Shown here: positions 1 through 64,000 of the stretch, in pieces
Numbering within the stretch: the first letter of the stretch is position 1
How the letters are laid out: each line of letters begins with the position of its first letter
From: Palaeococcus ferrophilus DSM 13482
Lineage (GTDB): Archaea > Methanobacteriota_B > Thermococci > Thermococcales > Thermococcaceae
Length of the DNA stretch: 64,000 bases
NCBI RefSeq assembly: GCF_000966265.1
Contig: NZ_LANF01000019.1
Location: forward strand, 62,001-126,000
Direction: 5' to 3'
Translations under genes and position numbers: made by a program
The notes under the pieces: generated by a model
Databases searched by the model: none
Seen by the model: only the letters and a program-made list of their open reading frames with translations
What the model was told of the DNA's origin: nothing

Positions 1-70
1 CAGGAGAATAGCCACCCTCGACCGGGACTTTGAAGGGATACCCATAATCGAAGTCCTCAAAGAAGGATAG
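1..70 (+). CDS. PIN-domain protein, C-terminal fragment (cut by window edge)
   Basis: Only the last 22 codons are inside the window; they end at a TAG at 68-70. The readable tail contains IATLDRDFEGIPIIEVL, the typical end of a VapC-like PIN ribonuclease, where the Asp after ATL belongs to the acidic metal-binding set and the strand I-P-I-I-E-V closes the fold. The start, the catalytic N-terminus and any antitoxin partner lie upstream of base 1. The family assignment is inference from this short tail. The next genes on the opposite strand are another toxin-antitoxin pair, which fits a local cluster of such genes. Confidence 0.6.
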   Translation, partial: RRIATLDRDFEGIPIIEVLKEG

Positions 71-79
71 AAGGAAGCT

Positions 80-211
80 TCAGGCGTTCGTGTACGGCCT
101 CAGGATGTTGTAGATGTGCTGTGCGGCATCGGTGTAGAGTGTGTACTTCTTGTCCCTCGCCTTGAACTCAAGGTAGTGGCCTCCGAGGAGGGCCTTTTTC
201 AGCTCAAGCCA
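80..211 (-). pseudogene. Decayed reading frame, 43 codons without a start
   Basis: On the minus strand 43 codons are open from just after an in-frame TAG (212-214) to a TGA at 80-82. The peptide ends with the segment YTLYTDAAQHIYNILRPYTN and has ordinary, protein-like composition and Thermococcus codon choice (CTC, GAG, AAG, AAC), but there is no ATG, GTG or TTG start with a ribosome site, and the sequence upstream of the TAG is AT-rich and full of stops. I read it as the surviving 3' end of a gene that lost its front. I do not recognise the family. Confidence 0.4.
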
Positions 212-214
212 CTA

Positions 215-313
215 TATGTCCTTAATATGTGCATTGATGTATTTAGGCGTTTTGCAATCAACACCTGGAAGAAGAGAAGATTTAAAGGGCCGTTCTGCGG
301 GTAAACCCTCTCC
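215..313. other. AT-rich spacer
   Basis: This short AT-rich stretch lies between the gene remnant and the convergent end of the DUF3368 gene. I see no convincing gene, structured RNA or promoter serving a neighbour. Its composition contrasts with the GC-rich coding DNA on either side and fits degraded DNA. Confidence 0.4.
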
Positions 314-766
314 CTAATCCTCTCCGGCAGCTTCTAGAATGGTTCTTATTACTCCGTCGGAGAGCCTGAAACCTTTCCCGGAAAGTTCCTCCAAAAGAGG
401 CTTAACGCTCCCAATGGCCTTCCGTTTCTTTGCGAGCAGTATTACGCCCCCGGTTCCTATAATCCGAATTCCTATGTCTCTAGATATCTTCCTTGCTTTA
501 AGGTCGTCCAAAATAAGAAAATCTGCTCTCATCTCTATCGCTAGAGCTATGGCCTCTGCCTCTCCTGCGCCCAGAAGTTTCATGAGGGTTTTCACCAGGG
601 GCCTGTCTTTGGGTTCTTTAAGGTGTATCCAATCCGGAAGAGGTTCTCCAAACTCCTTTGCCACCGCGGGTGGGATGAATATCTCGCCAAAAACGTCCTT
701 TAGAAGTTCCAACCTGTCTATGTTCGAGAGCCCGATCAGCGGGCTGGTGTTGGAGACAACCTTCAT
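314..766 (-). CDS. DUF3368 PIN-like toxin
   Basis: This is a 150-residue protein. It begins MKVVSNTSPLIGLSNI, the hallmark opening of DUF3368 proteins, a PIN-like nuclease family usually paired with UPF0175 antitoxins. The N-terminal S-N-T-S-P replaces the D-T-S of classical PIN toxins. Further acidic positions appear in GAGEAEAIALA (about residues 67-77) and in FLILDDLKARK (about 83-93). The likely activity is RNA cleavage; this is family inference. The start overlaps the stop of the UPF0175 gene by four bases (ATGA type), so the two are translated together with the antitoxin first, the usual order. Confidence 0.85.
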   Translation of the reverse strand: MKVVSNTSPLIGLSNIDRLELLKDVFGEIFIPPAVAKEFGEPLPDWIHLKEPKDRPLVKTLMKLLGAGEAEAIALAIEMRADFLILDDLKARKISRDIGIRIIGTGGVILLAKKRKAIGSVKPLLEELSGKGFRLSDGVIRTILEAAGED

Positions 767-1005
767 AGAAGACCCTCTACCACTTCTATATCCCGCTGGG
801 CCTCCTCAACATCGTAGTTCAACGGGATATTCCTCTTTCTGAGCTCATAGAGGAACTCTCTAACGCTTATGCCGGCGAACTCAGCGGCTTTTCCCAGACT
901 GAGCTTGCCCTCCCTGTATAGCTCGATAGCCGCGAGCAGGCGAAGTTCCTCAGAGGGCCTTGGCCCGAGGAGCTCCCTGAAGTCCAGTGGAACGGCGCCC
1001 TCCAT
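763..1005 (-). CDS. UPF0175 family antitoxin
   Basis: This is an 80-residue protein. The central segment LSLGKAAEFAGISVREFLYEL (given here only as a region, about residues 38-58) is a helix-turn-helix-like element typical of UPF0175, and the C-terminus (YDVEEAQRDIEVVEGLL) is the acidic tail expected to wrap the toxin. I chose the ATG at 1005 rather than an earlier one at 1041 because GGTGG sits six bases before it and the family starts with a short strand before PLDF. The protein should neutralise the DUF3368 partner and autoregulate the pair. It follows the GTPase gene by 46 bp on the same strand. Confidence 0.82.
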   Translation of the reverse strand: MEGAVPLDFRELLGPRPSEELRLLAAIELYREGKLSLGKAAEFAGISVREFLYELRKRNIPLNYDVEEAQRDIEVVEGLL

Positions 1006-1051
1006 AAAACCACCACTTTGGAATTCGTAAAAAGTCGTCAAAAACTTTACT

Positions 1052-2215
1052 CTACCTCGCGTGAATCTCCACTATGTCCCCGTCCTCGAGCACGTGGTCG
1101 GCCCCGACCCTCTGTCCGGGGAACTTGACGCTCTTGCCCCACACCCTCGCGTACTTGAAGTTCTCCGCGAAGTCCTTGTGCACCTTCTTTGCTACCTCTA
1201 TGACGGTGGCGCCCCTCCTCATGGGTATCGGCGGATAGGCGGGATCCTCCCCGGGGCTCTTGGTGAAGACCCTTATCACGTCCGCCAGCTTGAAGAGTTC
1301 CTCCTTCAGCTCCTCGAGCTTTATGCCCTTGCCCGCTGAGACGGGGACTATCTTGAAGCGGTCGCCGTAGGCTTTAACCAGCTTCTTGTAGTTCTCCCTG
1401 CTCCCTGGGGCGTCGCCCTTGTTCGCTATGATGATTGCCCTTTTCCACACGAGGCTCTCGTCGAGTGCATCGGCGAACTCCTCGAGGGTTACCTCTTCCT
1501 TAACCGTTATCTCCGCGCTGTGGATTTTCTCCTCGCGGAGCATTCTCATGACCTCGCTTACCTCGCCCTTGATGTTCTCCTGGCCGTTGATGATGATTCC
1601 ACCGCTGGCGGTCCGCTTTATCTCCACCCTTGGTCTCCTCTTGTTGAGCTTTATTCCGGCCCTCTCGAACTCTCGAAGGAGAATCTCCATCTGCTTAACC
1701 GGGTCCTGGGAGAGGTCAACCACTATGGCTATTGCGTCGGCGTTCCTTATGACGCTCAAAAGCTGCGTCCCCATGCCCTTCCCAAGGGAGGCACCCTCAA
1801 CCAGCCCCGGAACCTCAACCAGCTGTATCTGCACGTCCTTGTGGTGCATCATGCCCGGGATTGGCTCCACGGTGGTGAACGGATAATCGGCGCTCTCGAC
1901 TTCCGCGTTGGTTATCCTCCCAAGTATGGAGGACTTCCCGACGTTCGGCAGGCCCACCAGCACTATCTGAGCCGCCCCTTCCTTTCTGACGCTGAAGGAG
2001 TAGCCTCCACCCTTGCGCTGGCTCTGCTGCTTCTCGAGCTCCTTTCGGAGTTCAGATAGCTTCCTCTTTATCTGGAGTCTCAGCTTCTCAGTTCCCTTGT
2101 GCTTTGGAACCGTGGCGTACATTTTCTCGAGGGCCCTGATTTTCTGGGGTATTGTCTTGGCTTCTTTATACTCTTCCTCCGCCTTCAGGTACTCTATGGT
2201 GACGTTGGTGGGCAT
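1052..2215 (-). CDS. DRG/Obg-like GTPase with TGS domain
   Basis: The protein has 387 residues. An N-terminal helical region (1-75, rich in K, E and R) precedes a G domain with G1 GLPNVGKSS (88-96), G3 VPGL (about 135-140) and G4 NKGD (about 265). The last 70 residues form a TGS domain ending GADHVLEDGDIVEIHAR. This order matches the archaeal/eukaryotic DRG branch of Obg GTPases, ribosome-associated factors in translation. A good ribosome site (GAGGTGAGAG) precedes the ATG at 2215. It is divergent from the Lrp gene; a minus-strand TATA-like box (TTTAAAAATA) lies near 2250-2260. Confidence 0.93.
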   Translation of the reverse strand: MPTNVTIEYLKAEEEYKEAKTIPQKIRALEKMYATVPKHKGTEKLRLQIKRKLSELRKELEKQQSQRKGGGYSFSVRKEGAAQIVLVGLPNVGKSSILGRITNAEVESADYPFTTVEPIPGMMHHKDVQIQLVEVPGLVEGASLGKGMGTQLLSVIRNADAIAIVVDLSQDPVKQMEILLREFERAGIKLNKRRPRVEIKRTASGGIIINGQENIKGEVSEVMRMLREEKIHSAEITVKEEVTLEEFADALDESLVWKRAIIIANKGDAPGSRENYKKLVKAYGDRFKIVPVSAGKGIKLEELKEELFKLADVIRVFTKSPGEDPAYPPIPMRRGATVIEVAKKVHKDFAENFKYARVWGKSVKFPGQRVGADHVLEDGDIVEIHAR

Positions 2216-2270
2216 GCTCTCACCTCGCTAATCGGATTAACCGGAGCGTATTTTTAAAGCTATGGTAATC

Positions 2271-2312
2271 AAGTTGCGGCAACTTTATATAACCTGTCGA
2301 AAAATTTTAGAC
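2271..2312 (+). promoter_or_regulatory. Promoter and operators of the Lrp-type regulator
   Basis: A perfect 15-base palindrome, AAGTTGCGGCAACTT (2271-2285), abuts a strong TATA box TTTATATA (2284-2291). A second near-palindrome, GTCGAAAAATTTTAGAC (2296-2312), lies immediately downstream, about where transcription should begin. The A/T-centred element resembles sites bound by Pyrococcus Lrp-family proteins such as FL11, and its position between TATA box and start suits autorepression. The GC-centred palindrome is a different motif and may be for another factor. Protein assignments are inference. Confidence 0.6.
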
Positions 2313-2322
2313 GGTGATGACG

Positions 2323-2775
2323 GTGAGAGCGGTCCTCGATGAGACTGACAGGAAGATACTCGCGATACTCCAGAAGAACAGCAGGACTCCCCTGCGGGAA
2401 ATCTCCAAAGAAGTTGGCCTCGCCGAATCAACGATATACGAGAGGATAAAGAAGCTCAAGGAAAACGGCGTGATAGAGCGATTCACGGTCATCCTGAACC
2501 CGGACTCCCTGGGCTTCACTATGCTAGCCTTCATTCTCATAAAATCCAGGGCGGGGATGTACCCTCAGGTGGCCGCGGACCTCGTTAAGTACCCTGAAAT
2601 CGTCGAGGTCTATGAAACGACCGGCAACTACGATATGGTGGTGAAGATAAGGACTAGAAGCAGCGATGAGCTCAACACTTTCCTTGACAGAATAGGCGAG
2701 ATTCCAGGGGTTGAGGCCACCCACACGATGGTGGTTCTCAAGGCCCACAAAGAAACAACGGAACTCCCCCTCTGA
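2323..2775 (+). CDS. Lrp/AsnC-family regulator, FL11/LrpA type
   Basis: Counting from the chosen start the protein has 150 residues. An N-terminal winged-helix domain (LDETDRKILAILQKN, then LREISKEVGLAESTIYERI) is followed by a RAM effector domain ending HTMVVLKAHKETTELPL. From memory the sequence is close along its whole length to Pyrococcus FL11, a feast/famine regulator that switches assembly with glutamine or lysine. I chose the GTG at 2323 because GGTGATG (2313-2319) is its ribosome site and because FL11 begins at the same place; a GTG at 2314 and an ATG at 2317 are alternatives. The promoter carries two palindromes, so autoregulation is likely. Confidence 0.9.
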   Translation: MRAVLDETDRKILAILQKNSRTPLREISKEVGLAESTIYERIKKLKENGVIERFTVILNPDSLGFTMLAFILIKSRAGMYPQVAADLVKYPEIVEVYETTGNYDMVVKIRTRSSDELNTFLDRIGEIPGVEATHTMVVLKAHKETTELPL

Positions 2776-2845
2776 CCAGATATGTCCAGAAAGGGTTATA
2801 AGTGTCTCTTTCTATTTATCTCTGAACGCTACGGGGGTGTTTTGT

Positions 2846-3346
2846 ATGAAGGTGTTGTTTCTGAGTGCGGATGGCTTTGAGGACTTGGAGCTTATCTACC
2901 CGCTCCACAGAATCAAGGAGGAGGGCCACGAGGTCTACGTTGCCAGCTTCCAGAGGGGCAAGATTACGGGCAAGCACGGCTACTCCGTCAACGTTGACCT
3001 TTCCTTCGACGAGATTGATCCGGATGAGTTCGATGCACTCGTTCTTCCTGGTGGCAGGGCCCCGGAGATAGTGAGGCTTAACGAGAAGGCTGTCTCGACC
3101 GTTAAGAGGATGTTCGAGGAAGGAAAGCCCGTCGCAAGCATCTGCCACGGCCCGCAGGTCCTCATTTCGGCCGGCGTGCTGAAAGGCAGGAAGGGTACGA
3201 GCACGATAACCATACGGGACGACGTTAAGAACGCCGGTGCTGAGTGGATCGATGCGGAGGTCGTTGTTGACGGCAACTGGGTGAGTTCGAGGCACCCCGG
3301 GGATTTATACGCTTGGATGAGGGAGTTCGTAAAGCTCCTTCGCTGA
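2846..3346 (+). CDS. pfpI: PfpI/DJ-1 family protein (intracellular protease or deglycase)
   Basis: This is a 166-residue protein, the exact size of Pyrococcus PfpI. The nucleophile elbow ASICHGPQ places Cys100 followed by His101, and the conserved early acid appears in FLSADGFEDLEL (Glu12). The family forms hexamers with the active site shared between subunits. It was first described as an ATP-independent protease in Pyrococcus; deglycase or glyoxalase activity has also been argued. The ATG at 2846 is set by homology to the known N-terminus MKVLFLSADGFED. A TATA-like GGTTATAAGTG lies about 45 bp upstream. The gene appears monocistronic. Confidence 0.93.
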   Translation: MKVLFLSADGFEDLELIYPLHRIKEEGHEVYVASFQRGKITGKHGYSVNVDLSFDEIDPDEFDALVLPGGRAPEIVRLNEKAVSTVKRMFEEGKPVASICHGPQVLISAGVLKGRKGTSTITIRDDVKNAGAEWIDAEVVVDGNWVSSRHPGDLYAWMREFVKLLR

Positions 3347-3479
3347 ATTTCTCACTTCTATTTTGCTCCCGTTTTTGATCCTTTTGGATTAGTGAAAATT
3401 CATGCATTTCCAGATTTTTAATCTGCTGACAGCGTAATACTTATATCCCTTGAGGGCGTTTTAACTTCAGGTGGTGGAA
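3347..3479 (+). promoter_or_regulatory. Promoter region of the toastrack/PspC cluster
   Basis: After T-rich stretches that can end the pfpI transcript (TATTTTGCTCCCGTTTTTG, 3360-3378) there is a TATA-like box in TACTTATATCCC (about 3438-3449). It lies about 30-40 bp before the GTG start at 3480, so any leader is very short. Confidence 0.5.
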
Positions 3480-4268
3480 GTGAGACGCGGCGGTCTGCTC
3501 GGGGTGGTTCTCATTGTCCTCATACTGTTCGTTGCCCTCGCCGTAATAGCCGCCGCCTTGGTGATGCACGGGCTTGAGAACGGTGAGGGATTTCACTTCA
3601 CCCCCTCGAAGAAGGTGGGCACCCCACACACCCTCGGTGAGTTCAACGTAACCGGAGTGCGCCTGGAGAACGTGGTGGGCAGGGTCGTGGTTCTCGGCTC
3701 AAACGGAAGCTCCCTTGTGGTGGAGACGAACCTTCCCCTTGAGTACCGTTTAAACTCCACCCTAACGCTCTACTGTCCCTCAAAATACGGGCACAACGTA
3801 TGTTCTGACTACGAGAAGGGCTATGTCGGGATAAAGGCGCCGCACATGGAGTCCCTTCGTGCCGATCACCTCGTGGGAAACCTCGTGCTCAACGTTGAAC
3901 TCGGGTCGCTCACTGTTAAGGGCGTCGTTGGCAACGTCATCGTGCGGAACACCTCGACGATGGTCGTTAACGACGTAACGGGCAACGTTAGGGGCTCCTG
4001 CGGGAAGGGCGTTGTGTCGAAGGTCATCGGGAACGTTGAGGTTGGGGCCCTGGAGGGGCTCACAGTCAGCGACGTCGTGGGCAACGTGAAAGTCATCCTC
4101 CCCGAAAACGCCAGTTTGGCGCTTAAGGCGGATGGCTCCTTCACGAGCAAGCTTCGGATTGGAGAGGGGGTTTATGAGGGTTCCTACGAGCTGCCCGTTG
4201 AGATAGACAACATCGTTGGAAACGTCGTGATTGAGAAGGGGGCATTCCTTATAACCCCCGAGGGCTGA
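3480..4268 (+). CDS. Membrane-anchored toastrack (DUF4097-like) protein
   Basis: The protein has 262 residues: a short basic start (MRRGGLL), one hydrophobic helix (about residues 6-30, GVVLIVLILFVALAVIAAAL) and an extracellular beta-repeat domain. The repeat VVGNV or a close variant recurs about every 20 residues (VVGRV, LVGNL, VVGNV, VTGNV, VIGNV, VVGNV, IVGNV), typical of the right-handed beta-solenoid called toastrack, which DUF4097 proteins share with LiaF and YvlB. I chose the GTG at 3480, six bases after GGTGG; in-frame GTGs at 3471 and 3474 are less likely. It leads a cluster with two PspC proteins and a second toastrack protein, suggesting envelope-stress sensing. Confidence 0.75.
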   Translation: MRRGGLLGVVLIVLILFVALAVIAAALVMHGLENGEGFHFTPSKKVGTPHTLGEFNVTGVRLENVVGRVVVLGSNGSSLVVETNLPLEYRLNSTLTLYCPSKYGHNVCSDYEKGYVGIKAPHMESLRADHLVGNLVLNVELGSLTVKGVVGNVIVRNTSTMVVNDVTGNVRGSCGKGVVSKVIGNVEVGALEGLTVSDVVGNVKVILPENASLALKADGSFTSKLRIGEGVYEGSYELPVEIDNIVGNVVIEKGAFLITPEG

Positions 4269-4286
4269 TATAGAGGTGGTGGGAAA

Positions 4287-4481
4287 ATGGAGAAGAGGCT
4301 TTACAGGAGCAAAAAGAACCGGGTCTTCCTCGGGGTGCTCGGCGGGATGGGTGAATACTTCGACGTTGACCCGACGCTCCTCAGGGTTGTTTACGTGATA
4401 TTCCTCCTCGCGAGCCTTGGAACCGCGATACTGCTCTACCTGTTGCTCGCCCTTGTGATTCCGGAGGAGGGAGTGGTATGA
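4287..4481 (+). CDS. PspC-domain membrane protein (short)
   Basis: This 64-residue protein is one PspC domain: an N-terminal basic segment KRLYRSKKNRVFLGVLGGMGEYF, then DPTLLRVVYVIFLLASLGTAILLYLLLALVIP with two closely spaced hydrophobic helices. PspC proteins are inner-membrane partners of phage-shock and Lia-type stress systems. GGTGGTGGG precedes the ATG. The last four bases overlap the ATG of the next gene, which is a longer paralog; the two share the K-R-L-Y-R-S opening and the GTAILLY segment, so they arose by tandem duplication. Confidence 0.87.
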   Translation: MEKRLYRSKKNRVFLGVLGGMGEYFDVDPTLLRVVYVIFLLASLGTAILLYLLLALVIPEEGVV

Positions 4482-4954
4482 GCAAGCGTCTTTACCGGAG
4501 CAGGGAGAATAAGATGCTCTTTGGAGTTCTGGGGGGCATAGCGGAGTACCTAGGGACGGACCCGACCCTCGTTCGCGTGCTCTTCGTGCTGCTCCTCCTG
4601 GCGATGCCGGGAACGGCAATACTCCTCTACTTCATCCTCGCCATAGTGATGCCCGAGAGTCCCGAGGAAGAGGTTACCCTCGAGAAGCTCCCCGAGAAGG
4701 TGGACAAACTGCTCAAAGAGGCGGATGAGACATTGAGCAACGTTGGAAAGAGGGCACCCGACGAGATAGAGAGGGCCCAGAAGGAGGTTATCCGGGAGGA
4801 CGACAGGAGGGTGCTGGCGGCAATCATAATCATCATAGGGCTCGCCATCATGGTCGGGAACATGAACCTCCTGCTTCCAGCGTGGTTCAGCTTCAAGCTT
4901 GTGGTCGCGGCCGTCTTCGTGCTCTTCGGCCTCTACCTGCTGGTGAGGGGATGA
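4478..4954 (+). CDS. PspC-domain protein with C-terminal membrane extension
   Basis: The protein has 158 residues. Residues 1-60 form a PspC domain closely related to the preceding gene. A charged, probably coiled-coil linker follows (about 62-105, rich in E and K), then two more hydrophobic segments (about 107-130 and 136-156). The coiled linker could face the cytoplasm and act as an interaction surface. It is translationally coupled on both sides through ATGA overlaps, so the four genes 3480-5676 form one operon. Confidence 0.82.
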   Translation: MSKRLYRSRENKMLFGVLGGIAEYLGTDPTLVRVLFVLLLLAMPGTAILLYFILAIVMPESPEEEVTLEKLPEKVDKLLKEADETLSNVGKRAPDEIERAQKEVIREDDRRVLAAIIIIIGLAIMVGNMNLLLPAWFSFKLVVAAVFVLFGLYLLVRG

Positions 4955-5676
4955 GCATGAGAAAGGTTATAGGCCTCTTTTTCCTCCTCCTGGGTGGATA
5001 CATAATCCTGAAGACCTTCTATCCCGGGTTTTTTGAGGTTATAACACCCTACGCCCACTACATCAAGGCCGCGTTCCCGGGGGTCGTGCTTGTCCTCCTC
5101 GGGCTCTTCCTGCTCTCGAAGAAGAGGGGCGTGAGGAACGCAATAGGGGTCGTCTTCGTGGTTTACCTCGTCCTGTACATCGCACTCCCGGGCGAGTTCA
5201 GGGCCTACACCTTCAACGCGTCGGGAGTGAGGGCGATAGAGGTGGAAGACGTCTTTGGGGACGTGCAGATGAGGATGGTGCCCGGTGACGATGTGACCGT
5301 CAAAAGCGACGAGAGGATAAGTGTAAACCGCGAGGGAGGCATCCTTACGATTCATGCCGGGAAACGGGCCAGTGTCGTCATTGAGGTTGGCAGGGACGCC
5401 GGGGTGGAGGATATCTCCCTCAAAAACATTGTGGGGAGCATGAACCTTGAGGTGAAGGGTAGAGACCTGTCCATCAGCGAGTTCACGGGGGATGTGAACG
5501 TTGAGGTCGTGGAGCTCGAGCGGCTTGAACTCTCCAACGGCGTCGGTGACGTCACCATAGACGTTCCCTCCGACTACCGCGTGGAGGCCAACGTGCCCGT
5601 TGAAGGTAGCTCAAGCGGCGAGAAGGTCTTAAAGGTATCCGTTTGGAGCGTTGTGGGAGAAGTGAGGGTGAAGTAA
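4951..5676 (+). CDS. LiaF-like membrane protein with toastrack domain
   Basis: The protein has 241 residues from the ATG at 4951 (an ATG at 4957 is also possible). Three hydrophobic segments fill the first 90 residues (KVIGLFFLLLGGYIIL; AAFPGVVLVLLGLFLL; AIGVVFVVYLVLYIAL), as in LiaF-type proteins, and are followed by a beta-repeat domain with FGDVQM, IVGSMNL, FTGDVNV, GVGDVTI and VVGEVRV. In bacterial Lia systems this architecture senses cell-envelope stress and controls a histidine kinase; no kinase is encoded here. The stop is directly followed by the ATG of the next gene. Confidence 0.75.
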   Translation: MSMRKVIGLFFLLLGGYIILKTFYPGFFEVITPYAHYIKAAFPGVVLVLLGLFLLSKKRGVRNAIGVVFVVYLVLYIALPGEFRAYTFNASGVRAIEVEDVFGDVQMRMVPGDDVTVKSDERISVNREGGILTIHAGKRASVVIEVGRDAGVEDISLKNIVGSMNLEVKGRDLSISEFTGDVNVEVVELERLELSNGVGDVTIDVPSDYRVEANVPVEGSSSGEKVLKVSVWSVVGEVRVK

Positions 5677-6561
5677 ATGGAGCGCTGGAAGGTGATTAAG
5701 GCGTTTACACTGGGGCCCCTGCTCGAGGCCACGATACCAAAACCTGGCAACGTGAACCGCTACCATGATTTCGAAGACCTCACCATCTACCACTTCCTAT
5801 TCGGGAACACCGCCCTCCTCAACGTCCTCTACGAGGCAACCGAAGTGGCCAGGCTAGTGGCGAGGGGAACCTACGACCTGAGCGAGGCTGGGATAGGTGA
5901 GCTCATAAAGAGGGCCGTTGCGGAGTCACGGAGGGCACAGGGGGCGAACCCGAACTTCGGCGTTGTGGTGCTCGAGGTGCCGCTGATAATGGCTCTGAGC
6001 GTATCGAAGGGCCTCTTCGATGCCCGGGAAATTGTCAAGCGCCTCATCTCCGCCTCAACAGTGAGGGACACAATGGAGCTCTACAGAGCTATACGGATAG
6101 CCAACCCCAAGGGCATACCGAGCGGGGTTAAGTACGACGTTTACAGCGAGAGCGCCTTCGATGAGCTCTTCAGGGACAGGGTAAACCTGTGGGCCCTGGC
6201 GGAGATGAGCTGCGAGAGGGAGCTAATATTCTGCGAGTGGCTCAACGGTTACGAACTCTCTTACCAGACCTTTCTCCGCCTCAAGGAGCTTGTAAACGAG
6301 CTCGGGCTTGAGGAGGGGACGTTGAGGGCATTCGTGGAGCTGCTGGCGTCCCGCAAGGACACCTTAATTGCCCGAAAAGCGGGGGAGGAAGAGGCACTGC
6401 TGGTAATGCAGAAGGCCAGGGAAGTCCTGAAGGGCTCTATGAGCGTTGAGGAACTCGATAATTTCCTCAGAGAAAAAGGAGACCTCAGAAACCCAGGGAG
6501 CCTCGCGGACGTAACGGCTATCGCGCTGAGCCTCCTGGTACTCGACGGCTTCACTCTTTGA
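5677..6561 (+). CDS. CitG-like triphosphoribosyl-dephospho-CoA synthase family protein
   Basis: The protein has 294 residues. Diagnostic segments are EATIPKPGNVNRYHDFEDL (about 18-36), GANPNFGVVVLEVPL (about 88-102) and the C-terminal RNPGSLADVTAIALSLLVL. CitG makes 2'-(5''-triphosphoribosyl)-3'-dephospho-CoA from ATP and dephospho-CoA for citrate lyase, but Thermococcales have no citrate lyase, so archaeal members probably use a related nucleotide or ribosyl transfer for another purpose. It starts one base after the previous stop, so it may be the last gene of the membrane operon. Its 3' end overlaps the convergent DUF1884 gene by 11 bp. Confidence 0.8.
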   Translation: MERWKVIKAFTLGPLLEATIPKPGNVNRYHDFEDLTIYHFLFGNTALLNVLYEATEVARLVARGTYDLSEAGIGELIKRAVAESRRAQGANPNFGVVVLEVPLIMALSVSKGLFDAREIVKRLISASTVRDTMELYRAIRIANPKGIPSGVKYDVYSESAFDELFRDRVNLWALAEMSCERELIFCEWLNGYELSYQTFLRLKELVNELGLEEGTLRAFVELLASRKDTLIARKAGEEEALLVMQKAREVLKGSMSVEELDNFLREKGDLRNPGSLADVTAIALSLLVLDGFTL

Positions 6562-6835
6562 CTATTTTCACCCTCTTAGCCCCTCCGAGTCCGAGACCTA
6601 TGTTCTTGCTGTCTATGATAAGCGCATCTCCCCCAAGCTCCTCGAGGAGTTTCACGGGGTAGCCGGAGATCTCTGTTACGGCTTCTTCTCCGCCGAACTC
6701 CTCCCTGACCTGCTCGAGGAGGAATTCGTAGGCATCCTTTCCAAAGAGCACCAGGTCGGGGGTGTAGCCGTCCATCTTGAGCTCGTTGGCCTTCTCCTCG
6801 ACCGCACTCAAAACCCTTATGAGTTCCCCGCGCAT
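6551..6835 (-). CDS. DUF1884 protein, family 4 (A-domain) encapsulin-like
   Basis: This 94-residue protein (opening MRGELIRVLSAVEEKANELK, then PDLVLFGKDAYEFLLEQV, EISGYPVKLLEELGGDALII and a closing GLGGAKRVKIV) matches DUF1884 as I remember it, including Pyrococcus furiosus PF0899. That fold corresponds to the A-domain of the HK97 capsid protein, and the family has been classed as family 4 encapsulins, known mainly from hyperthermophilic archaea and usually in two-gene operons with a metabolic enzyme. Here the upstream operon mates are marC and surE, 45 bp away, and no standard cargo enzyme is adjacent. Shell formation is not established for this protein. Confidence 0.8.
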   Translation of the reverse strand: MRGELIRVLSAVEEKANELKMDGYTPDLVLFGKDAYEFLLEQVREEFGGEEAVTEISGYPVKLLEELGGDALIIDSKNIGLGLGGAKRVKIVKE

Positions 6836-6880
6836 GTTATCACCGTGGTATCTTCGACGTCCGGAGTTAAAAACCTTGGC

Positions 6881-7510
6881 TCAGAGGCCGAAGGCTCCCT
6901 TAATGCCGTTTATAACCATCTGCACCGCCATGGATGCAAGGATGAGTCCCATCATCCTCGTGAGGACTTTTATCCCGACCTTTCCGAGCCTCTTTTCAAT
7001 GCCCTCCGCAGAGAGGAGTGTGAGGTAAACAGCGGCGCTTATGAGGGTTATCACTCCAAGGATTATCCCGTTCTCCAGGGGATTGGACGCCTGTGCCATG
7101 TAAACCATCACCGTTGTTATTGCCCCCGGTCCAGATATCAGGGGGATTCCTAGGGGGATTATGGCCATGTCCGCGGCCGTTATCTCCTCCTCTTCGTCCT
7201 CGCTTATCTTGACCTTGGAAATCTGTCCGCTGAGCATATCGAGCGCCATCCTGAAGAGGAGTATCCCTCCCGCTATGGCGAAGGCGTCCACGGTGGAGCC
7301 GAAGAAGCGGAATATCCACTGCCCGACGAGCGCGAACGTTACCAAGGTAACCAGCACCGTGATGAACACCCTCTTGGCAACGCGCCTCTTGCAATCCTTC
7401 GAGAGCCCGTGGGTAACCCCCAGAAAAACCGGAACCGCACCCACGGGGTTCGTGATGGCGAACAGTCCAGCGAAGAAGAACGCGAACTCCTTGAATACCC
7501 ACAGCTCCAC
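6881..7510 (-). CDS. MarC/SnatA family membrane protein (neutral amino-acid transport)
   Basis: The protein has 209 residues and six hydrophobic segments. The signature FAITNPVGAVPVFLGVT near the N-terminus and IPLGIPLISGPGAITTVMVY in the second half are the paired N-P-x-G and G-P-G repeats of the MarC family. A Thermococcus member, SnatA, has been reported to transport small neutral amino acids, so transport of alanine or glycine type substrates is likely. The start is one base from the surE stop, and the DUF1884 gene follows after 45 bp, so the three genes form one transcription unit. Confidence 0.88.
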   Translation of the reverse strand: MELWVFKEFAFFFAGLFAITNPVGAVPVFLGVTHGLSKDCKRRVAKRVFITVLVTLVTFALVGQWIFRFFGSTVDAFAIAGGILLFRMALDMLSGQISKVKISEDEEEEITAADMAIIPLGIPLISGPGAITTVMVYMAQASNPLENGIILGVITLISAAVYLTLLSAEGIEKRLGKVGIKVLTRMMGLILASMAVQMVINGIKGAFGL

Positions 7511-7511
7511 G

Positions 7512-8285
7512 TCAGACCCTCCTGAGGTACTCCAGCTTTCTTAGATCAACTCCGGCGGTCATGTCTATGTTTATAGGTGTTACGCTCACCTTCCTCTCCA
7601 CCTTCAGGGCGTAGGCATCGGTACCGGGCTCGAACTCCCTCCTCTTTCTCCCCACTATCCAGTAGTAGGAGTGTCCCCTGGGGTCTACGCGCTCCTCGAT
7701 GGTGGGACAGTATCGTTTTCTCGCGAGTCTTGTGAGTTCCATGGGCGTTTCGGGTGTTGCATCGCTCGGAATGTTGACGTTGAGCATATCAACGCCCTCG
7801 GGGAGCCCCTCCTCGAGCACGGCCTCCGCTATCTTCCTGAGGAAAAATGACGCCGTGGAGAAGTCAATGTCCTCCCCCTCCCCCAGAACCTTCTTCCACT
7901 CGACCTCGAGGCTAATGGCTATGCTGGGTATACCATGGGTGGCGGCCTCTATAGCGGCGGAGGCCGTCCCCGAAACGGTTATCTCCGTGCTCAGATTCTC
8001 ACCGAGGTTTATGCCGCTTACGGCGAGGTCGAACTCACTGAAACGGGCCATTGCAAAAATCACGCAGTCGGTTGGTGTTCCGTCAATACCGTAGGCCACC
8101 CTCGCACCGGGCACCTCTATGAGCTTGGCCCTAAGCGGCCTGTGGAGTGTCATGGCCCGACCGCTAGCGCTCCTCTGGAAGAGGGGTGCCGCAACGTAGA
8201 CATCTCCCAGGTCACGCAGGGCTTCAACGGCCGCTCTAAGTCCCCTGGAGTATATGCCGTCATCGTTTGTGATGAGTATCCTCAT
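7512..8285 (-). CDS. surE: 5'/3'-nucleotidase SurE
   Basis: The protein has 257 residues, normal for SurE. It begins MRILITNDDGIYSRG; Asp8 and Asp9 of TNDDG bind the metal, QRSASGRAMTL supplies the conserved Ser and GINLGEN the conserved Asn. The later IDGTPTDCV and HGIPSIAISL segments are also typical. SurE removes phosphate from nucleoside monophosphates and is found in most archaea. It is the first gene of surE-marC-DUF1884. The preceding intergenic region has a minus-strand TATA-like box (TTTATATCC, about 8424-8432), which would give a leader of about 110 bases. Confidence 0.95.
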   Translation of the reverse strand: MRILITNDDGIYSRGLRAAVEALRDLGDVYVAAPLFQRSASGRAMTLHRPLRAKLIEVPGARVAYGIDGTPTDCVIFAMARFSEFDLAVSGINLGENLSTEITVSGTASAAIEAATHGIPSIAISLEVEWKKVLGEGEDIDFSTASFFLRKIAEAVLEEGLPEGVDMLNVNIPSDATPETPMELTRLARKRYCPTIEERVDPRGHSYYWIVGRKRREFEPGTDAYALKVERKVSVTPINIDMTAGVDLRKLEYLRRV

Positions 8286-8585
8286 GTTGGTCCCTCATTC
8301 TCTCTCGATTCTCCCTAAGATTTTTCGATCCGTAAAGCTACCCCTGATTTCCCATGCGGGAGAATTTTGCCCCGCGAGCCATGCATTCTCACGGAATCCC
8401 CCTTCCTCACATTTTTTCACTTTGCTGGTGGGATATAAATAGGTTCCGCCATGACCCCCTCGCGGGTTTTGTTTTCCCCCACCCAAATCCTGTGATGGCA
8501 TTTTCAAAATCTTGAAATATTTTCACAGGAAAAAGATTTTATACCACAAAATACATAGAATTTATAGACACCCGGGGTGATACCC
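8286..8585. promoter_or_regulatory. Divergent intergenic region with two TATA-like boxes
   Basis: This 300-base gap separates surE (minus) and the unknown gene at 8586 (plus). GATATAAATAGG (about 8424-8435) can be read as a promoter on either strand. A second box, AGATTTTATACC (about 8534-8545), sits 40 bases before the ATG at 8586 and suits that gene. Between them GCCAT (8447-8451) can pair with ATGGC (8494-8498), enclosing a 14-codon open frame (ATG at 8450, TGA at 8492-8494). A short leader or small RNA is possible but not demonstrated. Confidence 0.35.
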
Positions 8586-9623
8586 ATGGAGGAAGTGAAA
8601 TCAATTTCTGTTATAAGCAAATCGGCCCTTCAGGATCACCTCCAGAGGGAAAGCGGGCTGGTACTTGTGGCGTGCGAAGGGAGGCCAATCATGGTGCTCT
8701 CCTCCGGCAGACTCGTCCACGTCCTCGACGAAGTTCCCACTGTGCTTAAGGACGTTTCCATATACCGCATTGACAAATGGGAGCTCCTTGATGCTCTAAA
8801 CGGCGAGTTGAAGCTTCCGGAAAAGGTTGAAAAATCCCGCAGTCCAAGGGTGGTTGAGTTCTCCATGAGCCTCGACCTCCCCCCGGAGCTGTCGCTCAAG
8901 GTTGAGAACGCAATTCTCGACTTCATCAAAAGGCTGGCCCATTCCAACCTTGCGGTGAGCTCCATAAGTGCAAGCGGCAGGGTACGTCAGGGATTCACGG
9001 GAACCAACATCCTCCTTCTTCGCGTCTCCATGGGGGGCTACACTACGGGGGACGTTCCGGTGGAGGCTCTGGCGCGTGAGATGGCATCGAGCGTTGAGAG
9101 GGAGGTTGGGTTTGAAGTAAGGGTTTACATCAAGGAGGCCAGCTTCGAGCGTGTTTCTGATCTCCCGATTGTGAGGTTCACAAGGAGCTTCGTGAACTTC
9201 AGGGGTGGCAGGATAATCGAGATACCCCTTCAGCGGCAGGGTAAGGTCATTCCAAAGGTTGACAGGGCAAAGCTTGAGGCCGAGGTTGAGAGGCTATTGA
9301 AAGAGGCGGGAATTTCCCGGGAGCTTGTGGAGCTGACGAAGGAGGGAGGGGAGCGTGTAAGCGTCGGGAGCATCGAGCGCGAGGTCATGAGCGAGCTCTC
9401 GGGTATCAGGGGCGTTTCCCTAAACTGGGTGAAGCTCACGAAGGGTGCATCAGGCTACAGAGTGACCATAGGGGTTGACAGGACCTCAAGGGACGTTACC
9501 GATTCGGAGCTTATGAACGTTCTCCGGGAAGCCCTGAAGCGTGCGGAGGGAAGAATAAAGGCGCTCGGTAGGGGCGTTGGCTTCGAGGGAGCATATCTGG
9601 TGGTCGAGAGGGACATCTACTGA
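8586..9623 (+). CDS. Conserved hypothetical protein, no recognised domain
   Basis: The protein has 345 residues and is soluble: no signal peptide or membrane segment. Three parts can be seen. Residues 1-85 (MEEVKSISVISKSALQDHL; then DKWELLDALNGEL) look like a small mixed alpha/beta domain. The middle, about 90-210, has alternating strands and a KVENAILDFIKRLA helix. The C-terminal half is charged with predicted helices (DRAKLEAEVERLLKEAGI) and strands. I do not recognise it. GGGGTGAT precedes the chosen ATG; a GTG at 8577 is less likely. It ends 46 bp before RaSEA on the same strand, so the two may be co-transcribed. Confidence 0.75.
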   Translation: MEEVKSISVISKSALQDHLQRESGLVLVACEGRPIMVLSSGRLVHVLDEVPTVLKDVSIYRIDKWELLDALNGELKLPEKVEKSRSPRVVEFSMSLDLPPELSLKVENAILDFIKRLAHSNLAVSSISASGRVRQGFTGTNILLLRVSMGGYTTGDVPVEALAREMASSVEREVGFEVRVYIKEASFERVSDLPIVRFTRSFVNFRGGRIIEIPLQRQGKVIPKVDRAKLEAEVERLLKEAGISRELVELTKEGGERVSVGSIEREVMSELSGIRGVSLNWVKLTKGASGYRVTIGVDRTSRDVTDSELMNVLREALKRAEGRIKALGRGVGFEGAYLVVERDIY

Positions 9624-9669
9624 CCAAACCCTTAAAAAGGGGCTCCCCGACCTACCCCCAGGTGAGAAG

Positions 9670-10644
9670 ATGAGCTACTGGACGAGCGAGGACAACGTGG
9701 CCGGAAAACCGGGGACGGCACTCTTCATAATCCTGCCCACGATAGGCTGCTACCGCTTTAGGATTGGGAAGGCCTGCTACATGTGCTCCTATCCAACCGC
9801 GGCACCAAAGGTCAGGTGGAGCCAGGAGGCAATAGTCGACTACGTGAGGGAGGCGCTCAGGAAGATTGAAGGAAAGGAAGGCCCCTTCGCCGTGAGGATG
9901 TTCACCTCGGGCTCATTCCTTGACAACGGCGAGCTCAAGCCTGAAACGAGGAAGAAAATCTTCCAACTCCTCGCGGAGCTTGACGAGGTTGAGGAGATCG
10001 TCATCGAGAGCAGGAGCGAGCTGGTGAGGTACGAGGCTGTTAAGGAGCTTGCGGAGATAGTCCCTGACAAGCACTTTGAAGTCGCCATAGGCCTTGAGAC
10101 GGCGAATGATGACATAGCCGACGTCTCCATCAACAAAGGAAACACCTTTGCCGACTTCGTGAAGGCCGCAGAGATAACCCACAAAGCGGGCGCTAAAGTT
10201 AAGACCTACCTCCTCCTCAAGCCGATCTTCCTATCGGAGCGCGATGGCATTGAGGACGCCAAGGCGAGCATAATCAAGGCAGAGCCTTACACTGACACCT
10301 TCTCCATCAACATAACCGACATCCAGAAGGGGACGCTCTACGAGAGGTTGTGGGAGAAGAAGGAGTACCGCCCGCCGTGGCTCTGGAGCGCGGTTGAGGT
10401 TCTCATCTGGGCAAAGAAGAGGTTTCCCAACAAGAGAATCCTTAGCGACCCTGTAGGGGCTGGCTCGAAGCGCGGACCGCACAACTGCCTCACCGACTAC
10501 GACAGAGTCATCGGTAAGGCCATAAAGAAGTTCTCAGCGACGCAGGACTTGAGTTATATTGCGAACCTCAAACCGGAGTGCCACGAGCGCTGGAGCTACA
10601 TCATCGAGAATTCTCTCCTCGACTGGCAGCTGGTGACGTGGTGA
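9670..10644 (+). CDS. Archaeosine biosynthesis radical SAM protein RaSEA
   Basis: The protein has 324 residues. The cluster-binding cysteines are in GCYRFRIGKACYMCSYP (about residues 25-41), a long-spaced radical SAM motif typical of the RaSEA/TIGR01210 group; GLETANDDIADVSINKG and NITDIQKGTLYERLW are further family segments. With ArcS (not in this window), RaSEA turns preQ0-lysine at position 15 of tRNA into archaeosine, using SAM and an iron-sulfur cluster. The ATG at 9670 follows GGTGAG; the upstream frame is open but lacks a better start. TATA-like CTTAAAAAGG lies about 40 bp before it. Confidence 0.88.
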   Translation: MSYWTSEDNVAGKPGTALFIILPTIGCYRFRIGKACYMCSYPTAAPKVRWSQEAIVDYVREALRKIEGKEGPFAVRMFTSGSFLDNGELKPETRKKIFQLLAELDEVEEIVIESRSELVRYEAVKELAEIVPDKHFEVAIGLETANDDIADVSINKGNTFADFVKAAEITHKAGAKVKTYLLLKPIFLSERDGIEDAKASIIKAEPYTDTFSINITDIQKGTLYERLWEKKEYRPPWLWSAVEVLIWAKKRFPNKRILSDPVGAGSKRGPHNCLTDYDRVIGKAIKKFSATQDLSYIANLKPECHERWSYIIENSLLDWQLVTW

Positions 10645-10889
10645 AGATAGCAGGTTCATTATTTTCGTTCCTCTTGCTTCCCCCTTCAGAGGTTCCACGA
10701 ATTTAATTTCATGGGTGCTTTTCTTGCGGACTTTTATTCGAAATTTTGGTACTGCTTGTGAATATTTTTCGGCAACATTAGCGCACCCTAGAATAATATT
10801 CACGTTCTCCTTGCACACAGGTGTACAGACACGAAAGCTTTAAATGCTTTACATTGGTAAAATACCTTAGCAGATTGCAGGTGAGGATT
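10645..10889 (+). promoter_or_regulatory. KGOR operon promoter region
   Basis: This 245-base gap is AT-rich after GC-rich coding DNA. T-tracts at 10715-10722 and nearby can end the RaSEA transcript. A good TATA box, GCTTTAAATGC (10837-10847), precedes the delta-subunit ATG by about 45 bp. I see no long inverted repeat in the upstream part and no gene. Confidence 0.6.
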
Positions 10890-11162
10890 ATGGCAGATGT
10901 CGAAAAGAAGACGGTGATCGTTAGGGAGGACTACCTCGTTACAGGTTCCGCCGAGGGCGTCGCCAACATAAGCGTGGACACGTTTCTCTGCAAGGGCTGT
11001 GGAATATGTGTCGAGCTCTGTCCCAGGAAGGTGTTTGAGTGGAGCGAAGAGCTCAGCGAAAAGGGTGTACACTACCCTGTTCCGGTTCACACCGAGAAGT
11101 GCGTTAAGTGCAAGCTGTGTGAGCTCCTCTGCCCTGACTTCGCCATAGCCGTCAAGTGGTGA
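10890..11162 (+). CDS. korD: 2-ketoglutarate ferredoxin oxidoreductase, delta (ferredoxin-like) subunit
   Basis: This 90-residue protein carries two [4Fe-4S] motifs, CKGCGICVELCP (about 37-48) and CVKCKLCELLCP (about 72-83). It is the electron-transfer subunit that passes electrons from the TPP site in the beta subunit to free ferredoxin. GGTGAGG precedes the ATG. It opens the four-gene KGOR operon; the alpha gene starts five bases after its stop. It is the only delta gene in the region, so it might also serve the second enzyme downstream. Confidence 0.92.
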   Translation: MADVEKKTVIVREDYLVTGSAEGVANISVDTFLCKGCGICVELCPRKVFEWSEELSEKGVHYPVPVHTEKCVKCKLCELLCPDFAIAVKW

Positions 11163-11166
11163 TAGC

Positions 11167-12390
11167 ATGATCATCCGCGGCGATGAGCCCGAGCAGGTTG
11201 AGCTCCTGAGGAGGTTCTTCCCCAAGGGCAACTACTTCATGCAGGGTGACGAGGCCATAGCGTACGGCGCTCTCTTCGCGGGCTGCCGCTTCTACGCTGG
11301 CTATCCAATAACACCCGCAAGCGAAATCGCTGAGACCATGGCGCGCGAGCTCCCGAAGGTGAGGGGATACTACATCCAGATGGAGGATGAGATTGGGAGC
11401 ATCGCCGCTGTAATAGGCGCCTCGTGGACGGGCCTCAAGTCCATGACCGCCACCTCCGGCCCCGGTTTCTCCCTAATGCAGGAAAATCTGGGCCTTGGGA
11501 TAATGACTGAGACACCTCTGGTGCTCGTTGACGTTCAGAGGAGTGGACCATCAACAGGTCAAGCCACCAAAGGCGCGCAGGGGGACTTTTTCCAGGCAAG
11601 GTGGGGCACCCACGGAGACCACCCAATAATAGCAATATCCCCAACGAGCGTTGAGGACTCATTCTGGGAGACGGTCAGGGCCTTCAACCTCTCCGAGAAG
11701 TTCAGAATTCCAGTGGTTCTCCTGGCGGACGGAGTGATAGGGCACACGAGGGAGCAGATAAGGATTCCCGATCCGGAGGAGGTCGAGCTCATCTACCGTA
11801 GGCTTCCGAGAAATGAGGAGGAGGCGAAGCTTCCATTCGGCGACGTTGACGGTTCCCTCGTTCCCCCAATGCCCCTCTTTGGCCACGGCTACTTCACGCA
11901 CGTCACCGGATCAACCCACAAGGAGAACGGCCTCCGCGATGTATACACGCCCGAAGTCCACGACAGGCTCGTGAGAAGGCTCCACAAGAAGATTGAGAAG
12001 CACGAGGCTGAGATACAGAAGTGGGAGGAGTATTACACGGACGATGCGGAGATACTCGTTGTGAGCTGGGGCGTTACCGCGCGCCCGGCTCTCGGGGCGG
12101 TGCTCAATGCGAGGAAGGAGGGAATAAAGGTCGGGCTCTTCGTTCCCAAAACGGTTCATCCATTCCCAGGGAAGCGTATGAAAGAGCTCGGAAAGCGCGT
12201 TAGGGCAATCCTAGTCCCGGAGATGAACCTCGGGCAGCTCATCATCGAGGTGGATCGCTACGTTAACGACGACGTCCTGCTGAAGGGAGTGAACAGAATA
12301 GGCGGTGTCCCGCTGACGGTGGAGGAGATATTCAGGGAAATAGTGAATGTGGGCTCAGCCGAGCGTTCTCGTCACAGTTCGGCGGATTAG
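11167..12390 (+). CDS. korA: 2-ketoglutarate ferredoxin oxidoreductase, alpha subunit
   Basis: The protein has 407 residues. FMQGDEAIAYGALFAGCRFYAGYPITPASEI is present as a region (about 24-54), followed by MEDEIGSIAAVIGASW and TATSGPGFSLMQENLG, the pyrimidine- and CoA-domain signatures of this enzyme class. Together with beta, gamma and delta it oxidises 2-ketoglutarate with CoA to succinyl-CoA, reducing ferredoxin, after glutamate deamination. It resembles P. furiosus PF1768. The last dozen residues (AERSRHSSAD) are unlike family ends, and a 54-base gap precedes korB whereas other gaps in the operon are 4-5 bases; this 3' end may have changed by a local mutation. Confidence 0.92.
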   Translation: MIIRGDEPEQVELLRRFFPKGNYFMQGDEAIAYGALFAGCRFYAGYPITPASEIAETMARELPKVRGYYIQMEDEIGSIAAVIGASWTGLKSMTATSGPGFSLMQENLGLGIMTETPLVLVDVQRSGPSTGQATKGAQGDFFQARWGTHGDHPIIAISPTSVEDSFWETVRAFNLSEKFRIPVVLLADGVIGHTREQIRIPDPEEVELIYRRLPRNEEEAKLPFGDVDGSLVPPMPLFGHGYFTHVTGSTHKENGLRDVYTPEVHDRLVRRLHKKIEKHEAEIQKWEEYYTDDAEILVVSWGVTARPALGAVLNARKEGIKVGLFVPKTVHPFPGKRMKELGKRVRAILVPEMNLGQLIIEVDRYVNDDVLLKGVNRIGGVPLTVEEIFREIVNVGSAERSRHSSAD

Positions 12391-12444
12391 ATAGTCATCA
12401 CTGCCCGAGGAGAATAGGTGTGAGACGTTAAAAAGGTGATGTTC

Positions 12445-13281
12445 ATGGCGATGAAGATTTACACGAAGTATGATATGGCCAAATACCTCCGAAAGGAGGC
12501 TCTTCCCACCGCCCTCTGCCCCGGGTGCGGTGGTGGAACGGTCCTAAATGCATTCGCCAACGCCGTTGATGAGCTGGGAATTGACCCCAGAGACCTCGTA
12601 ATGGTCAGCGGTATCGGCTGCTCGGCGTGGATAGCCTCCCCCTACTTCCTTGCCGACACCCTCCACACGACCCACGGAAGGGCGATAGCCTTTGCCACGG
12701 GAGTCAAGATAGGCCTTCCCGATAAGAAGGTGGTCGTGATCAGCGGCGACGGTGACCTAGCCGGCATAGGCGGAAACCACCTCCTCCACGCCGCGAGGAG
12801 GAACGTGGACATAACCGTGATCCTCGTCAACAACTTCATCTACGGAATGACCGGGGGCCAGGTGGGCCCGACGACCCCATTTGGGGCCAACACCACCACC
12901 TCCCCCTACGGGAACGTGGAGCATCCACTCCAGATAAGCGAGGTCGTGGCCGCTGCGGGAGCATCGTACGTCGCGAGATGGACCACGTTCCACGTCTATC
13001 AGCTCATAAAGAGCATAAAGAAGGCCCTCAACACCAAGGGCTTCTCCCTCGTTGAGGTCATCTCCCAGTGCCCGGTCCAGTTCGGAAGGAGGAACCGCAT
13101 GAAAGCACCGGCAGAGATGCTCCGCTGGTTCCAGAAAAACAGCGTCCCGATAAGCAAGGCGAAGAAGTTGCCCCCTGAAGAGCTCGAGGGCAAGTTCATA
13201 ATAGGCGAGTTCGTGGAGAGGGAAAGGCCCGAGCTCACTGAGGAGCTGAACAGGCTCATAGAGAAGGTTCTTGGAGGGTGA
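12445..13281 (+). CDS. korB: 2-ketoglutarate ferredoxin oxidoreductase, beta subunit
   Basis: The protein has 278 residues. LCPGCGGGTVLNAFANAVDEL near the N-terminus holds two cluster cysteines; SGIGCSAW adds another. The TPP motif is GDGDLAGIGGNHLLHAARRN (about 93-112) with NNFIYGMTGGQ following. This subunit binds thiamine diphosphate and catalyses decarboxylation. I chose the ATG at 12445, six bases after GGTGAT; GTG 12436 and ATG 12439 are upstream and in frame but lack a ribosome site. The stop TGA lies inside the ribosome site of korC. Confidence 0.93.
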   Translation: MAMKIYTKYDMAKYLRKEALPTALCPGCGGGTVLNAFANAVDELGIDPRDLVMVSGIGCSAWIASPYFLADTLHTTHGRAIAFATGVKIGLPDKKVVVISGDGDLAGIGGNHLLHAARRNVDITVILVNNFIYGMTGGQVGPTTPFGANTTTSPYGNVEHPLQISEVVAAAGASYVARWTTFHVYQLIKSIKKALNTKGFSLVEVISQCPVQFGRRNRMKAPAEMLRWFQKNSVPISKAKKLPPEELEGKFIIGEFVERERPELTEELNRLIEKVLGG

Positions 13282-13286
13282 AGGGA

Positions 13287-13802
13287 ATGCAGATAAGGAT
13301 TGCCGGATTTGGGGGACAGGGTGTCATACTCGCAGGAGTTATACTCGGCGAAGCTGCCGCCATAGAGGGTCTTAACGTCATCCAAACCCAGGACTACGGC
13401 TCCCAGAGCAGGGGGGGCCACTCCATAGCGGACGTGATAATCTCGAAGGAGCCTATTTACGACCTCATGGTCACGAGGGCCGATGTTCTGCTCGCCCTGT
13501 CCCAGATTGGCTACAACGGCGCCATCGAGAGCCTGAGGGATGATGGGCTTTTGATCGTTGATACGGGGCTCGTGGTTACGGAGAGGGAGCACGTGGGGGC
13601 GCCCTTCACGAAGCTCGCCGAGGAAACCACTGGACTGGCTCTGACGGTCAATATGGTCGCCCTCGGCTACCTCGTGGCGAAAACTGGAATCGTGAAGAAG
13701 GAGAGCGTTGAGGAGGCCATAAGGAGGCGTGTCCCGAAGGGGACGGAGGAGATAAACATCAGGGCATTTGAGGTTGGATACGGGGAGGGCGTGAAGGGAT
13801 GA
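13287..13802 (+). CDS. korC: 2-ketoglutarate ferredoxin oxidoreductase, gamma subunit
   Basis: The protein has 171 residues. RIAGFGGQGVILAGVILGEAA at the N-terminus and QSRGGHSIADVIIS mark the catalytic gamma domain of 2-oxoacid oxidoreductases, which completes the active site with alpha. GGAGGGTGAAGGGA precedes the ATG. Its stop overlaps the start of the DUF4258 gene by four bases, so the toxin-antitoxin-like pair that follows is coupled to KGOR translation. Confidence 0.93.
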   Translation: MQIRIAGFGGQGVILAGVILGEAAAIEGLNVIQTQDYGSQSRGGHSIADVIISKEPIYDLMVTRADVLLALSQIGYNGAIESLRDDGLLIVDTGLVVTEREHVGAPFTKLAEETTGLALTVNMVALGYLVAKTGIVKKESVEEAIRRRVPKGTEEINIRAFEVGYGEGVKG

Positions 13803-14146
13803 GAATCCTCACTGTGCAGTCTCACGAACGCGGAAGGGTATATACGGTTGAAACAGAAAATGGGAAACAGTGCACCATACTCCTGACGTTTCACTCAATC
13901 GAAAGGGCAAGAAAATGGAGAATTGGTGAGGAGGAGGTTGTAGAGACACTCCTGAAACCTGCTGAAGTCCTCAGGGGTCACCACAACAGGCTTATTGCAC
14001 ACAAACCTCTGAATGACCACATCGTAAGGGTGATCTACGAGTACGAAGAGAGCTCTCCCGTTGTCGTGACTGTTTACGTTCCCCGGAAGAGCCGTTACTT
14101 CAAAGGTGGTGGTTTGTATGAAGATAGAGTACTCTCAAGATGCTGA
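13799..14146 (+). CDS. DUF4258 protein, probable toxin-like partner
   Basis: The protein has 115 residues. It contains the DUF4258 pattern HSIERARKWRIGEEEVVETLLKPAEVL given as a region (about 32-58) and a final strand VVVTVYVPRKSRYF. DUF4258 is related to RelE/BrnT-like folds and is usually coupled to DUF2283 proteins. The next gene is DUF2283 and overlaps it by 29 bp. The pair sits inside the KGOR/XOR gene string, with ATGA coupling before it. Codon use is more AT-rich than in the oxidoreductase genes (GAAACAGAAAATGGGAAAC near the start), which fits later insertion. Confidence 0.75.
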   Translation: MRILTVQSHERGRVYTVETENGKQCTILLTFHSIERARKWRIGEEEVVETLLKPAEVLRGHHNRLIAHKPLNDHIVRVIYEYEESSPVVVTVYVPRKSRYFKGGGLYEDRVLSRC

Positions 14147-14324
14147 CGTTTTGGTTATCCTGCTGAAAGAAGATGAGATAGCTGACTCCATAGACCTCGA
14201 AGAAGGGGTCATAGCGCACCTCAATGAAAAGGGGGAGATCGTCGAGATAGAGATACTCGATGCCTCAAAGACCGTAGATTTTAGGGAACTCGTGGTTAGA
14301 ATCCCAAGCGGGGTGATAGCATGA
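14118..14324 (+). CDS. DUF2283 protein, probable antitoxin-like partner
   Basis: This is a 68-residue protein: MKIEYSQDADVLVILLKEDE, then SIDLEEGVIAHLNEKGEIVEIEILDAS. This is the complete DUF2283 pattern (Y-x-x-D-x-D-x-L-y-I; D-x-x-G-x-v-x-D/E-I-E-I-L-x-A). Such proteins form an eight-strand dimer and accompany DUF4258 toxins. GGTGGT precedes the ATG at 14118. It ends with ATGA overlapping the alpha subunit of the second oxidoreductase, so all ten genes from 10890 to 16876 could share one transcript. Confidence 0.8.
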   Translation: MKIEYSQDADVLVILLKEDEIADSIDLEEGVIAHLNEKGEIVEIEILDASKTVDFRELVVRIPSGVIA

Positions 14325-15469
14325 GATACCCGTTTCCTGTAGGAAGGTCGGATTTTATACAGGGTGATGAGGCCATAGCGAGGGCAGCAATTTTAGCGGG
14401 CTGCCGCTTCTACGCCGGCTACCCAATAACCCCCGCGAGCGAGATATTCGAGGCGATGGCCCTCTACATGCCCCTCGTTGATGGGGTAAGCATTCAGATG
14501 GAGGATGAGATTGGAAGCATTGCCGCTGTGATAGGCGCCTCGTGGGTTGGGGAGAGGGCGATGACGGCAACGTCTGGACCAGGATTCAGTCTAATGCAGG
14601 AAAACCTGGGCTACGCCGTAATGACCGAGACTCCCCTCGTTCTCGTTAACGTTCAGCGCGGCGGTCCTTCCACCGGTCAGCCGACGCTCGCGGCCCAGGG
14701 TGACGTCATGCAGGCCATATGGGGAACCCACGGAGACCACAGCATCATCGTCTTAACGCCCGCGACGGTTCAAGAGGCCTTTGACATGACCATAAGGGCC
14801 TTCAACCTGGCGGAGAAGTACCGCACACCCGTGGTTCTCCTCACGGATGGAGAAGTGGGCCACATGCGCGAGCGCGTTAACATACCCGCTCCGGAGGAGG
14901 TTGAGCTCGTTTACAGGAAGACCCCCAGGAGCAAGGAGGAGGCGAAGTTCCCCTTCAGGGACTGGGACGGGGATGGAATACCCCCAATGCCGGTCTTCGG
15001 CAAGGGGTACCACACCTACGTAACTGGCTTAACCCACGACGAGCGCGGAAGGCCGAAAACAGTTGAGGCCGAAATACACGAGAAGCTCATCAAGCGCATA
15101 ATCGGCAAAATTGAGAACAACAAGAAGGACATCATAGACTACGAGACCTACGAGCTCGACGATGCTGAGGTGGCGATAGTAGCTTACGGAATAGTGGCCC
15201 GCTCGGCAATAAGGGCCGTCAAAATGCTCCGCAAGGAGGGAATAAAGGCCGGCCTTCTCAAGCTCAACGTCGTGTGGCCCTTCGACTTCGAGATGATAGA
15301 GGAGCTCGCGGAGCGCGTGGACAGGATATACGTGCCGGAGATTAACCTTGGACAGCTCTACCACCTTGTCAGGGAGGGCGCCAACGGAAAGGCTCCCGTG
15401 GAGCTCATAAGCAAGATTGGCGGCGAGATTCACACGCCGATGGACATAGTCAAGCGGGTGAGGGGGTGA
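14321..15469 (+). CDS. Second 2-oxoacid:ferredoxin oxidoreductase (XOR), alpha subunit
   Basis: The protein has 382 residues and is a clear paralog of korA upstream (both contain AGCRFYAGYPITPASEI, IQMEDEIGSIAAVIGASW and SGPGFSLMQENLG). It corresponds to P. furiosus PF1771, a 2-oxoacid oxidoreductase whose substrate I do not know to have been settled. It lacks the extra C-terminal tail seen in korA and ends DIVKRVRG. The ATG overlaps the DUF2283 stop. The tandem arrangement points to an old duplication followed by divergence of substrate range. Confidence 0.9.
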   Translation: MRYPFPVGRSDFIQGDEAIARAAILAGCRFYAGYPITPASEIFEAMALYMPLVDGVSIQMEDEIGSIAAVIGASWVGERAMTATSGPGFSLMQENLGYAVMTETPLVLVNVQRGGPSTGQPTLAAQGDVMQAIWGTHGDHSIIVLTPATVQEAFDMTIRAFNLAEKYRTPVVLLTDGEVGHMRERVNIPAPEEVELVYRKTPRSKEEAKFPFRDWDGDGIPPMPVFGKGYHTYVTGLTHDERGRPKTVEAEIHEKLIKRIIGKIENNKKDIIDYETYELDDAEVAIVAYGIVARSAIRAVKMLRKEGIKAGLLKLNVVWPFDFEMIEELAERVDRIYVPEINLGQLYHLVREGANGKAPVELISKIGGEIHTPMDIVKRVRG

Positions 15470-15473
15470 GCCC

Positions 15474-16319
15474 ATGTACCTTAAACCTAGCTACGAGATT
15501 AGGGATAAGTACCTCAGGAAGGATATGCTTCCCACAATATTCTGCCCCGGGTGCGGTATAGGTTCCGTTCTCCAGTACACTCTCAGGGCTATAGACGAGC
15601 TCGGGTGGAGCCAGGACGAGGTTGTTTGGGTGAGCGGTATAGGATGCTCCTCGCGCGTTCCCGGTTTCGTGGACTTCGACGGCCTGCACACCACCCACGG
15701 GAGGGCACTGGCCTTTGCCACGGGAATCAAGATGGCGAGGCCCGACCTCAAGGTCATAGCCTTCATGGGAGACGGTGACTCCGCTTCAATCGGTGGAAAC
15801 CACCTCATCCACGCCATAAGGAGGAACCTCGACGTTACGGTGATACTCATCAACAACTTCACCTACGGAATGACAGGCGGGCAGGTCGCCCCTACCGCCC
15901 TCAAGGGTCTAAAGGGAACCACCGCCCCCTACGGCAACTTCGAAAACCCCTTCGACATCTCACAGCTCGCGGTAGCTGCGGGGGCTAACTACGTCGCCAG
16001 ATGGAGCGTCTTCAACTACATCCAGGGCATGAACAGCATAAAGAAGGCCCTCCAGAAGAAGGGCTTCTCCCTCGTTGAGTTCCTCTCACCCTGCCCCATC
16101 AGCTTCGGAAGGAGGAACCGCATGAAGACCGCCCCGGAGCTCATCCGCTGGTACCAGAAGATAACCGTCCCCATCAACAAGGCGAAGAAGTTGCCTCCGG
16201 AAGAGCTCGAGGGCAAGATACTTATAGGTGAGTTCGTGGACAGGGACAGGCCCAGCCTCGACGAGGAGTACGAGGCCTACAAGAAGAGGGCCAAGAAGAT
16301 AGCGGGGTGGGAAGAATGA
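15474..16319 (+). CDS. Second 2-oxoacid:ferredoxin oxidoreductase (XOR), beta subunit
   Basis: The protein has 281 residues. Cluster cysteines are in IFCPGCGIGSVLQYT and SGIGCSSRVPGF; the TPP motif is GDGDSASIGGNHLIHAIRRN, followed by NNFTYGMTGGQVAPT. The second-sphere residues after GDGD differ from korB (SAS in place of LAG), consistent with a different substrate. KKLPPEELEGKILIGEFVDR at the C-terminus is almost the same as in korB, also at DNA level. Four bases separate it from alpha, and its stop overlaps the gamma start. Confidence 0.9.
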   Translation: MYLKPSYEIRDKYLRKDMLPTIFCPGCGIGSVLQYTLRAIDELGWSQDEVVWVSGIGCSSRVPGFVDFDGLHTTHGRALAFATGIKMARPDLKVIAFMGDGDSASIGGNHLIHAIRRNLDVTVILINNFTYGMTGGQVAPTALKGLKGTTAPYGNFENPFDISQLAVAAGANYVARWSVFNYIQGMNSIKKALQKKGFSLVEFLSPCPISFGRRNRMKTAPELIRWYQKITVPINKAKKLPPEELEGKILIGEFVDRDRPSLDEEYEAYKKRAKKIAGWEE

Positions 16320-16876
16320 GGAAGGAGATTCTCATAGGTGGCTTCGGTGGACAGGGTGTCATCCTCGCGAGCGTCATTATAGGCAGGGCCGCGGCCGTCT
16401 ACGAGGGCCTCTACGCGGTCCAGACTCAGGCCTACGGGCCGGAATCGAGGGGTGGGGCCAGCAGGGCAGAGGTGGTTATAAGCGACGAGCCCATTGACTA
16501 CCCCAAGGCCCTCAGCCCGGACTACCTGGTTCTGCTCTCTCAGGAAGCTTACGACAAGTACCTCCCGCTCGCGGGCGAGGGTGCCACCGTTGTGGTCGAG
16601 GAGGAGCTCGTCCCCCACAGGAATGTGGACCTCGAGAGGGAGCTCAAGGTGCACGCCCTCAGGCTCACGGAGATAGCGGAAGAAACCACGGGGCTCAGCC
16701 TCACGATGAACATACTTACCATTGGCTTCCTCGTGGGCCTCACGGGAGTTCTAAGCAGGAATTCCGTTGAGAAGGCCGTTCTGGATGCTGTCCCGAGGGG
16801 TACGGAGGAACTCAACCTCAGGGCACTCCACAGGGGTTTTGAACTCGGCGAAAAGGCCAAAAACGGGGAGCTTTGA
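16316..16876 (+). CDS. Second 2-oxoacid:ferredoxin oxidoreductase (XOR), gamma subunit
   Basis: The protein has 186 residues. IGGFGGQGVILASVIIGRAAA and ESRGGASRAEVVISD are the gamma-domain signatures. It corresponds to PF1773 in the P. furiosus order alpha-beta-gamma. No separate delta subunit follows, so the complex would have to borrow korD or another ferredoxin subunit. The ATG at 16316 lies in the overlap with beta. A T-run (CTTCTTTTTTC, 16881-16891) after the stop is a likely terminator for the whole string. Confidence 0.9.
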   Translation: MRKEILIGGFGGQGVILASVIIGRAAAVYEGLYAVQTQAYGPESRGGASRAEVVISDEPIDYPKALSPDYLVLLSQEAYDKYLPLAGEGATVVVEEELVPHRNVDLERELKVHALRLTEIAEETTGLSLTMNILTIGFLVGLTGVLSRNSVEKAVLDAVPRGTEELNLRALHRGFELGEKAKNGEL

Positions 16877-16962
16877 GCTTCCTTCTTTTTTCATGTTGGG
16901 TTTGTTCTTAGGTTTTTCTTGTTTGAATTAGCAAGAACAACACTCCACTGGGGGTTTGAAAT
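16877..16962 (+). terminator. Poly-T terminator and weak promoter before the RadA paralog
   Basis: TTCTTTTTTC right after the XOR gamma stop fits the oligo-T terminators of Thermococcales. The rest of the gap is AT-rich (GTTTGAATTAGC near 16921-16932 could be a weak TATA element). GGGGGT at 16950-16955 is the nearest ribosome site for the GTG at 16963. Confidence 0.45.
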
Positions 16963-17907
16963 GTGAACAAAGGCAGATTTTCAATAAAAGAGCTCCCAGG
17001 TGTTGATTCAACAACTGCAGAAAAACTACGAGAGGCAGGATACGATAGTGTCGAATCAATAGCAATTGCGTCCCCTTTAGAATTAAAGGAAATAGCGGGC
17101 ATAAGTGAAGGGATGGCACTTAAAATAATTCAAGCTGCTAGGAAAATAGCCAGCATAGGAATATTTACCAGCGCAACAGAGTACAAGAAAAGGCTTGAGG
17201 CTACGGACAAAATATCAACCGGAAGTGCAAATCTAGATTCAATACTGAAAGGGGGAATATGGACTGGTGTTATAACGGAGATACTTGGGGAACCCAACAG
17301 CGGGAGAACCCCCTTTGCGTATGCCCTCTCAGTAATGGTTCAACTACCCCCGGAGAGAGGAGGACTAAACGGGTCAGTAATCTGGATCGATACCGAAAAT
17401 TCATTTAACCATTATCCCCTAGAGGAGATAGCGAGAAATAAAGGTCTAAATCCCGAGGAGATTCTTAAGAACATCTACGTTGCTAGGGCGTTTAACTCTG
17501 ACCATCAAGTGTTTCTCGTGGAGAAAGCGGGAGAACTTATCGAGGAGAAAGCTAAAACAAAAAATCCGGTAAAACTGTTAGTAGTTGATTCAATTCCAGC
17601 TCATTTTCGCGTGGAGTACATCGGCAGGGGAGATCTCGCGGGAAGGCAGCAGAAGCTTGGGAAACACCTCGCAGACCTTCGGCGCATAGCAGAACTATAT
17701 AATGTGGCTGTCATCATAATCAATGATATGCGCAACGGGAATCCGTGGGGAGGACACATACTGGAACACGCTTCGATGTTTAGGCTACAGATACTCAAAC
17801 GGGGCCGTGGCAACTCGGACAAGAGAATAGTTCGCCTGATTAAGTCCCCCTACTTCGAAAGAAGTGAGGTCACATTTAGGATAACTGAGAGGGGTGTGGA
17901 GGATTGA
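16963..17907 (+). CDS. RadA-like recombinase paralog with altered Walker A (Lys to Arg)
   Basis: The protein has 314 residues and the full RadA plan: helix-hairpin-helix domain (about 10-62), the polymerisation element FTSA (68-71, fitting FxxA), ISTGSANLDSIL, an ATPase core, and a RadA-like end ITERGVED. Unlike RadA (about 350 residues), Walker A reads GEPNSGRT (109-116), with Arg115 in place of the catalytic Lys, and loop L2 is shortened (NDMRNGNPWGGHI in place of the longer N-Q-V-x-A-x-P segment). Walker B LLVVD (205-209), the glutamate of DTENSF and YIGRGDLAGRQQKL are kept. It is not RadB, which lacks the N-domain. The gene is richer in AT (AAA, ATA, GAA codons) than neighbours, suggesting acquisition. 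It may modulate RadA filaments. Confidence 0.88.
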   Translation: MNKGRFSIKELPGVDSTTAEKLREAGYDSVESIAIASPLELKEIAGISEGMALKIIQAARKIASIGIFTSATEYKKRLEATDKISTGSANLDSILKGGIWTGVITEILGEPNSGRTPFAYALSVMVQLPPERGGLNGSVIWIDTENSFNHYPLEEIARNKGLNPEEILKNIYVARAFNSDHQVFLVEKAGELIEEKAKTKNPVKLLVVDSIPAHFRVEYIGRGDLAGRQQKLGKHLADLRRIAELYNVAVIIINDMRNGNPWGGHILEHASMFRLQILKRGRGNSDKRIVRLIKSPYFERSEVTFRITERGVED

Positions 17908-18002
17908 TTTTCAAGTTTTCACATCTTTTTTGGGCGGTAATTTCGAGATGAGCAATTAACAGACAAAATTCCCGATGACTAAATTAAAGATAAAAGAAAA
18001 GC
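17908..18002. terminator. Convergent terminator region
   Basis: This gap separates two converging genes. TTTTTTGGG (about 17926-17934) can end the RadA-paralog transcript on the plus strand; on the minus strand TTTTCTTTTATC (about 17991-18002, as complement) can end the flavoprotein operon. No gene is visible. Confidence 0.45.
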
Positions 18003-19448
<1,446 letters not shown>

Positions 19449-20297
19449 TCAGATCACCCCCTTCTCCTTGAGCTTGGCGATGTAGCGCTCCTTCGCCAGG
19501 TTCTGAAGTTCCGTGAAGCGGGCGTCCCTCTTTATCACGTCGTCCCAGTCCACCTTGTGGGCATCGAACATCGGCCCGTCCCTGCATGCGAACTTTATCT
19601 GCCCGTCGAAGAGTATCCTGCACGAGCCGCACATCCCGGTTCCATCAACCATTATCTGCCTGACGGTGACGATAGTGGGGATTCCGTAGGGCCTCGTTAG
19701 CTCAGCGAGCTTCTTGAGCGAGCCGAGCTTTCCGCCGGCGAAGACTATATCCACCTTGTCCTTCTCTATCAGCTCCTTCAGAACGTCGAGGTAGTGCCCC
19801 TTTATGCCGACGCTCCCGTCGTCGGTGGTGAGGTAGTGCTCATCGGCCACGGGCTTCGCCAGGAACTTCTCGGGGTAGACGTTGTCCCTGTTCTCGAAGC
19901 TCTGAATGGCTATCGTGTAGTTGCCGGCCTCCTTCATAGCCTTGAGCGTGGCATAGCTCTCGGCCTGCGCGCAGACGGCATCTGACGCGAAAACAACGTT
20001 GCCGTAATTCTTCACTTCAATCGGTTTTCCGAGCGGGCCCGTCACACTGAGGAGCTCATCTCCAACGTGGAATTCGTGCCACAGCTTGAGGGTCGTGACC
20101 CCGTGGCGCCTTATGAACATGCCTATCTTTCCGTCCTCCGCGTAGTAAACGGACATTGGGACTCTTTCGCCCTTTTCGTCGGTTATCAAAACAACGAACT
20201 GCCCTGGCTTCCATGAGCGGGCCACATGCGGCGCCTCAACTTCCATAAAAAAGTCAATGGCGCTCAGGTTTTCCTTCTTTGTTATCTTATATCCCAT
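19449..20297 (-). CDS. Nfn/Xfn small subunit lacking the usual nucleotide-binding glycines
   Basis: The protein has 282 residues. The FAD-binding R-x-P-S element (RVPMSVYYAEDG), GPLGKPIEV and the [2Fe-2S] site VDGTGMCGSCR with FACRDGP (D-C-C-C ligands) are all present. The glycine-rich loop that binds NAD in NfnI and dihydroorotate dehydrogenase B (G-G-G-V-G-x-A) is replaced by ASDAVCAQAESYATLK (about residues 96-111). This fits the Xfn group, reported not to use NAD, better than NfnI. GGTGATG precedes the ATG. The promoter holds two SurR-type sites and an 18-base palindrome. Confidence 0.85.
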   Translation of the reverse strand: MGYKITKKENLSAIDFFMEVEAPHVARSWKPGQFVVLITDEKGERVPMSVYYAEDGKIGMFIRRHGVTTLKLWHEFHVGDELLSVTGPLGKPIEVKNYGNVVFASDAVCAQAESYATLKAMKEAGNYTIAIQSFENRDNVYPEKFLAKPVADEHYLTTDDGSVGIKGHYLDVLKELIEKDKVDIVFAGGKLGSLKKLAELTRPYGIPTIVTVRQIMVDGTGMCGSCRILFDGQIKFACRDGPMFDAHKVDWDDVIKRDARFTELQNLAKERYIAKLKEKGVI

Positions 20298-20316
20298 GGT
20301 GCATCACCCTGTGCAT

Positions 20317-20334
20317 GTGAACAAGTTTGTTCAC
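20317..20334. promoter_or_regulatory. Perfect 18-base inverted repeat in the Nfn/Xfn leader
   Basis: GTGAACAAGTTTGTTCAC has two perfect 8-base arms separated by GT. It lies 20 bases before the small-subunit ATG (20297), near or just after the expected transcription start, a typical repressor position. The motif is not the SurR consensus. The binding factor is unknown. Confidence 0.6.
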
Positions 20335-20339
20335 CATAA

Positions 20340-20356
20340 GTTCTGAACTTAAGGTT
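20340..20356. promoter_or_regulatory. SurR-type site 1 (GTTn3AACn5GTT)
   Basis: GTTCTGAACTTAAGGTT fits the extended consensus GTTn3AACn5GTT of SurR, the sulfur-responsive regulator of Thermococcales, with no mismatch. It overlaps a TATA-like element (GGTTTATATGG, 20353-20363). The site is in the shared promoter of the Nfn/Xfn operon and the archaemetzincin gene. Confidence 0.7.
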
Positions 20357-20371
20357 TATATGGCTTTTTTA

Positions 20372-20388
20372 AACCAAAGGTTTGGAAC
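20372..20388. promoter_or_regulatory. SurR-type site 2 (inverse orientation)
   Basis: AACCAAAGGTTTGGAAC is AACn5GTTn3AAC, the exact reverse form of the extended SurR consensus. It lies 32 bases from site 1. If the minus-strand TATA box is TTTAAAAAA (20363-20374 as complement), site 2 is directly upstream of it, a position associated with activation. The same core recurs before hypC. Confidence 0.7.
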
Positions 20389-20445
20389 TCCGCAGGAGCA
20401 CAAAAATTTAATAACTCCCCCCTCGACCCATTAGTCGGTGAGGTA

Positions 20446-21129
20446 ATGGAACTTGTTGGCATAACCTTCATCACGAACCTCCTCGACAGTAAAATCATGG
20501 ACGAGGGTGTGATTTATCGAATCTACGAGAAAACCAACGAGTACCTTGACATGAACGACATCCACGACATCCGGCTCGTTCTCCTAAGGAACACGACGAT
20601 TGATAGGGTTTACCTAATGAAAATCCACTCCCCAAACGGCCCCATGAGGGCGTATCCCCTCAACGTGCTGGTTGATACGCTCTACCACCGCCTCCTCGAG
20701 GAGAGGGAAGACCTGCTCTGGAAACGAGAGGAGAACATCCTCGAAAAGAAGAGCCGGAACCTCCCGGAGGTTTATGATTCCGACCGATTCAAGTTCAACA
20801 AGATAATCGGGATTGTCAGCTTCCCCCTCGTTGACAGGAACAACTACTTCGGCTACTTTGAGAAGTTTCTGGGCGTTCAGAAAAGGATAGGCGACAAGAG
20901 CATAATGGTGCTCTCCATGCTCCCGTTCCTGAGCGTTAACGGTGAGATATTCGCGGAGAGGATAGCCAAGGGCATACTCCATGAGATAGGCCACGCCTTC
21001 GGGCTTGACCACTGCGAGGAGGACTGCCCCATGCACCCCCCCGCAAGGATAGAGGACTGGGATGAGAGGAGCCCCTTCTTCTGCCCCAAATGCCTCACGG
21101 AGCTGAAGAGAAATGCTGGGTGGATTTAG
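20446..21129 (+). CDS. amzA: Archaemetzincin-type zinc metalloprotease
   Basis: The protein has 227 residues. The zinc site is HEIGHAFGLDHCEEDCPM (about 183-200): three histidines, the catalytic Glu, and the Cys pair unique to archaemetzincins; a second pair, FFCPKC, closes the structural zinc site. The family averages about 180 residues; this one has a longer middle part (KREENILEKKSRNLPEVYD). It is probably an aminopeptidase-like cytoplasmic protease. GGTGAGG precedes the ATG, with AAAATTTAAT (about 20403-20412) as TATA box. It shares its upstream region with the Nfn/Xfn operon. Confidence 0.9.
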   Translation: MELVGITFITNLLDSKIMDEGVIYRIYEKTNEYLDMNDIHDIRLVLLRNTTIDRVYLMKIHSPNGPMRAYPLNVLVDTLYHRLLEEREDLLWKREENILEKKSRNLPEVYDSDRFKFNKIIGIVSFPLVDRNNYFGYFEKFLGVQKRIGDKSIMVLSMLPFLSVNGEIFAERIAKGILHEIGHAFGLDHCEEDCPMHPPARIEDWDERSPFFCPKCLTELKRNAGWI

Positions 21130-21763
21130 GATAAGCGTGGTCATTCCCGCCTACAACGAAGCTAAGCGTATAGGGAACGTGCTCGCTAAAATCCCTCCCT
21201 TCGTGGACGAGGTTATAGTGGTTGACGATGGCTCCACGGACAACACTAGCGAAGTGGCCAGAGGGTTTGGCGTTGAGGTGATCAGGATAGAGCCCAACCA
21301 GGGCAAGGGTAGGGCCATGAGGGCCGGCATCGAGAAGGCCACGGGGGACGTGGTGGTCTTCATGGACGCAGACGGGCAGCACAGGCCGGAGGAGATAGAG
21401 AAGCTGGTAATGCCCATAGTGGAGGGGGAGGCCGACTTCGTCATCGGTTCCAGGGAGATAAAGGCGCAGGGGAAGAGGCCCCTCATCAGAAAGCTGAGCA
21501 ACTTCTTGAGCACCTCCCTCATAAGGCTCAAGCTGGGCGTTGAAGTCCACGACACCCAGAGCGGCTTCCGTGCCGTGAGAAGGGAGTTTTTGCCCGAGAT
21601 AGAGAGCAAGCGCTACGAGGTGGAAACGGAGATGCTCATAAAGGCCGTAAAAAGAGGGGCGAGGATAAAAGAAGTGCCCGTGGAGCGCATCTACGGTATA
21701 GAGACCGGGCACTTCCGCTTTGAGGACATCCTACGCTTCCTCCATACGCTGCTGAAGTATTAG
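21113..21763 (+). CDS. Family 2 glycosyltransferase (dolichol-phosphate sugar synthase type)
   Basis: The protein has 216 residues. SVVIPAYNEAKRIGNVL, VDDGSTDNTSEV, FMDADGQHRPEEI and DTQSGFRAVRREFL are the classic GT2 motifs in order: nucleotide-sugar binding, D-x-D metal site and acceptor loop. It lacks C-terminal membrane helices, like short DPM1-type enzymes that load a sugar onto a lipid carrier. The start overlaps amzA by 17 bases, implying coupling. An alternative GTG at 21137 would cut off the first strand, so ATG 21113 is preferred. Confidence 0.88.
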   Translation: MLGGFRISVVIPAYNEAKRIGNVLAKIPPFVDEVIVVDDGSTDNTSEVARGFGVEVIRIEPNQGKGRAMRAGIEKATGDVVVFMDADGQHRPEEIEKLVMPIVEGEADFVIGSREIKAQGKRPLIRKLSNFLSTSLIRLKLGVEVHDTQSGFRAVRREFLPEIESKRYEVETEMLIKAVKRGARIKEVPVERIYGIETGHFRFEDILRFLHTLLKY

Positions 21764-24162
21764 CGCTTCTTCAGGAGCGGGAGCAGCGCCAGGATACCTA
21801 TGAGCGCCGGCCCGCACACCCCCTCCTTCTCCCCGGTCCCCTCCGTCGTGGTGGGGATGCTCGTTGGAGGGGTGCACGTTGAGAGACCCTTCCTCACGAG
21901 CGCCTCCGTCCAGTTGAGCCACGCGTAGACGTGCTCCGGGTATGAGAACTCCGCCCAGTAGAAGTCGCTGTCGAGGGCCTGCGCCAGGCCGTATAGGGCC
22001 TTCTTGTAGGTTCCGTCCCTCCCGCAGGTTTCCTCATAGGTTTTCGTGAGGTTGTAAACCTCCTCTGCCCGCTCCCACATCGGCTTCTGAACACTCTCTT
22101 TCTCCCTCGTCCACTTATCCCACGAGCAGAGCCACGAGGTTGTGAGTGGGGTGACGTTTTTGTAGGGTTCCCCCTTCACTGCCTCCCCGAGCGTCACCGT
22201 CTCTATGAGCCCCTTCTCCTGGGCCTCCTTTAGGTAGCCGAGGAGATACTCGAAGTACCTTGCCGTAAGGCCCGGGTTGGGGGAGAAGATAATCCAGTTC
22301 TCGCCGTCGGCCGCTATAGTCACTACCTCCGCGTTCGGGTCCGCCTTCCTAACCTTCAATATCTCCTCCAGAATTTTCCTGGCTTTCTCTCTCGCCTCAT
22401 CCTCGTTCCTGAAGTCGTTGTTGAAGGCGAAGTCGTCGCTTATGGTGTGGTCCCTGAAAAGAACCTTAATCGAGGAGTTTTCTATGGCGTAAACGTGGTA
22501 GGGTGAGTAGGGATATATCGTCTTAAGGTGGCAGCGGTCGTCGAGGACGGTGTACTCTATCCCGTACTTCTCGAGAAGGGGGATGAGCTTTGGGCTGAAG
22601 GCCATCTCAGGGAGCCACATGCCCTTCGCGTCCACTCCAAGTACCCCCTCGGTGGTGGCCTTTCCGAGGGAGAGCTCGTAGTCGAGGAGGTCGAACCACC
22701 CGTACCTCTCGGCGATGTACCCGCTTATGGGGTGGGCGAAGTAGCTCGTGAGTACCTCAATCTGACCGCGGTCGTAGAGCTCCCTGTAGAGTTTCATGGC
22801 CTCCCTCACGCGCTCCGCTTCGGGGGCCCCTGGTTTAAAGCACCGATAGGAGGGGTAGCTCTGGCACCAGCCGACATTCGTCAGGTTCCACTGCCACAGG
22901 AGCGATGGCGAGAGGTGGTACGTCATCTTTATCTCCGAGTACTTACCAAGAACCCAGGCATGGAAGTAGTAGGCCCCGCCCTCGTAGTAGGGCTTGAGCT
23001 CGTCCTCGTAGGTGTGGACGAGGGCCCAGGGTCCGTGGAGTGTCCCGTTTGGCCACACGCCGGGGCTCTGGTGCTGGTGCCACACGAAGACGACCTTGAG
23101 GGGCTCCCCCTTTGTGAACCCCTCCATTACCGTGCTTGCGCTTGATATAACTCTCCCTTCCAGTTCCAGGGTCGCCTTTATCCTGCAGCTATCATGAATC
23201 TCTATGGGTATGGAAACCTCGGAGGGGCCGCTGAGGTAGACGGGGCTGCTTATGTTGGCTAGGTAGTCCCTGCAGTCCACGACCGTTCGGAGGAGGGCGC
23301 TCTCGTTGACCTGCTCCCGTGGGGTCACGAGAACGCTCACGTTGGCCTTCTCGCCCACCACGGGAATATCAGGCAGCTTAAAGGTTATTTTGAACTTCTC
23401 CCTCTCCACGAAGGGCGCGAGCTTCTCGTAGATGGCCGGGTACTTTTCCCTCAGCCCCTCAATGTGACCCACAAATATCTCGAAGCGGTACTCAACGCTC
23501 CCGTTGGGTGCTATGCTCAAGGGACCGAATTCGGCCCTCGTCTCGGTGCCCCAGCTCCCTTTCTCAAACCAGAGTGCAACGTTCTCCTCCTCCGGGAATA
23601 AAAGGGCGATAAGGTCTTCATCGAAGTCAACCAGTCCGAAGGCCTTAACGTGCGCCCCCTTCCTTACCCAGTTCTCGTTCTCGATGTGAATTTCATCGTC
23701 CAGCCAGAGCTGGCTTTCCCCTCCGGGCTCTCCGAGGTAGCCCGCCCATGCCATGGCGTAGCCAAGTCCAAAGGAGTCCCAGTTCACCTCGCTTTTGAAC
23801 GTCTCATTACCCGTGTTAGTGAGCCTAACCGTGAGGAGGGCGCTTTCTCCGTCGAGGACTTTCAGGCTCTTCTCAACCAGGAGTGGGCCTTTTTCGAGCC
23901 TACCTGTTATGGTGTTTCCCTCCTCTGAGATGGTGTAAGTTTCTGTGGCTAGACTCCCTGGCCACGCCTCTCCCAGAAGCCAGTCCCAGAGAGGATAACT
24001 CTCGCCCATGGCTCCCCTGCTTCCGCCCCCTATCACGTTCTTCCCTTCAACGGTCCACTCCGTGAGCCTGAAGCCCCTCGCATCAACGTGCACACCCTCG
24101 AGGGCGCTCATCGGAGGGATAATGCTCATCAAGAGAATCAGCAGCAAAACCACCCGCCGCAT
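21760..24162 (-). CDS. Secreted GH57 glycoside hydrolase with CGP-CTERM tail
   Basis: The protein has 800 residues. It has a signal peptide (MRRVVLLLILLMSIIPPMSA), an N-terminal beta-rich region of about 340 residues, a GH57 catalytic domain from about 360, and at the end a threonine-rich spacer followed by CGPALIGILALLPLLKKR, the CGP-CTERM sorting/anchoring tail of Thermococcales. GH57 motifs: WHQHQSP (region 1), GQIEVLTSYFAHPI (region 2), GMWLPEMAF with the nucleophile Glu (region 3, about 517) and AADGENW with the acid/base Asp (region 4, about 617). It is likely a surface alpha-glucan hydrolase (amylase or pullulanase type); the exact bond cannot be read. The ATG at 24162 precedes the signal peptide. 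Confidence 0.9.
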   Translation of the reverse strand: MRRVVLLLILLMSIIPPMSALEGVHVDARGFRLTEWTVEGKNVIGGGSRGAMGESYPLWDWLLGEAWPGSLATETYTISEEGNTITGRLEKGPLLVEKSLKVLDGESALLTVRLTNTGNETFKSEVNWDSFGLGYAMAWAGYLGEPGGESQLWLDDEIHIENENWVRKGAHVKAFGLVDFDEDLIALLFPEEENVALWFEKGSWGTETRAEFGPLSIAPNGSVEYRFEIFVGHIEGLREKYPAIYEKLAPFVEREKFKITFKLPDIPVVGEKANVSVLVTPREQVNESALLRTVVDCRDYLANISSPVYLSGPSEVSIPIEIHDSCRIKATLELEGRVISSASTVMEGFTKGEPLKVVFVWHQHQSPGVWPNGTLHGPWALVHTYEDELKPYYEGGAYYFHAWVLGKYSEIKMTYHLSPSLLWQWNLTNVGWCQSYPSYRCFKPGAPEAERVREAMKLYRELYDRGQIEVLTSYFAHPISGYIAERYGWFDLLDYELSLGKATTEGVLGVDAKGMWLPEMAFSPKLIPLLEKYGIEYTVLDDRCHLKTIYPYSPYHVYAIENSSIKVLFRDHTISDDFAFNNDFRNEDEAREKARKILEEILKVRKADPNAEVVTIAADGENWIIFSPNPGLTARYFEYLLGYLKEAQEKGLIETVTLGEAVKGEPYKNVTPLTTSWLCSWDKWTREKESVQKPMWERAEEVYNLTKTYEETCGRDGTYKKALYGLAQALDSDFYWAEFSYPEHVYAWLNWTEALVRKGLSTCTPPTSIPTTTEGTGEKEGVCGPALIGILALLPLLKKR

Positions 24163-24208
24163 TGTATCACCGTAGGGGGTATGCACCCCATTACAAATAA
24201 ACTTTCCC

Positions 24209-25063
24209 CTACCTCCTGCTCCCAAAGAACGAGGCGAGCAGGATGAGGGCACCCCCCGCGAGCGTCATTGCCGTCGGCACCTCGCCGAAGATCAGGAAAG
24301 CGTAGAGGACGGCACTTAGAGGGTCAAGGTAGCTGAGGAGGGCAGCCTCCCCGGCCTCAACCTCCTTGAGCCCGGCCATGTAGATTAGAAGGGCCAGGAA
24401 GGTGTGGAGCAGCGCTATGAGGGAGCTAACGGCGAGCGCCCTTGGGGTGAGCGAGAGGCCGCGCCACAGCGCTAGGGGAGCCAGTACCATGGTGGCGAAC
24501 ACCAGCTGAAAGAACGTCAGGGCGTCGCTTTCCACGTCCCTAAGGTGCCGTCCGAGGAGGGTTACGAGCGCGTAGAAGAATGCTCCGGCCAGTGCGAAGA
24601 GCACCCCGAGGAAGTCCGAGCTCGAGAGCGACGGCTTCTCCTGGAGGACTATCATCAACGCCCCGAGGAACGCCATCCCCACGTAGAAGAGCCTTTCCCA
24701 GGTTATCCTCTCGCCGAGGAACAGGCCCGCGAGGAGAACCACGAGGATAGGGGCGAGGTAGTAGATGAGCGTCGCCTTGGCTATGGTGGTGTAGAGGACG
24801 GCCGAGAAGAAGAAGGCCCAGTTGAGGGCAAGCGCCAGCCCGAGCAGAAATACCTGCCCGATTTTGGGCCTCACGCTGGAAAACGCCCTCCTAAGCCACT
24901 CCCCGTCCCGGAGGGAGAAGAGGAGGAACATCCCGCTACCAATAAGCACCCTCAAGAACGCTAGGCTGAGCCCATCCAGTGTTGAGAAGCGTGCGAATAT
25001 CCCCACACTTCCCCAGATTAACATGGAGGCTATGATTTTACTCCTGCCGTTCAAGCCACTCAC
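24209..25063 (-). CDS. EamA/DMT-family transporter
   Basis: The protein has 284 residues with ten hydrophobic helices and two EamA repeats (ASMLIWGSVGIFARFS at the start; GVLFALAGAFFYALVTLLGR in the second half). DMT exporters move amino acids, nucleobases or other metabolites; the substrate cannot be deduced. The chosen GTG start at 25063 overlaps the priS 3' end by 26 bases; an ATG at 25024 (MLIWGS) is a shorter alternative that would trim the N-terminal helix lead. The gene follows priS on the same strand and is probably co-transcribed. Confidence 0.85.
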   Translation of the reverse strand: MSGLNGRSKIIASMLIWGSVGIFARFSTLDGLSLAFLRVLIGSGMFLLFSLRDGEWLRRAFSSVRPKIGQVFLLGLALALNWAFFFSAVLYTTIAKATLIYYLAPILVVLLAGLFLGERITWERLFYVGMAFLGALMIVLQEKPSLSSSDFLGVLFALAGAFFYALVTLLGRHLRDVESDALTFFQLVFATMVLAPLALWRGLSLTPRALAVSSLIALLHTFLALLIYMAGLKEVEAGEAALLSYLDPLSAVLYAFLIFGEVPTAMTLAGGALILLASFFGSRR

Positions 25064-26063
25064 CGTAGGCCTTTTCCACCTCTCTCTTCCTGAACCCCGG
25101 TACCGCGTCCCTGAATGGGTTGAAGCGCTCCAGTTCCTCCTCCCTCTGGCCTATGTAAGTCGTTATAAAGCCCACCTTCGAGTGAAGACTCGACGGTACG
25201 CGGAGAATTCTCTTAACGTCTATCGTGACCTTCCCGTCGAAGTAGGCCTTTGAGAACGTGGATGAGAGGGAGAACAGCTTCATAAGGCTCTTGTAGCTCA
25301 CACCCCTCGGGAAAGCCGTGAGGAGGGCCTTCCTCACGAAGTTCTCATAAATCTCCTCCCGGTGCTCCATTATCGCCTTTATCTGGGTCCTGCTGAGACC
25401 CGCGTTCCGGAGGTGGTTCTCACTCGCCCTCCTGAGGAAGTAGCCGAAGCGGAGGCGGAAGACCCTGGGGTAGCCAGAGGAGAGCATAATCCTCTTCGAG
25501 CGTATGTCGTCAAAACCGGGCTCTCTGGCTGCTGCTATGTAAGCGAGAATCTTCTCGCGCCCCTTCGAGTCGAGCTCGAGTGCCCAGGGGTCGAGAACCC
25601 TGATGTGGTAGCCCCTGCCGGAGTAAACGACGTGTACTTCCTCAAAGCCGAAGTCCTCCCTCAGTACGGTGAGCGTATCTCTCGCGAGCTCCTTGGCGTC
25701 CTCAAGGCATATCGGGCAGACCCTGCCGCTCTCATGGGAACAGCGTTTGAGGGGCAGGTCCTTGGCGTCAATATCAAACACCAGCTCCGCACCGAGCCAC
25801 CCTTCCATCCTCTCCGGAAAGTCGTAGAGCGCAACCGATGAGTAGACCGCGTAGGGCGCGGTGGTTTTCACGTAGTCCTCGAGGTCTCTAAGATCGTGAA
25901 AGACGTTCTTCCTGTCGCTTGGCCCCTCGCCGGTATGATCAAACCCGAACTCCCTGCCCTCCATCGTGGAGCGGATGAATTCAGGGAGCTTCTTCGCGTT
26001 CCACTCCCTCGAGTAGTAGAGCCTCCTCTCGCGCTTGCTGACTTCCCTGAAGAGCTCACTCAT
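25038..26063 (-). CDS. priS: DNA primase small (catalytic) subunit PriS
   Basis: The protein has 341 residues. The catalytic acid pair is in [12 protein letters not shown] (about 94-105), the zinc-binding stem is [12 protein letters not shown] (about 108-119), and [13 protein letters not shown] carries the nucleotide-binding S-G-R-G-x-H motif. PriS makes RNA/DNA primers for replication with PriL. I chose the ATG at 26063 because GGTGAAGGGA lies immediately before it; an in-frame ATG at 26072 is upstream. The start overlaps the priL 3' end by 8 bases, the usual archaeal order priL-priS in reverse direction here. Confidence 0.95.
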
Positions 26064-27235
26064 TCCCTTCACCCTTCTTCTTTTCTATGTAGAGCCTCCT
26101 GAGGTAGTAGGTGAGGGGGTTCTTTATGTACCTGCAGTGTTCGTCCGGCCTGCAGAGCTCGGGCGCGTTGGCCCTTATCTTGGAGCAGTTGGGGGGGAAG
26201 TACCACGTGGAGTTCCCGCTGTCATCAAGCGTTGGGGTTAGCGTGAATCCGAAGCCGAGGTGATACCATATGTTCTTTATCTCCCCCGGCTGGTCCTCAA
26301 AGAGGGGCGGCCTGCACCTGTTGCCGGCCTCGATTATAACAGGAAGTACCTCCTTCTCGATGATGCCCAAATCCTTCACGCAGTCCTTTACCCTAACGTT
26401 CCTGCCCCCGGAGTTGGGGCATATCCTCGCGTAGCTAAGGAAGCTCGTGAGGAGAACGGTTATGGCATAGTTCCTCATCCCGCTCCCCACGCCCTCAAGG
26501 GCCTTCTTTATGCACGGCGGGAAGAGGTCAAAGCGAAGCGGCCCCGCTTCCCCTCCAAACTTCTCCAGCCTCTCCTTGAAGTTCTCCCTCGCTATCTCGC
26601 CCAGACGGTTGTAGAGCTCGAGGTAATAGGGTGGAAGCTCGTCCCTCAGCTCGTAGATAACGTTGACCGCCCTCTCGATGTTCCTCTCGAAGGCGCTCTC
26701 CCACAGCTCCACCAGCTGCTCCTCCCGCAGGTACGCGTATCCCCTCCGGATGTAGAACTCGTGGAGTTCCTTGGAGGTGAGGGCGAGGAGGTCTTTGAGG
26801 TGCACCTTGTACTTCAGGCGGAGCCTCTCCTTCTCCTCAGGGGGGGAGGGTTTGGTCGAGGATTTTCTCCATTATGGCGGAGTCCTCCCTCGGTATCTCG
26901 TCCTTCCTCTCGTGAACCACTATGGAGAGCTCATCAACGGAAAAGCCGCGCTTAAGGCGCTCGCGGTATATCCCGAGGTTCGCCCTCTTCACGAGCTCCA
27001 TCTCGATTCCGTAGGGAGAGAAGGCCAGGGCGCCCAGGAGGGCGTAGAAGCTCATAAGGTCCCTCAAATCGTCGAGCGCTATTATTTCCTCCGGAATCTT
27101 CCCATTCTTCAGCCACCTAACCCTCTCAAGCGCTACCTCCATGTCGAGATACGAGGGGATCCTGAGGAGGAACTCGTTGATGCTCTCGAACTCCCCGAGG
27201 GTTTCCTTTGCCCTCGGCCCGAAGGGGTCTATCAT
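26056..27235 (-). pseudogene. priL: DNA primase large subunit PriL, split by a frameshift
   Basis: Two minus-strand frames together make a normal PriL of about 395 residues. The N-terminal part runs 27235 to 26837 (MIDPFGPRAKETLGEFESIN to KILDQTLPP, then TGA). The C-terminal part reads on in another frame to 26056 and contains the iron-sulfur domain cysteines (RLFPPCIKK is absent as such; visible are [30 protein letters not shown] and [11 protein letters not shown]). The break is a run of seven C (minus strand, 26840-26846); with six C the protein reads [16 protein letters not shown] without interruption. PriL is needed for priming in archaea, so an assembly error or a very recent mutation is likely. 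GGTGAGGCC precedes the ATG. Confidence 0.88.
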
Positions 27236-27273
27236 GGCCTCACCTTACCCCTACTTTTCGGCGGAGGTTAAAA

Positions 27274-27747
27274 CTATATCGCCCTAATCCCGAGGCTCGG
27301 GAGGAGTGTTATGGCCATGCTCAGGAGGCCCCCGATGAGGAGGGCCGCCGCCGTCTTCTTCCTCTCCATCCCGAAGATGTAGGCTGCTAGAGAGCCTGTC
27401 CAGACGCCAGTTCCCGGCAGGGGGACGGCAACGAAGATTACGAGACCTATGAACCCCCACCTCTCCACGTAAGGATGCGCCTTGATTCTAACGCGCTCAA
27501 CGTAGCGGAGGTAGAAGCGCGCGAAGCCGTCGAGGAAGGTCCCCTCGAGCCTCAGCATGACCCAGTCTATCAGGGGGAGGAGCATGGGGAGGAAGAAGGA
27601 GAGAAGCGCTACGCCGGTTCCCGCAAGGATTAGCATCTCGCCTACGGGGTACCCCCTCCCTATGCCGTAGACTATCGCGTACCTTCCCTCGAACGTCGGA
27701 ACGAGTGATAGGAGGAATACGTAGAATGCCCCGTCCACTCCATCCAC
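27274..27747 (-). CDS. Small multidrug-export-type membrane protein (COG2426)
   Basis: The protein has 157 residues and about four hydrophobic segments. LLSLVPTFEGRYAIVYGI near the start and FVAVPLPGTGVWTGSLAAYIFGM in the second half are the marks of PF06695. The family is called putative small multidrug export protein, but its function is not proven. The start codon ATG at 27747 follows GCGGTGGATGG. It stands between priL and the toastrack gene, all on the minus strand, with 30-40 base gaps. Confidence 0.82.
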   Translation of the reverse strand: MDGVDGAFYVFLLSLVPTFEGRYAIVYGIGRGYPVGEMLILAGTGVALLSFFLPMLLPLIDWVMLRLEGTFLDGFARFYLRYVERVRIKAHPYVERWGFIGLVIFVAVPLPGTGVWTGSLAAYIFGMERKKTAAALLIGGLLSMAITLLPSLGIRAI

Positions 27748-27777
27748 CGCACCTACTGGGGGGCAGAACTTTAAAGC

Positions 27778-28518
27778 TTAATCGGTTTGGGGCCATTCGG
27801 ATATGCTAATTCTTCCGTTTATGGTCTTCACCTCGAGGGTGTTGTCCCCCTTCCCGAGGAGCAGCGCCGCCTTCCTGGGCCCGAGGGGTGCGCCCCTGTC
27901 CTCCACCTTAAGCCCCTCAATCTCAGAGACCACTGCGCCGTTCTTTGTCTCCGCCTCGACCCTCACGTTAGTCCCCCTGTCGAGATGGATTGTTATGTCG
28001 CCGTTTACGGTGCCTACGTGCACGTGCCCCTCCACATCCTTCGCATAGACCTCTATCGTCCCGTTAACGGTCTTAACGTCCCCGAGAAGCTTTCCTGTCC
28101 TAACCCTTACCTTCCCGTTAACAGCTTTCACGCTCTCCACGCGCCCTGCTTCAACCTTGATAGGGCCGTTGACGGTGCCCACCTTAACGCAGTGCTCAAC
28201 GCCCTTTACCTCTATGGCACCACTCACGTTGGCGGCTTTTCTGACGGTAACTCTCCGGGGGATGAGGAGCTCAAAGTTCACCTTTGAGCCGGCTATGCCT
28301 ATGTTTATGCCTTTGCTGGCCTTTGAGAATATTTTCAGGCTCTTCCCTTCCTTTCTCACCTTTACACGGGGCTCGCTCCCGAGGAGGCCCCAGCTCTTCT
28401 CAACCCTGAGCTTTATCGCCTCCCCGTCGTAGCCCGATACGCTTATCCTCCCGTTAACGTTCTCGATCTCAAGCTCCGAAACATCCACACGGTATTCCCT
28501 CTCGTAGACCTCTATCAT
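27778..28518 (-). CDS. Soluble toastrack (DUF4097) protein
   Basis: The protein has 246 residues, no signal peptide and no membrane helix. Its beta-repeat carries the motif V-N-G-x-I/V many times (ENVNGRISVSG, GTVNGPIKVEA, KAVNGKVRVRT, KTVNGTIEVYA, GTVNGDITIHL, KTINGRISI), with about 20 residues per turn. It belongs to the same toastrack superfamily as the genes at 3480 and 4951 but with N-G in place of G-N turns and without an anchor, so it probably works in the cytoplasm. The ATG at 28518 follows GGTGGGGAG; an ATG at 28530 is upstream in frame. Divergent from the ABC importer. Confidence 0.75.
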   Translation of the reverse strand: MIEVYEREYRVDVSELEIENVNGRISVSGYDGEAIKLRVEKSWGLLGSEPRVKVRKEGKSLKIFSKASKGINIGIAGSKVNFELLIPRRVTVRKAANVSGAIEVKGVEHCVKVGTVNGPIKVEAGRVESVKAVNGKVRVRTGKLLGDVKTVNGTIEVYAKDVEGHVHVGTVNGDITIHLDRGTNVRVEAETKNGAVVSEIEGLKVEDRGAPLGPRKAALLLGKGDNTLEVKTINGRISISEWPQTD

Positions 28519-28623
28519 ACTCCCCACCACTTAATGATGTGTGTGGTCAATGGACTTTTAAAGCTCGCTCAATTTTGAGCAGATGGTTAGCTTTTTAAGG
28601 CTCTGGACAAAAAATCCAGTGCC

Positions 28624-29652
28624 ATGAGGAGGCTCGCGCTACTCGCCCTGATATCAGTGGCCTCGATATTCTTCGGCGTTGCTTTCGGTTCGGTTAGCGT
28701 TCCCATTAGCGACGCCTTCTACTACGTCGTGAGGGGGGCCACGGCCGAGATAAGCTCATTCCTAAGCCGTCTCTTCGGCATTGCCGCCGTTACGCCTCCC
28801 GGGGGGCCGAACTACGCAATAATATGGAACATCCGCCTTCCGAGGGTTCTGCTTGCCTACCTCGTCGGGGTGAGCCTCGCCTCCGCGGGAACCGCCTCCC
28901 AGGCCCTCTTCAAGAACCCCCTGGGCGATCCCTACATCCTCGGCATAAGCGGTGGCGCCTCCGTGGGTGCAGCCTTTATGGCCCTCTACGCCCCGCGCTA
29001 CATCGGACTGGGAGCTTTGGTGGGTGCTCTTGCGGCAGTTTACGTGGTATACAGCGTTTCCCGCGTGGATGGCCACGTTCCCGTTGATACGCTCCTTCTC
29101 GCGGGGGTTGCATTTGGCTTCTTCGCCAGCGCGCTCACATCCTACCTCCTCTACGTTAGGGCGGAGAGCATACACTACGCCGTCTTCTGGCTCATGGGGA
29201 CGTTCAGCACCGCCACGTGGGGAGACGTTGGTCTCGTTGCCCTCTCAACCTCCATCGGGGTTCTCGCGCTCTCCCTCACATGGCGCGAGCTCAACCTCCT
29301 CCTCTTCGGCGAGGAGAGCATCGCCATGGGCCTCGACGTTGGAACCTACCGCAAGGTCGTGATATTTCTCATCTCACTGCTCACGGCTTTCGCCGTTTCC
29401 ACGAGCGGCATAATCGGCTTCATCGGCCTTGTGAGCCCCCACGCAATGCGCACAATCTTCGGCCCCAACCACCGACGGCTCCTTCCAGCGAGCGCCCTCT
29501 TCGGGGGGGCCCTGACGGTTTTCGCCGACCTGATCGCGAGGGTCGTATCGGCCCCCGCCGAACTCCCCGTGGGGATAGTCACCGCTATGATAGGGGCGCC
29601 GTTCTTCATGTATCTCCTTGTGAAGCGCAAGAGGGGGGAGCTCTATGCTTGA
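28624..29652 (+). CDS. FecCD/BtuC-type ABC transporter permease
   Basis: The protein has 342 residues and nine to ten hydrophobic helices. WNIRLPRVLLAYLVGVSLASAG, NPLGDPYILGISGGASVGAA and GIIGFIGLVSPHAMRTIFGPNHR are the FecCD family signatures; the last is the coupling region that meets the ATPase. Substrates of such importers are iron chelates, cobalamin or haem. The substrate-binding protein is missing here. A TATA-like TTTTTAAGG (about 28591-28600) lies 25-30 bases upstream of the ATG, so the message is nearly leaderless. Confidence 0.92.
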   Translation: MRRLALLALISVASIFFGVAFGSVSVPISDAFYYVVRGATAEISSFLSRLFGIAAVTPPGGPNYAIIWNIRLPRVLLAYLVGVSLASAGTASQALFKNPLGDPYILGISGGASVGAAFMALYAPRYIGLGALVGALAAVYVVYSVSRVDGHVPVDTLLLAGVAFGFFASALTSYLLYVRAESIHYAVFWLMGTFSTATWGDVGLVALSTSIGVLALSLTWRELNLLLFGEESIAMGLDVGTYRKVVIFLISLLTAFAVSTSGIIGFIGLVSPHAMRTIFGPNHRRLLPASALFGGALTVFADLIARVVSAPAELPVGIVTAMIGAPFFMYLLVKRKRGELYA

Positions 29653-30361
29653 GGTCGAGCTTTCCTTTTCGTACCCCACCCGCGAAGTTCTACGTAATGT
29701 GCGCTTTAATGCGGAGAGGGGGCAGTTTCTAGCGGTAATAGGCCCCAACGGTGCCGGAAAGTCAACGCTCCTCAAGTGCATGGTCGGCATACTGCGGGGG
29801 GAGGGGAGGGTGCTCTACGAAGGTAAAGACCTGCTCTCAATGGGGCCGAGGGAGAGGGCAAGGTACATAGCCTACGTCCCCCAGAGCTCTTTCCCCGAGT
29901 TCGCTTTCACTATAGAGGAGTTCGTTGAGCTCGGAACCTACGCCACTGGCGGGAGCGTTGAGGAGGCCCTTAAGAGGGTAGGCATGTGGGAGAGGAGGAG
30001 GGAGTTCATAACCAACCTCTCAGGGGGCGAGTACCAGCTCGTCCTGATAGCGAGGGCCCTGGCGCAGGGGAGCGACGTGGTTCTCCTCGACGAGCCGACG
30101 AGTCACCTCGACATAAACCACGCCCTGGAGGTCATGGAACTCCTCAACGGCCTTAAGGAGGAGAAGACCGTCGTGGCGGTTATGCACGACCTCAACCTCG
30201 CCCTGACCTACGCGGACAGGCTCATACTCCTATCCGGGGGCAGAGTGGTCTGGGATGGAAAAAGCGAAGAGCTGGAAGAGAGCGTTCTAGAGAGCGTTTA
30301 CGGCGTGAACGTTAAGATAGTGGACGTTGAGGGCAAAAAAATAGTTCTGGCGGCCCCCTGA
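29645..30361 (+). CDS. FecE/BtuD-type ABC transporter ATP-binding protein
   Basis: The protein has 238 residues. Walker A is GPNGAGKST (about 34-42), the Q loop is YVPQSS, the signature is LSGGEYQLVLIARALAQG (the second-line residue E-Y replaces the usual E-R), and Walker B is VVLLDEPTSHLD. HDLNLALTYADRL contains the switch His. It pairs with the permease, overlapping it by eight bases. The missing binding protein must be elsewhere in the genome. Confidence 0.93.
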   Translation: MLEVELSFSYPTREVLRNVRFNAERGQFLAVIGPNGAGKSTLLKCMVGILRGEGRVLYEGKDLLSMGPRERARYIAYVPQSSFPEFAFTIEEFVELGTYATGGSVEEALKRVGMWERRREFITNLSGGEYQLVLIARALAQGSDVVLLDEPTSHLDINHALEVMELLNGLKEEKTVVAVMHDLNLALTYADRLILLSGGRVVWDGKSEELEESVLESVYGVNVKIVDVEGKKIVLAAP

Positions 30362-30447
30362 CCCAAAGCTTTATAAAGCCCCGCACAGATGTAGGTATGG
30401 TGCTCTTCTGAGAGTGCTGAAAGGAAATAAAAGGAGTTTGATTGAAA

Positions 30448-30660
30448 ATGTACGGTAGTGGATTCGATAGAGGTTTTGAGGCGCCGGTTAAGGTCGGGGA
30501 GAGGTACACTGTTAAAATAGAGAGCATTGGCCAGGGTGGCGATGGAATCGCCAGGATACAGGGTTTTGTTGTCTTCGTGCCGAACACCAAGGTCGGCCAG
30601 GAAGTTGATATCGTAATCAACTCGGTCAAGAGAAGGTTCGCCTTCGCCGAAGTTATCTGA
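30448..30660 (+). CDS. Small TRAM-domain RNA-binding protein
   Basis: The protein has 70 residues: a glycine-rich lead ([12 protein letters not shown]) and one TRAM domain ([32 protein letters not shown], as region 15-46) ending [18 protein letters not shown]. Stand-alone TRAM proteins in archaea bind RNA and have been described as RNA chaperones. The ATG at 30448 follows GGAG by 11 bases; a TTG at 30442 is better spaced, so two extra residues are possible. TATA-like GCTTTATAAAGCC (30367-30379) lies upstream and is itself a 13-base palindrome. Confidence 0.88.
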
Positions 30661-30714
30661 TGCCTTAGGGCGTCTTCAATTTTCTACTTTTGTGCTTATT
30701 TATGAATATGTGTT

Positions 30715-31224
30715 TCAGCGCCCCAGGTGCTGCTGAAGTTTTTCGAGGATTTCCAGGGTTAGGTTCTCCCTGTTCTCGATGGTTAATGTGTAGAGCTCCC
30801 CGTAATTCCTAAACTGGTGTGCAAAGCGTCTGTGGACGGTCGCTAAGAGAGGTACATCGCTCCGGAGAAGCTCATCAAGGGCCTCCGCGAACGCTCGACT
30901 CTTCATCTCCATAGCCCCTATCTCGTCAACTATCGCCAGCTCGGAGTTCAAAGCGCGCCTGAGGGCGGAAACGCCAACGCGCTCGAGGTCTTCCAAGTTT
31001 ACGGCGTAGCGCCCCACCATGACATCGCCCTTCCCAACGCGGGCCAGCCAGCCCTCCTCACCCGTGTCGAGGGCCCTTATCCTGAAGCCCACCCTTCTCC
31101 CGCGCTCCCTGACTTCCTCCGTCACGAAGCCAGCGATTCTGGCGTCCCCTTTAAACCTCTCCCACGCCCTGAGGGCCAGTGTGGTCTTCCCAACGCCCGG
31201 CTTTCCCGTGACAAAAATCCTCAT
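30715..31224 (-). CDS. THEP1-type nucleoside-triphosphatase
   Basis: The protein has 169 residues. MRIFVTGKPGVGKTTLALRAW contains Walker A GKPGVGKTT (7-15), and LAIVDEIGAMEMKS is the family Walker B with the typical D-E-I-G. THEP1 proteins hydrolyse NTPs slowly and have been tied to RNA or nucleotide metabolism. The ATG overlaps the stop of the Lhr helicase by four bases, so both form one operon with the helicase first. Confidence 0.92.
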   Translation of the reverse strand: MRIFVTGKPGVGKTTLALRAWERFKGDARIAGFVTEEVRERGRRVGFRIRALDTGEEGWLARVGKGDVMVGRYAVNLEDLERVGVSALRRALNSELAIVDEIGAMEMKSRAFAEALDELLRSDVPLLATVHRRFAHQFRNYGELYTLTIENRENLTLEILEKLQQHLGR

Positions 31225-33974
31225 TCCTTCACCTCCCAGAAGCGGCGCGTCCTTATGAAAGTCCTCTCCGCCTCGAGGAGGGCCACGAGGAGCGCCTCAC
31301 CCCGGTACTGCCCGAGGAGCCTGGCGGCGGTATCGGGGCCGACCCCGTAGGCGCTCAAAGCCAGTATCGCCTCCCACCCGTAGCTCTGGATTAGGTCGCT
31401 CGCCTTTATCAGCTTCCTGTAGGCCTTCTCTTCCTCCTTCTCGAGTTTTTCCTTTTTCTTCATCTTTTTCACGGCCTTCACGAAGAGTTCGGCATCTATG
31501 GGGTGCGCCACGGCGAGCATGAGGGAACCGCACTTCGGGCACCTCCAGTCGTCGAGGCGCGACCTGAGCCTCCCCACCCTCGTTCTCGCGTTCCAGCCGC
31601 AGTTGGTGCAGAGGAGAACCACCTCGCTCTCCTCGAGGCGCTTCCTGAACAGCTCGAGCACCTCGTCCCTCTCAAGCTCCCCCGTGACTAGGAACTCGCC
31701 CCCAACTGAGAGGTTCAGCTTAGCTAATGGAGAGGGCTCCCTAGCGAGCTTCGTCTTCACCCGGAGCATCCCCTCCCCGAGGAGTTTGAGCACTCTCTCC
31801 GCGCCCCCTATGTCGAGCTTGTCGTGGAAGAGCTCGTTCAGCGTCTCCTTCTCCACCACGGTGCCCTCGAAGAGCCTGTCAACCCGCCTTATCTTCGCGT
31901 CCCTCCGCAGGGCCCCGAAGCGCTTCGCCACGTTGAGCATCCTCCAGCGGTAGACGTTGCTCTCCCGAACCGCTCTACCGACTATAAACTCAAGGGCCTC
32001 GGGGCTCGTTCTCAGGAGCGAGGCCACCTCCGCTGGATTCAGCTGGAAGGGCGTTTTGAATACTATGGCGTGTCCCTGTCCCTTGAGCGTGAACACCTTC
32101 CCGTACTTCGAGCTCAGGAACGCCCATAGAAACCTCCCGATGGTCTCGTTTACCCTGTTCCCGAAATCCGCGTGGATAACCAGGCCCTTTGGAAGGCTTT
32201 CCACACCTATGTCCCTGTCCGTGGAGAGGGGCTCCTGCCCCCTTAAAACCTTCAGAACCCTCTCGAGCTCCTCCTCCCTGAAGTTCACCCCCTTCAGGAA
32301 GCGCGTCGCGAGCGTTTCGTTGTAAATCAGCTCCCTCTTGAGCTTACCGGTCTCGAGCGCCACCTCGAAGGGGACGGGAATCATCTCCCCCTCCCAGCTG
32401 GGGACCGCGCTCTCCAGGCTCCTGCTCTCCTTCGCCTTTATGAGCCTCGCCTCCTCGTCTATGGAAAGGAGAATCCAGCTCCTTCCGTGCATTATGAACT
32501 CCATGCCGTCCTCCAGGTCCATCACGAAGCTCTCGTCAAGTCTTCCAACTACGTGGCCGCTCGAGGCATCGAGGACGCGGTAGGATATCTCATCGGGAAT
32601 CGTGGAGAGGTTCTCGTAGTAGTACTTGAAGGCGCCCCTCCGGAGGTAGAGGCTCCCCGTCACCTCGTCAATCCCCACCAGCCGGGCGCTCTCGAGGAGC
32701 TTCACCACGGCGCTGAAGTCCTCCTCCGAGAGGTTCCTGTAGGGGTACGAACCCTTCGCGAGGGAATAGACCTCCTCGGGCAGAAGTTTTTTCTCCTCCA
32801 TGAGGGAGCCCACCGTGAAGTGCGCAAGCACGTCGAGGGCGTTCTCGTAGGGTCTCACGGGCTCGTAGAGGCCCTTAACCGCCCTCCGCGCTATCACGAG
32901 GCTCTCGAGGTAGTCCTCAGGGTTGGTCGCTATTACGTAGCCCTCGCTCACCTCCCCGAGCCTGTGGCGCGAGCGCCCCATCCTCTGGACAAGCCTGTTC
33001 ACCTGGCGGGGGCTCATGTACTGCACGACAACGTCCACATCCCCTATGTCAATGCCGAGCTCCATGGAGGATGTGCACACGAGCGCCCTTACCTTCCCTT
33101 CTTTGAGCGCTTTTTCGGCCCTTATGCGCGCCTCCTTTGCGAGGGAGCCGTGGTGGACTTCAACCGGCTTCCCCCAGGCCTTCAGTCGGTGGGCGAGTAT
33201 CTCCGCGAACTGGCGTGTGTTCGTGAATATTAACCCCTTTCCGTGCTCCTCCACCACCTCCCACACGGTTCTGAGCCTCGCCGCGACCTCGGGGCTAACC
33301 TTTAATGCCCTCGCGAGCTCAAAATCCCCCTCTTCCGGTTCCGGATAGAGCACGTGGACGTGGTAGGCCTTCCTCATTTCCGGCTTGACTATGGTGTCAG
33401 CCTTAAGCCAGTCCTTTATCTCCCCCTCGTTGCCGACGGTTGCGCTAAGGCCTATCCTCTGGAAGTTGGCCCTCTTTGCGAGCCTCTCTAGGGCGAGACT
33501 GAGCTGCGCGCCCCTCTTACTATCCACGAGCTCGACTATCTCATCTACAATCACGAACCGTACGTTGGCGAGGTGCTTCCTCATGGACTTCATGACGAGT
33601 AGTATGCCAAGCGTCTCGGGGGTTATGATGAGCACATGGGGAGGGTTCTTCACCTGCTTTGCCTTCGCGTAGGCGGAGGTGTCCCCGTGCCTCACCTCAA
33701 CGCCGATCCCCGTCCTCTCCCCCCACCAGCGGAGCCTCTCGAGGAGGTCCCTGTTGAGGGCCTTTATGGGGGCTATGTAGAGGGCCGCTATGGGCGGGAG
33801 GTTCTCCTCAAGGATGGCGTTCAAAACAGGGAGAAAAGCCGCTTCCGTCTTCCCGCTCCCCGTGGGAGAAACCACGAGAACGCTCTTTCCGGAGCTAACC
33901 GCATCAAAAGCCTTCAGCTGGAGCTCGTTGAGCTCAAAGCGCTCCCTCAGAACTGCCTCAAGTCTCGGGTGCAT
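31221..33974 (-). CDS. Lhr-family superfamily 2 helicase
   Basis: The protein has 917 residues. Motif I is SPTGSGKTEAA (about 36-46), motif II VDEIVELV (a DEIV variant), motif III LSATVG, and motif VI QRMGRSRHR. After the helicase core comes the winged-helix and Lhr-core C-terminal region, with a Cys4 zinc element (LLCTNCGWNAR and WRCPKCGSLM). Lhr helicases unwind DNA or RNA-DNA forks and act in repair or RNA metabolism. The long charged insert KAVKKMKKKEKLEKEEEK is near the C-terminus. Co-transcribed with the THEP1 gene. Confidence 0.92.
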   Translation of the reverse strand: MHPRLEAVLRERFELNELQLKAFDAVSSGKSVLVVSPTGSGKTEAAFLPVLNAILEENLPPIAALYIAPIKALNRDLLERLRWWGERTGIGVEVRHGDTSAYAKAKQVKNPPHVLIITPETLGILLVMKSMRKHLANVRFVIVDEIVELVDSKRGAQLSLALERLAKRANFQRIGLSATVGNEGEIKDWLKADTIVKPEMRKAYHVHVLYPEPEEGDFELARALKVSPEVAARLRTVWEVVEEHGKGLIFTNTRQFAEILAHRLKAWGKPVEVHHGSLAKEARIRAEKALKEGKVRALVCTSSMELGIDIGDVDVVVQYMSPRQVNRLVQRMGRSRHRLGEVSEGYVIATNPEDYLESLVIARRAVKGLYEPVRPYENALDVLAHFTVGSLMEEKKLLPEEVYSLAKGSYPYRNLSEEDFSAVVKLLESARLVGIDEVTGSLYLRRGAFKYYYENLSTIPDEISYRVLDASSGHVVGRLDESFVMDLEDGMEFIMHGRSWILLSIDEEARLIKAKESRSLESAVPSWEGEMIPVPFEVALETGKLKRELIYNETLATRFLKGVNFREEELERVLKVLRGQEPLSTDRDIGVESLPKGLVIHADFGNRVNETIGRFLWAFLSSKYGKVFTLKGQGHAIVFKTPFQLNPAEVASLLRTSPEALEFIVGRAVRESNVYRWRMLNVAKRFGALRRDAKIRRVDRLFEGTVVEKETLNELFHDKLDIGGAERVLKLLGEGMLRVKTKLAREPSPLAKLNLSVGGEFLVTGELERDEVLELFRKRLEESEVVLLCTNCGWNARTRVGRLRSRLDDWRCPKCGSLMLAVAHPIDAELFVKAVKKMKKKEKLEKEEEKAYRKLIKASDLIQSYGWEAILALSAYGVGPDTAARLLGQYRGEALLVALLEAERTFIRTRRFWEVKE

Positions 33975-33984
33975 GGAGTAAAAT

Positions 33985-34306
33985 AGGGAGTTACATTTAA
34001 AAATCAGTCGGGGGCCTTTGAGGATGTCGGCCCCCTGGGGGTCCCGATGTCATCGCAACCCAGATACTCATCGGGCATGGGTATGTGGGCTTTTTGGGAT
34101 AAAACGTTTGTGCTCTGCAAGGTGTCAATCCAATATGGCAGAATTAAACCACCGTTTGAACCTTTCTCATAATATCGGCGAAAAACTTATAATGTGTGGG
34201 CAGTTTTTACTGTTTATGATTGTACTAAAAAAGAGGCGCCAGAGTAATCCAGCCACTTTAGCAGGAATGAACCGGTCATTTAAAGTCAAACTTTTGAGGT
34301 GGTAGA
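33985..34306 (+). other. AT-rich intergenic region and promoter
   Basis: About 320 bases without a believable gene. Composition shifts from GC-rich to AT-rich after 34100. A TATA-like box, AACTTATAATG (about 34184-34194), and a later TCATTTAAAG (about 34275-34284) are candidates for the promoter of the next gene; the second is only about 25 bases from the ATG at 34307. A 95-codon open frame on the plus strand has no ribosome site and an atypical composition, and I do not accept it. Confidence 0.4.
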
Positions 34307-35842
34307 ATGAGAGGGGTTAAACTCTACACACTACTCCTTACAGTTTTTGTTTTTGGGGCAACTTTCATGTATGCCCTCCCCTACATCGAACCCGGAATAA
34401 AGCTTGAGCTGACGGACGAGGAGGGGAAAGCGTTAAAGGGGTTCTCGGAGGACTACGAGGTTCAGATTCAGGTGGACATGGCAACCCCAGAAGGAATAAA
34501 GAGCGTGGGGAGTTACTCATACGGCTCCATGACTTTCTGGCGCTTTGATTTTACAAGACCCGTGATAACTCTCAACATTCCCCAGAACCTTCCTTCTCCT
34601 TCCACCGGGACGGAATACGGGGTTAGAGTCTCGGTCTGGATCATAGACGCTAGGAACCGGGTACTCTACGAGGGTGTTGGGGGTACCACTTTAACACATG
34701 AGGAAATAGGAAACAACAGGGCACTCAAGGAGGTTCGGATAAGCTGGGTGAGGAAAACAACCCTACATGAAATCTTTAACGTAGAAACATCGCGGATTAA
34801 CCGCCCGGTTCCCCCCAAACCTCAGTGGCGGGTTGAGTTTGAGTGGAGACGGGTGCCCGACTCGTGGGAGGCCCAAGATTATGTAAAAGTTCCCGTTCTC
34901 ATAGTGGACAACCGGAAGGGCTCTGGGCCGGTTTCAGCCAGTTTTGACCTCAGTGGTTCTTATAAAACGGAGTTCTCGGCAACGTTGGCCTATGGTTTTA
35001 AACTTACGAAGGCATTCAAAGGGCGTGAAGATCCCGTTGAAGTACTCTCCACTTCTGTGGACATATACGGGAAGAAATGGGTACCCGTTAGCGGAAGCTA
35101 CTATTTCGGCAAGATCATCAGGATCTCGGGAGGCGGTACTGGGTATATTTACATACATGCCAAACCCTACTATCTCCACGAGAAGGAGTACGTATGCACC
35201 GCATACGGGTGCACAGAAACTGGATACGAACGTATTGACGTCGGTGTTTTTGACGTTAGGATAGCAGAAAGAGTGGATAACAAAGCGTTCCTGGATGGAG
35301 GGGGAGTTGAGGGGATACCGAATCTCCCTGGGTTCCACAATTTCATAAGCGCATCATCCAACAAAGCTTTTCAGGAGCTGAAAGCTAACGGTGATTCGAG
35401 AACCCTAAAATACCTGTTTGATGACCTCGGTGGAGAGTGTGGCATAAAATTCGGCGTTGGAATACCTGTAGGGGCGATTGCGGTTGCCTTTGGGGCCCCT
35501 GCTCCGGTGGCTGGGCTTGTTGCGTCGGTGCAGTACGAAAAGAGCGGCAGCGTTTCCATTGATGGTGTGATACAAAACGATGGGGGTTATCCTGTTGTCC
35601 TCGAAGGTGCTGGCTCCCCCACAAAGTACACGTTCAAAGAAAGCCTCTTCAAATCCTGTGACGTCTCCGTTCCTATGGGGTTCTATATGGAGGTTGAATC
35701 CGCCTGGAGAGATAATCCCATGGAACCCTCTCCTCCTTCGCCTGATCCCTCTCCCGAGCCGTCTCCCACCCCTTCGCCGGAGCCAACTCCCGGACCGCTT
35801 CCTCCCTGCAATCCACGCTCGGGGATATGCCCCCTCTCTTAA
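34307..35842 (+). CDS. Secreted protein with proline-rich tail, unrecognised
   Basis: The protein has 511 residues: a signal peptide (VKLYTLLLTVFVFGATFMYA), about 440 residues of beta-rich, aromatic-rich sequence, a hydrophobic stretch at about 385-410 (GVGIPVGAIAVAFGAPAPVAGLVASV), and a tail of P-S-P, P-E-P and P-T-P repeats ending PCNPRSGICPLS. The tail resembles a stiff wall-spanning linker. Four cysteines in the C-terminal part could form disulfides. There is no CGP-CTERM. Codon use is more AT-rich than that of neighbours, with many AAC/ATA/GTA, hinting at transfer or fast evolution. I do not recognise a family. GAGGTGGT precedes the ATG. Confidence 0.72.
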   Translation: MRGVKLYTLLLTVFVFGATFMYALPYIEPGIKLELTDEEGKALKGFSEDYEVQIQVDMATPEGIKSVGSYSYGSMTFWRFDFTRPVITLNIPQNLPSPSTGTEYGVRVSVWIIDARNRVLYEGVGGTTLTHEEIGNNRALKEVRISWVRKTTLHEIFNVETSRINRPVPPKPQWRVEFEWRRVPDSWEAQDYVKVPVLIVDNRKGSGPVSASFDLSGSYKTEFSATLAYGFKLTKAFKGREDPVEVLSTSVDIYGKKWVPVSGSYYFGKIIRISGGGTGYIYIHAKPYYLHEKEYVCTAYGCTETGYERIDVGVFDVRIAERVDNKAFLDGGGVEGIPNLPGFHNFISASSNKAFQELKANGDSRTLKYLFDDLGGECGIKFGVGIPVGAIAVAFGAPAPVAGLVASVQYEKSGSVSIDGVIQNDGGYPVVLEGAGSPTKYTFKESLFKSCDVSVPMGFYMEVESAWRDNPMEPSPPSPDPSPEPSPTPSPEPTPGPLPPCNPRSGICPLS

Positions 35843-35898
35843 CCTCACTTCCCAAATCCTTTATAACGTCCCCACCCAACTTCAGTTAGGTGTTGTTC

Positions 35899-36402
35899 AT
35901 GGGTAGGACGATAAGCAAAATCATCAGTTATAACGACGAGGAGGCGTTTCTCGCCGGTATGGAGGAGGTTATGGAGCGCTTCACTTATCTGGCTTCCCGC
36001 TACGGGAGCGGGAACGTTGTGGAGGGTTTTCTTCTGTGGGACTACGTAGGCGTGAGGGACGATGAGGGCGTGAAGGTCTTCAGGCTTGGCGAGTTCCCCT
36101 ACGTCGAGGGTGTCCTCCGGGTGGACATCGAAAAGCTCAGAATAATGGAGCGCTACTTTGACGAGATGGAGAGCAAGTGGGACGAGATAACCCCGGAGGA
36201 GATAAAATACTTCGTTGGGCTCCTTAACGAAGAACTCGGGGAGGAGATGGTATACTATGAGGCCTATGACCTCGGACTTGACAGGGACGAAGCCTACATC
36301 ATACTCAACGTGAGCGCGCTGCACTACCTCGACCACGTGGTGGACGCCGAGGACAGGGACGTTTTTGAGGAGGCCGTGGCGCTCCTCATGGAGTACATTT
36401 GA
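35899..36402 (+). CDS. Conserved hypothetical acidic protein
   Basis: The protein has 167 residues, strongly acidic and mainly helical (ISYNDEEAFLAGMEEVMERF; KLRIMERYFDEMESKWDEI; AEDRDVFEEAVALLMEYI), without membrane segments or motifs that I recognise. GGTG six bases upstream supports the ATG at 35899; the in-frame GTG at 35890 is itself inside the ribosome site. A TATA box CCTTTATAACG (about 35858-35868) lies close upstream. It is followed after 49 bases by uppP, from its own TATA-like GGTTTAATTA. Confidence 0.75.
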   Translation: MGRTISKIISYNDEEAFLAGMEEVMERFTYLASRYGSGNVVEGFLLWDYVGVRDDEGVKVFRLGEFPYVEGVLRVDIEKLRIMERYFDEMESKWDEITPEEIKYFVGLLNEELGEEMVYYEAYDLGLDRDEAYIILNVSALHYLDHVVDAEDRDVFEEAVALLMEYI

Positions 36403-36451
36403 GCGGGAAAAGGTTTAATTACTTTCCGTCATAAATCCGGTGGGTGAAACC

Positions 36452-37264
36452 ATGGACTACGCAACGGCTGCACTGATGGGTCTGCTCCAGGGCGTAACGG
36501 AGTGGTTGCCAATAAGCAGTTCGGGGCAGACTATGCTCGCCATGATGAACTTTCTTGATATTCCTCCCGGGGAGGCCTATTCCCTCGCGATGACACTTCA
36601 TCTCGGCACCCTTATGGCCCTCCTCTGGAAGTTCCGCTTCGACCTCGGTGAGATATTCCTCCGCCTTATCCGCTTTAGGGTGGGTGAGGAGGAGAGGTTT
36701 CTCGTTTACTCTACGCTCTTTACCGCCCTCGTCGGCTATCCGGCCTATAAGGCCCTCACCACAAGGCTCGAAGGCATGAACCTCGAGCTTGCGAACGCTC
36801 TCATCGGGGTTCTTCTTATCTTCACGGGCTTCTTCCTCCACAGGACGAAGGAGCACCCGGTGGTGAAAAAGGAGCGGGAAGCGGGCATCAGGAGCGATAG
36901 TGAGGTGGGCATAGCCGAGGCAATAGCGGCGGGGATAGCCCAGGGAATAGCGGTTCTACCGGGAGTTTCACGCTCTGGAATGACCGTTGGAACACTTCTC
37001 CTCTTCGGCACGGAGCAGAGAAAGGCGTTGAGGCTGAGCTTTTTGATGGCGGTTCCAGCGATACTGGGCGCGCTGTTCCTCGAGATGCCGAAGGAGCCCC
37101 TCCCCCTCGACCTCTCGCTCGTGGCCGTTCTGACGTCCTTCGTGGTGAGCCTCGCATCACTTGAGGTCATGCTCAAGCTGGCCGAGAAGCTCGACTTCTC
37201 GAAGTTCTGCTTCCTGTTCGGTGGAATCGCCTTGATAGCGGGTTTAATGGGGGTGTTGATGTGA
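36452..37264 (+). CDS. uppP: Undecaprenyl-diphosphatase-type lipid phosphatase (UppP/BacA)
   Basis: The protein has 270 residues with eight hydrophobic segments. LLQGVTEWLPISSSGQ (about 9-24) and LPGVSRSGMTVGT (about 170-182) hold the Glu and Arg/Ser of the BacA active site. In archaea it should recycle the polyprenyl (dolichyl) diphosphate released by N-glycosylation or other lipid-linked sugar transfer. GGTGGGTGA precedes the ATG. The stop overlaps the next start by four bases, coupling it to a sugar-nucleotide enzyme. Confidence 0.93.
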   Translation: MDYATAALMGLLQGVTEWLPISSSGQTMLAMMNFLDIPPGEAYSLAMTLHLGTLMALLWKFRFDLGEIFLRLIRFRVGEEERFLVYSTLFTALVGYPAYKALTTRLEGMNLELANALIGVLLIFTGFFLHRTKEHPVVKKEREAGIRSDSEVGIAEAIAAGIAQGIAVLPGVSRSGMTVGTLLLFGTEQRKALRLSFLMAVPAILGALFLEMPKEPLPLDLSLVAVLTSFVVSLASLEVMLKLAEKLDFSKFCFLFGGIALIAGLMGVLM

Positions 37265-38511
37265 AGGCCGTTGTCCTTGCCGCAGGAAAGGGTGAAAGGT
37301 TGAGGCCCCTTACCGATGACAGGCCCAAGGTGACCCTAAAAGTAGCCAACAGGCCAATAATCGAGTACGTTCTCGAGAACCTCTACCCCTTCGTTGATGA
37401 GTTCATCCTCGTGGTGCGTTACAAAAAGGAAGTGCTTATGAAGATCCTCGGCGACGAGTTCCATGGGAAGCCGGTAACCTACGTGGAGCAGAAGGAGGGT
37501 GAGGGAACGGCGAGGGCGATAGGCTCCGCCCGGGAGTTCGTTGATGAAGAGTTCATAGCCGTCAACGGGGACATATACTTTGAGCGCGACGCCGTGAAGG
37601 AACTCCTCAGGGCATTCAAAGGCGCCGACGCCGCCCTCGTGGTTAAGGAATTCGACGACCTGAGCCACTTTGGCATGGTCGAGGTGGAGGAGGGCTTCGT
37701 CAGGACCATAAAGGAGAAACCCGGTCCCGTCAGGGGCTACGCCAACCTCGGGGTATACCTCTTCAAACCCGAAATCTTTGAGTTCATCGAGAGAACCCCC
37801 CTGAGCGAGCGCGGGGAGTACGAGATAACCGACACGCTTTCCCTCTACATCTCCGCGGGGCATAAGGTCGGTGCGGCTGTCTATCCCGGTTACTGGAACG
37901 ATATCGGCAGGCCCTGGAACCTCCTCGAGCTCAACGAGTACCTCCTTAAAACGAAGCTCGAGCACAGGATAGAGGGACTCGTGGAGGAGGGGGCGACGGT
38001 AATCCCGCCGGTGGGGATAGGTAAGGGTACCGTGGTGAGGAGCGGGGCCTACATAGTCGGGCCGGTAAAAATAGGTGAAGACTCAAAAATCGGTCCGAAC
38101 TGCTTCATAAGGCCATACACGAGCATAGGGAACCACTGTCACATCGGAAACGCCGTCGAGGTGAAGAACTCCATAATAATGGACCGCTCCAACGCCCCCC
38201 ACCTCAACTACGTGGGGGACTCGATAATAGGCGAGAACAGCAACCTCGGGGCCGGAACGATAACGGCCAACCTGAGGCACGACAACGGGCACGTTAGGGT
38301 GGAGATAAAGGGTCGTCTCGAGGATTCGGGAAGGAGAAAGCTCGGTGCGATAATAGGGCACAACGTGAAGGTTGGAATAAACGTCACCATCTACCCGGGC
38401 AGGAAGATAGGGAGCAACTCCTTCGTTGGGCCGGGGGTGGTGGTTGATAGGAACGTCCCGCCCAACAGCCTCGTCGTCGTCAGGCAGGAGAAAGAGGTGG
38501 TGGAGAGATGA
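37261..38511 (+). CDS. Bifunctional sugar-1-phosphate nucleotidylyltransferase/acetyltransferase
   Basis: The protein has 416 residues. The N-terminal Rossmann-like domain starts VVLAAGKGERLRPLTDDRPK, the NTP site, with NGDIYFERDA as the metal-binding turn. From about 240 a left-handed beta-helix of hexapeptide repeats follows (IGKGTVVRSGAYIVGP; IGENSNLGAGTIT). This is the layout of GlmU-like archaeal enzymes such as Sulfolobus ST0452, which make UDP-GlcNAc or dTDP-sugars from sugar-1-phosphates. It would supply activated sugar to the lipid-carrier pathway suggested by uppP. Confidence 0.88.
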   Translation: MKAVVLAAGKGERLRPLTDDRPKVTLKVANRPIIEYVLENLYPFVDEFILVVRYKKEVLMKILGDEFHGKPVTYVEQKEGEGTARAIGSAREFVDEEFIAVNGDIYFERDAVKELLRAFKGADAALVVKEFDDLSHFGMVEVEEGFVRTIKEKPGPVRGYANLGVYLFKPEIFEFIERTPLSERGEYEITDTLSLYISAGHKVGAAVYPGYWNDIGRPWNLLELNEYLLKTKLEHRIEGLVEEGATVIPPVGIGKGTVVRSGAYIVGPVKIGEDSKIGPNCFIRPYTSIGNHCHIGNAVEVKNSIIMDRSNAPHLNYVGDSIIGENSNLGAGTITANLRHDNGHVRVEIKGRLEDSGRRKLGAIIGHNVKVGINVTIYPGRKIGSNSFVGPGVVVDRNVPPNSLVVVRQEKEVVER

Positions 38512-39617
38512 CGTGGGAGGGCATACTCCCCTACCTCAACTTTTTCTCACGGTGGGCCCTCTTCCTGGCCGTGGCCTACAAGGCCTACAGGGAGAGGGAG
38601 AAGAGCTGGGCGCTTCTGGCGTTCGCGTTCTTCATAAACGCCCTCGACATTGAGAAGTATCTCCTCACCCCCCTCGGCCTGACGGTCAACAGGGAGGCCT
38701 ACGACGTGGCGTCCAAGGTTTCAAACTTCTTCGTGGCGGTTCTGGCTGTGTGGGGGGCCCTGCACCTGAAGTACAGTACATCCAAGTTGAGGCACACCCT
38801 GTACCTCGGCACCTTCGCGGTTGCCTCCTACGTGTGGCTTTTCCTCCTCGCGACGGACTTCTTCGGGGACAGCTTCGCGCTGAAGGCGTCCTTCCCATCA
38901 CTGGCCTTTGGGGGGGCGCTCATCTACGTGGGTTACATCCTCAGGGGCTACGTGATAGAGAGGCGCAGCCTCCAGGAGCTCCTCCCCTGGGGATTAATCC
39001 TCCTCGGGGCGCTCAACCTGACTTACCCCGTTGGGAGGCCTATTGAGTGGTACTCCGAGTTCGCCTTCTCTCTCGCCGCGGTGGCGCGCTTGATGGCCGC
39101 CTTGGGGGCCCTGCAGTTTGTCCTTCTCCCTTCACCGCCCCTCCAGCAGAGCATTTCCTCCGTGGACATGGGAACGTTCCTCTTCACGAACGAGGAGGCC
39201 TTCAAGAGAAAATTCCCGGATGAGTTTAGAAAGGGCCATACGGTGGTTCTGACGAGGAAGGGGCCCGACTGGATAAATTCTAACGTCGGCCGCTACGGTG
39301 TGGCATTCTGGCTCACGAGGGTAAAGGAGGGAAGGATAGGGGACAACATAATCGCCATCTCCCCCACGAAGATAGACATCCTCGTTGACCTCGTTGAGAA
39401 GGAGCTCGAAAGGGGCTTCAGAGTGGTTTACCTCGATGCCTTCGAATATCTCATGGTGGAGGACGGTTTTGACGTGGCCGTGAAATTCCTGCTCTCCCTT
39501 AAGGACCGCGTCCTGGCGCACGAGGGTCGGTTCGTGGTTGTCATGAGCATGGATGCCCTCGACGAGAAGCAGAGGGCAATAATAAAAAGGGAGTTCGAGG
39601 TCGTGGAGGAGGCCTAA
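38508..39617 (+). CDS. DUF835 protein with N-terminal membrane domain
   Basis: The protein has 369 residues. Six to seven hydrophobic segments fill residues 10-205 (LFLAVAYKAYRE; FFVAVLAVWGALHL; VASYVWLFLLATDF; GLILLGALNLTYPVG). The soluble C-terminal part from about 235 (GHTVVLTRKGPDWIN; IVDLVEKELERGFRVVYLDAFEYL) is a DUF835 domain, an ATPase-like alpha/beta fold widespread in Thermococcales with no proven role. Operon with uppP and the nucleotidyltransferase through ATGA overlaps. Ends in a four-base convergent overlap with hypD. Confidence 0.85.
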   Translation: MTWEGILPYLNFFSRWALFLAVAYKAYREREKSWALLAFAFFINALDIEKYLLTPLGLTVNREAYDVASKVSNFFVAVLAVWGALHLKYSTSKLRHTLYLGTFAVASYVWLFLLATDFFGDSFALKASFPSLAFGGALIYVGYILRGYVIERRSLQELLPWGLILLGALNLTYPVGRPIEWYSEFAFSLAAVARLMAALGALQFVLLPSPPLQQSISSVDMGTFLFTNEEAFKRKFPDEFRKGHTVVLTRKGPDWINSNVGRYGVAFWLTRVKEGRIGDNIIAISPTKIDILVDLVEKELERGFRVVYLDAFEYLMVEDGFDVAVKFLLSLKDRVLAHEGRFVVVMSMDALDEKQRAIIKREFEVVEEA

Positions 39618-40723
39618 AAGAGGGCCCCGTACTTGTAGAATATCTGGCACGTGCCCTCGTAGGACACCATACACGGCCCCACTGGGTGCCTAGGCGTGCA
39701 CTCCTTCCCGAAGAGCGGGCACTCCGTAGGCAACGCCAGCCCCCTCAGCACGGCGCCGCAGCGGCAGCCCTTCTCGAGGTCGGGCAGCTTCGGGGGTTTG
39801 ACATTGTAGAGGCTCCTTATCTCGAAGTCCCTGAACTCCTTCCGAAGCTCCAGACCGCTCTCCGGGATTGTGCCGAGGGCGCGCCACTTCGAATCCCTCA
39901 CCTCGAAGAGCCACTCTATGGTCTCCCTCGCCTCAACGTTTCCCTCGTACTTGACCACCCTCGTGTACTCGTTCTCCACTTTGGCTTCGCCCTTCCTTAT
40001 CTGTCTGAGGAGCATGAGGATGCCCATGAGGAAGTCCACGGGTTCAAAGCCCGCTATCACCTGGGGAACCCCGTACTCCTCGGTTATGGGCTCCCAACCC
40101 CTGACGCCCACTATGGTGGAAACGTGGCCCGGATCTATGAGGCCGTGGAAGACAGTTCCCTGCTTTATCAGGGCTTTAACGGCCGGGGGAGTAAGGCGGT
40201 GCACGGAGTAAATCTTGAAGTTCTCCACCTCTTTCTCGACGGCCTCTTTGAGTATTCCGGCTGCGGGGGCTGTGGTGGTCTCGAAGCCCGGCGAGAAGTG
40301 GACGACGAGCTTCCCCTCGTTGAGGGCCATCTTGTAGGCGTCGTAAATGGAGTAAACGATTCTAACGTCGAAGCCTTCCCCTTTGAGGTCTGCGAAGCTC
40401 CCTATCGCCGTTGGGATTTTGTACATGTCCCCGAATGTCGTCAGGGTTATCTCCTCCCCCTCCTCCCTCGCGAGCCTCATTATCCCCATCATGGCAGCTA
40501 TATCCTCGGCGGGGGTTATGCAGACTGGACACCCTGGTCCGCTGAAGATTTTAACGTTCTCGGGGAGGAGGGAGCGTATTCCCGAGCGCGTCACGGTGTC
40601 CTCGTGGGTTCCGCACACGTGCATAAGCCTTACTTCACGCCCAATTCGCTCCGCTTCCTTTTTTATCGCCGAGAGTATTCTCTCCGCAAGGGCTCTGTCT
40701 TCAAACACCTTGAGGTCTAGCAT
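39614..40723 (-). CDS. hypD: Hydrogenase maturation protein HypD
   Basis: The protein has 369 residues. LMHVCGTHEDTV, FSGPGCPVCITP and PGFETTTAPAA are the core motifs that hold iron and the reacting cysteines; the C-terminal cysteines GCRCGAVLRG, PTECPLFGKEC and CMVSYEGTC bind a [4Fe-4S] cluster. HypD with HypC assembles the Fe(CN)2CO unit of NiFe hydrogenases. I chose the ATG at 40723 because GGAGGAGTGA precedes it; an in-frame ATG at 40759 lies inside hypC. Confidence 0.96.
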   Translation of the reverse strand: MLDLKVFEDRALAERILSAIKKEAERIGREVRLMHVCGTHEDTVTRSGIRSLLPENVKIFSGPGCPVCITPAEDIAAMMGIMRLAREEGEEITLTTFGDMYKIPTAIGSFADLKGEGFDVRIVYSIYDAYKMALNEGKLVVHFSPGFETTTAPAAGILKEAVEKEVENFKIYSVHRLTPPAVKALIKQGTVFHGLIDPGHVSTIVGVRGWEPITEEYGVPQVIAGFEPVDFLMGILMLLRQIRKGEAKVENEYTRVVKYEGNVEARETIEWLFEVRDSKWRALGTIPESGLELRKEFRDFEIRSLYNVKPPKLPDLEKGCRCGAVLRGLALPTECPLFGKECTPRHPVGPCMVSYEGTCQIFYKYGALF

Positions 40724-40725
40724 GC

Positions 40726-40950
40726 TCACTCCTCCAGGGCTTTCATCACTTCTTCCCACGCCTTGAGGCTCTCCAGAGCGGCCTTCTCATCGAGCTTCTC
40801 TATGGCGAAGCCCGTATGGACTATAACGTAGTCTCCAACCCTAAGGTCTTTTATGAAGTCCGTTCTGGCTTCCCTCTTCACGCCCCCGAAGTCAACTATC
40901 GCGACGTTACCATTAATCTCGAGAACCTTAGCTGGAACGGCAAGGCACAT
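40726..40950 (-). CDS. hypC: Hydrogenase maturation chaperone HypC
   Basis: The protein has 74 residues and begins MCLAVPAKVLEI, in which Cys2 binds the iron unit handed over by HypD. GDYVIVHTGFAIEKLDEKAALE is also typical. The stop lies two bases before the hypD ATG. The promoter holds a perfect SurR-type site about 50 bases upstream, fitting control of hydrogenase genes by sulfur. No other hyp gene is adjacent. Confidence 0.96.
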   Translation of the reverse strand: MCLAVPAKVLEINGNVAIVDFGGVKREARTDFIKDLRVGDYVIVHTGFAIEKLDEKAALESLKAWEEVMKALEE

Positions 40951-41002
40951 TTTTCTTCACCTGTTAGGGAGTTGGGGAGAAGGGTTTTTTAGGAATTTTT
41001 CA

Positions 41003-41019
41003 AACCAAAGGTTTGAAAC
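41003..41019. promoter_or_regulatory. SurR-type site before hypC-hypD
   Basis: AACCAAAGGTTTGAAAC is AACn5GTTn3AAC, the reverse form of the extended SurR consensus, with no mismatch. A minus-strand TATA-like CCTAAAAAAC (about 40985-40994) lies just downstream in the direction of transcription, which is the position where SurR activates hydrogenase genes. The core AACCAAAGGTTTG is the same as site 2 before the Nfn/Xfn operon. Confidence 0.75.
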
Positions 41020-41032
41020 AGAAAAGATGGGC

Positions 41033-42205
41033 TCAGAGGCCCAGGTGCTCTATAAACCTCTTCGTGTACTTAACGCTCTTCTGGAGCTCCACCTTCTGGA
41101 GTATCTGCCTTTCAATGGCCCTTATGGCGTCGTGGACTGCCTGGATGGCTCCCCACGTTTCGCCGGTGGCCACGTAGCTTCCCCTGTCGGTAACGACCCT
41201 CATCCTCGCCTGGTAGAGGTGCACTCCCCTGAACTTCTCGGGGAAGCGCCTTATGGTGAGGTAGATTATACCCTCGTTTCCGAGGGCGTCCTCGTAGCCG
41301 TCCACGAACTTCCTGACGTCCGCGATTATGCGCTCCCTCGTGAAGTCGCTGAGGACGTGGGCATCCCCTCCGAGCTGGAGGTAGAAGTGAACCTCCTTCT
41401 CCGTCATCTTTGAGATGGGCAGGAGAAGGTCCTTCGTCGTGAGTATTCCCACCACCCTGTTTTCTCCATCAACCACGACGAGGCCGTCTATATCGTTCTC
41501 CACGAGGCTACCAACGGCCTCCTTTATGCTTGCCTCGGGGCCTATCGTTATGACGCCCCTTATCATAACCTCCCTCAGCTGGGTTGAGAAGGGAGGTATC
41601 TTCTCCCCCGCGACCTCTCCGAACTGGGCCTTGAAGCGGGGCTTCATGAAGCGTATTATGAGGTCGTGGAGGGTAACCAGACCGAGGAGCTTACCCTCTT
41701 CGTCAACCACGGGTATCCTCGATATGGCGTTGTCCCTCATCGTGGCGAGGGCCTTGGCCACGGTGTCGTCGGGCCCGAGGGTTATGACCTCCTTCGTCAT
41801 GAGTTCCTCAACCTTCTTCTTTCCAAACTCCTCCTTTGCGAGACGCCTCAGAATCTCAACATCGCTTATTACACCAATTATCTCCTTTTTGCTCTCTCCA
41901 ACAGGGAGGGAGCGTGAGTCTATCTCGAGCATCAGCTTTGCAGCCCTGCTAAGGTCGTCCTTGGGGTTCAAAATTCCGGCTGGCTTGTAGACGTCCCTAA
42001 CCTTAGCCTTGGTTGGGTCCCACTTGAGGTGGGAGCGAATTATCAAGTCCTGCGTCAGAATTCCCTTGTACGTCTTGCCCTCAAAAACAACTATCAAATC
42101 CGGGTCTTCCTTTTCAAAGATGCCGATGGCTTCAGAAAGGGGCGCTTCGATGTCAATCCTTGAGAACCTGTCGGTCATTACTTCTTCCACGAGAATACCG
42201 ACCAT
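41033..42205 (-). CDS. CBS-domain protein with C-terminal HPF-like domain
   Basis: The protein has 390 residues. Four CBS motifs follow one another (VEEVMTDRFSRID; VRDVYKPAGILNPKDDL; VEELMTKEVITLGPDDT; LREVMIRGVITIGPEAS), making two Bateman modules to about residue 275. The last 115 residues (HFYLQLGGDAHVL; YQARMRVVTDRGSYVATG; AVHDAIRAIERQILQK) look like the beta-alpha-beta fold of hibernation-promoting factors. CBS modules usually bind adenine nucleotides, so the protein could link energy state to ribosome activity; that is inference. GAAGGAGGTGA precedes the ATG at 42205. TATA GGTTTAAATGC is on the minus strand near 42243-42253. Confidence 0.82.
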   Translation of the reverse strand: MVGILVEEVMTDRFSRIDIEAPLSEAIGIFEKEDPDLIVVFEGKTYKGILTQDLIIRSHLKWDPTKAKVRDVYKPAGILNPKDDLSRAAKLMLEIDSRSLPVGESKKEIIGVISDVEILRRLAKEEFGKKKVEELMTKEVITLGPDDTVAKALATMRDNAISRIPVVDEEGKLLGLVTLHDLIIRFMKPRFKAQFGEVAGEKIPPFSTQLREVMIRGVITIGPEASIKEAVGSLVENDIDGLVVVDGENRVVGILTTKDLLLPISKMTEKEVHFYLQLGGDAHVLSDFTRERIIADVRKFVDGYEDALGNEGIIYLTIRRFPEKFRGVHLYQARMRVVTDRGSYVATGETWGAIQAVHDAIRAIERQILQKVELQKSVKYTKRFIEHLGL

Positions 42206-42258
42206 GTTGTCACCTCCTTCAATTAAATATATCTCTTTCATTGCATTTAAACCTTGCT

Positions 42259-42300
42259 GATGGGTTTATGAATGCAAAAAAGCTGCATTGGATACCCATC
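42259..42300. repeat. Nested inverted repeat between the beta-helix and CBS genes
   Basis: Outer arms GATGGGT (42259-42265) and ACCCATC (42294-42300), inner arms AATGCA (42271-42276) and TGCATT (42284-42289), loop AAAAAGC. It lies upstream of the CBS gene's TATA box and downstream of the beta-helix gene's stop, so it may be a terminator for one or an operator for the other. There is no T-run right after it on the minus strand. Confidence 0.5.
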
Positions 42301-42346
42301 CCCGAATTTCAGCGGTGATACTCCATAAAAAATAAAGAAAGAATTT

Positions 42347-44956
42347 TCAGCCGAGAAGTTCAACGGCCTCCCGCATCTCCATGTACGCCTTCCGTATATC
42401 GAAGAGCCGCGGGAAGGTTCCCCCCATTGACCATATGTTCTGCCTCAGGTACTCGAGGTCGTCCACACCCCAGCCCTGCATCATCAGGTTTACCGCGTCG
42501 TTGTACTTTTCCATCGCGAGCGCTAGCGTCTCGTTGTCGGCGGTGCTGTTGGGGTAGAGGGCGTCGAACTCGTCCTTCATGTCGAAGAACCACACCGTCC
42601 AGGCTATGGCGATGGAGTAGAAGCGCATTATCGAAACCTCTTCCGCGACCGCGCCCACGGTTATTGTCACGGGCTCAAGGCCATCCACGGTAACCGCGTA
42701 CTCTCCCGCGTCCTCGAACGTGTAAGTGAAGCTCAGCGTTTTCGGATAACCGGGAACTATCGGCCCGCTCTTGGCCGCCTTGACGTCGCCATTGACCTTG
42801 AGCTCCGCGGTGTAGCTTCCGAGGGAGTGCCCCTCGTTTGAAACCACCGCGCTAACGGTCACGCTCTCGCCGGGTTTTATGGAGGTTGCGTTCACGTTGA
42901 GGTTTGAATAGACGATCTTCGCTTCCCGAGGAACCGGCTCGAGCAGCCACGGATCAAAGTAGACGTTGTCGCTAACGGTGTCCCCGCTTCCCGTCGGGGT
43001 CTGGAGGGTGTATGCAAAGCCCTCTATGGCGCTCGGCCCGTCTGGGGCGCCCCACCAGTTAAGTGTGGCGTTCACCCACGCATCGCTCCACGGATTGTAG
43101 ATACCTATGTAGTTGCCCTCTATGTTGTTGTGATGAACCTCGAAGCCCGGTGTCGCCGCGAGTGCGTAAATTCCCCTGAGCCCGTTCTCTCTGATGCCGT
43201 TGTACGTTGCCTCCAGGTTGGAACAGTTGCCTACGGTCTCAATGCCATCCATACCGTTTGAGTTGATGTCGTTACCCATGATCTCAACGCTCATGGCGTC
43301 CCAGAGCCTCACGCCCACCTGGCTGTTGTTGGTTATGGTGTTGTATCCGATTAGGGCGTTCTTGTGGAGCTCGCCGGGGCTTCCGCCGAACTCGTAGGAG
43401 GTCATCTCCCCCACATCAAATCTCCGGAGCTGGTCCTCCACAACGCCCTCAACGTTTGAGTCCATGTCGTATACACCGGTCCAGAAGTCGCCGTCGTTTA
43501 TTATCGGCTCGAACTCCTTTATGTTCCACCTTATCCTTCCATCAGGATAGAGAACCACCTGGAAGCGCAGGGGTGCCTCCGTAACGTTCTCAACGAAGTC
43601 CCAGTCCTCGTAGGTAATGAGGTAGAAGTCTATAACGACCCTGTCCGAAAATCCGAATATAGCCACGTAGCCCCCGTATTCGGCCGCGAGGTCATCGTTC
43701 AAGGCAAAGATAGCGTCCATGTTCCCAAAGTGGTCCCCGTCCGCGTGGGTCTCGTAGTCGTCGCACTCGTAGCAATCGTCGCCGTCTTCGAGGAGTTCTA
43801 TGAGGCCGTTCGTGTTGACGTCTATGGCGGTTATGTTCTTTCCGAAGAACGGGAATGTGAACGGGAGCGGATAATACTCGCCCGTCTCGTCGTAAACGTC
43901 GTAGTCATCGCCCGTTAAGATGATGTCCGCATAGTCCTTGTTGAGCTCAACCCAACCATAGTCCACCCTTGGAATGGAGAAGAGGCTGATGTTCTGAGTC
44001 TTTTCCACGGATACTCCATAATCGTTCCGGGTTACATCGTTTCCAAGTACGCTTACGTAGTTCTCCATGTAGGTGTGTATTCCCCTGTTAAGCGTGCGGC
44101 TCTCGCTCACGTTGTTGTAGAGCAGGACGTTGTTATTGCCGTATCTAACCTCCATACCCCCACCGTTGTCGTGCACTCTGTTGTTCGTGAACATGCTGTT
44201 GTGGGAGTAGTAGGAGTAGATGCCGTTCTGGAAGTAGGATATTTCGTTGCCGTCTATGGTGTTTTCATTTCCGTATCTGATGTGTATTCCATACTGGCCG
44301 TCGTCGGATGTTATGAAGTTGTTTCTCACCGTGGTGAAGGACACGGTGTAGAGGTAAATAGCCTGGTAGTGGAACGTGAGGTTGTTGTTCTCTATGAGGA
44401 GCCTTCCCCCGTACTCTATGTTGATACCGTAGTTTCCTCCGGTAAAGTTGTTGTCTGCTATGGTGCCATGGTGGACGTAGTAGCCGTAGATGGCCACATC
44501 AAACTGGTTGTCCTGTATGGTAAAGTCGCTCACGTACTCGAGGTTGAGGTTCCCTGCCTCAAAAATGCATCCCTGAATCGTTAAGCCCTTCACGCCGCCC
44601 GCAAGGAGTCCGCCGAAAAAGTGAAGCTCCTTGAGGGTAACGTCCGCCGTGTCAGTTATGGAAACGCTGTCCTGTATTGAAGGCATGCCTCCATAGCCGC
44701 GCACAATCATGCTCCGTCCTATATGGATCGTGGTGCCTTCCAGATAGTTGCCGGGCAAAACGTAAATCGTGCCTCCTTCCTTAACTATGCCAACCGCTTC
44801 TTGGAGTGTGTGCACATGGTTAGCGTCGTACCAGTCTGGTGAGGCATCATCATCAACCCATACCACGGGATACGTACCGCCGTTAGCCGTTACTGTAGAG
44901 TAGGGGATAATGGACGCCAGTAGCAAAAGGGATAGAAAAAGGGACATCTTCTTCAT
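42347..44956 (-). CDS. Secreted beta-helix surface protein with CARDB and C-terminal helical domain
   Basis: The protein has 869 residues. A signal peptide (MKKMSLFLSLLLLASIIPYSTVTA) is followed by a right-handed beta-helix of N-rich turns (NNFTGGNYGINIEYGG; NNRVHDNGGGMEVRYGN) to about 325, an inserted beta-sandwich (FPFFGKNITAIDVNTNGLIE to about 525), more beta-helix to about 690, a CARDB-like domain (NATSIKPGESVTVSAVVSNE) and a 98-residue helical end (772-869). The end is related to that of the DUF2341 protein at 54989. Such NosD-like proteins bind or process polysaccharides; no catalytic residues can be assigned. GGGGGGAGAG precedes the ATG at 44956. Confidence 0.85.
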   Translation of the reverse strand: MKKMSLFLSLLLLASIIPYSTVTANGGTYPVVWVDDDASPDWYDANHVHTLQEAVGIVKEGGTIYVLPGNYLEGTTIHIGRSMIVRGYGGMPSIQDSVSITDTADVTLKELHFFGGLLAGGVKGLTIQGCIFEAGNLNLEYVSDFTIQDNQFDVAIYGYYVHHGTIADNNFTGGNYGINIEYGGRLLIENNNLTFHYQAIYLYTVSFTTVRNNFITSDDGQYGIHIRYGNENTIDGNEISYFQNGIYSYYSHNSMFTNNRVHDNGGGMEVRYGNNNVLLYNNVSESRTLNRGIHTYMENYVSVLGNDVTRNDYGVSVEKTQNISLFSIPRVDYGWVELNKDYADIILTGDDYDVYDETGEYYPLPFTFPFFGKNITAIDVNTNGLIELLEDGDDCYECDDYETHADGDHFGNMDAIFALNDDLAAEYGGYVAIFGFSDRVVIDFYLITYEDWDFVENVTEAPLRFQVVLYPDGRIRWNIKEFEPIINDGDFWTGVYDMDSNVEGVVEDQLRRFDVGEMTSYEFGGSPGELHKNALIGYNTITNNSQVGVRLWDAMSVEIMGNDINSNGMDGIETVGNCSNLEATYNGIRENGLRGIYALAATPGFEVHHNNIEGNYIGIYNPWSDAWVNATLNWWGAPDGPSAIEGFAYTLQTPTGSGDTVSDNVYFDPWLLEPVPREAKIVYSNLNVNATSIKPGESVTVSAVVSNEGHSLGSYTAELKVNGDVKAAKSGPIVPGYPKTLSFTYTFEDAGEYAVTVDGLEPVTITVGAVAEEVSIMRFYSIAIAWTVWFFDMKDEFDALYPNSTADNETLALAMEKYNDAVNLMMQGWGVDDLEYLRQNIWSMGGTFPRLFDIRKAYMEMREAVELLG

Positions 44957-45232
44957 GCTCTCCCCCCGCGGAGAAGCACAGCTCTCCACGTTTATTTCTT
45001 TGCCTTTTTTCTATTTAATCTTTGCTGTTTATACATGATTTTTGGGATAAAAATGCCTTCATTACATAATTTTATCGAATATTTTTTGGATATGGTTTTA
45101 TAATGTGATGGGGCAAAGAGAGGGGAATGCAGGAACACTCTTTCGGCCGGTTCCGAGGGTAACCACGGCTACCACGTGGGAGAGCGTTCACCAAAAAAGC
45201 TATAAACTCGAGCCTTAAGAATGCAACTGAGC
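44957..45232. promoter_or_regulatory. Divergent promoter region: beta-helix gene and tRNA-Ser
   Basis: This is an AT-rich stretch of 276 bases. On the minus strand TATAAAACCATATCC (about 45090-45104, as complement) can start the beta-helix transcript with a long leader; a nearer box is GATTAAATAG (about 45012-45021 as complement). On the plus strand AGCTATAAACTCG (45198-45210) is the TATA box of the tRNA gene, 30 bases upstream of it. I see no other gene. Confidence 0.5.
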
Positions 45233-45319
45233 GCCGGGGTAGCCTAGCCAGGGAAGGCGGTGGACTCGAGATCCACTGGGCGTTCGCCCGCCAGGGTTCA
45301 AATCCCTGCCCCGGCGCCA
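45233..45319 (+). tRNA. tRNA-Ser (anticodon CGA), CCA encoded
   Basis: The acceptor arms GCCGGGG (45233-45239) and CCCCGGC (45309-45315) pair perfectly; then come discriminator G and an encoded CCA (45317-45319). The anticodon stem GTGGA/TCCAC encloses the loop CTCGAGA with anticodon CGA, reading UCG. A long variable arm (GGGCGTTCGCCC) makes it a class II tRNA as expected for serine, and GGTTCAAATCC is the T arm. There is no intron. A TATA box precedes it by 30 bases and TTTTTT (45338-45343) follows. Confidence 0.97.
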
Positions 45320-45337
45320 CAACGCCGAGCCCTTCTC

Positions 45338-45343
45338 TTTTTT
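45338..45343 (+). terminator. Oligo-T terminator of tRNA-Ser
   Basis: CTCTTTTTTAAAC begins 18 bases after the tRNA 3' end. Six T in a row is a standard intrinsic termination signal in Thermococcales. It overlaps the stop codon of the convergent LSm gene. Confidence 0.7.
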
Positions 45344-45569
45344 AAACGAGCATTACCCAGTTTATGTCACTTATTTTAATCAGCAGGGCGTTCCCCCTGT
45401 TGCCCGTGAAATCCCTAACGTTCTCGAGCAGGATGACCTCCTCGTCAAAGTCCTTAAGCGTGCCCGTGAAGAGGTGCTCCGCCCCTATGGCCACCACCAC
45501 GTTCCTGTTGAGCCAGGATTTCAGCGTCTCTTCAAGCAGGTACGGTCCTTCCTCTGCCGCCTCTCCCAT
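45342..45569 (-). CDS. LSm/Sm-like domain protein
   Basis: The protein has 75 residues. LKSWLNRNVVVAIGAEHLFTGTLKDFDEEVILLENV (as region 16-51) has the Sm1 pattern of a helix then strands with F-x-G-x-L-x-x-F-D; GNALLIKISDINWVMLV is the Sm2 part. Its N-terminus MGEAAEEGPYLLEETL is acidic. LSm proteins form rings that bind U-rich RNA; this divergent type may have another partner. GGTGAGAG precedes the ATG. It lies head-to-head with the unknown gene at 45638. Confidence 0.8.
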   Translation of the reverse strand: MGEAAEEGPYLLEETLKSWLNRNVVVAIGAEHLFTGTLKDFDEEVILLENVRDFTGNRGNALLIKISDINWVMLV

Positions 45570-45637
45570 TCTCTCACCCTATCCGGATAAACCCAAAGTC
45601 TATAAATGCTTTTCCTAAGAGGGACATGGGTGAAAAA

Positions 45638-46468
45638 ATGAGATTCGTGATAAAGGATGAAGAGACCAAGAGAAAGTTCCTTGAGGAGCTCAGGGCTTCG
45701 GGCATACGCTACTCCCTCAGGGAGGAGCTCGGGTACGAGACGTTCATAGGCTACGTCATTGAGGGGACCCTCGAGGAGATAAGGGCGATAATAGACACGC
45801 TCACGGAGGACGCGAGGGAGGTTCTCATACAGGGGTATGAGAGCTTCAAGGAGAGCGTGGTGCACGCGGCGGGACACCTCAAGGAGGGGGAGAGCATCGA
45901 GGCCCTCCTCCAGGAGGGCTACTGGATGGCCGAGATAGTGGAGCAGCTGATGAGGAACGACGCCGTGGAGATAAGCGATGACGGCACGATAAAGCTCAAG
46001 GAGGGCGTTGATGTAACCTCCCTTAAATTCCAGTTCAAGATACCCTACGAGGTGATTCCGAACCCCGAGTCCATCGAGAGGGTGGCGAAGCAGTTCGCCT
46101 TCACCGACCTCCTGCCCCAGTACGTGGTTGAGATAAGGGAGCTCGAGGTTGGCAAAATAAACGCGGCACTGGCAATAGCCGCCAAGTACTTCGATGAGAG
46201 GAACGTCTTGGACGCTTACTTTGCTCTCCTCTCAACGGGCCTGATCGCCAAAGAAATCACGGAGAGCGTCAGGAACCACGAGAAGCTTCCGGTGGAGGCC
46301 CTTGTAAGGAGCTTCGTGGGCTCCGCGCCAATAGAGATAAACACCGAGAAGGGGGTCATGGTGGTCAACTACAACGCCAGGGCCCTTGAGGAAGTTCTTA
46401 AAAGGCTGGAAAAGGAAGGATACATCGACATAAAGGCCGGAAAGCTCAGGTTGGTGAGGGAGCTTTAA
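45638..46468 (+). CDS. Conserved hypothetical protein
   Basis: The protein has 276 residues, without signal or membrane segments. It begins MRFVIKDEETKRKFLEELRA, then has helical, acidic segments (GYESFKESVVHAAGHL) and a C-terminal part with ALEEVLKRLEKEGYIDIKAG that looks like a winged-helix or helical end. I do not recognise a family. The ATG at 45638 is chosen because GGGTGA stands just before it; an in-frame ATG at 45626 would place this ribosome site inside the gene. Its end overlaps the next convergent gene by four bases. Confidence 0.75.
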   Translation: MRFVIKDEETKRKFLEELRASGIRYSLREELGYETFIGYVIEGTLEEIRAIIDTLTEDAREVLIQGYESFKESVVHAAGHLKEGESIEALLQEGYWMAEIVEQLMRNDAVEISDDGTIKLKEGVDVTSLKFQFKIPYEVIPNPESIERVAKQFAFTDLLPQYVVEIRELEVGKINAALAIAAKYFDERNVLDAYFALLSTGLIAKEITESVRNHEKLPVEALVRSFVGSAPIEINTEKGVMVVNYNARALEEVLKRLEKEGYIDIKAGKLRLVREL

Positions 46469-46803
46469 TAAACCCTCACTTCTCCCTCTTTTACCTCGTT
46501 TTCTGACGGGAGGAGTACAAGGCCAATGAGCATCAGAGCGCCGCCGATGCGGCTCGTGAGGATGAGGGCGAGGATTGAAGGAATCAGGAGCGTATCCCTC
46601 GCATCTTTATAACGTCCCTCATCCACGAGAGCAATGGCATCCTCCATCCTGCGGTATATCCATATCCCCAGCACCACGAGTGGAAGGCCAATTATTATGC
46701 CTATTATCGTCATCAGCAGGAGCACCCCTATGAAGAGGGGCACGATAACGCTTAGTATTGCCCCCACCTTTATGAGGAGCTTCGCCGTCTCCACATCCGC
46801 CAT
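46465..46803 (-). CDS. Small membrane protein
   Basis: The protein has 112 residues. Two hydrophobic helices (about 13-32 and 34-50: VIVPLFIGVLLLMTIIG; IIGLPLVVLGIWIYR) precede a charged middle (RMEDAIALVDEGRYKDARD) and another hydrophobic end (LIPSILALILTSRIGGALMLIGLVLLP). The function is unknown; the arrangement resembles small DUF-type integral proteins in Thermococcales. GGAGGTGAT precedes the ATG. Divergent from the NSS transporter. Confidence 0.75.
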   Translation of the reverse strand: MADVETAKLLIKVGAILSVIVPLFIGVLLLMTIIGIIIGLPLVVLGIWIYRRMEDAIALVDEGRYKDARDTLLIPSILALILTSRIGGALMLIGLVLLPSENEVKEGEVRVY

Positions 46804-46942
46804 GCTATCACCTCCGATTGTCAGTCCTTACAACACATAAACTTTTCGCAGTTTTATCGTGGAAAGTAGAACATGTTCGGGAGATAAAGGACAAATTGTG
46901 CACATATTTGATGCACCATTTCTTTCACATCCAACCAGACGT

Positions 46943-46959
46943 TACATGAGTTGTAACAA
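46943..46959. promoter_or_regulatory. Inverted repeat upstream of the NSS transporter promoter
   Basis: GTTACATGAGTTGTAAC has arms GTTACA and TGTAAC with a 5-base spacer; an overlapping palindrome GTTGTAACAAC runs 46952-46962. It is about 35 bases upstream of the TATA box AGGTATAAAAACC (46994-47006). A further palindrome GAACATGTTC is at 46869-46878 nearer the divergent gene. The factor is unknown. Confidence 0.45.
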
Positions 46960-47063
46960 CCCTCGGGAGATTCTCCCACGACGGATAACGCAAAGGTATA
47001 AAAACCATGAGTGCGCCCTTTGGTTATTAGAAAAATTCTCGCAACTGGTGGAGTGTGCCCTTC

Positions 47064-48375
47064 ATGGAGAGAATGAAGCTCTGGTACCTATCTCTCGTGA
47101 TAGGAGCGTACATGGTGGGTCTCGGGAACGTGTGGCGCTTTCCAGTTCTCGCCATGAAGTACGGCCTGGGCGGAATCCTCCTCTACCTTGTGGCGGTTTT
47201 TCTCATGGTGGGTATCGTTAGTACGGCCATGGAGAGCACGAAAAAGCGCCGCTACGAGGTCGTCGAGTACTATTTGCGGGAGCATGGAAAACCCGCCTTT
47301 GGGGTTCTCTTCCTCCTCTTTGACCTGCTCTTCATAGGCTACTACTCTATCTTGGGCGGCTGGACCGTGACGAGCACTTTCGTCCGCGGGGCCTACGATT
47401 CCCCCGTGTGGAGCATGGTCTCGCTCCTCGTCTTCATTCTGGTAATGGTACTCATACTTCTTCAGGGGCGCGAGAGGACGTTCGACACGATGGTTTTTTC
47501 GCTCGTGGCACTCTTCCTCTCGATATCGGCGCTGTTATTCATCATCAACTCCACCTCCAAAACGTCCGTCCCGGCCTACGTCGTCGAGAGTCTGCTGGTA
47601 TGGAGGGGGATTACCCCCCATTATGGTGAAGGACATGGCGGAGCAGGCGGTGTATTCTCTCGGCGTTGGTCTTGGATTTTTCCTCGTCATGGGTTCGTAC
47701 CTGCCGGATGACGTTCCCACGCCTCTGCTGGCCCTCGGCGGTGCCCTCGTGGATACCCTCGCATCTTTTCTTGGTACGTTCCTTACGGGTGCGGTTATTG
47801 GGCTGAACTCCCCGGCCGCTATGGACGGGGACAGCATACTCTTCACCGTCCTCCCCGAGACCCTGGGGGAAATCCCTCACGGAACGGTCCTCCGCTACCT
47901 CTTTGCTTTTGCGCTCTTTTTGGCGGCCATCACAAGCATGATACCCCTCGGAGAGACCGTGGCAAGGATTTACTCCGAGGTTTCATGGGTCAAGAGAAGC
48001 GATGCGGTGGTTAAGACGATGCTGGGTGCGTTTTTTGTGGGGGTCTTTGCTGTCCTTGGGATGGAGCGGGGGTTTGATACTGTGGGCCTCCTCGACTCCA
48101 CGGTGGCAACCTTCGCCCTCATTGGGGGAGTCGTATCCGCGTGGGCGGCACTGACCGGCAAAAACTACATCCCGCCCTATCTCAGGGCCTGGGCGCTTCT
48201 TGGGGCTCTGTCCCTCGCGGTACTTGGAGTGTTTGCTGTTTACAACCTCTTCATCTCGGGGAGATACCTCCCGCTGCTCCTCCTCGCGATGGGCGTGCTG
48301 CTTGCGATGTCGCTCACATCCCGCGTGAAGGAGCGCGTGGAGATGGGGCTGAGGATACCAAGTCGCTACCGCTGA
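47064..48375 (+). pseudogene. NSS-family sodium-dependent transporter, split by a frameshift
   Basis: Two overlapping frames make one transporter of about 436 residues. The first (47064 to about 47613) starts MERMKLWYLSLVIGAYMVGLGNVWRFP, the sodium- and substrate-binding first helix of the SLC6/LeuT family. The second runs on to 48375 and contains QAVYSLGVGLGFFLVMGSY and LASFLGTFLTGAVIG. The break is at CCCCCC (47614-47619): with five C the reading is WRGITPIMVKDMAEQA without a gap. The substrate is likely an amino acid. GTG at 47055 or ATG at 47073 are alternative starts. TATA AGGTATAAAAACC is about 60 bases upstream. Confidence 0.85.
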
Positions 48376-49067
48376 AGCCACACCACCTTCGCCCTTCCAT
48401 TCTTTTCCAGCCATCCGAGGAGCTCCCTCGCGAAGGCGAACTTCTTCCTCTTGCTCTCCCAGACGGGCGAGTGCTCCCTTAGGTTGGGCTTGCTCCACCT
48501 CCCCACGACCTCGCCAAAATCGAAGCCGATCAGGACTATTTCCCTCGCCCCAAGCTCCTCCGCAAGAAAAGCCGCCCTGTCTCCGTCCGTGAAGCCCCCG
48601 AAGTTGTAAACTACGTCGAGAGGCTCCGTCTGGGTTGTGCCGAGAACTCTGGAAAATAGGGGCACGTAGGCGGTGAGCTTCTCAACGTTGTCGCCGTGTG
48701 CGTGAACCACCATAAAAGAGCCTTTGTCATTGGCTATTTTGAGGTCGGGGATTCTTCCATCGAGGTCGCTCACTATTATATCCGGAACGATGCCCTGGTC
48801 AAGCAGGGCCGAAGTCGTCCCATCTGCCGCTATAACCGTTCCGTCGGAGAAGTCCCCTCCCCTGAGGGCATCCTCGAGGCTCGGGCCGGCTCCAAAGACG
48901 TAGGCCCTCTTTTCAAGCACCGCCCCCAGCTCCTCCCTCGTCAGGTACTCGTCCCCTTCGAGGAGGAGCGCCCTCAGGACTTCCGCGGCTTTTCTGTCCT
49001 CCTCTATCGAATAGCCCATCTCGCGGACGATGCGAAGGTAGAAGGGCTTCCATTCACTCCAGTCCAT
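48366..49067 (-). CDS. mptE: MptE-like 6-hydroxymethyl-7,8-dihydropterin pyrophosphokinase
   Basis: The protein has 233 residues. It contains AYVFGAGPSLEDAL (nucleotide-binding turn), VIAADGTTSALLDQGIVPDIIVSDLDG, HAHGDN and NFGGFTDGDRAAFLAEELGA, the pattern of the archaeal DUF115/MptE family. MptE transfers diphosphate from ATP to 6-hydroxymethyl-dihydropterin in archaeal pterin synthesis. I chose the ATG at 49067 because MDWSEWKPFYL is the family start; the frame is open for 43 codons upstream without a ribosome site. Its end overlaps the transporter by ten bases. Confidence 0.88.
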   Translation of the reverse strand: MDWSEWKPFYLRIVREMGYSIEEDRKAAEVLRALLLEGDEYLTREELGAVLEKRAYVFGAGPSLEDALRGGDFSDGTVIAADGTTSALLDQGIVPDIIVSDLDGRIPDLKIANDKGSFMVVHAHGDNVEKLTAYVPLFSRVLGTTQTEPLDVVYNFGGFTDGDRAAFLAEELGAREIVLIGFDFGEVVGRWSKPNLREHSPVWESKRKKFAFARELLGWLEKNGRAKVVWLQR

Positions 49068-49358
49068 GGTATCGCCTCTGAGGGAGGGGTATAAAACACT
49101 ATCTTTTCCCTGTTCCGGAACCTTCGAAAGCATCACCCGGGATGGATTCGTGGGAGAAGAACACCAAGGAGAAAATGAAAAACCCTCAGGTGGCATCCAC
49201 CATACCCGTACTTTTTTCGAGGATGGTTCCTACTTCGAAGGATTTCTTCGTGTTTTACATCTATGTAAACTTTTTTCCAGAATTCGTCCCTTTGACGAAA
49301 AGTTAACCACAAAAGGTTTAAATGCAACGGTGGCCATAGATATACCTTGGTGAACGCC
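49068..49358 (+). promoter_or_regulatory. Promoter region of the dpp operon
   Basis: About 290 bases without a gene. A strong TATA box with BRE-like A-run, ACAAAAGGTTTAAATGC (49309-49325), stands about 35 bases before the dppA ATG. GACGAAAAGTTAACC upstream contains GTTAAC but not the spacing of the SurR consensus. The middle part (49140-49260) shows no inverted repeat of note. Confidence 0.6.
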
Positions 49359-50936
49359 ATGAATAAGCGTGGTACCTCTTTGTTCTTGGTTGGACTTTTT
49401 GTTTTTGCAGTGTTTGCCAGCGGATGCATCGGTGGTGGTGGGGAAACCACGTCAACCCAGTCGGGCACAACCTATGCGGAACAACTCGTTATAGGTGTCA
49501 CCGATAAGGTGACGGACATTGACCCCTCGAACGCCTACGACTTCTACACCTGGGAAGTGCTGAACAACATAATGGAGGGTCTCGTCAAGTACGAGCCCGG
49601 AACCCTTGAGATTAAGCCCGCCATAGCGGAGAGCTGGGACGTGAACGATGACTCAACCGTCTGGACGTTCCACCTGAGGAAGGACGTCAAGTTTGCCGAT
49701 GGAACTCCCCTGACCGCGAAGGACGTCAAGAGGAGCATCGAGAGGGTCATGACCATCAACGGCGACCCCGCGTGGCTCGTGACAGATTTCGTGGATAAGG
49801 TCGAGGCCCCCGATGACTACACGGTGGTGTTCTACCTCAAACAGCCCACGAGCTACTTCCTCTCACTCCTCACGACGCCGCCCTACTTCCCGGTGCACCC
49901 GAACTACGCCCCGGACAAGGTTGATAGCGACCAGACCGCGGGTGGGGCCGGACCGTACAAGATAGCGAAGTGGGTGCGCGATGAGGAGCTCGTCCTCGAG
50001 GTCAACGACAACTACTACGGTGAGAAGCCCAAGACCAAGAGGATAGTCATCAAGTTCTACCGCGACGCCTCAACAATGCGCCTCGCCCTCCAGAACGGCG
50101 AGATTGACATAGCATGGAGGACGCTCAAGCCCACGGACATAGAGAGCCTCAAGAACGAGGGCAAGTTCCAGGTCATAGAGATACCCGGCGCATTCATAAG
50201 GTACGTGTGCCTCAACACTCAGAAGGACCCAACGAAGGAGGTCAAGGTCAGGCAGGCTCTCGCCGCGGCCATAGACAGGCAGGACATCTCAAACAAGGTC
50301 TTCAGGGGAACGGTTGACCCGCTCTACTCCCTCATACCCAACGGAATGTGGAGCCACAAGGACGTCTTCAAAGAGGTTTACGGCGATGCCAACCTCGACA
50401 AGGCCAAGGCCCTCCTCAAGGAGGCCGGCTACGACGAGGGCAACCCGCTCCAGATACAGCTGTGGTACACGCCAACCCACTATGGAGACACGGAAGCGGA
50501 TCTTGCCCAGGTTCTCAAGGAGCAGTGGGAGAAGACCGGCGTCATAAAGGTGGACATAAAGAGCGCCGAATGGGGAACCTACGTTGACTACGCGAGGAAG
50601 GGCGAGATGCAGGTCTACCTCCTCGGCTGGTACCCGGACTACCTTGACCCGGACGACTACACCACACCGTTCCTCAAGAGCACCGCCAACAGCTGGGCCG
50701 GAACCGGCTACGCGAACCCAACGATGGACGAAATCCTAAGCAAGGCCCAGAGCCTCGTTGACCAGAACGAGAGGGCAAAGCTCTACGAACAGGCCCAGGA
50801 CATACTCGCCCAGGATGTGCCCTACATACCGCTGATACAGGGCAAACTCTACGTCGTGGCCCAGCCCGGCGTTAAGGGCGTCAAGATAGGGCCCGACATG
50901 ATATTCAAGTACTACACCCTCTACAAAGAGGGCTGA
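49359..50936 (+). CDS. dppA: ABC transporter substrate-binding lipoprotein, peptide type
   Basis: The protein has 525 residues. A lipoprotein-type signal, FVFAVFASGCIGGGGETT, with Cys at the lipobox is followed by a Thr/Ser-rich spacer and a family 5 binding domain (DPSNAYDFYTWEVLNNIMEG; AESWDVNDDSTVWTFHLRKD; LTAKDVKRSIERVM). It catches oligopeptides (or nickel chelates or oligosaccharides) outside the membrane. It leads a complete dppABCDF operon. I chose ATG 49359 with GGTGA before it. A T-rich tract after its stop may lower read-through to the permease genes, as binding proteins are needed in excess. Confidence 0.93.
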   Translation: MNKRGTSLFLVGLFVFAVFASGCIGGGGETTSTQSGTTYAEQLVIGVTDKVTDIDPSNAYDFYTWEVLNNIMEGLVKYEPGTLEIKPAIAESWDVNDDSTVWTFHLRKDVKFADGTPLTAKDVKRSIERVMTINGDPAWLVTDFVDKVEAPDDYTVVFYLKQPTSYFLSLLTTPPYFPVHPNYAPDKVDSDQTAGGAGPYKIAKWVRDEELVLEVNDNYYGEKPKTKRIVIKFYRDASTMRLALQNGEIDIAWRTLKPTDIESLKNEGKFQVIEIPGAFIRYVCLNTQKDPTKEVKVRQALAAAIDRQDISNKVFRGTVDPLYSLIPNGMWSHKDVFKEVYGDANLDKAKALLKEAGYDEGNPLQIQLWYTPTHYGDTEADLAQVLKEQWEKTGVIKVDIKSAEWGTYVDYARKGEMQVYLLGWYPDYLDPDDYTTPFLKSTANSWAGTGYANPTMDEILSKAQSLVDQNERAKLYEQAQDILAQDVPYIPLIQGKLYVVAQPGVKGVKIGPDMIFKYYTLYKEG

Positions 50937-50937
50937 C

Positions 50938-50952
50938 TTTTCTTTTTCCTTT
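50938..50952 (+). terminator. T-rich attenuator between dppA and dppB
   Basis: TTTTCTTTTTCCTTT directly follows the dppA stop. Thermococcus terminators are such U-rich tracts. Partial termination here would give more dppA than dppBCDF message. No other gap in the operon exceeds ten or so bases. Confidence 0.5.
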
Positions 50953-50982
50953 CCATTTGTCCGTTTGCTGTGGGGTGGTAGC

Positions 50983-52002
50983 ATGGCAAGAGGTGTCGGT
51001 CAGTACGTGTTAATAAGAGGGCTCATGATAATCCCGACCGTTTTGATTCTCTACACTATAGTTTTCATCTTCCTCAGAATTCTTCCCGGTGATCCGATTT
51101 TGGCCGTTGTGGGAACCAAGAACATCGCGCCCGAACAGCTGGAACACCTTCGGGCCATGGCAGGGCTGGACAAGCCCCTCTACGTCCAGTATTTTGACTA
51201 TTTGTGGAGGATGCTCCACGGGGATTTCGGTGTTACCCTCGCCTTTCCAATGGGGAAGCCCGTCGTCGAGTACCTGAAGCTCCGCTTCCCCGCGACGCTT
51301 GAGTTAACGATATTTGGCTTTTCAATAAGCGTCCTGCTCGGAATACTCACGGGTGTCCTCGGGGCAGTTAAGAAGGGAACCAAGGTTGACGGTGCCATGA
51401 GGCTCTACAGCATCATCGCCTACACGCTCTTCATACCGTGGTTTGGAATAATGCTTCAGTACCTCTTCGGCGTTCACTTTCACCTTCTCCCAACCTCGGG
51501 TAGAATAAGCCCCGGCGCGCACCTCAACTCGATAACCGGACTCTACATCCTTGATAGCATCTTAACCGCCAACTGGACTGCCCTCGTTGATGCCCTCAAG
51601 CACATAATACTCCCGAGCTTCACCCTCGGCCTCGTGCTCAGCGGTGCCTACACCAGGCTCGTGAGGAACAACATGGTGGACGTCCTCAGTCAGGACTTCA
51701 TAAGGGCATACAGGGCCAGGGGTGTGAGGGACTGGAAGATAACGTGGTACGCCCTCAAGAACGCCTTCATACCCATCGTGACCCTCATGGGACTCCAGTT
51801 CGCCATACTCCTCGGCGGGGCCGTTCTGACGGAGACGACCTTCAACTGGCCGGGAATGGGTACTTTCATCGTTGACAGGATAGACTACCGCGACTACAAC
51901 GCCATACAGGGAGCGGTGGTGTTCTTCGCCTTCTTCGTGGGCCTCATCAGCCTCATAGTTGACGTGGTCTACGCGCTCCTCGACCCGAGGGTGAAGTACT
52001 GA
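50983..52002 (+). CDS. dppB: Peptide ABC transporter permease (DppB type)
   Basis: The protein has 339 residues and six hydrophobic segments. FLRILPGDPILAVVG after the first helix and YTRLVRNNMVDVLSQDFIRAYRARGV are the DppB hallmarks; the latter is the coupling E-A-A-like loop that meets the ATPases. It forms the transmembrane channel with DppC. GGGGTGGT precedes the ATG at 50983; an in-frame start at 50965 has no ribosome site. Confidence 0.94.
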   Translation: MARGVGQYVLIRGLMIIPTVLILYTIVFIFLRILPGDPILAVVGTKNIAPEQLEHLRAMAGLDKPLYVQYFDYLWRMLHGDFGVTLAFPMGKPVVEYLKLRFPATLELTIFGFSISVLLGILTGVLGAVKKGTKVDGAMRLYSIIAYTLFIPWFGIMLQYLFGVHFHLLPTSGRISPGAHLNSITGLYILDSILTANWTALVDALKHIILPSFTLGLVLSGAYTRLVRNNMVDVLSQDFIRAYRARGVRDWKITWYALKNAFIPIVTLMGLQFAILLGGAVLTETTFNWPGMGTFIVDRIDYRDYNAIQGAVVFFAFFVGLISLIVDVVYALLDPRVKY

Positions 52003-52012
52003 GGTGGTTAAA

Positions 52013-52861
52013 ATGGAGCTGATAAGAAAAATCTCAAAGCCCCTCTTTGAAAAAAGGCCCGGAAGGGGCATGCTCATCGCGGGCCTTGTGATAGTCCTTT
52101 CCGTCCTGATAATGGCAATATTCGCACCTCTCATAGCTCCCTACGACCCGACGAAATCGGGAGACGAGTCCTTCGCACCCCCGAGCGGGGCGCATCTCAT
52201 GGGGACCAACAGGCTCGGTCAGGACGTGTTCTCGAGGATAGTGTGGGGCTCGAGGGTCGTTATCTACGTCGTTATCGTTGCCACGCTCCTCTCGATGAGC
52301 ATAGGAATCCCCCTCGGCCTCATCTCCGGTTACTACGGCGGGAAAACGGATAGAACCCTGAGCGTTATAATGGACAGCATCTACGCCTTCCCCGCCCTCA
52401 TCCTGGCAATAGTCATCGCCGTGGTGTTGGGCCCGAGTCCCATAAACACCGCCATAGCCATAAGCTTCGTCTACGTTCCAACCTACTTCAGGATGGTGCG
52501 CGGCCAGACGCTGAGCCTCAAGGGCCAGCTCTTCGTTGAGGCGGCGAGAGCGCTCGGAGCCAAGAACAAGGAGATTATGTTCAAGTACATCCTTCCGAAC
52601 CTCGCCCCCACCATACTCGTAGTCTTCACACTGAGCGTTGCGGATGCAATACTCACGGAGGCCGGCCTTAGCTTCCTCGGGCTCTCGGTTACGCCGCCAA
52701 CTCCCGATTGGGGCTACGACCTCCGTGTTGGACAGCCCTTCATTCTCGACGGCTACTGGTGGCTCGTATTCTTCCCGGGAATTATGATAATGCTCTTCGC
52801 CATGGGCTTTGCCCTCATAGGTGAGGCCCTCAGCGAAAGGATATCCCTTGGAACGAGGTGA
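52013..52861 (+). CDS. dppC: Peptide ABC transporter permease (DppC type)
   Basis: The protein has 282 residues. HLMGTNRLGQDVFSRIVWGSR is the DppC signature after the first helix; EAARALGAKNKEIMFKYILPN is the ATPase-coupling loop. The ATG at 52013 is preceded by GAGGTGGT. It partners DppB in the membrane. The next gene starts five bases after its stop codon's second base region, with the stop inside the ribosome site of dppD. Confidence 0.94.
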   Translation: MELIRKISKPLFEKRPGRGMLIAGLVIVLSVLIMAIFAPLIAPYDPTKSGDESFAPPSGAHLMGTNRLGQDVFSRIVWGSRVVIYVVIVATLLSMSIGIPLGLISGYYGGKTDRTLSVIMDSIYAFPALILAIVIAVVLGPSPINTAIAISFVYVPTYFRMVRGQTLSLKGQLFVEAARALGAKNKEIMFKYILPNLAPTILVVFTLSVADAILTEAGLSFLGLSVTPPTPDWGYDLRVGQPFILDGYWWLVFFPGIMIMLFAMGFALIGEALSERISLGTR

Positions 52862-52866
52862 TGGGA

Positions 52867-53826
52867 ATGTTGCTGGACGTCAGAAACCTTAGCATTCACT
52901 ATTTCACGCTCTCCGGCAGGGTTAGGGCCGTTGAGGGTGTAAACTTCAGCATCGGAAAGAAGGAGTGGGTGACCTTCGTGGGGGAGAGCGGAAGTGGAAA
53001 GTCAACCGTGGCCCACGCCATCCTCAACGTCGTCCCTTCGCCGGGGAGGATAGTGAGCGGGGAGATAATCTTTGAGGGCAGGAACCTCCTCGAGCTCGGA
53101 AAGGAGGAGATGAAGGCCATAAGGGGCAAGGAGATAAGCATGGTCTTTCAGGACCCCATGACGAGCCTCGACCCGCTCAGGAAGGTGGGGGATCAAATAG
53201 CGGAGGTTCTCGTGGAGCACGGCGTTTCAAAGGAGGAGGCGTACGAGCGCGCGAAGGAGCTGCTTGAAAAGGTGAACCTTCCTGCTGACAGGCTCAACGC
53301 CTACCCCCACCAGCTCAGCGGTGGCCAGAGGCAGAGGATAAGCATCGCCATGGCCATGGCCTTCAACCCCAAGCTCCTCATAGCGGATGAACCCACCACG
53401 GCCCTTGATGTCATAGTTCAGGACTCCATAATGGATTTGATAGACGAGCTCAAGGCGGAGGGGACGAGCATATTCTTCGTCACCCACGACATCTCCCTGG
53501 CCGTGGAGCGCAGCGACAAGATAGCTGTGATGTACGCGGGGAAGCTGGTGGAGTTCGGCCCGACAGATGCCATAATCGAGAACCCGCTCCACCCCTACAC
53601 AAAGGCCCTCCTCGAGAGCGTGCCCGACCTGTGGAGCGAGGGGGGAGAGATACGCTCGATACCCGGTTATCCGCCCGATCTGAGGGAGCCACCCGCCGGA
53701 TGCCGCTTCCACCCGAGGTGCCTCTTCGCCATGGAAATCTGCCGCGAGATGGAGCCACCGTACATTGAGTACGAGAAGGGCCATTTCGTGGCGTGCCACC
53801 TCCACGGGGGTGTTTCCAATGAGTGA
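52867..53826 (+). CDS. dppD: Peptide ABC transporter ATP-binding protein (DppD type)
   Basis: The protein has 319 residues. Walker A GESGSGKST, Q loop VFQDPMTSLDP, signature LSGGQRQRISIAMAMA and Walker B LLIADEPTTALD are intact. The C-terminal oligopeptide-transporter extension PPAGCRFHPRCLFAMEICRE has the cysteines that can bind an iron-sulfur cluster in this family. The ATG at 52867 follows AGGTGATG; GTG 52858 and ATG 52861 are possible but sit inside the ribosome site. Its end overlaps dppF by eight bases. Confidence 0.95.
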   Translation: MLLDVRNLSIHYFTLSGRVRAVEGVNFSIGKKEWVTFVGESGSGKSTVAHAILNVVPSPGRIVSGEIIFEGRNLLELGKEEMKAIRGKEISMVFQDPMTSLDPLRKVGDQIAEVLVEHGVSKEEAYERAKELLEKVNLPADRLNAYPHQLSGGQRQRISIAMAMAFNPKLLIADEPTTALDVIVQDSIMDLIDELKAEGTSIFFVTHDISLAVERSDKIAVMYAGKLVEFGPTDAIIENPLHPYTKALLESVPDLWSEGGEIRSIPGYPPDLREPPAGCRFHPRCLFAMEICREMEPPYIEYEKGHFVACHLHGGVSNE

Positions 53827-54829
53827 ACCTCTCCTCAGGGTCGAAGACCTCAGGAAGTACTTCCCTGTGAAAAGGGGCATCATCGAGACCCTCAAGAAGG
53901 CGCCCCAGAAGTACGTCAAGGCCGTTGACGGGGTGAGCTTTGAGGTTACGCGCGGTGAAACCCTCGCCCTCATAGGCGAGAGCGGCTGCGGTAAGACAAC
54001 TACCGGAAGGGTAGTGCTGAGGCTCATAGAGCCCACCGGCGGGAGGATAATATTCGACGGGACGGACATAACAACGCTTACCGACGATGAGATGAGGCCG
54101 TTCCGGCGGAGGATGCAGATGGTCTTCCAGGACCCCTACGCCAGCCTGAGCCCGCGCATGAAGATAGGTGACGCAATAGCCCACCCCCTCATCATACACG
54201 GCCTTGCAGAGAAGGAGGAGGCAAAGGAGCTCGCCCTCAAGATGCTCAAGCGCGTTGGCCTAACACCCGAGGACGAGTTCTACGACCGCTATCCCCACCA
54301 TCTCAGCGGCGGCCAGAGGCAGCGCGTCGTTATAGCCAGGGCGATGATACTCAAGCCCGAGTTCGTGGTCGCTGACGAGGCTGTCTCGATGATAGACGTC
54401 TCCATGAGGGCATCAATCCTCGAACTCCTTGAGTCCTTCAGGAAGGAGTACAACATGAGCCAGCTCTTCATAACCCACGACATAGCCGTTGGAAAGCTAA
54501 TCGCGGACAGAATAGCGGTGATGTACCTCGGCAAGATAGTGGAGATTGGCCCGACGGAGGAAGTGCTGAAGAATCCGGCTCATCCATACACGCTCGCACT
54601 GATACAGGCCGTTCCCTCAATAGCCAAGCGCAGGAGGCACGAGAAGCGAATAGAGATAACGGGAGAAGTGCCAAACGCCGTAAGTCCGCCCCCGGGATGT
54701 CGCTTCCACCCGAGGTGCCCCTTCGCGGACGAGAAGTGCAGGAGCGAGGAACCCAGGCTCGTGGAGGTTAGCCACAACCACTTCGTGGCCTGCCACCACC
54801 CCCTGGGGAGAGAACCCACTAGTGTTTAG
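53819..54829 (+). CDS. dppF: Peptide ABC transporter ATP-binding protein (DppF type)
   Basis: The protein has 336 residues. Walker A is GESGCGKTT, the Q loop VFQDPYASLSPRM, the signature LSGGQRQRVVIARAMIL. Walker B is FVVADEAVSMIDVSMRA: the usual D-E-P is D-E-A, a variant common in archaeal DppF. The C-terminus has PPPGCRFHPRCPFADEKC, as in DppD. It completes the ATPase heterodimer. The transcript probably ends at AACTTTTATTTTAG (54839-54852). Confidence 0.94.
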   Translation: MSEPLLRVEDLRKYFPVKRGIIETLKKAPQKYVKAVDGVSFEVTRGETLALIGESGCGKTTTGRVVLRLIEPTGGRIIFDGTDITTLTDDEMRPFRRRMQMVFQDPYASLSPRMKIGDAIAHPLIIHGLAEKEEAKELALKMLKRVGLTPEDEFYDRYPHHLSGGQRQRVVIARAMILKPEFVVADEAVSMIDVSMRASILELLESFRKEYNMSQLFITHDIAVGKLIADRIAVMYLGKIVEIGPTEEVLKNPAHPYTLALIQAVPSIAKRRRHEKRIEITGEVPNAVSPPPGCRFHPRCPFADEKCRSEEPRLVEVSHNHFVACHHPLGREPTSV

Positions 54830-54988
54830 GCTTCTCTTAACTTTTATTTTAGATTGTAATACGAAATAGGCTTATTTTTAACGTTCCGCGTGATATTTTA
54901 CTTGTTTTTGTGATTCCGGGCCATTCTGTTCCGTTTAAGACGTGCGTTTATATACGATAACAACGTATAATATGTTGAGGTAAACAAA
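54830..54988 (+). promoter_or_regulatory. Promoter with operator of the DUF2341 protein gene
   Basis: The TATA box is GTTTATATACG (54946-54956). An inverted repeat TATACG-n7-CGTATA (54951-54969) overlaps its downstream edge and extends to the expected transcription start near 54977. This position suits a repressor that blocks the general transcription factors. The start ATG follows at 54989 with TTGAGGT as ribosome site, so the leader is about ten bases. Upstream, T-tracts end the dpp transcript. Confidence 0.6.
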
Positions 54989-56305
54989 ATGAGAAGAGCA
55001 ATTTCCCTTTTTCTGGCGCTCGTCATGAGCGTCGCGATTATGCCCATTCCCCTCGGACTTTCTCCCGTGGAAGCAGCTCCCGCAGGGGGCTATTCAACGG
55101 ATGTGGGCATAGCCAACCCCTCCGGGGCAGATATAACGGATTACCAGGTCATGATTGACCTTAACGGTAGTAACATTGATTTCTCGGCCGCAAAGCCCGA
55201 CGGAAGCGATTTGAGGGTGGTAGATAGTGCGGGCAACCCCCTACCCTACTGGATTGAGAGATGGGACGCGGGGAACCAAACGGCCCGTGTGTGGGTCAAA
55301 CTGGACATTCCCGCTGCAGGAACGAACATAAAACTCAAGTACGGAAACCCGAGCGCCACGAGCGAGAGCGACGGTGACAAGGTTTTCATGTTCTTTGACG
55401 AGTTCATTTACGTTGACGCAAACGGAACCGCCGTACTCGACCCCGGCAAGTGGGACGTTCTCTACGGGACGTGGGCGGTAACGAACGGAACCCTCAGTCC
55501 AACAGGATACTACTCCTCCACAATAGACACGGTGTACACCAAGGACTTCGTGATGGAAGACGGCATAATAGAGATGAAGTTCTCCCCCTTGAACACAAGG
55601 TGCCCCTACTGCTACAACGTTGGCACGTCCGTCCTTGGAAGGTACGACACGAGTACGAGCAACACATACCTCTTCAACGCAGGCGGCTACGGCTACGCAT
55701 ACGAGATAGCACTGTGGCCGAGGATACCCCAGCCCTACTGGACGGTGCTCGTTAAGACCACCAACAGGTACACAGAACTTGACACGGACATAGACTACCG
55801 CTTCAAGGTAACCCTCAACGGCCCCCACCTAAGCTTCGACGTTTTGGAGGGATCCCTCGCGGGAACTCATCTGGAAGTCAACGACACAACCATACAGCGC
55901 GGTGCGGTGGGTATAGCCACGTGGCAGATGTCCCGTGTTGACTGGATATTCGTAAGAAAGTACGTCGCCGTTGAGCCCGTCGTGATGGTGGGTAAGATGA
56001 TCAAGGTGGAGGAAGAGGAGGAGAGCCCCTACCAGACGTACCGCATGCTGTCCCTCTTCTGGTACCTGCGCTACACGAGAATGGAGACGGAGTACGGCCC
56101 ACTCTACGACGATGCCCTCCAGTACGGCGTGGACAACGAGACACTCGCGAAAAGCCAGATGGAGTTCGACACGGCCAAGGAGTATTTCACAAGGATTGAC
56201 AAAACGAAGCTCCTCCAGGGCAACATACTAACCCTCCCCGACCTCAGAAAGGCGTACCTTCACATGAGGGAGGCCATAAGAATACTGGAGGAGGCAATGG
56301 AGTAG
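54989..56305 (+). CDS. Secreted DUF2341 protein with shared C-terminal helical domain
   Basis: The protein has 438 residues. A signal peptide (RRAISLFLALVMSVAIMPIP) leads to a DUF2341 domain (TDYQVMIDLNGSNIDFSAA; LPYWIERWDAGNQTARVWVK), then a concanavalin-like beta region (FDEFIYVDANGTAVLDPGKW; GIATWQMSRVDWIFVRKY), an acidic linker (KVEEEEES) and a helical end (341-438) that is related to the end of the beta-helix protein at 42347. DUF2341 proteins are usually surface carbohydrate-binding proteins. No anchor or CGP-CTERM is seen, so the helical domain may itself be the attachment or multimer module. Confidence 0.82.
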   Translation: MRRAISLFLALVMSVAIMPIPLGLSPVEAAPAGGYSTDVGIANPSGADITDYQVMIDLNGSNIDFSAAKPDGSDLRVVDSAGNPLPYWIERWDAGNQTARVWVKLDIPAAGTNIKLKYGNPSATSESDGDKVFMFFDEFIYVDANGTAVLDPGKWDVLYGTWAVTNGTLSPTGYYSSTIDTVYTKDFVMEDGIIEMKFSPLNTRCPYCYNVGTSVLGRYDTSTSNTYLFNAGGYGYAYEIALWPRIPQPYWTVLVKTTNRYTELDTDIDYRFKVTLNGPHLSFDVLEGSLAGTHLEVNDTTIQRGAVGIATWQMSRVDWIFVRKYVAVEPVVMVGKMIKVEEEEESPYQTYRMLSLFWYLRYTRMETEYGPLYDDALQYGVDNETLAKSQMEFDTAKEYFTRIDKTKLLQGNILTLPDLRKAYLHMREAIRILEEAME

Positions 56306-56307
56306 CG

Positions 56308-56766
56308 TTAGGCCCTCAACCTTTTATCTATTTTCAGCATCTCCCTCCACTGCCTTCCGGGCCAGTAGATTTGACCGCAGTTTTTGCAGACGTAGAACTC
56401 GTCGTACCGCTCGTAGACGCTCTCCGGAACTTTGCCTTTGACGTAATCCTTTGAGACCCTTCTTATTGGGCCATTGCACTTGGGACAGCGGGCACTGGGG
56501 GGAAAGAGCTCCCTAAATGTCACACCCCTTCTCTTGAGCTCCCCGACCTGTTCCTCGAGGTCGTTTGAGCCGAGAAGAATAACCCTGCCCCCTAGCTTCT
56601 CCGCCCTCTCGGCGAGACCGCAATCCCTTGTTAGGATTACCCTGTCCTCTTCAAGGGCTACCCTGATTATCTCGTCGTCCTCCTCCACGCCGTAGAGGGT
56701 GTCGTAGCCGTAGAGCCTCAACCACCGCGCTAATCTCCCAAGCATCATGTCCGCTATGAACCTCAT
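56308..56766 (-). CDS. Mut7-C PIN-like ribonuclease domain protein with zinc ribbon
   Basis: The protein has 152 residues. MRFIADMMLGRLARWLRLYGYDT is the Mut7-C opening, with Asp6 in the PIN-like acidic site; VILTRDCGLAERA adds a second acid, and a Cys4 zinc ribbon (CPKCNGPIRR; YVCKNCGQIYWPG) ends the protein. The family is predicted to cut RNA, unlike toxin PINs it has no antitoxin. Its stop is two bases from the convergent DUF2341 gene. Confidence 0.9.
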   Translation of the reverse strand: MRFIADMMLGRLARWLRLYGYDTLYGVEEDDEIIRVALEEDRVILTRDCGLAERAEKLGGRVILLGSNDLEEQVGELKRRGVTFRELFPPSARCPKCNGPIRRVSKDYVKGKVPESVYERYDEFYVCKNCGQIYWPGRQWREMLKIDKRLRA

Positions 56767-56817
56767 CCCAATCGAAAGGTATTAATCCTCCCGGATTAAA
56801 GTGTTTCCGGTGGTGTG

Positions 56818-57231
56818 ATGCACTACGAGGAAGTCGAGACCTTGATGAGACGCTCCCATGACTACATGGAGCTCGCTAACTCCGCTTTTGAAGAGGAAAA
56901 ATACGACGCCGCAATTTTTCTCTCGGAGCAGGCGCTCCAGTTTTATCTCAAAGCTCTGCTGATTAAATACGCCGACCTGAGGCTGAGGACTCACTCGGTA
57001 AGGGAGCTTCTGGCGGCCCTTGGGAAAGTCCTTGAAGCGGAAGAGAAGGTTGCTGACTTCACAAGGTCGCACCGGAGCCTCCTCAGGGAGCTTGAGGATG
57101 CATACACGGGCACGAGGTACGAGCCGAGGCGCTACTACCGCGAGGACGCTGAGGAGCTTATTGAGTTCGTGGGGGAAGTTATGGACTTTGTGGAGGGCCT
57201 TGCAGATGAGTTCGAAAGAAAAGGCACTTGA
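56818..57231 (+). CDS. HEPN-domain protein
   Basis: The protein has 137 residues, all helical: MRRSHDYMELANSAFEEEKYD, then AAIFLSEQALQFYLKALLIK, the PF05168 core, and THSVRELL. A clear Rx4-6H ribonuclease motif, as in toxic HepT, is not seen, so it may be a non-nuclease HEPN subunit. It overlaps the nucleotidyltransferase gene by 26 bases, the standard HEPN/MNT operon. GGTGGT four bases upstream supports the ATG at 56818 over a GTG at 56815. Confidence 0.88.
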   Translation: MHYEEVETLMRRSHDYMELANSAFEEEKYDAAIFLSEQALQFYLKALLIKYADLRLRTHSVRELLAALGKVLEAEEKVADFTRSHRSLLRELEDAYTGTRYEPRRYYREDAEELIEFVGEVMDFVEGLADEFERKGT

Positions 57232-57574
57232 AGCAATGATCGAGCGCGGTAGAAAGAGGTACCTCATGATAAAGAACTACGGGCGCTATCTCCCCGCGAT
57301 AAAGAGGGCCTGTGAGGCAGTTTTTGGTGAGTGCGAGCTCTACGTCTTCGGAAGCGTCCTGATCGGGAAGTTCACTGCCGGAAGCGACGTTGACCTGTTG
57401 ATAAAGGTTAAAAAAGTCCCAAAAAGCCTCCGCAAGAGGGCCGAACTTGAGGCGAGGATAGAGGAGCTCGCGGGCCTGCCCGATTATCACCCCTTTGAGC
57501 TCCACATCGTTGATAATGAGGGATTCAGACGGTACAGGGAGCTTTTAAACGTTAAACTCGAGAAGGTTGGATAG
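57206..57574 (+). CDS. Minimal nucleotidyltransferase (MNT)
   Basis: The protein has 122 residues. The catalytic motif YVFGSVLIGKFTAGSDVDLL (about 46-65) fits GSx10DxD, and a third acid lies in FELHIVDN. In HEPN/MNT pairs MNT may modify the HEPN partner (for example by adding AMP). The ATG at 57206 is inside the HEPN gene, with GGAGGG 9 bases upstream. Confidence 0.9.
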   Translation: MSSKEKALEAMIERGRKRYLMIKNYGRYLPAIKRACEAVFGECELYVFGSVLIGKFTAGSDVDLLIKVKKVPKSLRKRAELEARIEELAGLPDYHPFELHIVDNEGFRRYRELLNVKLEKVG

Positions 57575-57637
57575 CTTGGACGTTGGATCAATCCGAACCT
57601 TTTTATCCTGCCCGACCAATACTCGGAGGGTGGTGCC

Positions 57638-58201
57638 ATGCAAGTTCTTGAGCTCGCGAAGCGCAGGAAGACCGTGAGGAAGTTTCTCCCGGATAGGCCC
57701 CCAAAAGAGGATATCCTGAAGGCCATAAAGGCGGCAAAGGAGGCCCCCTCCGGGATGAACGCTCAGCCCTGGAAGTTCGTCGTTGTTGACGACGACTGGC
57801 TGAAGGCCAAAATCCGTGAAGCCTGCGAGAGGGAGGAGGAGAAGTTCTACTCCCACACCAAAGGAGACCTCATGGCCTGGCTGAACGCCAAGGGCTTTAA
57901 GCCAGAGAAGCCCTTCCTGAGCGAAGCTCCTTACCTACTCCTCGTTTTCGGCCACACGAAAGCGCCATACTGGCTCCACTCCACGTGGATAGCCGTTGGG
58001 TACCTTCTCCTTGCGCTTGAGGAACTCGGCCTTGGAACCGTGACGTATACACCCCCAAACCCAAAGCCCATCGAGGAGCTCCTCCGGGTGCCAAAAGAGT
58101 GGAAGCTCCAGACGATACTTCCCGTTGGCTATCCCGCAGACCCTAAACCGAAGTACGAGAGAAAAAAGCTGGAGGATGTGGTGAGCTTCAACGAGTTTTA
58201 G
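57638..58201 (+). CDS. Nitroreductase-family flavoprotein
   Basis: The protein has 187 residues. KRRKTVRKFLPDRPPKEDIL at the start and EAPSGMNAQPWKFVVV are the FMN-binding signatures; the last third (LGLGTVTYTPPN; VPKEWKLQTILPVGYPADPK) is also standard. Such enzymes reduce quinones, flavins or nitro compounds with NAD(P)H. GGTGGTGCC precedes the ATG, with CCTTTTTATCC as TATA-like box about 40 bases upstream. The stop overlaps the convergent MFS gene by four bases. Confidence 0.92.
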   Translation: MQVLELAKRRKTVRKFLPDRPPKEDILKAIKAAKEAPSGMNAQPWKFVVVDDDWLKAKIREACEREEEKFYSHTKGDLMAWLNAKGFKPEKPFLSEAPYLLLVFGHTKAPYWLHSTWIAVGYLLLALEELGLGTVTYTPPNPKPIEELLRVPKEWKLQTILPVGYPADPKPKYERKKLEDVVSFNEF

Positions 58202-59361
58202 CTTTCTCCTCTCTGTACCATCAGGAGCATCGCCCCGGCCAGGACGAAGAAGGCAAGGCTCACGCCATATGGCAGCGTCGGATGGACGCTCGCAAGGGCC
58301 CCGGCCGCGACCGGCGTTACGAGGCCGAGAACCTTCCGGTAGCTTGAAATGGCCGCGTGGAACTCGGTTGTCTTCTCCTTCGGGATGAGCTTGAAGAGCC
58401 ACGAGCGATAGAATGGGAACCACAGCGCGTTGCCGAAGTCTCCGATGGCGTAAACCGCCAAGGCAAGCCAGAAGGATGGAGAGAGCGCCATCACAAGGGC
58501 GTAGAGGGCGTTGAGAAACATCCCAAGGGCTATTGCGTGGAAGCCCTTTCCCTTCGGAACCCTCTCGCTGGCGTAGGTGCCGGCTATTCTGAGAAGGCTG
58601 CTCGCAACCGCTATCAGCGTTATCTCGAAGACCGTCTTTTTCAGTACGAACACGACGTAGTTTATGAGGATGAACTCCGGTGCCAGCGCCCAGGCGAGGG
58701 TTAAGAGGGTTTCAAACGCGATGAGACGCTTGAACTCACCCGCTTTGAACGTGAACCCTTCCGGGCTTATCCTCTCCTCCTTCCCGACGCTCGGGAGGAA
58801 GAGCCAGAGGTATGTAACAGTAACGACCGAGAAGAGGCCGAAGAAGAGGAAGGTCATGCGGTAGTGCTCCGGCTTGTTGTACACATATCCGAGGAGATAG
58901 CCCATTATCGGAAAGCTCACCAAGGTCGCTATCTCGGGCAGGCGGAGGTGCCAGGCGAATATCTCCTCGTACTTGTCTTCCGGGTAGATTATCTGTTCGT
59001 AGGCCTGGTACAGTGGATAGAGAAGCGTGGAGAGCTTGTCAATCACTTTCCCCCCAAAGAGCATCAGCGGCGCTATTGTTCCTTTAGCGAGGCCGTACAT
59101 GACGTAGGCTATTCCATCGAGGATGTCTATCGCTATGAGGCCCTTTTTGATGTCCCATCGGTTGAAGAGCCTGCCGAAGAGGTAGGTGAGCGGGATCGAG
59201 ACGATGTTGACTACCGTGAAGAAGGCCCCGACTTCGAGGACGGAGTAGCCCGTCATCAGGAGGTAGAGCGGGAAGAGCGTCCACGTTATTAGTCCCGGGG
59301 CTATGAGCGTGTGGTAGAGCATGTAGGCCTTGGCATCTCTTGGAATCTCGCTCCAGCGCAT
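58198..59361 (-). CDS. Major facilitator superfamily transporter
   Basis: The protein has 387 residues and about eleven hydrophobic segments. It begins MRWSEIPRDAKAYMLYHTLIAPG; FGRLFNRWDIKKGL is the loop 2-3 motif (G-R-x-x-D-R-x-G-R-R family variant), and AVYAIGDFGNALWFPFYRSW lies in the C-terminal half. The substrate is unknown. GGAGGTGCC precedes the ATG at 59361; a longer open frame upstream overlaps the methyltransferase gene and has no ribosome site. Confidence 0.88.
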   Translation of the reverse strand: MRWSEIPRDAKAYMLYHTLIAPGLITWTLFPLYLLMTGYSVLEVGAFFTVVNIVSIPLTYLFGRLFNRWDIKKGLIAIDILDGIAYVMYGLAKGTIAPLMLFGGKVIDKLSTLLYPLYQAYEQIIYPEDKYEEIFAWHLRLPEIATLVSFPIMGYLLGYVYNKPEHYRMTFLFFGLFSVVTVTYLWLFLPSVGKEERISPEGFTFKAGEFKRLIAFETLLTLAWALAPEFILINYVVFVLKKTVFEITLIAVASSLLRIAGTYASERVPKGKGFHAIALGMFLNALYALVMALSPSFWLALAVYAIGDFGNALWFPFYRSWLFKLIPKEKTTEFHAAISSYRKVLGLVTPVAAGALASVHPTLPYGVSLAFFVLAGAMLLMVQRGES

Positions 59362-59444
59362 AAAGGCACCTCCCGAAGGCTTAAAGTGTCGTGCTTTGGG
59401 TGAAAAAATTTTAAATAATTTTCGGGGAGAGTAACGGTGGTGCC

Positions 59445-60045
59445 ATGGATGGAAGAAAAGTGAGACTTTGACTCGTGGGCGGAGAGCTACGACGAGGACG
59501 TTATGAGCGACGACTGGATACACCGCGATTATGGGAGAGTCCTTCGGCTCGTAGCGGGAAGGGCGAGAGGAGTTGTTGTTGATGTGGGCTGTGGCACGGG
59601 CAACATCCTCCGCTTCCTCCGGTGTGAGCGATACATCGGGGTCGAGCCCTCGGAGGGGATGAGAAATGTTTTCCGCGAGAAGTGGGGCTTTGAGCCCATT
59701 GACGGCCACTTCCTCGAAATCCATCTTCCGGAGGGGAGCGCGGATACAGTGGTGAGCACCTACGCCTTCCACCACGTCTCGGATGATGACAAGGAGGAAG
59801 CGATAAGGGAAATGCTCCGCGTGCTGAGACCGGGAGGTATCCTAATCATAGCCGACGTCATGTTCGAGTCGAAGGACGAGAAAAGGCGCATAGGTGAGGA
59901 GGACGGCATACTGGAGGATATCCTCGACGAGTACTTCGCGACCCTCGACCACTTGGGGGCGATTTTTGAAAGGCTGGAAGTTAAGTGGAGGGCTGAGAGG
60001 GTGAACAGGTACGTCCGGATAATATCGGCGGAAAAGAGATCCTAA
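59445..60045 (+). pseudogene. Class I SAM-dependent methyltransferase with interrupted N-terminus
   Basis: The body (VVVDVGCGTGNILRFLRCER; FHHVSDDDKEEAI; LRPGGILIIADVM) is an intact Rossmann methyltransferase of about 200 residues. The family segment FDSWAESYDEDV is in frame with it, but no start reaches it. An ATG at 59445, well spaced after GGTGGTGCC, is one base out of frame; an ATG at 59449 is in frame but meets a TGA at 59461-59463 (M-E-E-K-stop). Loss of one base (giving MDGRKVRFDSW) or TGA for TGG would restore the gene. A shorter product could begin at the ATG at 59503 without the first helix. Confidence 0.75.
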
Positions 60046-60098
60046 CGGAGACTTTTCAAAAAGGAAGGTGGTGCTTTTTCTTTTGAAAGCCTCGCCTT

Positions 60099-60566
60099 TC
60101 AGAGCGGGGAAGAGGTCAGGCACTTCACATAAATCAGCGCCTCCTCGCCCCACTCGGGGTAGGGGTCTATCAGAGCTACCCTCACGAAGCCTTTCTTCTC
60201 GTAGAAACGCCTCGTCTCATCGTAGGGCCGGTAGGAGAAATCGCCAGAAGTCTTGACGACGAGGACTTCAAAGCCTCGCTCCCTGGCCAGGCTCTCGGCG
60301 AACTTCAGCAGGGCGGAGCCGATGCCCTTTCTTTGGTGTTCCCTCCTTACTGCCATCCAGAGGATTTCCATGGCATTGTCGTTAATCGGTTTTATTGTTA
60401 TGAAGCCCAGAACGTTTCCGTTTTCTGCCGCCAAGTAGGTCTCCTCTCTCACTAGGTCGCGCTCGATGGCCCTAAGGCCCGCTTCGTTGAACCATTCGGG
60501 AAGGCCTTTCGCTATCTCCATGCATGCCAGTCTCTCTTCATCGGTTTCGAGGAGTTTGACGGTCAT
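60099..60566 (-). CDS. GNAT-family N-acetyltransferase
   Basis: The protein has 155 residues. NVLGFITIKPINDNAMEILWMAV is strand 4 and the start of motif A; RREHQRKGIGSALLKFAESLA holds the acetyl-CoA loop (R-x-x-G-x-G type). The end RRFYEKKGFVRVALIDPYPEWGEEALIYVK is typical of small aminoglycoside-like acetyltransferases. The acceptor is unknown. The ATG at 60566 is preceded by GGAGGAGAAG; a start at 60629 in frame has no ribosome site. Confidence 0.88.
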   Translation of the reverse strand: MTVKLLETDEERLACMEIAKGLPEWFNEAGLRAIERDLVREETYLAAENGNVLGFITIKPINDNAMEILWMAVRREHQRKGIGSALLKFAESLARERGFEVLVVKTSGDFSYRPYDETRRFYEKKGFVRVALIDPYPEWGEEALIYVKCLTSSPL

Positions 60567-60648
60567 CAACTTCTCCTCCAGCGCATCGGGCACGGATCGT
60601 GCCGGGTGATATTTAAACTTTGTTTGCAACTTGAAATTGGGGGCGAAG

Positions 60649-61359
60649 ATGAAAAAGGCTATCGGCTACTCTACCCTCATCACTGTGTCTATGTACGCCA
60701 TCTCCGAACTTCTTGTGAAATGCAGTGTTCTCTCAACGCTCAGCGGGAGGCTTGCGGGCATCTCTACCGCGCTTCTCGCTTCGTACCTAGTTTCAAGGGC
60801 ATTCCATATCAAGTTGCCCGGCCTGAAGTCCAGTGGGGATGGCATTCCCCATGCCCTTGCCCTCATGTTCCCCCTGTATGCCATCTCTATCATCGGAATT
60901 CTGTACCTTGGTCCGGCCAAGTTCATGGATGCCGCGAAGCCGGGTTTCGTGGAGGAATGGAGTCCCATTCTCGTGCCGTACTCCCTCGCCTTCTGGGCTC
61001 TGAGCGGCCTGATAATGGTGTACTTCTACGATGTAGCTCCCTATGAGCTTTTTAGCGGGCGTGGGAGACTTGCCGGCGTAGTCGGGGCCACCATTGTCTT
61101 CTCCCTCAACTACAACCAGCCTCTGATAACGGGCTTCTGGAGCGTGGAGGACATAATCTTCTTTGGCGCGGCCCTTACCTACTCGTATTCCGTCCACAGG
61201 GAACCCTCTGCGCTCCTCATTGTGTATCTCCTCTCGGAGGTGCCCCTCTGGTGGTGTCTCTTGGCTCCCTTGGGAGTTTCGGCTTTTGAAGCCTATATTG
61301 TCGCTCGCTTCCTGGTCTCAGCGTTTTTCCTTACCGGAATGTTCTTGAAACTGCGTTAA
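60649..61359 (+). CDS. Polytopic membrane protein, unrecognised
   Basis: The protein has 236 residues and six to seven hydrophobic segments (STLITVSMYAISELLV; LAGISTALLASYLV; FPLYAISIIGILYLG; AFWALSGLIMVYF; EDIIFFGAALTYSYSV; ALLIVYLLSEVPLWW). No catalytic motif (for example the E-E-x-x-x-R of CPBP proteases) is seen. GGGGGCGAAG precedes the ATG at 60649; a TTG at 60631 is a poor alternative. TATA-like TATTTAAACTTTG is about 35 bases upstream. It converges on the frameshifted GNAT gene with no gap. Confidence 0.78.
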   Translation: MKKAIGYSTLITVSMYAISELLVKCSVLSTLSGRLAGISTALLASYLVSRAFHIKLPGLKSSGDGIPHALALMFPLYAISIIGILYLGPAKFMDAAKPGFVEEWSPILVPYSLAFWALSGLIMVYFYDVAPYELFSGRGRLAGVVGATIVFSLNYNQPLITGFWSVEDIIFFGAALTYSYSVHREPSALLIVYLLSEVPLWWCLLAPLGVSAFEAYIVARFLVSAFFLTGMFLKLR

Positions 61360-61982
61360 CTACTCCATCCATCCTTCAAGGACACGGTTAACCAGCTTAA
61401 GGAACTCCTCCTTGCTCCCGCCCTGCCGGTAAAACTCCTCAAGCAGTCCCACGAAGCGCCTTTCTTCTTCGCTGAGCTTCTCGCCCTTCCACTTGAAGAT
61501 TCTGAAGCGCTCACGAGGAGCTCGACCGTGTAGAACTCCTCCCTTCCCACGGATTTGAGGTCTTTCACGAGCTCAAGGGTGTTTATAGTGTCGTAGCCAA
61601 GCCTCTTCCAGAACCCTATCGCGTCCCTGTCCTGAGGGAGGACGAGGGGGTAGAGGGAGGTGTCGTGCTTGAGAACCTCCTTTTCGGCCTTTTCCACGAG
61701 CGCTCTTCCAAGACCTCTCCCCCGGAACTCAGGTTTTACGTATATTTCCTCGACCCAGAAGCAGCCTTCTCTATTTGAAAGCCGGATGAATCCTGCTGCT
61801 CTTCCATCTTCAAGGACGAGGAATATTATATCATCTCTCCTGAAGTAGCCCTCCGCTTCCTTTCTGTACGATTCCTCATAACTCGTCCTCCAGCCCTGCT
61901 TGTCCCTCAGTTCTTTGAAGAACTCGACGTAGAGATTTTGGAAATCCTCCAAACGCCCTTCGTGCAAACGGATGACGTCCAT
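61360..61982 (-). pseudogene. GNAT-family N-acetyltransferase with a 3' frameshift
   Basis: The first 157 residues (MDVIRLHEGRLEDFQNLYVE; YVKPEFRGRGLGRALVEKAE; AIGFWKRLGYDTINTLELV) are a normal acetyltransferase domain with an intact R-G-R-G-L-G acetyl-CoA loop. At about 61511-61515 the frame changes: the main frame runs into low-complexity S/R-rich sequence, while the next frame reads ERFRIFKWKGEKLSEEERR to KLVNRVLEGWME and a TAG at 61360. Adding one base (VELLVERFRIF) would restore a protein of about 207 residues. The catalytic part is intact, so activity might remain. GGTGGTGGAA precedes the ATG at 61982. Confidence 0.75.
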
Positions 61983-62038
61983 TTCCACCACCCTTACAAA
62001 AACAGGGAAATGCGAAAAAATTTGCGGAAATAGAAACG

Positions 62039-62860
62039 TCAACCCTGAATCGCTCTAAGCCCTTTTCTGAACACCAGCACGTTCGGCTCGTCCGTCTCGT
62101 CCCAGAGGCCCAGACCGAGTCTCTTAATGCCGGGTAACACTTCCATCATGCTCGCAGGGAGCATGAGCTCAAATACTTCGTCCCTCTCCTTCGCCACCCA
62201 AGCCATAGCTGGAAGCATGGCCCTTATGCACCCGAGGCCGAAGGAGAGCGGCGTGAAAGTGGCCCTTCCTTTCTCAACCAGGAACTTGAAGCCCGATATC
62301 TCGTAAACCTCGGCCTTCCTTCTCAGCCACTCAAGGGCCTCCTCGCTCCTGTGGACGAACTTCCAGCCGAGGGGGATGATGCCGAGCGTTAGGTCCTCCA
62401 TCGTCAGCTCTGCCGGCTCCGGTTCAACCGGCTCAAAGTCCTTAACTTTCGCAGCAAGGCTGAGGAAGCGGATAAGGACTTTAAAGCCGTCCTTCTTCGC
62501 CATCGCTATGCTCTCCCTGTTTAGGAAGTAGGTTGCGAACTCGAGGGCGTCTATCCTGCCCTCCTCCGCCAGCTTCCTTCCCATATCCACTATGAAGTTG
62601 TGGAGAAGCCTTCCAAAGCCTCTGCCGCGGTAGTTGGGGTGAACCCTCAACCCCTCCATCCAGCCGACTTTGCTGGGAAGAAACGTGAGCTTGGCCGTTC
62701 CGATTATCCTTCTATCGAACTCAAGGACGTAGAAGTTCCCGTCTTCGACCCAGCTATCAAACACGCGCGCGAGGTAGTCTTCCCCGCCCCAGGTAAGGCG
62801 CGCTATCTCCTCGATGAAGGGTTTATCTTCAGGTTTGGCCTCGCGGATGATGGGTTCCAT
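62039..62860 (-). CDS. Two-domain GNAT acetyltransferase
   Basis: The protein has 273 residues. The first half is a full GNAT domain (IIGTAKLTFLPSKVGWMEGL; LRVHPNYRGRGFGRLLHNFI). The second half (about 150-270) keeps the fold pattern without an acetyl-CoA loop (LTLGIIPLGWKFVHRSEEALEW; FGLGCIRAMLPAMAWVAKE) and is probably a degenerate second domain that binds substrate. Several archaea have such tandem proteins. ATG 62860 follows GGTGAACC. It lies 56 bases upstream of the previous gene on the same strand. Confidence 0.85.
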   Translation of the reverse strand: MEPIIREAKPEDKPFIEEIARLTWGGEDYLARVFDSWVEDGNFYVLEFDRRIIGTAKLTFLPSKVGWMEGLRVHPNYRGRGFGRLLHNFIVDMGRKLAEEGRIDALEFATYFLNRESIAMAKKDGFKVLIRFLSLAAKVKDFEPVEPEPAELTMEDLTLGIIPLGWKFVHRSEEALEWLRRKAEVYEISGFKFLVEKGRATFTPLSFGLGCIRAMLPAMAWVAKERDEVFELMLPASMMEVLPGIKRLGLGLWDETDEPNVLVFRKGLRAIQG

Positions 62861-62964
62861 TGCGGTTCACCGTGATAAACTCTCATTTCTCTATTTTATG
62901 CATTATGGCATGAGCGAATATCCCATTTTATCTGCTGGGAAGATGTTCGAAATTTGTTTTTATC
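62861..62964. other. Short AT-rich gap
   Basis: About 100 bases. TTTATCACGGTGAACC (as complement) precedes the GNAT gene; a TATA-like CATAAAATAGAG (minus strand, about 62889-62900) could start it. The downstream side holds T/A-rich tracts that can end the small-membrane-protein transcript. Confidence 0.4.
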
Positions 62965-63387
62965 TCAATCTTGTATTTTGTCGCTTGCTTTAGAGATCAC
63001 CCTGTACAATACCATCCCCAGAAAAAACCCGCAGTAAAAAAGGAAGGCAACAACCATCACTCCACCACTCTCATCGTAGTATCTAGGATTCAGCATCCTT
63101 GCGATTATGGACTGGGGAAGTATTGTAAGAGGTGTTATCAAAACCGCTAAGGCTCCAAACTCTCCAGCTGGAACATGAAGATATGAAAGAAACAGAAGAG
63201 TTGCAAGGGCAGGCACAAAAATGATAATCCCAATGATAGCCAGATCCCCTCTGCCCGCGGTTATTAAATCCCCTACCTTGCTTAGGGAAAACACTGTCAG
63301 CTCAATAATCGAGATTATAAAAACAACAGAAAAAGCGTATCCCCTCTTCATCATCGGATTCCTTTGTTCTGTCAGCTTTTCGTTCAT
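62965..63387 (-). CDS. Small four-helix membrane protein
   Basis: The protein has 140 residues and four hydrophobic segments (YAFSVVFIISIIELTVF; LAIIGIIIFVPALATLLFL; FGALAVLITPLTILP; VMVVAFLFYCGFFLGMVLY). It is related to the next upstream gene: both have E-F-G-x-L-A in the third helix and G-x-x-L-Y in the fourth. The function is unknown. GAGGGAAC precedes the ATG. AT-rich codon use (ATA, AAA, AGA) stands out from the rest of the window. Confidence 0.75.
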   Translation of the reverse strand: MNEKLTEQRNPMMKRGYAFSVVFIISIIELTVFSLSKVGDLITAGRGDLAIIGIIIFVPALATLLFLSYLHVPAGEFGALAVLITPLTILPQSIIARMLNPRYYDESGGVMVVAFLFYCGFFLGMVLYRVISKASDKIQD

Positions 63388-63399
63388 GATGTTCCCTCT

Positions 63400-63864
63400 T
63401 TACCTGTTCATCCTGGCATGTCCATTGTTATGAACTCGAACTGCTCTAAGCGCTTGATACAAAGCCGTTCCCATCAGGAATGAAACAACTGGCATAATGT
63501 ACGCACCAAATATCAGCACCGGATCGTTATCGCTGTAATCGGAATGGCCGGAGAGTGAACTGATGGCAAATGCGAATACTAACGTTATCAATGGGACAGT
63601 TAACGCCAAGACTCCGAATTCCAGAGGGGACACTCTCGTTTTCCACAGGAAGGCCAGTGTGAGCACCGAGAGCAAGAGCGTGGGATACACGAGTTCGTAG
63701 GCTCCGGAGAGGAGGTACCTTCCTGAAATAGTATCGTAGCTAACCCTCACGAGAGGGAGATTGTCTATGGCATTAGGATAATGCTGGGCAAGCTCGGTGA
63801 TTCCGAGTATCGTTAAGGTCCAAAGGGGAGAGACAAGGAGTAAAAAGAAAGCTACCTTTTTCAT
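63400..63864 (-). CDS. Small four-helix membrane protein, paralog of its neighbour
   Basis: The protein has 154 residues. VAFFLLLVSPLWTLTILGI opens the protein, and LLLSVLTLAFLWKTRVSPLEFGVLALTVPLITL and PVVSFLMGTALYQALRAV correspond to helices three and four of the paralog at 62965. The longer first loop (AQHYPNAIDNLPLVRVSYD) would face outward. GGGGTGAG precedes the ATG. The 12-base gap to its neighbour means they share a transcript. Function unknown. Confidence 0.75.
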   Translation of the reverse strand: MKKVAFFLLLVSPLWTLTILGITELAQHYPNAIDNLPLVRVSYDTISGRYLLSGAYELVYPTLLLSVLTLAFLWKTRVSPLEFGVLALTVPLITLVFAFAISSLSGHSDYSDNDPVLIFGAYIMPVVSFLMGTALYQALRAVRVHNNGHARMNR

Positions 63865-63929
63865 TTTCTCACCCCTTGTTTTGACATGGTTACTTTCTAC
63901 TGTCTGCAGATTATACTGCTTAAAACTAA

Positions 63930-64000
63930 TTAAACTTTGTTGTTATTGTAGACTAAGGTTAAGTAGAGCAAAACCACCCCCGCAAACGCCAGACCTCCCC
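63930..64000 (-). CDS. Membrane protein, C-terminal fragment (cut by window edge)
   Basis: On the minus strand the last bases of the window read GGLAFAGVVLLYLTLVYN followed by N-N-K-V and TAA at 63930-63932. It is a hydrophobic helix with a short polar tail, the likely C-terminus of another membrane protein in the same direction as the two preceding genes. Its family cannot be told. Confidence 0.5.
   Translation of the reverse strand, partial: GGLAFAGVVLLYLTLVYNNNKV

Follow-up and report, generated by a model that had tools for sequence, protein, structure and literature searches.

Family 4 of the encapsulins was divided by Andreas and Giessen (2021) into 4A, with hydrogenase and OsmC types, and 4B, with GAPDH and DeoC types (PMC8346489). 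In their model an enzyme gene is accompanied by a downstream A-domain gene, with orphans also admitted; Thermococcus and Pyrococcus species generally carry one 4A and one 4B operon each, and a membrane protein resembling MarC is frequent in loci of the OsmC type (PMC8346489). The HK97 A-domain fold has been published for the structure 2PK8 on the basis of DALI, although the function of the family was termed speculative (PMC8346489). Proteomics data have been cited for a complex between GAPDH and the A-domain protein in P. furiosus, which implies that at least the 4B members bind enzymes (PMC8346489). An origin of the family from the shell proteins of viruses is presumed. In the open literature we have seen no experimental study of family 4 published since. 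That the upstream enzyme is the cargo is the main published hint as to what the 4A proteins do.

The window that we have analyzed is a stretch of 64,000 nucleotides from Palaeococcus ferrophilus. It contains ENCP4 (formerly DUF1884; PF08967), located on the reverse strand at 6551-6835 and encoding 94 amino acids (Pfam score of 94 bits, cut-off 31.4). On the same strand and upstream are genes for the membrane protein MarC (6881-7510; PF01914, 201 bits) and the nucleotidase SurE (7512-8285; PF01975, 182 bits), with spacings of 45 bases between MarC and ENCP4 and of 1 base between SurE and MarC. A CitG-like gene on the forward strand (5677-6561; PF01874, 181 bits), the last of a PspC-DUF4097-CitG group, is convergent with ENCP4, and the stop ends of the two overlap by 11 bases (6551-6561). 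The products of all four genes score above their own Pfam cut-offs, and the open reading frames and Pfam matches confirm the coordinates, gene order and overlap described in an earlier sequence-only reading of this DNA, together with its assignment of the protein to DUF1884 and family 4. A Shine-Dalgarno-like GGTGAT (6839-6844, reverse strand), near the GGDGRD motif (PMC5316973), lies ahead of the ENCP4 ATG. Divergent from surE, at 8577-9623 on the forward strand, is an open reading frame of 348 amino acids with no Pfam match.

The match of ENCP4 to PF08967 spans profile positions 1-81 of 81. Among solved structures its nearest match is P. furiosus PF0899 (2PK8), aligned over residues 2-93 with E = 6e-29, and at 94 amino acids ENCP4 belongs to the same ∼100-residue, single-domain size class. 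In alignments ENCP4 is 53-71% identical to 4A proteins and 24-33% identical to 4B proteins, the former having a segment between the two main helices that is longer by ∼11 residues, and 20 residues are invariant across 86 4A orthologues. Judged by these comparisons ENCP4 is a real but ordinary member of family 4A. PF0899, a 4A protein of the hydrogenase type, differs in its surroundings, with a hydrogenase neighborhood and no convergent CitG. Matches to PF08967 occur in 92 of 94 Thermococcaceae genomes, including all 74 complete ones, mostly as two copies, and were not found in the other genomes of the same phylum that were searched. A scan of genome contigs with the 4A/4B alignment, using a single strict pattern, returned Thermococcales only; the published bacterial 4C members were not recovered by this pattern, which does not speak against 4C.

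The second ENCP4 copy in the 2.2-Mb genome of P. ferrophilus, on the same contig as the 4A copy, is a 4B gene whose start codon shares one base with the stop codon of deoC. Across the survey the DeoC-linked 4B gene overlaps or abuts deoC in 11/11 cases (-14 to +1 bases); the GAPDH-linked 4B genes start 63-86 bases downstream of GAPDH. The sequence-only reading had listed hydrogenase, DeoC, GAPOR and sugar isomerase as cargo types, of which the first two appear in the published list of hydrogenase, OsmC, GAPDH and DeoC and the last two do not (PMC8346489).

Among described systems the locus most resembles the 4A OsmC(-MarC) type (PMC8346489), with which it shares the protein family, the protein length, MarC directly upstream, occurrence in Thermococcaceae and a second, 4B copy behind deoC. 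It differs in that SurE stands in the place of OsmC, that the OsmC block is found on another contig, and that 4A is probably transcribed alone. The presence of marC beside a 4A gene is not new, since the OsmC type was published with a frequent MarC-like protein, and the replacement of OsmC by SurE is a variant of that arrangement.

We have read 86 4A genes of the Thermococcaceae with approximately 5 kb on each side, less at contig ends. The upstream position is taken by OsmC, with or without MarC, in 59 loci, by hydrogenase genes in 8, DUF2101-MarC in 7, SurE-MarC in 3, a DHH/OB protein in 3, the isoleucyl-tRNA synthetase region in 2 and Maf in 1, with 3 unassigned. Distributing these seven gene types on the 4A tree, which is built from ∼94 columns and weakly resolved, requires at least 10 changes. 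In 37 of the 86 loci the gene directly upstream of 4A is marC, an adjacency that may reflect a weak functional tie. Between marC and 4A the sister genome G001 carries a CRISPR array with 27 or more repeats (L077 5813-7608), and in G007 2.6 kb lie between HydA and 4A. Repeat-like open reading frames are seen in the marC-4A gap of G048 and G059 as well. In about a dozen genomes a protein family of ∼290-313 amino acids, whose members have a hydrophobic N-terminal region and a motif that includes Cys-x-Cys, is encoded between MarC and 4A; examples on the reverse strand are L093 6283-7149 and L102 5345-6286, the latter with no Pfam match.

When the upstream regions are aligned a T/A-rich hexamer emerges at a fixed distance from the 4A start, whatever gene is upstream. 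We have described it by the pattern YTTWAR in a window of -48 to -33 from the start codon, the pattern having been chosen after viewing the sequences. So defined, the box is present in 77 of 86 4A loci, which come from related genomes and are not independent, compared to a mean of 8 and a maximum of 16 in order-1 shuffles and 2 to 6 matches in neighboring windows of equal width. Control starts seldom have it (0/20 for the hydrogenase operon genes HydG/HydD/HydA, 1/31 for DUF4097 and 1/14 for 4B), and it is found at 42 of 62 likely first genes such as PspC and at 47 of 49 MarC starts family-wide; for OsmC and SurE only a small number of control starts were available, or their positions were uncertain. 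In the window the box is TTTTAA (6867-6872, reverse strand, within GGTTTTTAAC), 37 bases 5' of the ENCP4 start, in line with the maximum at -36 to -39 across the family; the marC and surE starts are without such a box. In Thermococcus onnurineus the TATA element of promoters is located at -30 to -20 of the transcription start site, and the 5' UTR has a median length of 12 nt (PMC5316973), so that a TATA element is expected at approximately -42 to -32 from the start codon. A TATA-like stretch is retained before 4A in G001, past the CRISPR array, and in G007, past the 2.6 kb gap. A sigma-70 promoter scan was set aside as not applicable to archaea.

These results suggest that 4A is probably transcribed on its own, from its own promoter. 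The promoter is deduced from pattern and position rather than from RNA, and read-through from marC into ENCP4 may occur. The operon with marC and surE that had been proposed for ENCP4 stands only as a same-strand neighborhood, and the sequence evidence opposes co-transcription as the main mode of ENCP4 expression. With an upstream gene that varies and a TATA-like box of its own, 4A departs from the pairing of an enzyme gene and a downstream A-domain gene in one conserved operon, which is typical of family 4 and not strictly required. The cargo rule fails for 4A with respect to linkage, promoter and persistence and passes for the DeoC-linked 4B genes, so that work on enzyme binding is best directed to 4B, and 4A is best studied as a protein in isolation. 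A useful by-product of the comparison is this difference between 4B, coupled to an enzyme, and 4A, which is not.

The explanation that we favor, with somewhat better than even confidence, is that ENCP4 is a 4A orthologue with its own promoter, a lasting neighbor in CitG and shifting genes upstream, and that it serves in trans as a scaffold or stabilizer rather than as the dedicated shell of an enzyme. The sequences strongly indicate that 4A has a promoter of its own and that the upstream genes, SurE-MarC in the present case, change through rearrangement. The protein itself would be a small self-associating (oligomeric) scaffold or stabilizer with the HK97 A-domain fold, produced independently and acting without a fixed cargo or enzyme partner, and presumably not enclosing whichever enzyme happens to be encoded upstream. 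A more sweeping generalization, to which we give somewhat less than even weight, is that the 4A proteins are independently transcribed housekeeping proteins that form no cargo shells, a true enzyme partner (DeoC or GAPDH) existing only for 4B. If so, the OsmC and hydrogenase types would merely reflect chance in gene order, and CitG would be the neighbor to which 4A is durably linked.

Outside g2, a genus that is probably Pyrococcus since its 4A protein is almost identical in sequence to 2PK8, CitG is convergent with 4A in 77/77 loci, mostly followed by DUF4097 and PspC. In 76 of these the two genes share 8-17 bases at their stop ends, with a frame register that never varies. The comparison strongly indicates that CitG is the lasting neighbor of 4A outside g2, and the only one. 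One could suppose that the tie to CitG is what is conserved, with the overlapping 3' ends providing mutual antisense control or with a function shared between 4A and the PspC-DUF4097-CitG group. We consider this unlikely: the nine g2 genomes lack the convergent CitG and retain 4A, the sole break in the overlap (G036) has a TnpB-like transposase gene inserted between ENCP4 and CitG (L118 3804-4985), and convergent overlaps can persist simply for the reason that their disruption would harm the end of a gene.

A dedicated cargo might instead be encoded elsewhere, with OsmC still the true partner of 4A though on another contig in P. ferrophilus. The 59 loci with OsmC upstream count in favor of this proposal, as does the retention in this genome of an OsmC (65% identical) along with its SPL and peptidase neighbors, in a block that is without ENCP4. 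Against it, adjacency to 4A has been lost in several lineages, 4A of the hydrogenase type follows a different enzyme, and the TATA-like box is found at 4A also in loci with OsmC directly beside it (21/21). OsmC as a dedicated cargo encoded at a distance is quite improbable.

There remains SurE, of which 79 of 94 genomes have one copy; the g2 (Pyrococcus-like) genomes, all of which keep 4A, lack it in 9/9 cases. In only 3 of the 41 genomes with both genes on one contig is SurE within 4 kb of 4A, all three of this genus (g1), where the order SurE-MarC-4A is found in 3/3 genomes; in the other 38 the distance exceeds 37 kb. The usual neighbor of SurE is a radical SAM gene (27/30 loci), a copy of which is present in the window at 9613-10644. 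In two g5 genomes (G087 and G089; L151 and L168) SurE is followed directly by MarC with no ENCP4 adjacent, and their 4A gene is behind OsmC elsewhere. A search for a cargo-loading tail found no C-terminal extension in the 4A-linked SurE copies. Because 4A appears to own a promoter and its upstream neighbors vary by genus, SurE beside 4A is probably a chance neighbor, a local accident; as read from gene order, this is a reshuffling around MarC and not a new cargo system. The idea that SurE is enclosed or bound by 4A in g1 in OsmC's stead, consistent with the invariant gene order there and with the published model of an enzyme plus downstream A-domain gene (PMC8346489), is very unlikely in the face of the TATA-like box of 4A, the CRISPR array that splits marC from 4A, SurE-MarC pairs that stand without ENCP4, the absence of SurE from the nine g2 genomes, its distance from 4A in 38 of 41 others and the lack of a C-terminal extension in linked SurE copies. 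The sequence-only reading had offered SurE as a possible enzyme partner, a suggestion that our results do not support, and its doubt that cargo is encoded beside ENCP4 was well placed. It had also named beforehand a survey of gene neighborhoods as a means of overturning it, and to a large extent the survey does so, the arrangement proving peculiar to one genus (not to one genome).

Whether a 4A protein could form a shell at all is a separate matter. In HK97 capsids the capsomers are linked by the P-domain, the E-loop and the N-arm. Since ∼94 residues leave no room for these parts, a closed icosahedral shell built by 4A alone is unlikely, and small rings or dimers are more likely. The HK97 A-domain fold of ENCP4 would rest on the published analysis of 2PK8. 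When we compared the family 4 profile with those of 18 HK97-type capsid proteins, gp5 residues 255-318, the expected A-domain segment, were aligned with a probability of 0.2%, far below significance. Scored directly against the family 4 profile, neither capsids nor family 1 encapsulins exceeded shuffled sequences. Nothing credible was returned in a tblastn search of ENCP4 against phages or in a search of PHROGs. We have filed ENCP4, on the strength of its family membership, in the encapsulin sequence family only and not as a functional encapsulin that forms a shell and loads cargo. Family 1 encapsulins (PF04454), for which the HK97 A-domain fold is published as shared, differ in being full-length shell proteins with the remaining HK97 domains and in having no significant similarity to the family 4 profile. 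One such protein, of full length and with a ferritin-like domain fused at its N-terminus, is encoded in the same genome (contig C4, ∼98.5-99.5 kb; L141 4956-6044, reverse strand), and family 1 encapsulins are present in only 3 of the 17 genomes of the Thermococcaceae that were checked.

Follow-up and report, generated by a model that had tools for sequence, protein, structure and literature searches.

The RadA paralog and its altered residues

The window, which is the whole 64,000-nucleotide stretch of Palaeococcus DNA that was analysed, contains a gene for a RadA paralog, located between porG and sudA (Table 1). The paralog was found in three of 94 Thermococcaceae genomes (Palaeococcus, here G000, and two others, G015 and G038), which are also its sole carriers among 115 genomes of the phylum; all three encode a canonical RadA elsewhere. 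The G015 homolog (L038:10622-11572) is 64% identical to the window protein and has GGHRSGRT as its Walker A motif. The G038 homolog (L039:8278-9221) is about 68/58% identical, has the motif GESGSGRT and is interrupted by two frameshifts (L039:8855-8861 and 9106-9112).

Table 1. Features of the RadA paralog gene and its product, in window coordinates.
Feature	Position	Strand	Remarks
RadA paralog gene	16963..17907	+	GTG start, 314 aa; homologs in two further genomes
Probable ribosome-binding site GGGGG	16950..16954	+	Inferred
N-terminal helix-hairpin-helix domain, residues 8-62, kept	16984..17148	+	Pfam HHH_5 E 7.9e-10; AF2 helices
FxxA polymerisation element FTSA, residues 68-71	17164..17175	+	Sequence alignment
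Walker A GEPNSGRT, residues 109-116; Lys115 to Arg, Phe111 to Pro (homologs His/Ser)	17287..17310	+	
Catalytic Glu E145 (RAD51 E163), kept	17395..17397	+	Alignment; role from PMC7614784
Walker B region VKLLVVDS, residues 203-210, kept	17569..17592	+	
L1 DNA-binding loop RVEYIGRGDLAGRQ, residues 216-229, kept	17608..17649	+	
L2 loop, residues 255-270: nine residues shorter; Gln to Asp at 255, Trp262, Ala to Glu at 268	17725..17772	+	
Three-residue insertion NSD, residues 284-286, common to homologs	17812..17820	+	
ATP-cap Asp to Lys294, "lysine finger" position	17842..17844	+	Asp in 41/41 RadA, Lys in 3/3 paralogs
Inserted segment between porG and sudA	16877..18002	.	Comparison with G077 and G002

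A Pfam search assigns the protein to Rad51 (E 3.8e-65) plus HHH_5, and its best relative of solved structure is Pyrococcus furiosus RadA (1pzn, E 7e-112). It scores 357.7 bits against the NCBIfam RadA equivalog TIGR02236, slightly below the cut-off of 361.15, and the G015 homolog reaches 386.8 bits, above it; both exceed the cut-off of 259 set for a broader RadA model, NF003301. The score against the NCBIfam RadB model is 103.6 bits, far below the cut-off of 172.4, and the N-terminal domain is present, so the preliminary description was right to keep the protein apart from RadB. That description had also allowed that, were no other radA present, the gene might code for the main recombinase; the Palaeococcus genome holds both a canonical radA (C12:13320-14246), the product of which is 58% identical to the paralog, and radB (C19:347859-348545). 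The AF2 monomer of the paralog has a pLDDT of 86 and resembles RadA and RAD51 filament protomers, with a TM score of 0.88, for a monomer model containing no interface, both to the RadA structure bound to AMP-PNP and K+ and to 3ntu, the D302K mutant.

The two-domain architecture and the FxxA element that characterise archaeal RadA are both present, in agreement with the earlier assignment as a RadA paralog retaining the N-terminal domain, FTSA and Walker B, whereas the Walker A lysine (GxxxxGKT) and the full-length L2 loop with NQV, which also characterise it, are replaced by R115, D255 and a short loop. In an alignment to 1pzn, the residues that bind FxxA in P. furiosus RadA, I169, Y201 and V202 (PMC4856416), correspond to I140, Y172 and V173 of the paralog. 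Residues were further compared between 41 canonical proteins (26 Thermococcaceae RadA and 15 from elsewhere in the class) and the three paralogs. FxxA, E145, the Walker B residue D209 and L1 are unchanged. The Walker A lysine and the P-loop phenylalanine, invariant in all 41, are altered in each paralog, and the RadA-invariant positions changed in all three (numbered as in the window protein) include F111 to P/H/S, K115 to R, E100 to W, R149 to N, D294 to K, R78 to L and K281 to G. The Walker A arginine, first noticed in the window protein, recurs in both homologs and is thus neither chance nor sequencing error.

From its asparagine to the Gly-Gly pair, L2 measures 11 residues in the paralog (NDMRNGNPWGG) and 20 in RadA (NQVQ..PVGG), as expected from the shortening of about nine residues reported before, and the loop is short in all three paralogs. 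Its glutamine is replaced by Asp255 in the two paralog rows that were aligned automatically, and also in G038, as read from the motif NDSYRG. An NS(D/N) insertion occupies positions 284-286, and at the ATP cap all three members have a lysine (K294) at the sequence position of a lysine finger. The positions equivalent to RAD51 V273 and F279 presumably fall within the deleted tip of L2. Judged by the tree described below and by the shared R115, K294 and short L2, this Thermococcaceae RadA-KR family is of one origin.

Origin and genomic sites

The paralogs are AT-rich in each host. GC3 is 0.435 in the window paralog, against 0.763 in the canonical RadA of the same genome, and this is the lowest value among 60 long ORFs of the window (z = -3.2, for a version of the ORF that was a little shorter). 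Across the three paralogs it is 0.435, 0.53 and 0.31, against 0.64-0.78 for the host genes that were compared, and the genes of an island adjoining the G015 copy have values of 0.42-0.47. A phylogeny, proposed earlier as a check, places the three paralogs in a single clade (support 100/100) that branches within the Thermococcus/Pyrococcus RadA radiation, apart from Palaeococcus RadA; its branches are long, and the G000 and G038 copies are sisters (100/96). Composition and tree together uphold the foreign origin that had been suspected from the codon use. Other histories were disfavoured, by modest margins and with long branches: an origin by duplication from the RadA of the host itself, which would group the paralogs with Palaeococcus and G093 (AU p 0.018), duplication prior to the split of the family (AU p 0.032) and a species-consistent pairing of G015 with G038 (AU p 0.012). 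A viral or plasmid origin found no support from direct matches, with no close relative in IMG/VR, phages or plasmids; PHROGs returned only distant UvsX-like matches and PADLOC no match. Pattern scans of the wider genome contigs, which may miss near records, gave only RadA of the canonical range, and no report of this paralog family was found in the literature searched.

Between the paralogs, third codon positions differ at about 0.64 and second positions at about 0.20, with synonymous sites saturated, which indicates purifying selection. A decaying, functionless copy of RadA would account for the long branches, the very patchy distribution and the two frameshifts in G038. The latter, however, coincide with the sole two A7/T7 runs of an 18 kb locus and are possibly sequencing errors; slippage or decay may also explain them. 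Two full-length reading frames have moreover persisted despite the saturated synonymous change, and non-random changes (the cap Asp to Lys and the insertion) are retained in all three members, which makes decay a decidedly improbable explanation.

The site in Palaeococcus was compared with those of relatives. In G077, porG and sudA are 52 bp apart with no paralog between them, and in G002 porG is followed by a sudA remnant of 21 amino acids, so the order porG-sudA is old and the paralog alone is extra. In the genus-mate G001 and in G093, porG is followed by amzA (archaemetzincin), an adjacency that had suggested transfer of the paralog, sudA and sudB into Palaeococcus as a block; G077 and G002 rule this out. 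The sudA-like oxidoreductase of the window (18003-19448, minus strand) is 93% identical to a Thermococcus copy (G031) and clusters with Thermococcus, and G001 carries solely the other type of sudA copy; sudA has possibly been replaced through homologous exchange from Thermococcus. The only direct repeat at the porG/sudA insertion is a 10-bp match judged to be chance, and no Rfam elements or tandem repeats were found near the paralog. The sequence CCGATGACTA is present three times in the window (17972-17981, 18538-18547 and 49810-49819), where 0.12 occurrences are expected; one copy is just downstream of the paralog, the copy at 18538 is within sudA, and the G015 island carries two more at its right-hand edge (L171:7550 and 7659).

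In G038 and G015 the paralog is instead found between a metallo-beta-lactamase-fold (MBL) gene and the C/D-box RNA sR55, a junction that spans about 125 bp in several other Thermococcus. The composition in each host, the tree and the gene-free sites of relatives point to a family that is horizontally moved. Downstream of the G015 copy are an integrase-like gene (phrog_216) and a Prim-Pol, in a segment of about 35 kb ending at sR55, and the paralog may have travelled with this integrase-bearing island. The insert at the G015 junction (C12 ~10.5-45.7 kb) is a 35-kb island of defence type, with type I RM, McrB-like and AbiE-like genes. The MBL/sR55 junction appears to be an insertion hotspot in Thermococcaceae (L038/L170/L171, L039, L173, L178): it holds about 5 kb in G037 and the paralog in G038, and contains a breakpoint in G025. 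In G000 the genes of the junction are about 24.5 kb apart (C14:427-26343).

This setting bears on the idea that the paralog is an anti-recombinase, which would enter mixed filaments and whose selected effect would be to inhibit host recombination, for example in the service of the mobile DNA that carries it. The AT-rich, horizontally acquired gene adjoins an integrase island in G015, and a counterpart in the halophilic archaeon DL31 is on a plasmid. Overexpression of RAD51 K133R reduces homology-directed repair (PMC8275761), and RadA is open to inhibition by archaeal paralogs, Ral1 among them (PMC7407445). The Palaeococcus paralog, on the other hand, stands alone amid host genes, without genes of an element, and hyperthermophiles depend strongly on recombination, so that a strong poison would soon be lost; we consider this explanation unlikely.

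Proposed role in RadA filaments

We tentatively propose, as a reading that falls just short of an even balance, that the paralog enters the RadA filaments of its host, where it would be a subunit of low turnover unable to exchange strands, and that it is rare and horizontally mobile. It would enter the filaments through the kept N-terminal domain, FxxA element and most of the FxxA-acceptor residues, and ATP would remain bound at its interfaces, where the cap lysine would substitute for the K+ or metal ion at the gamma-phosphate of the neighbour. In RAD51 the P-loop phenylalanine (F129) is packed against the L2 helix and, once ATP has been hydrolysed, flips to release DNA; together with an L2 alanine it forms a disassembly switch (PMC10192527). 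With this switch from hydrolysis to L2 lost, the paralog subunit would not be released, and mixed filaments would persist and protect DNA. V273 and F279 of RAD51 L2 serve in triplet stacking and in D-loop contact (PMC7618403); lacking the intercalating L2 tip, the paralog would itself be incapable of strand invasion. As residues of turnover and exchange are altered while the filament-joining parts are kept, the paralog probably locks or damps repair filaments and does no repair itself, and its net effect on them would be either stabilising or braking. Capping, which the preliminary description had listed beside stabilising and poisoning, is less likely than either of these, since RadB, Rad55 and XRCC2 act as caps through their missing N-terminal domain (PMC7618403) and the paralog has one.

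The change of the cap aspartate to lysine and the loss of the P-loop phenylalanine, in all three homologs, argue for low turnover. The Walker A arginine is a less certain guide. It had been expected from Rad51 to keep ATP binding and block hydrolysis, and this holds for human RAD51 K133R, which binds ATP without hydrolysing it and forms hyperstable, DNA-protecting filaments (PMC10681713). Sulfolobus SsoRadA K120R, however, keeps some ATPase activity and performs strand invasion (PMC9950535), which leaves blocked hydrolysis uncertain for the paralog. This residual activity, and the kept catalytic glutamate, Walker B and L1, would fit a separate recombinase with weak hydrolysis, building filaments of its own on behalf of a mobile element; with the L2 tip, the L2 glutamine and the P-loop phenylalanine lost, and canonical RadA in all three hosts, such a function is improbable.

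Besides the SsoRadA K120R activity, several points count against a low-turnover subunit. The family has three members only, one with two frameshifts. Pro111 in the P-loop could abolish ATP binding, and the charged residue at 268 may disturb the packing of L2.

Comparison with known recombinases and paralogs

Canonical archaeal RadA (1pzn and the host RadA) shares with the paralog the two domains, FxxA, the catalytic glutamate, Walker B and L1, but differs from it by the Walker A lysine, the P-loop phenylalanine, the L2 glutamine, an L2 longer by nine residues, the cap aspartate and an N-terminal extension of about 40 amino acids. RadB, reported as the sole candidate paralog in P. abyssi (PMC7407445), is likewise a euryarchaeal RadA paralog and a possible RadA modulator, but has no N-terminal domain and keeps the Walker A lysine. 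The aRadC and Sulfolobus Ral proteins (RadC1, RadC2, Ral1-3) are RadA paralogs said to aid or hinder RadA filaments. The archaeal RadA paralogs known so far have been characterised as proteins made of the core alone (PMC4080772; PMC2718504), and aRadC forms a separate clade (PMC4080772), while the protein described here has the N-terminal domain and nests in Thermococcaceae RadA; aRadC sequences are absent from our tree, and the two are set apart by description.

Another natural Walker A Lys to Arg change combined with a short L2 and a kept N-terminal domain is found in Halar_0701 of DL31 (L205:1486-2475, CP002989.1, plasmid phalar01). Its Walker A motif is GNENSGRT; unlike the paralog, it retains the cap aspartate, and DTR replaces DTE, changing the catalytic glutamate to arginine. 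Its place in the tree is among the RadA proteins of haloarchaea, and a topology uniting it with the Thermococcaceae paralogs is rejected by the AU test (p 0.0003), hence its origin is independent; other haloarchaeal plasmid or viral RadA proteins that were examined retain the Walker A lysine. Horizontal spread and this independent plasmid parallel suggest selection for control of host RadA. A wider proposition, possible but doubtful, is that archaeal mobile DNA has on at least two occasions converted a full-length RadA to a filament subunit held in an ATP-locked state (by Walker A Lys to Arg and a short L2, once with a lysine finger), a two-domain counterpart of the RAD51 paralogs that would stabilise or brake from within and not cap.

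Human RAD51B, RAD51C, RAD51D and XRCC2 also have an ATP-cap lysine, a lysine finger that RAD51 does not have, and ATP binding with no hydrolysis is known for some of them (PMC7614784); XRCC3 has no lysine finger (PMC7618403). They differ from the paralog in being non-orthologous, in forming heterotetramers and in keeping the Walker A lysine, and RAD51D and XRCC2 are without the catalytic glutamate that the paralog retains. In the stabilisation and disassembly of recombination filaments a central place belongs to the RAD51 paralogs and to RAD51 mutants that cannot hydrolyse ATP, and the paralog offers a simple thermostable system for asking whether one non-hydrolysing subunit sets filament lifetime. 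Close parallels to it are the engineered variants RAD51 K133R and D316K and RadA K120R and D302K, of which D316K and D302K stabilise filaments or remove their salt dependence (PMC10192527). Each of those carries one substitution made in the laboratory, in a protein whose L2 is complete; in the paralog, changes of the K133R and D316K types and a deleted L2 tip are combined in one natural protein.
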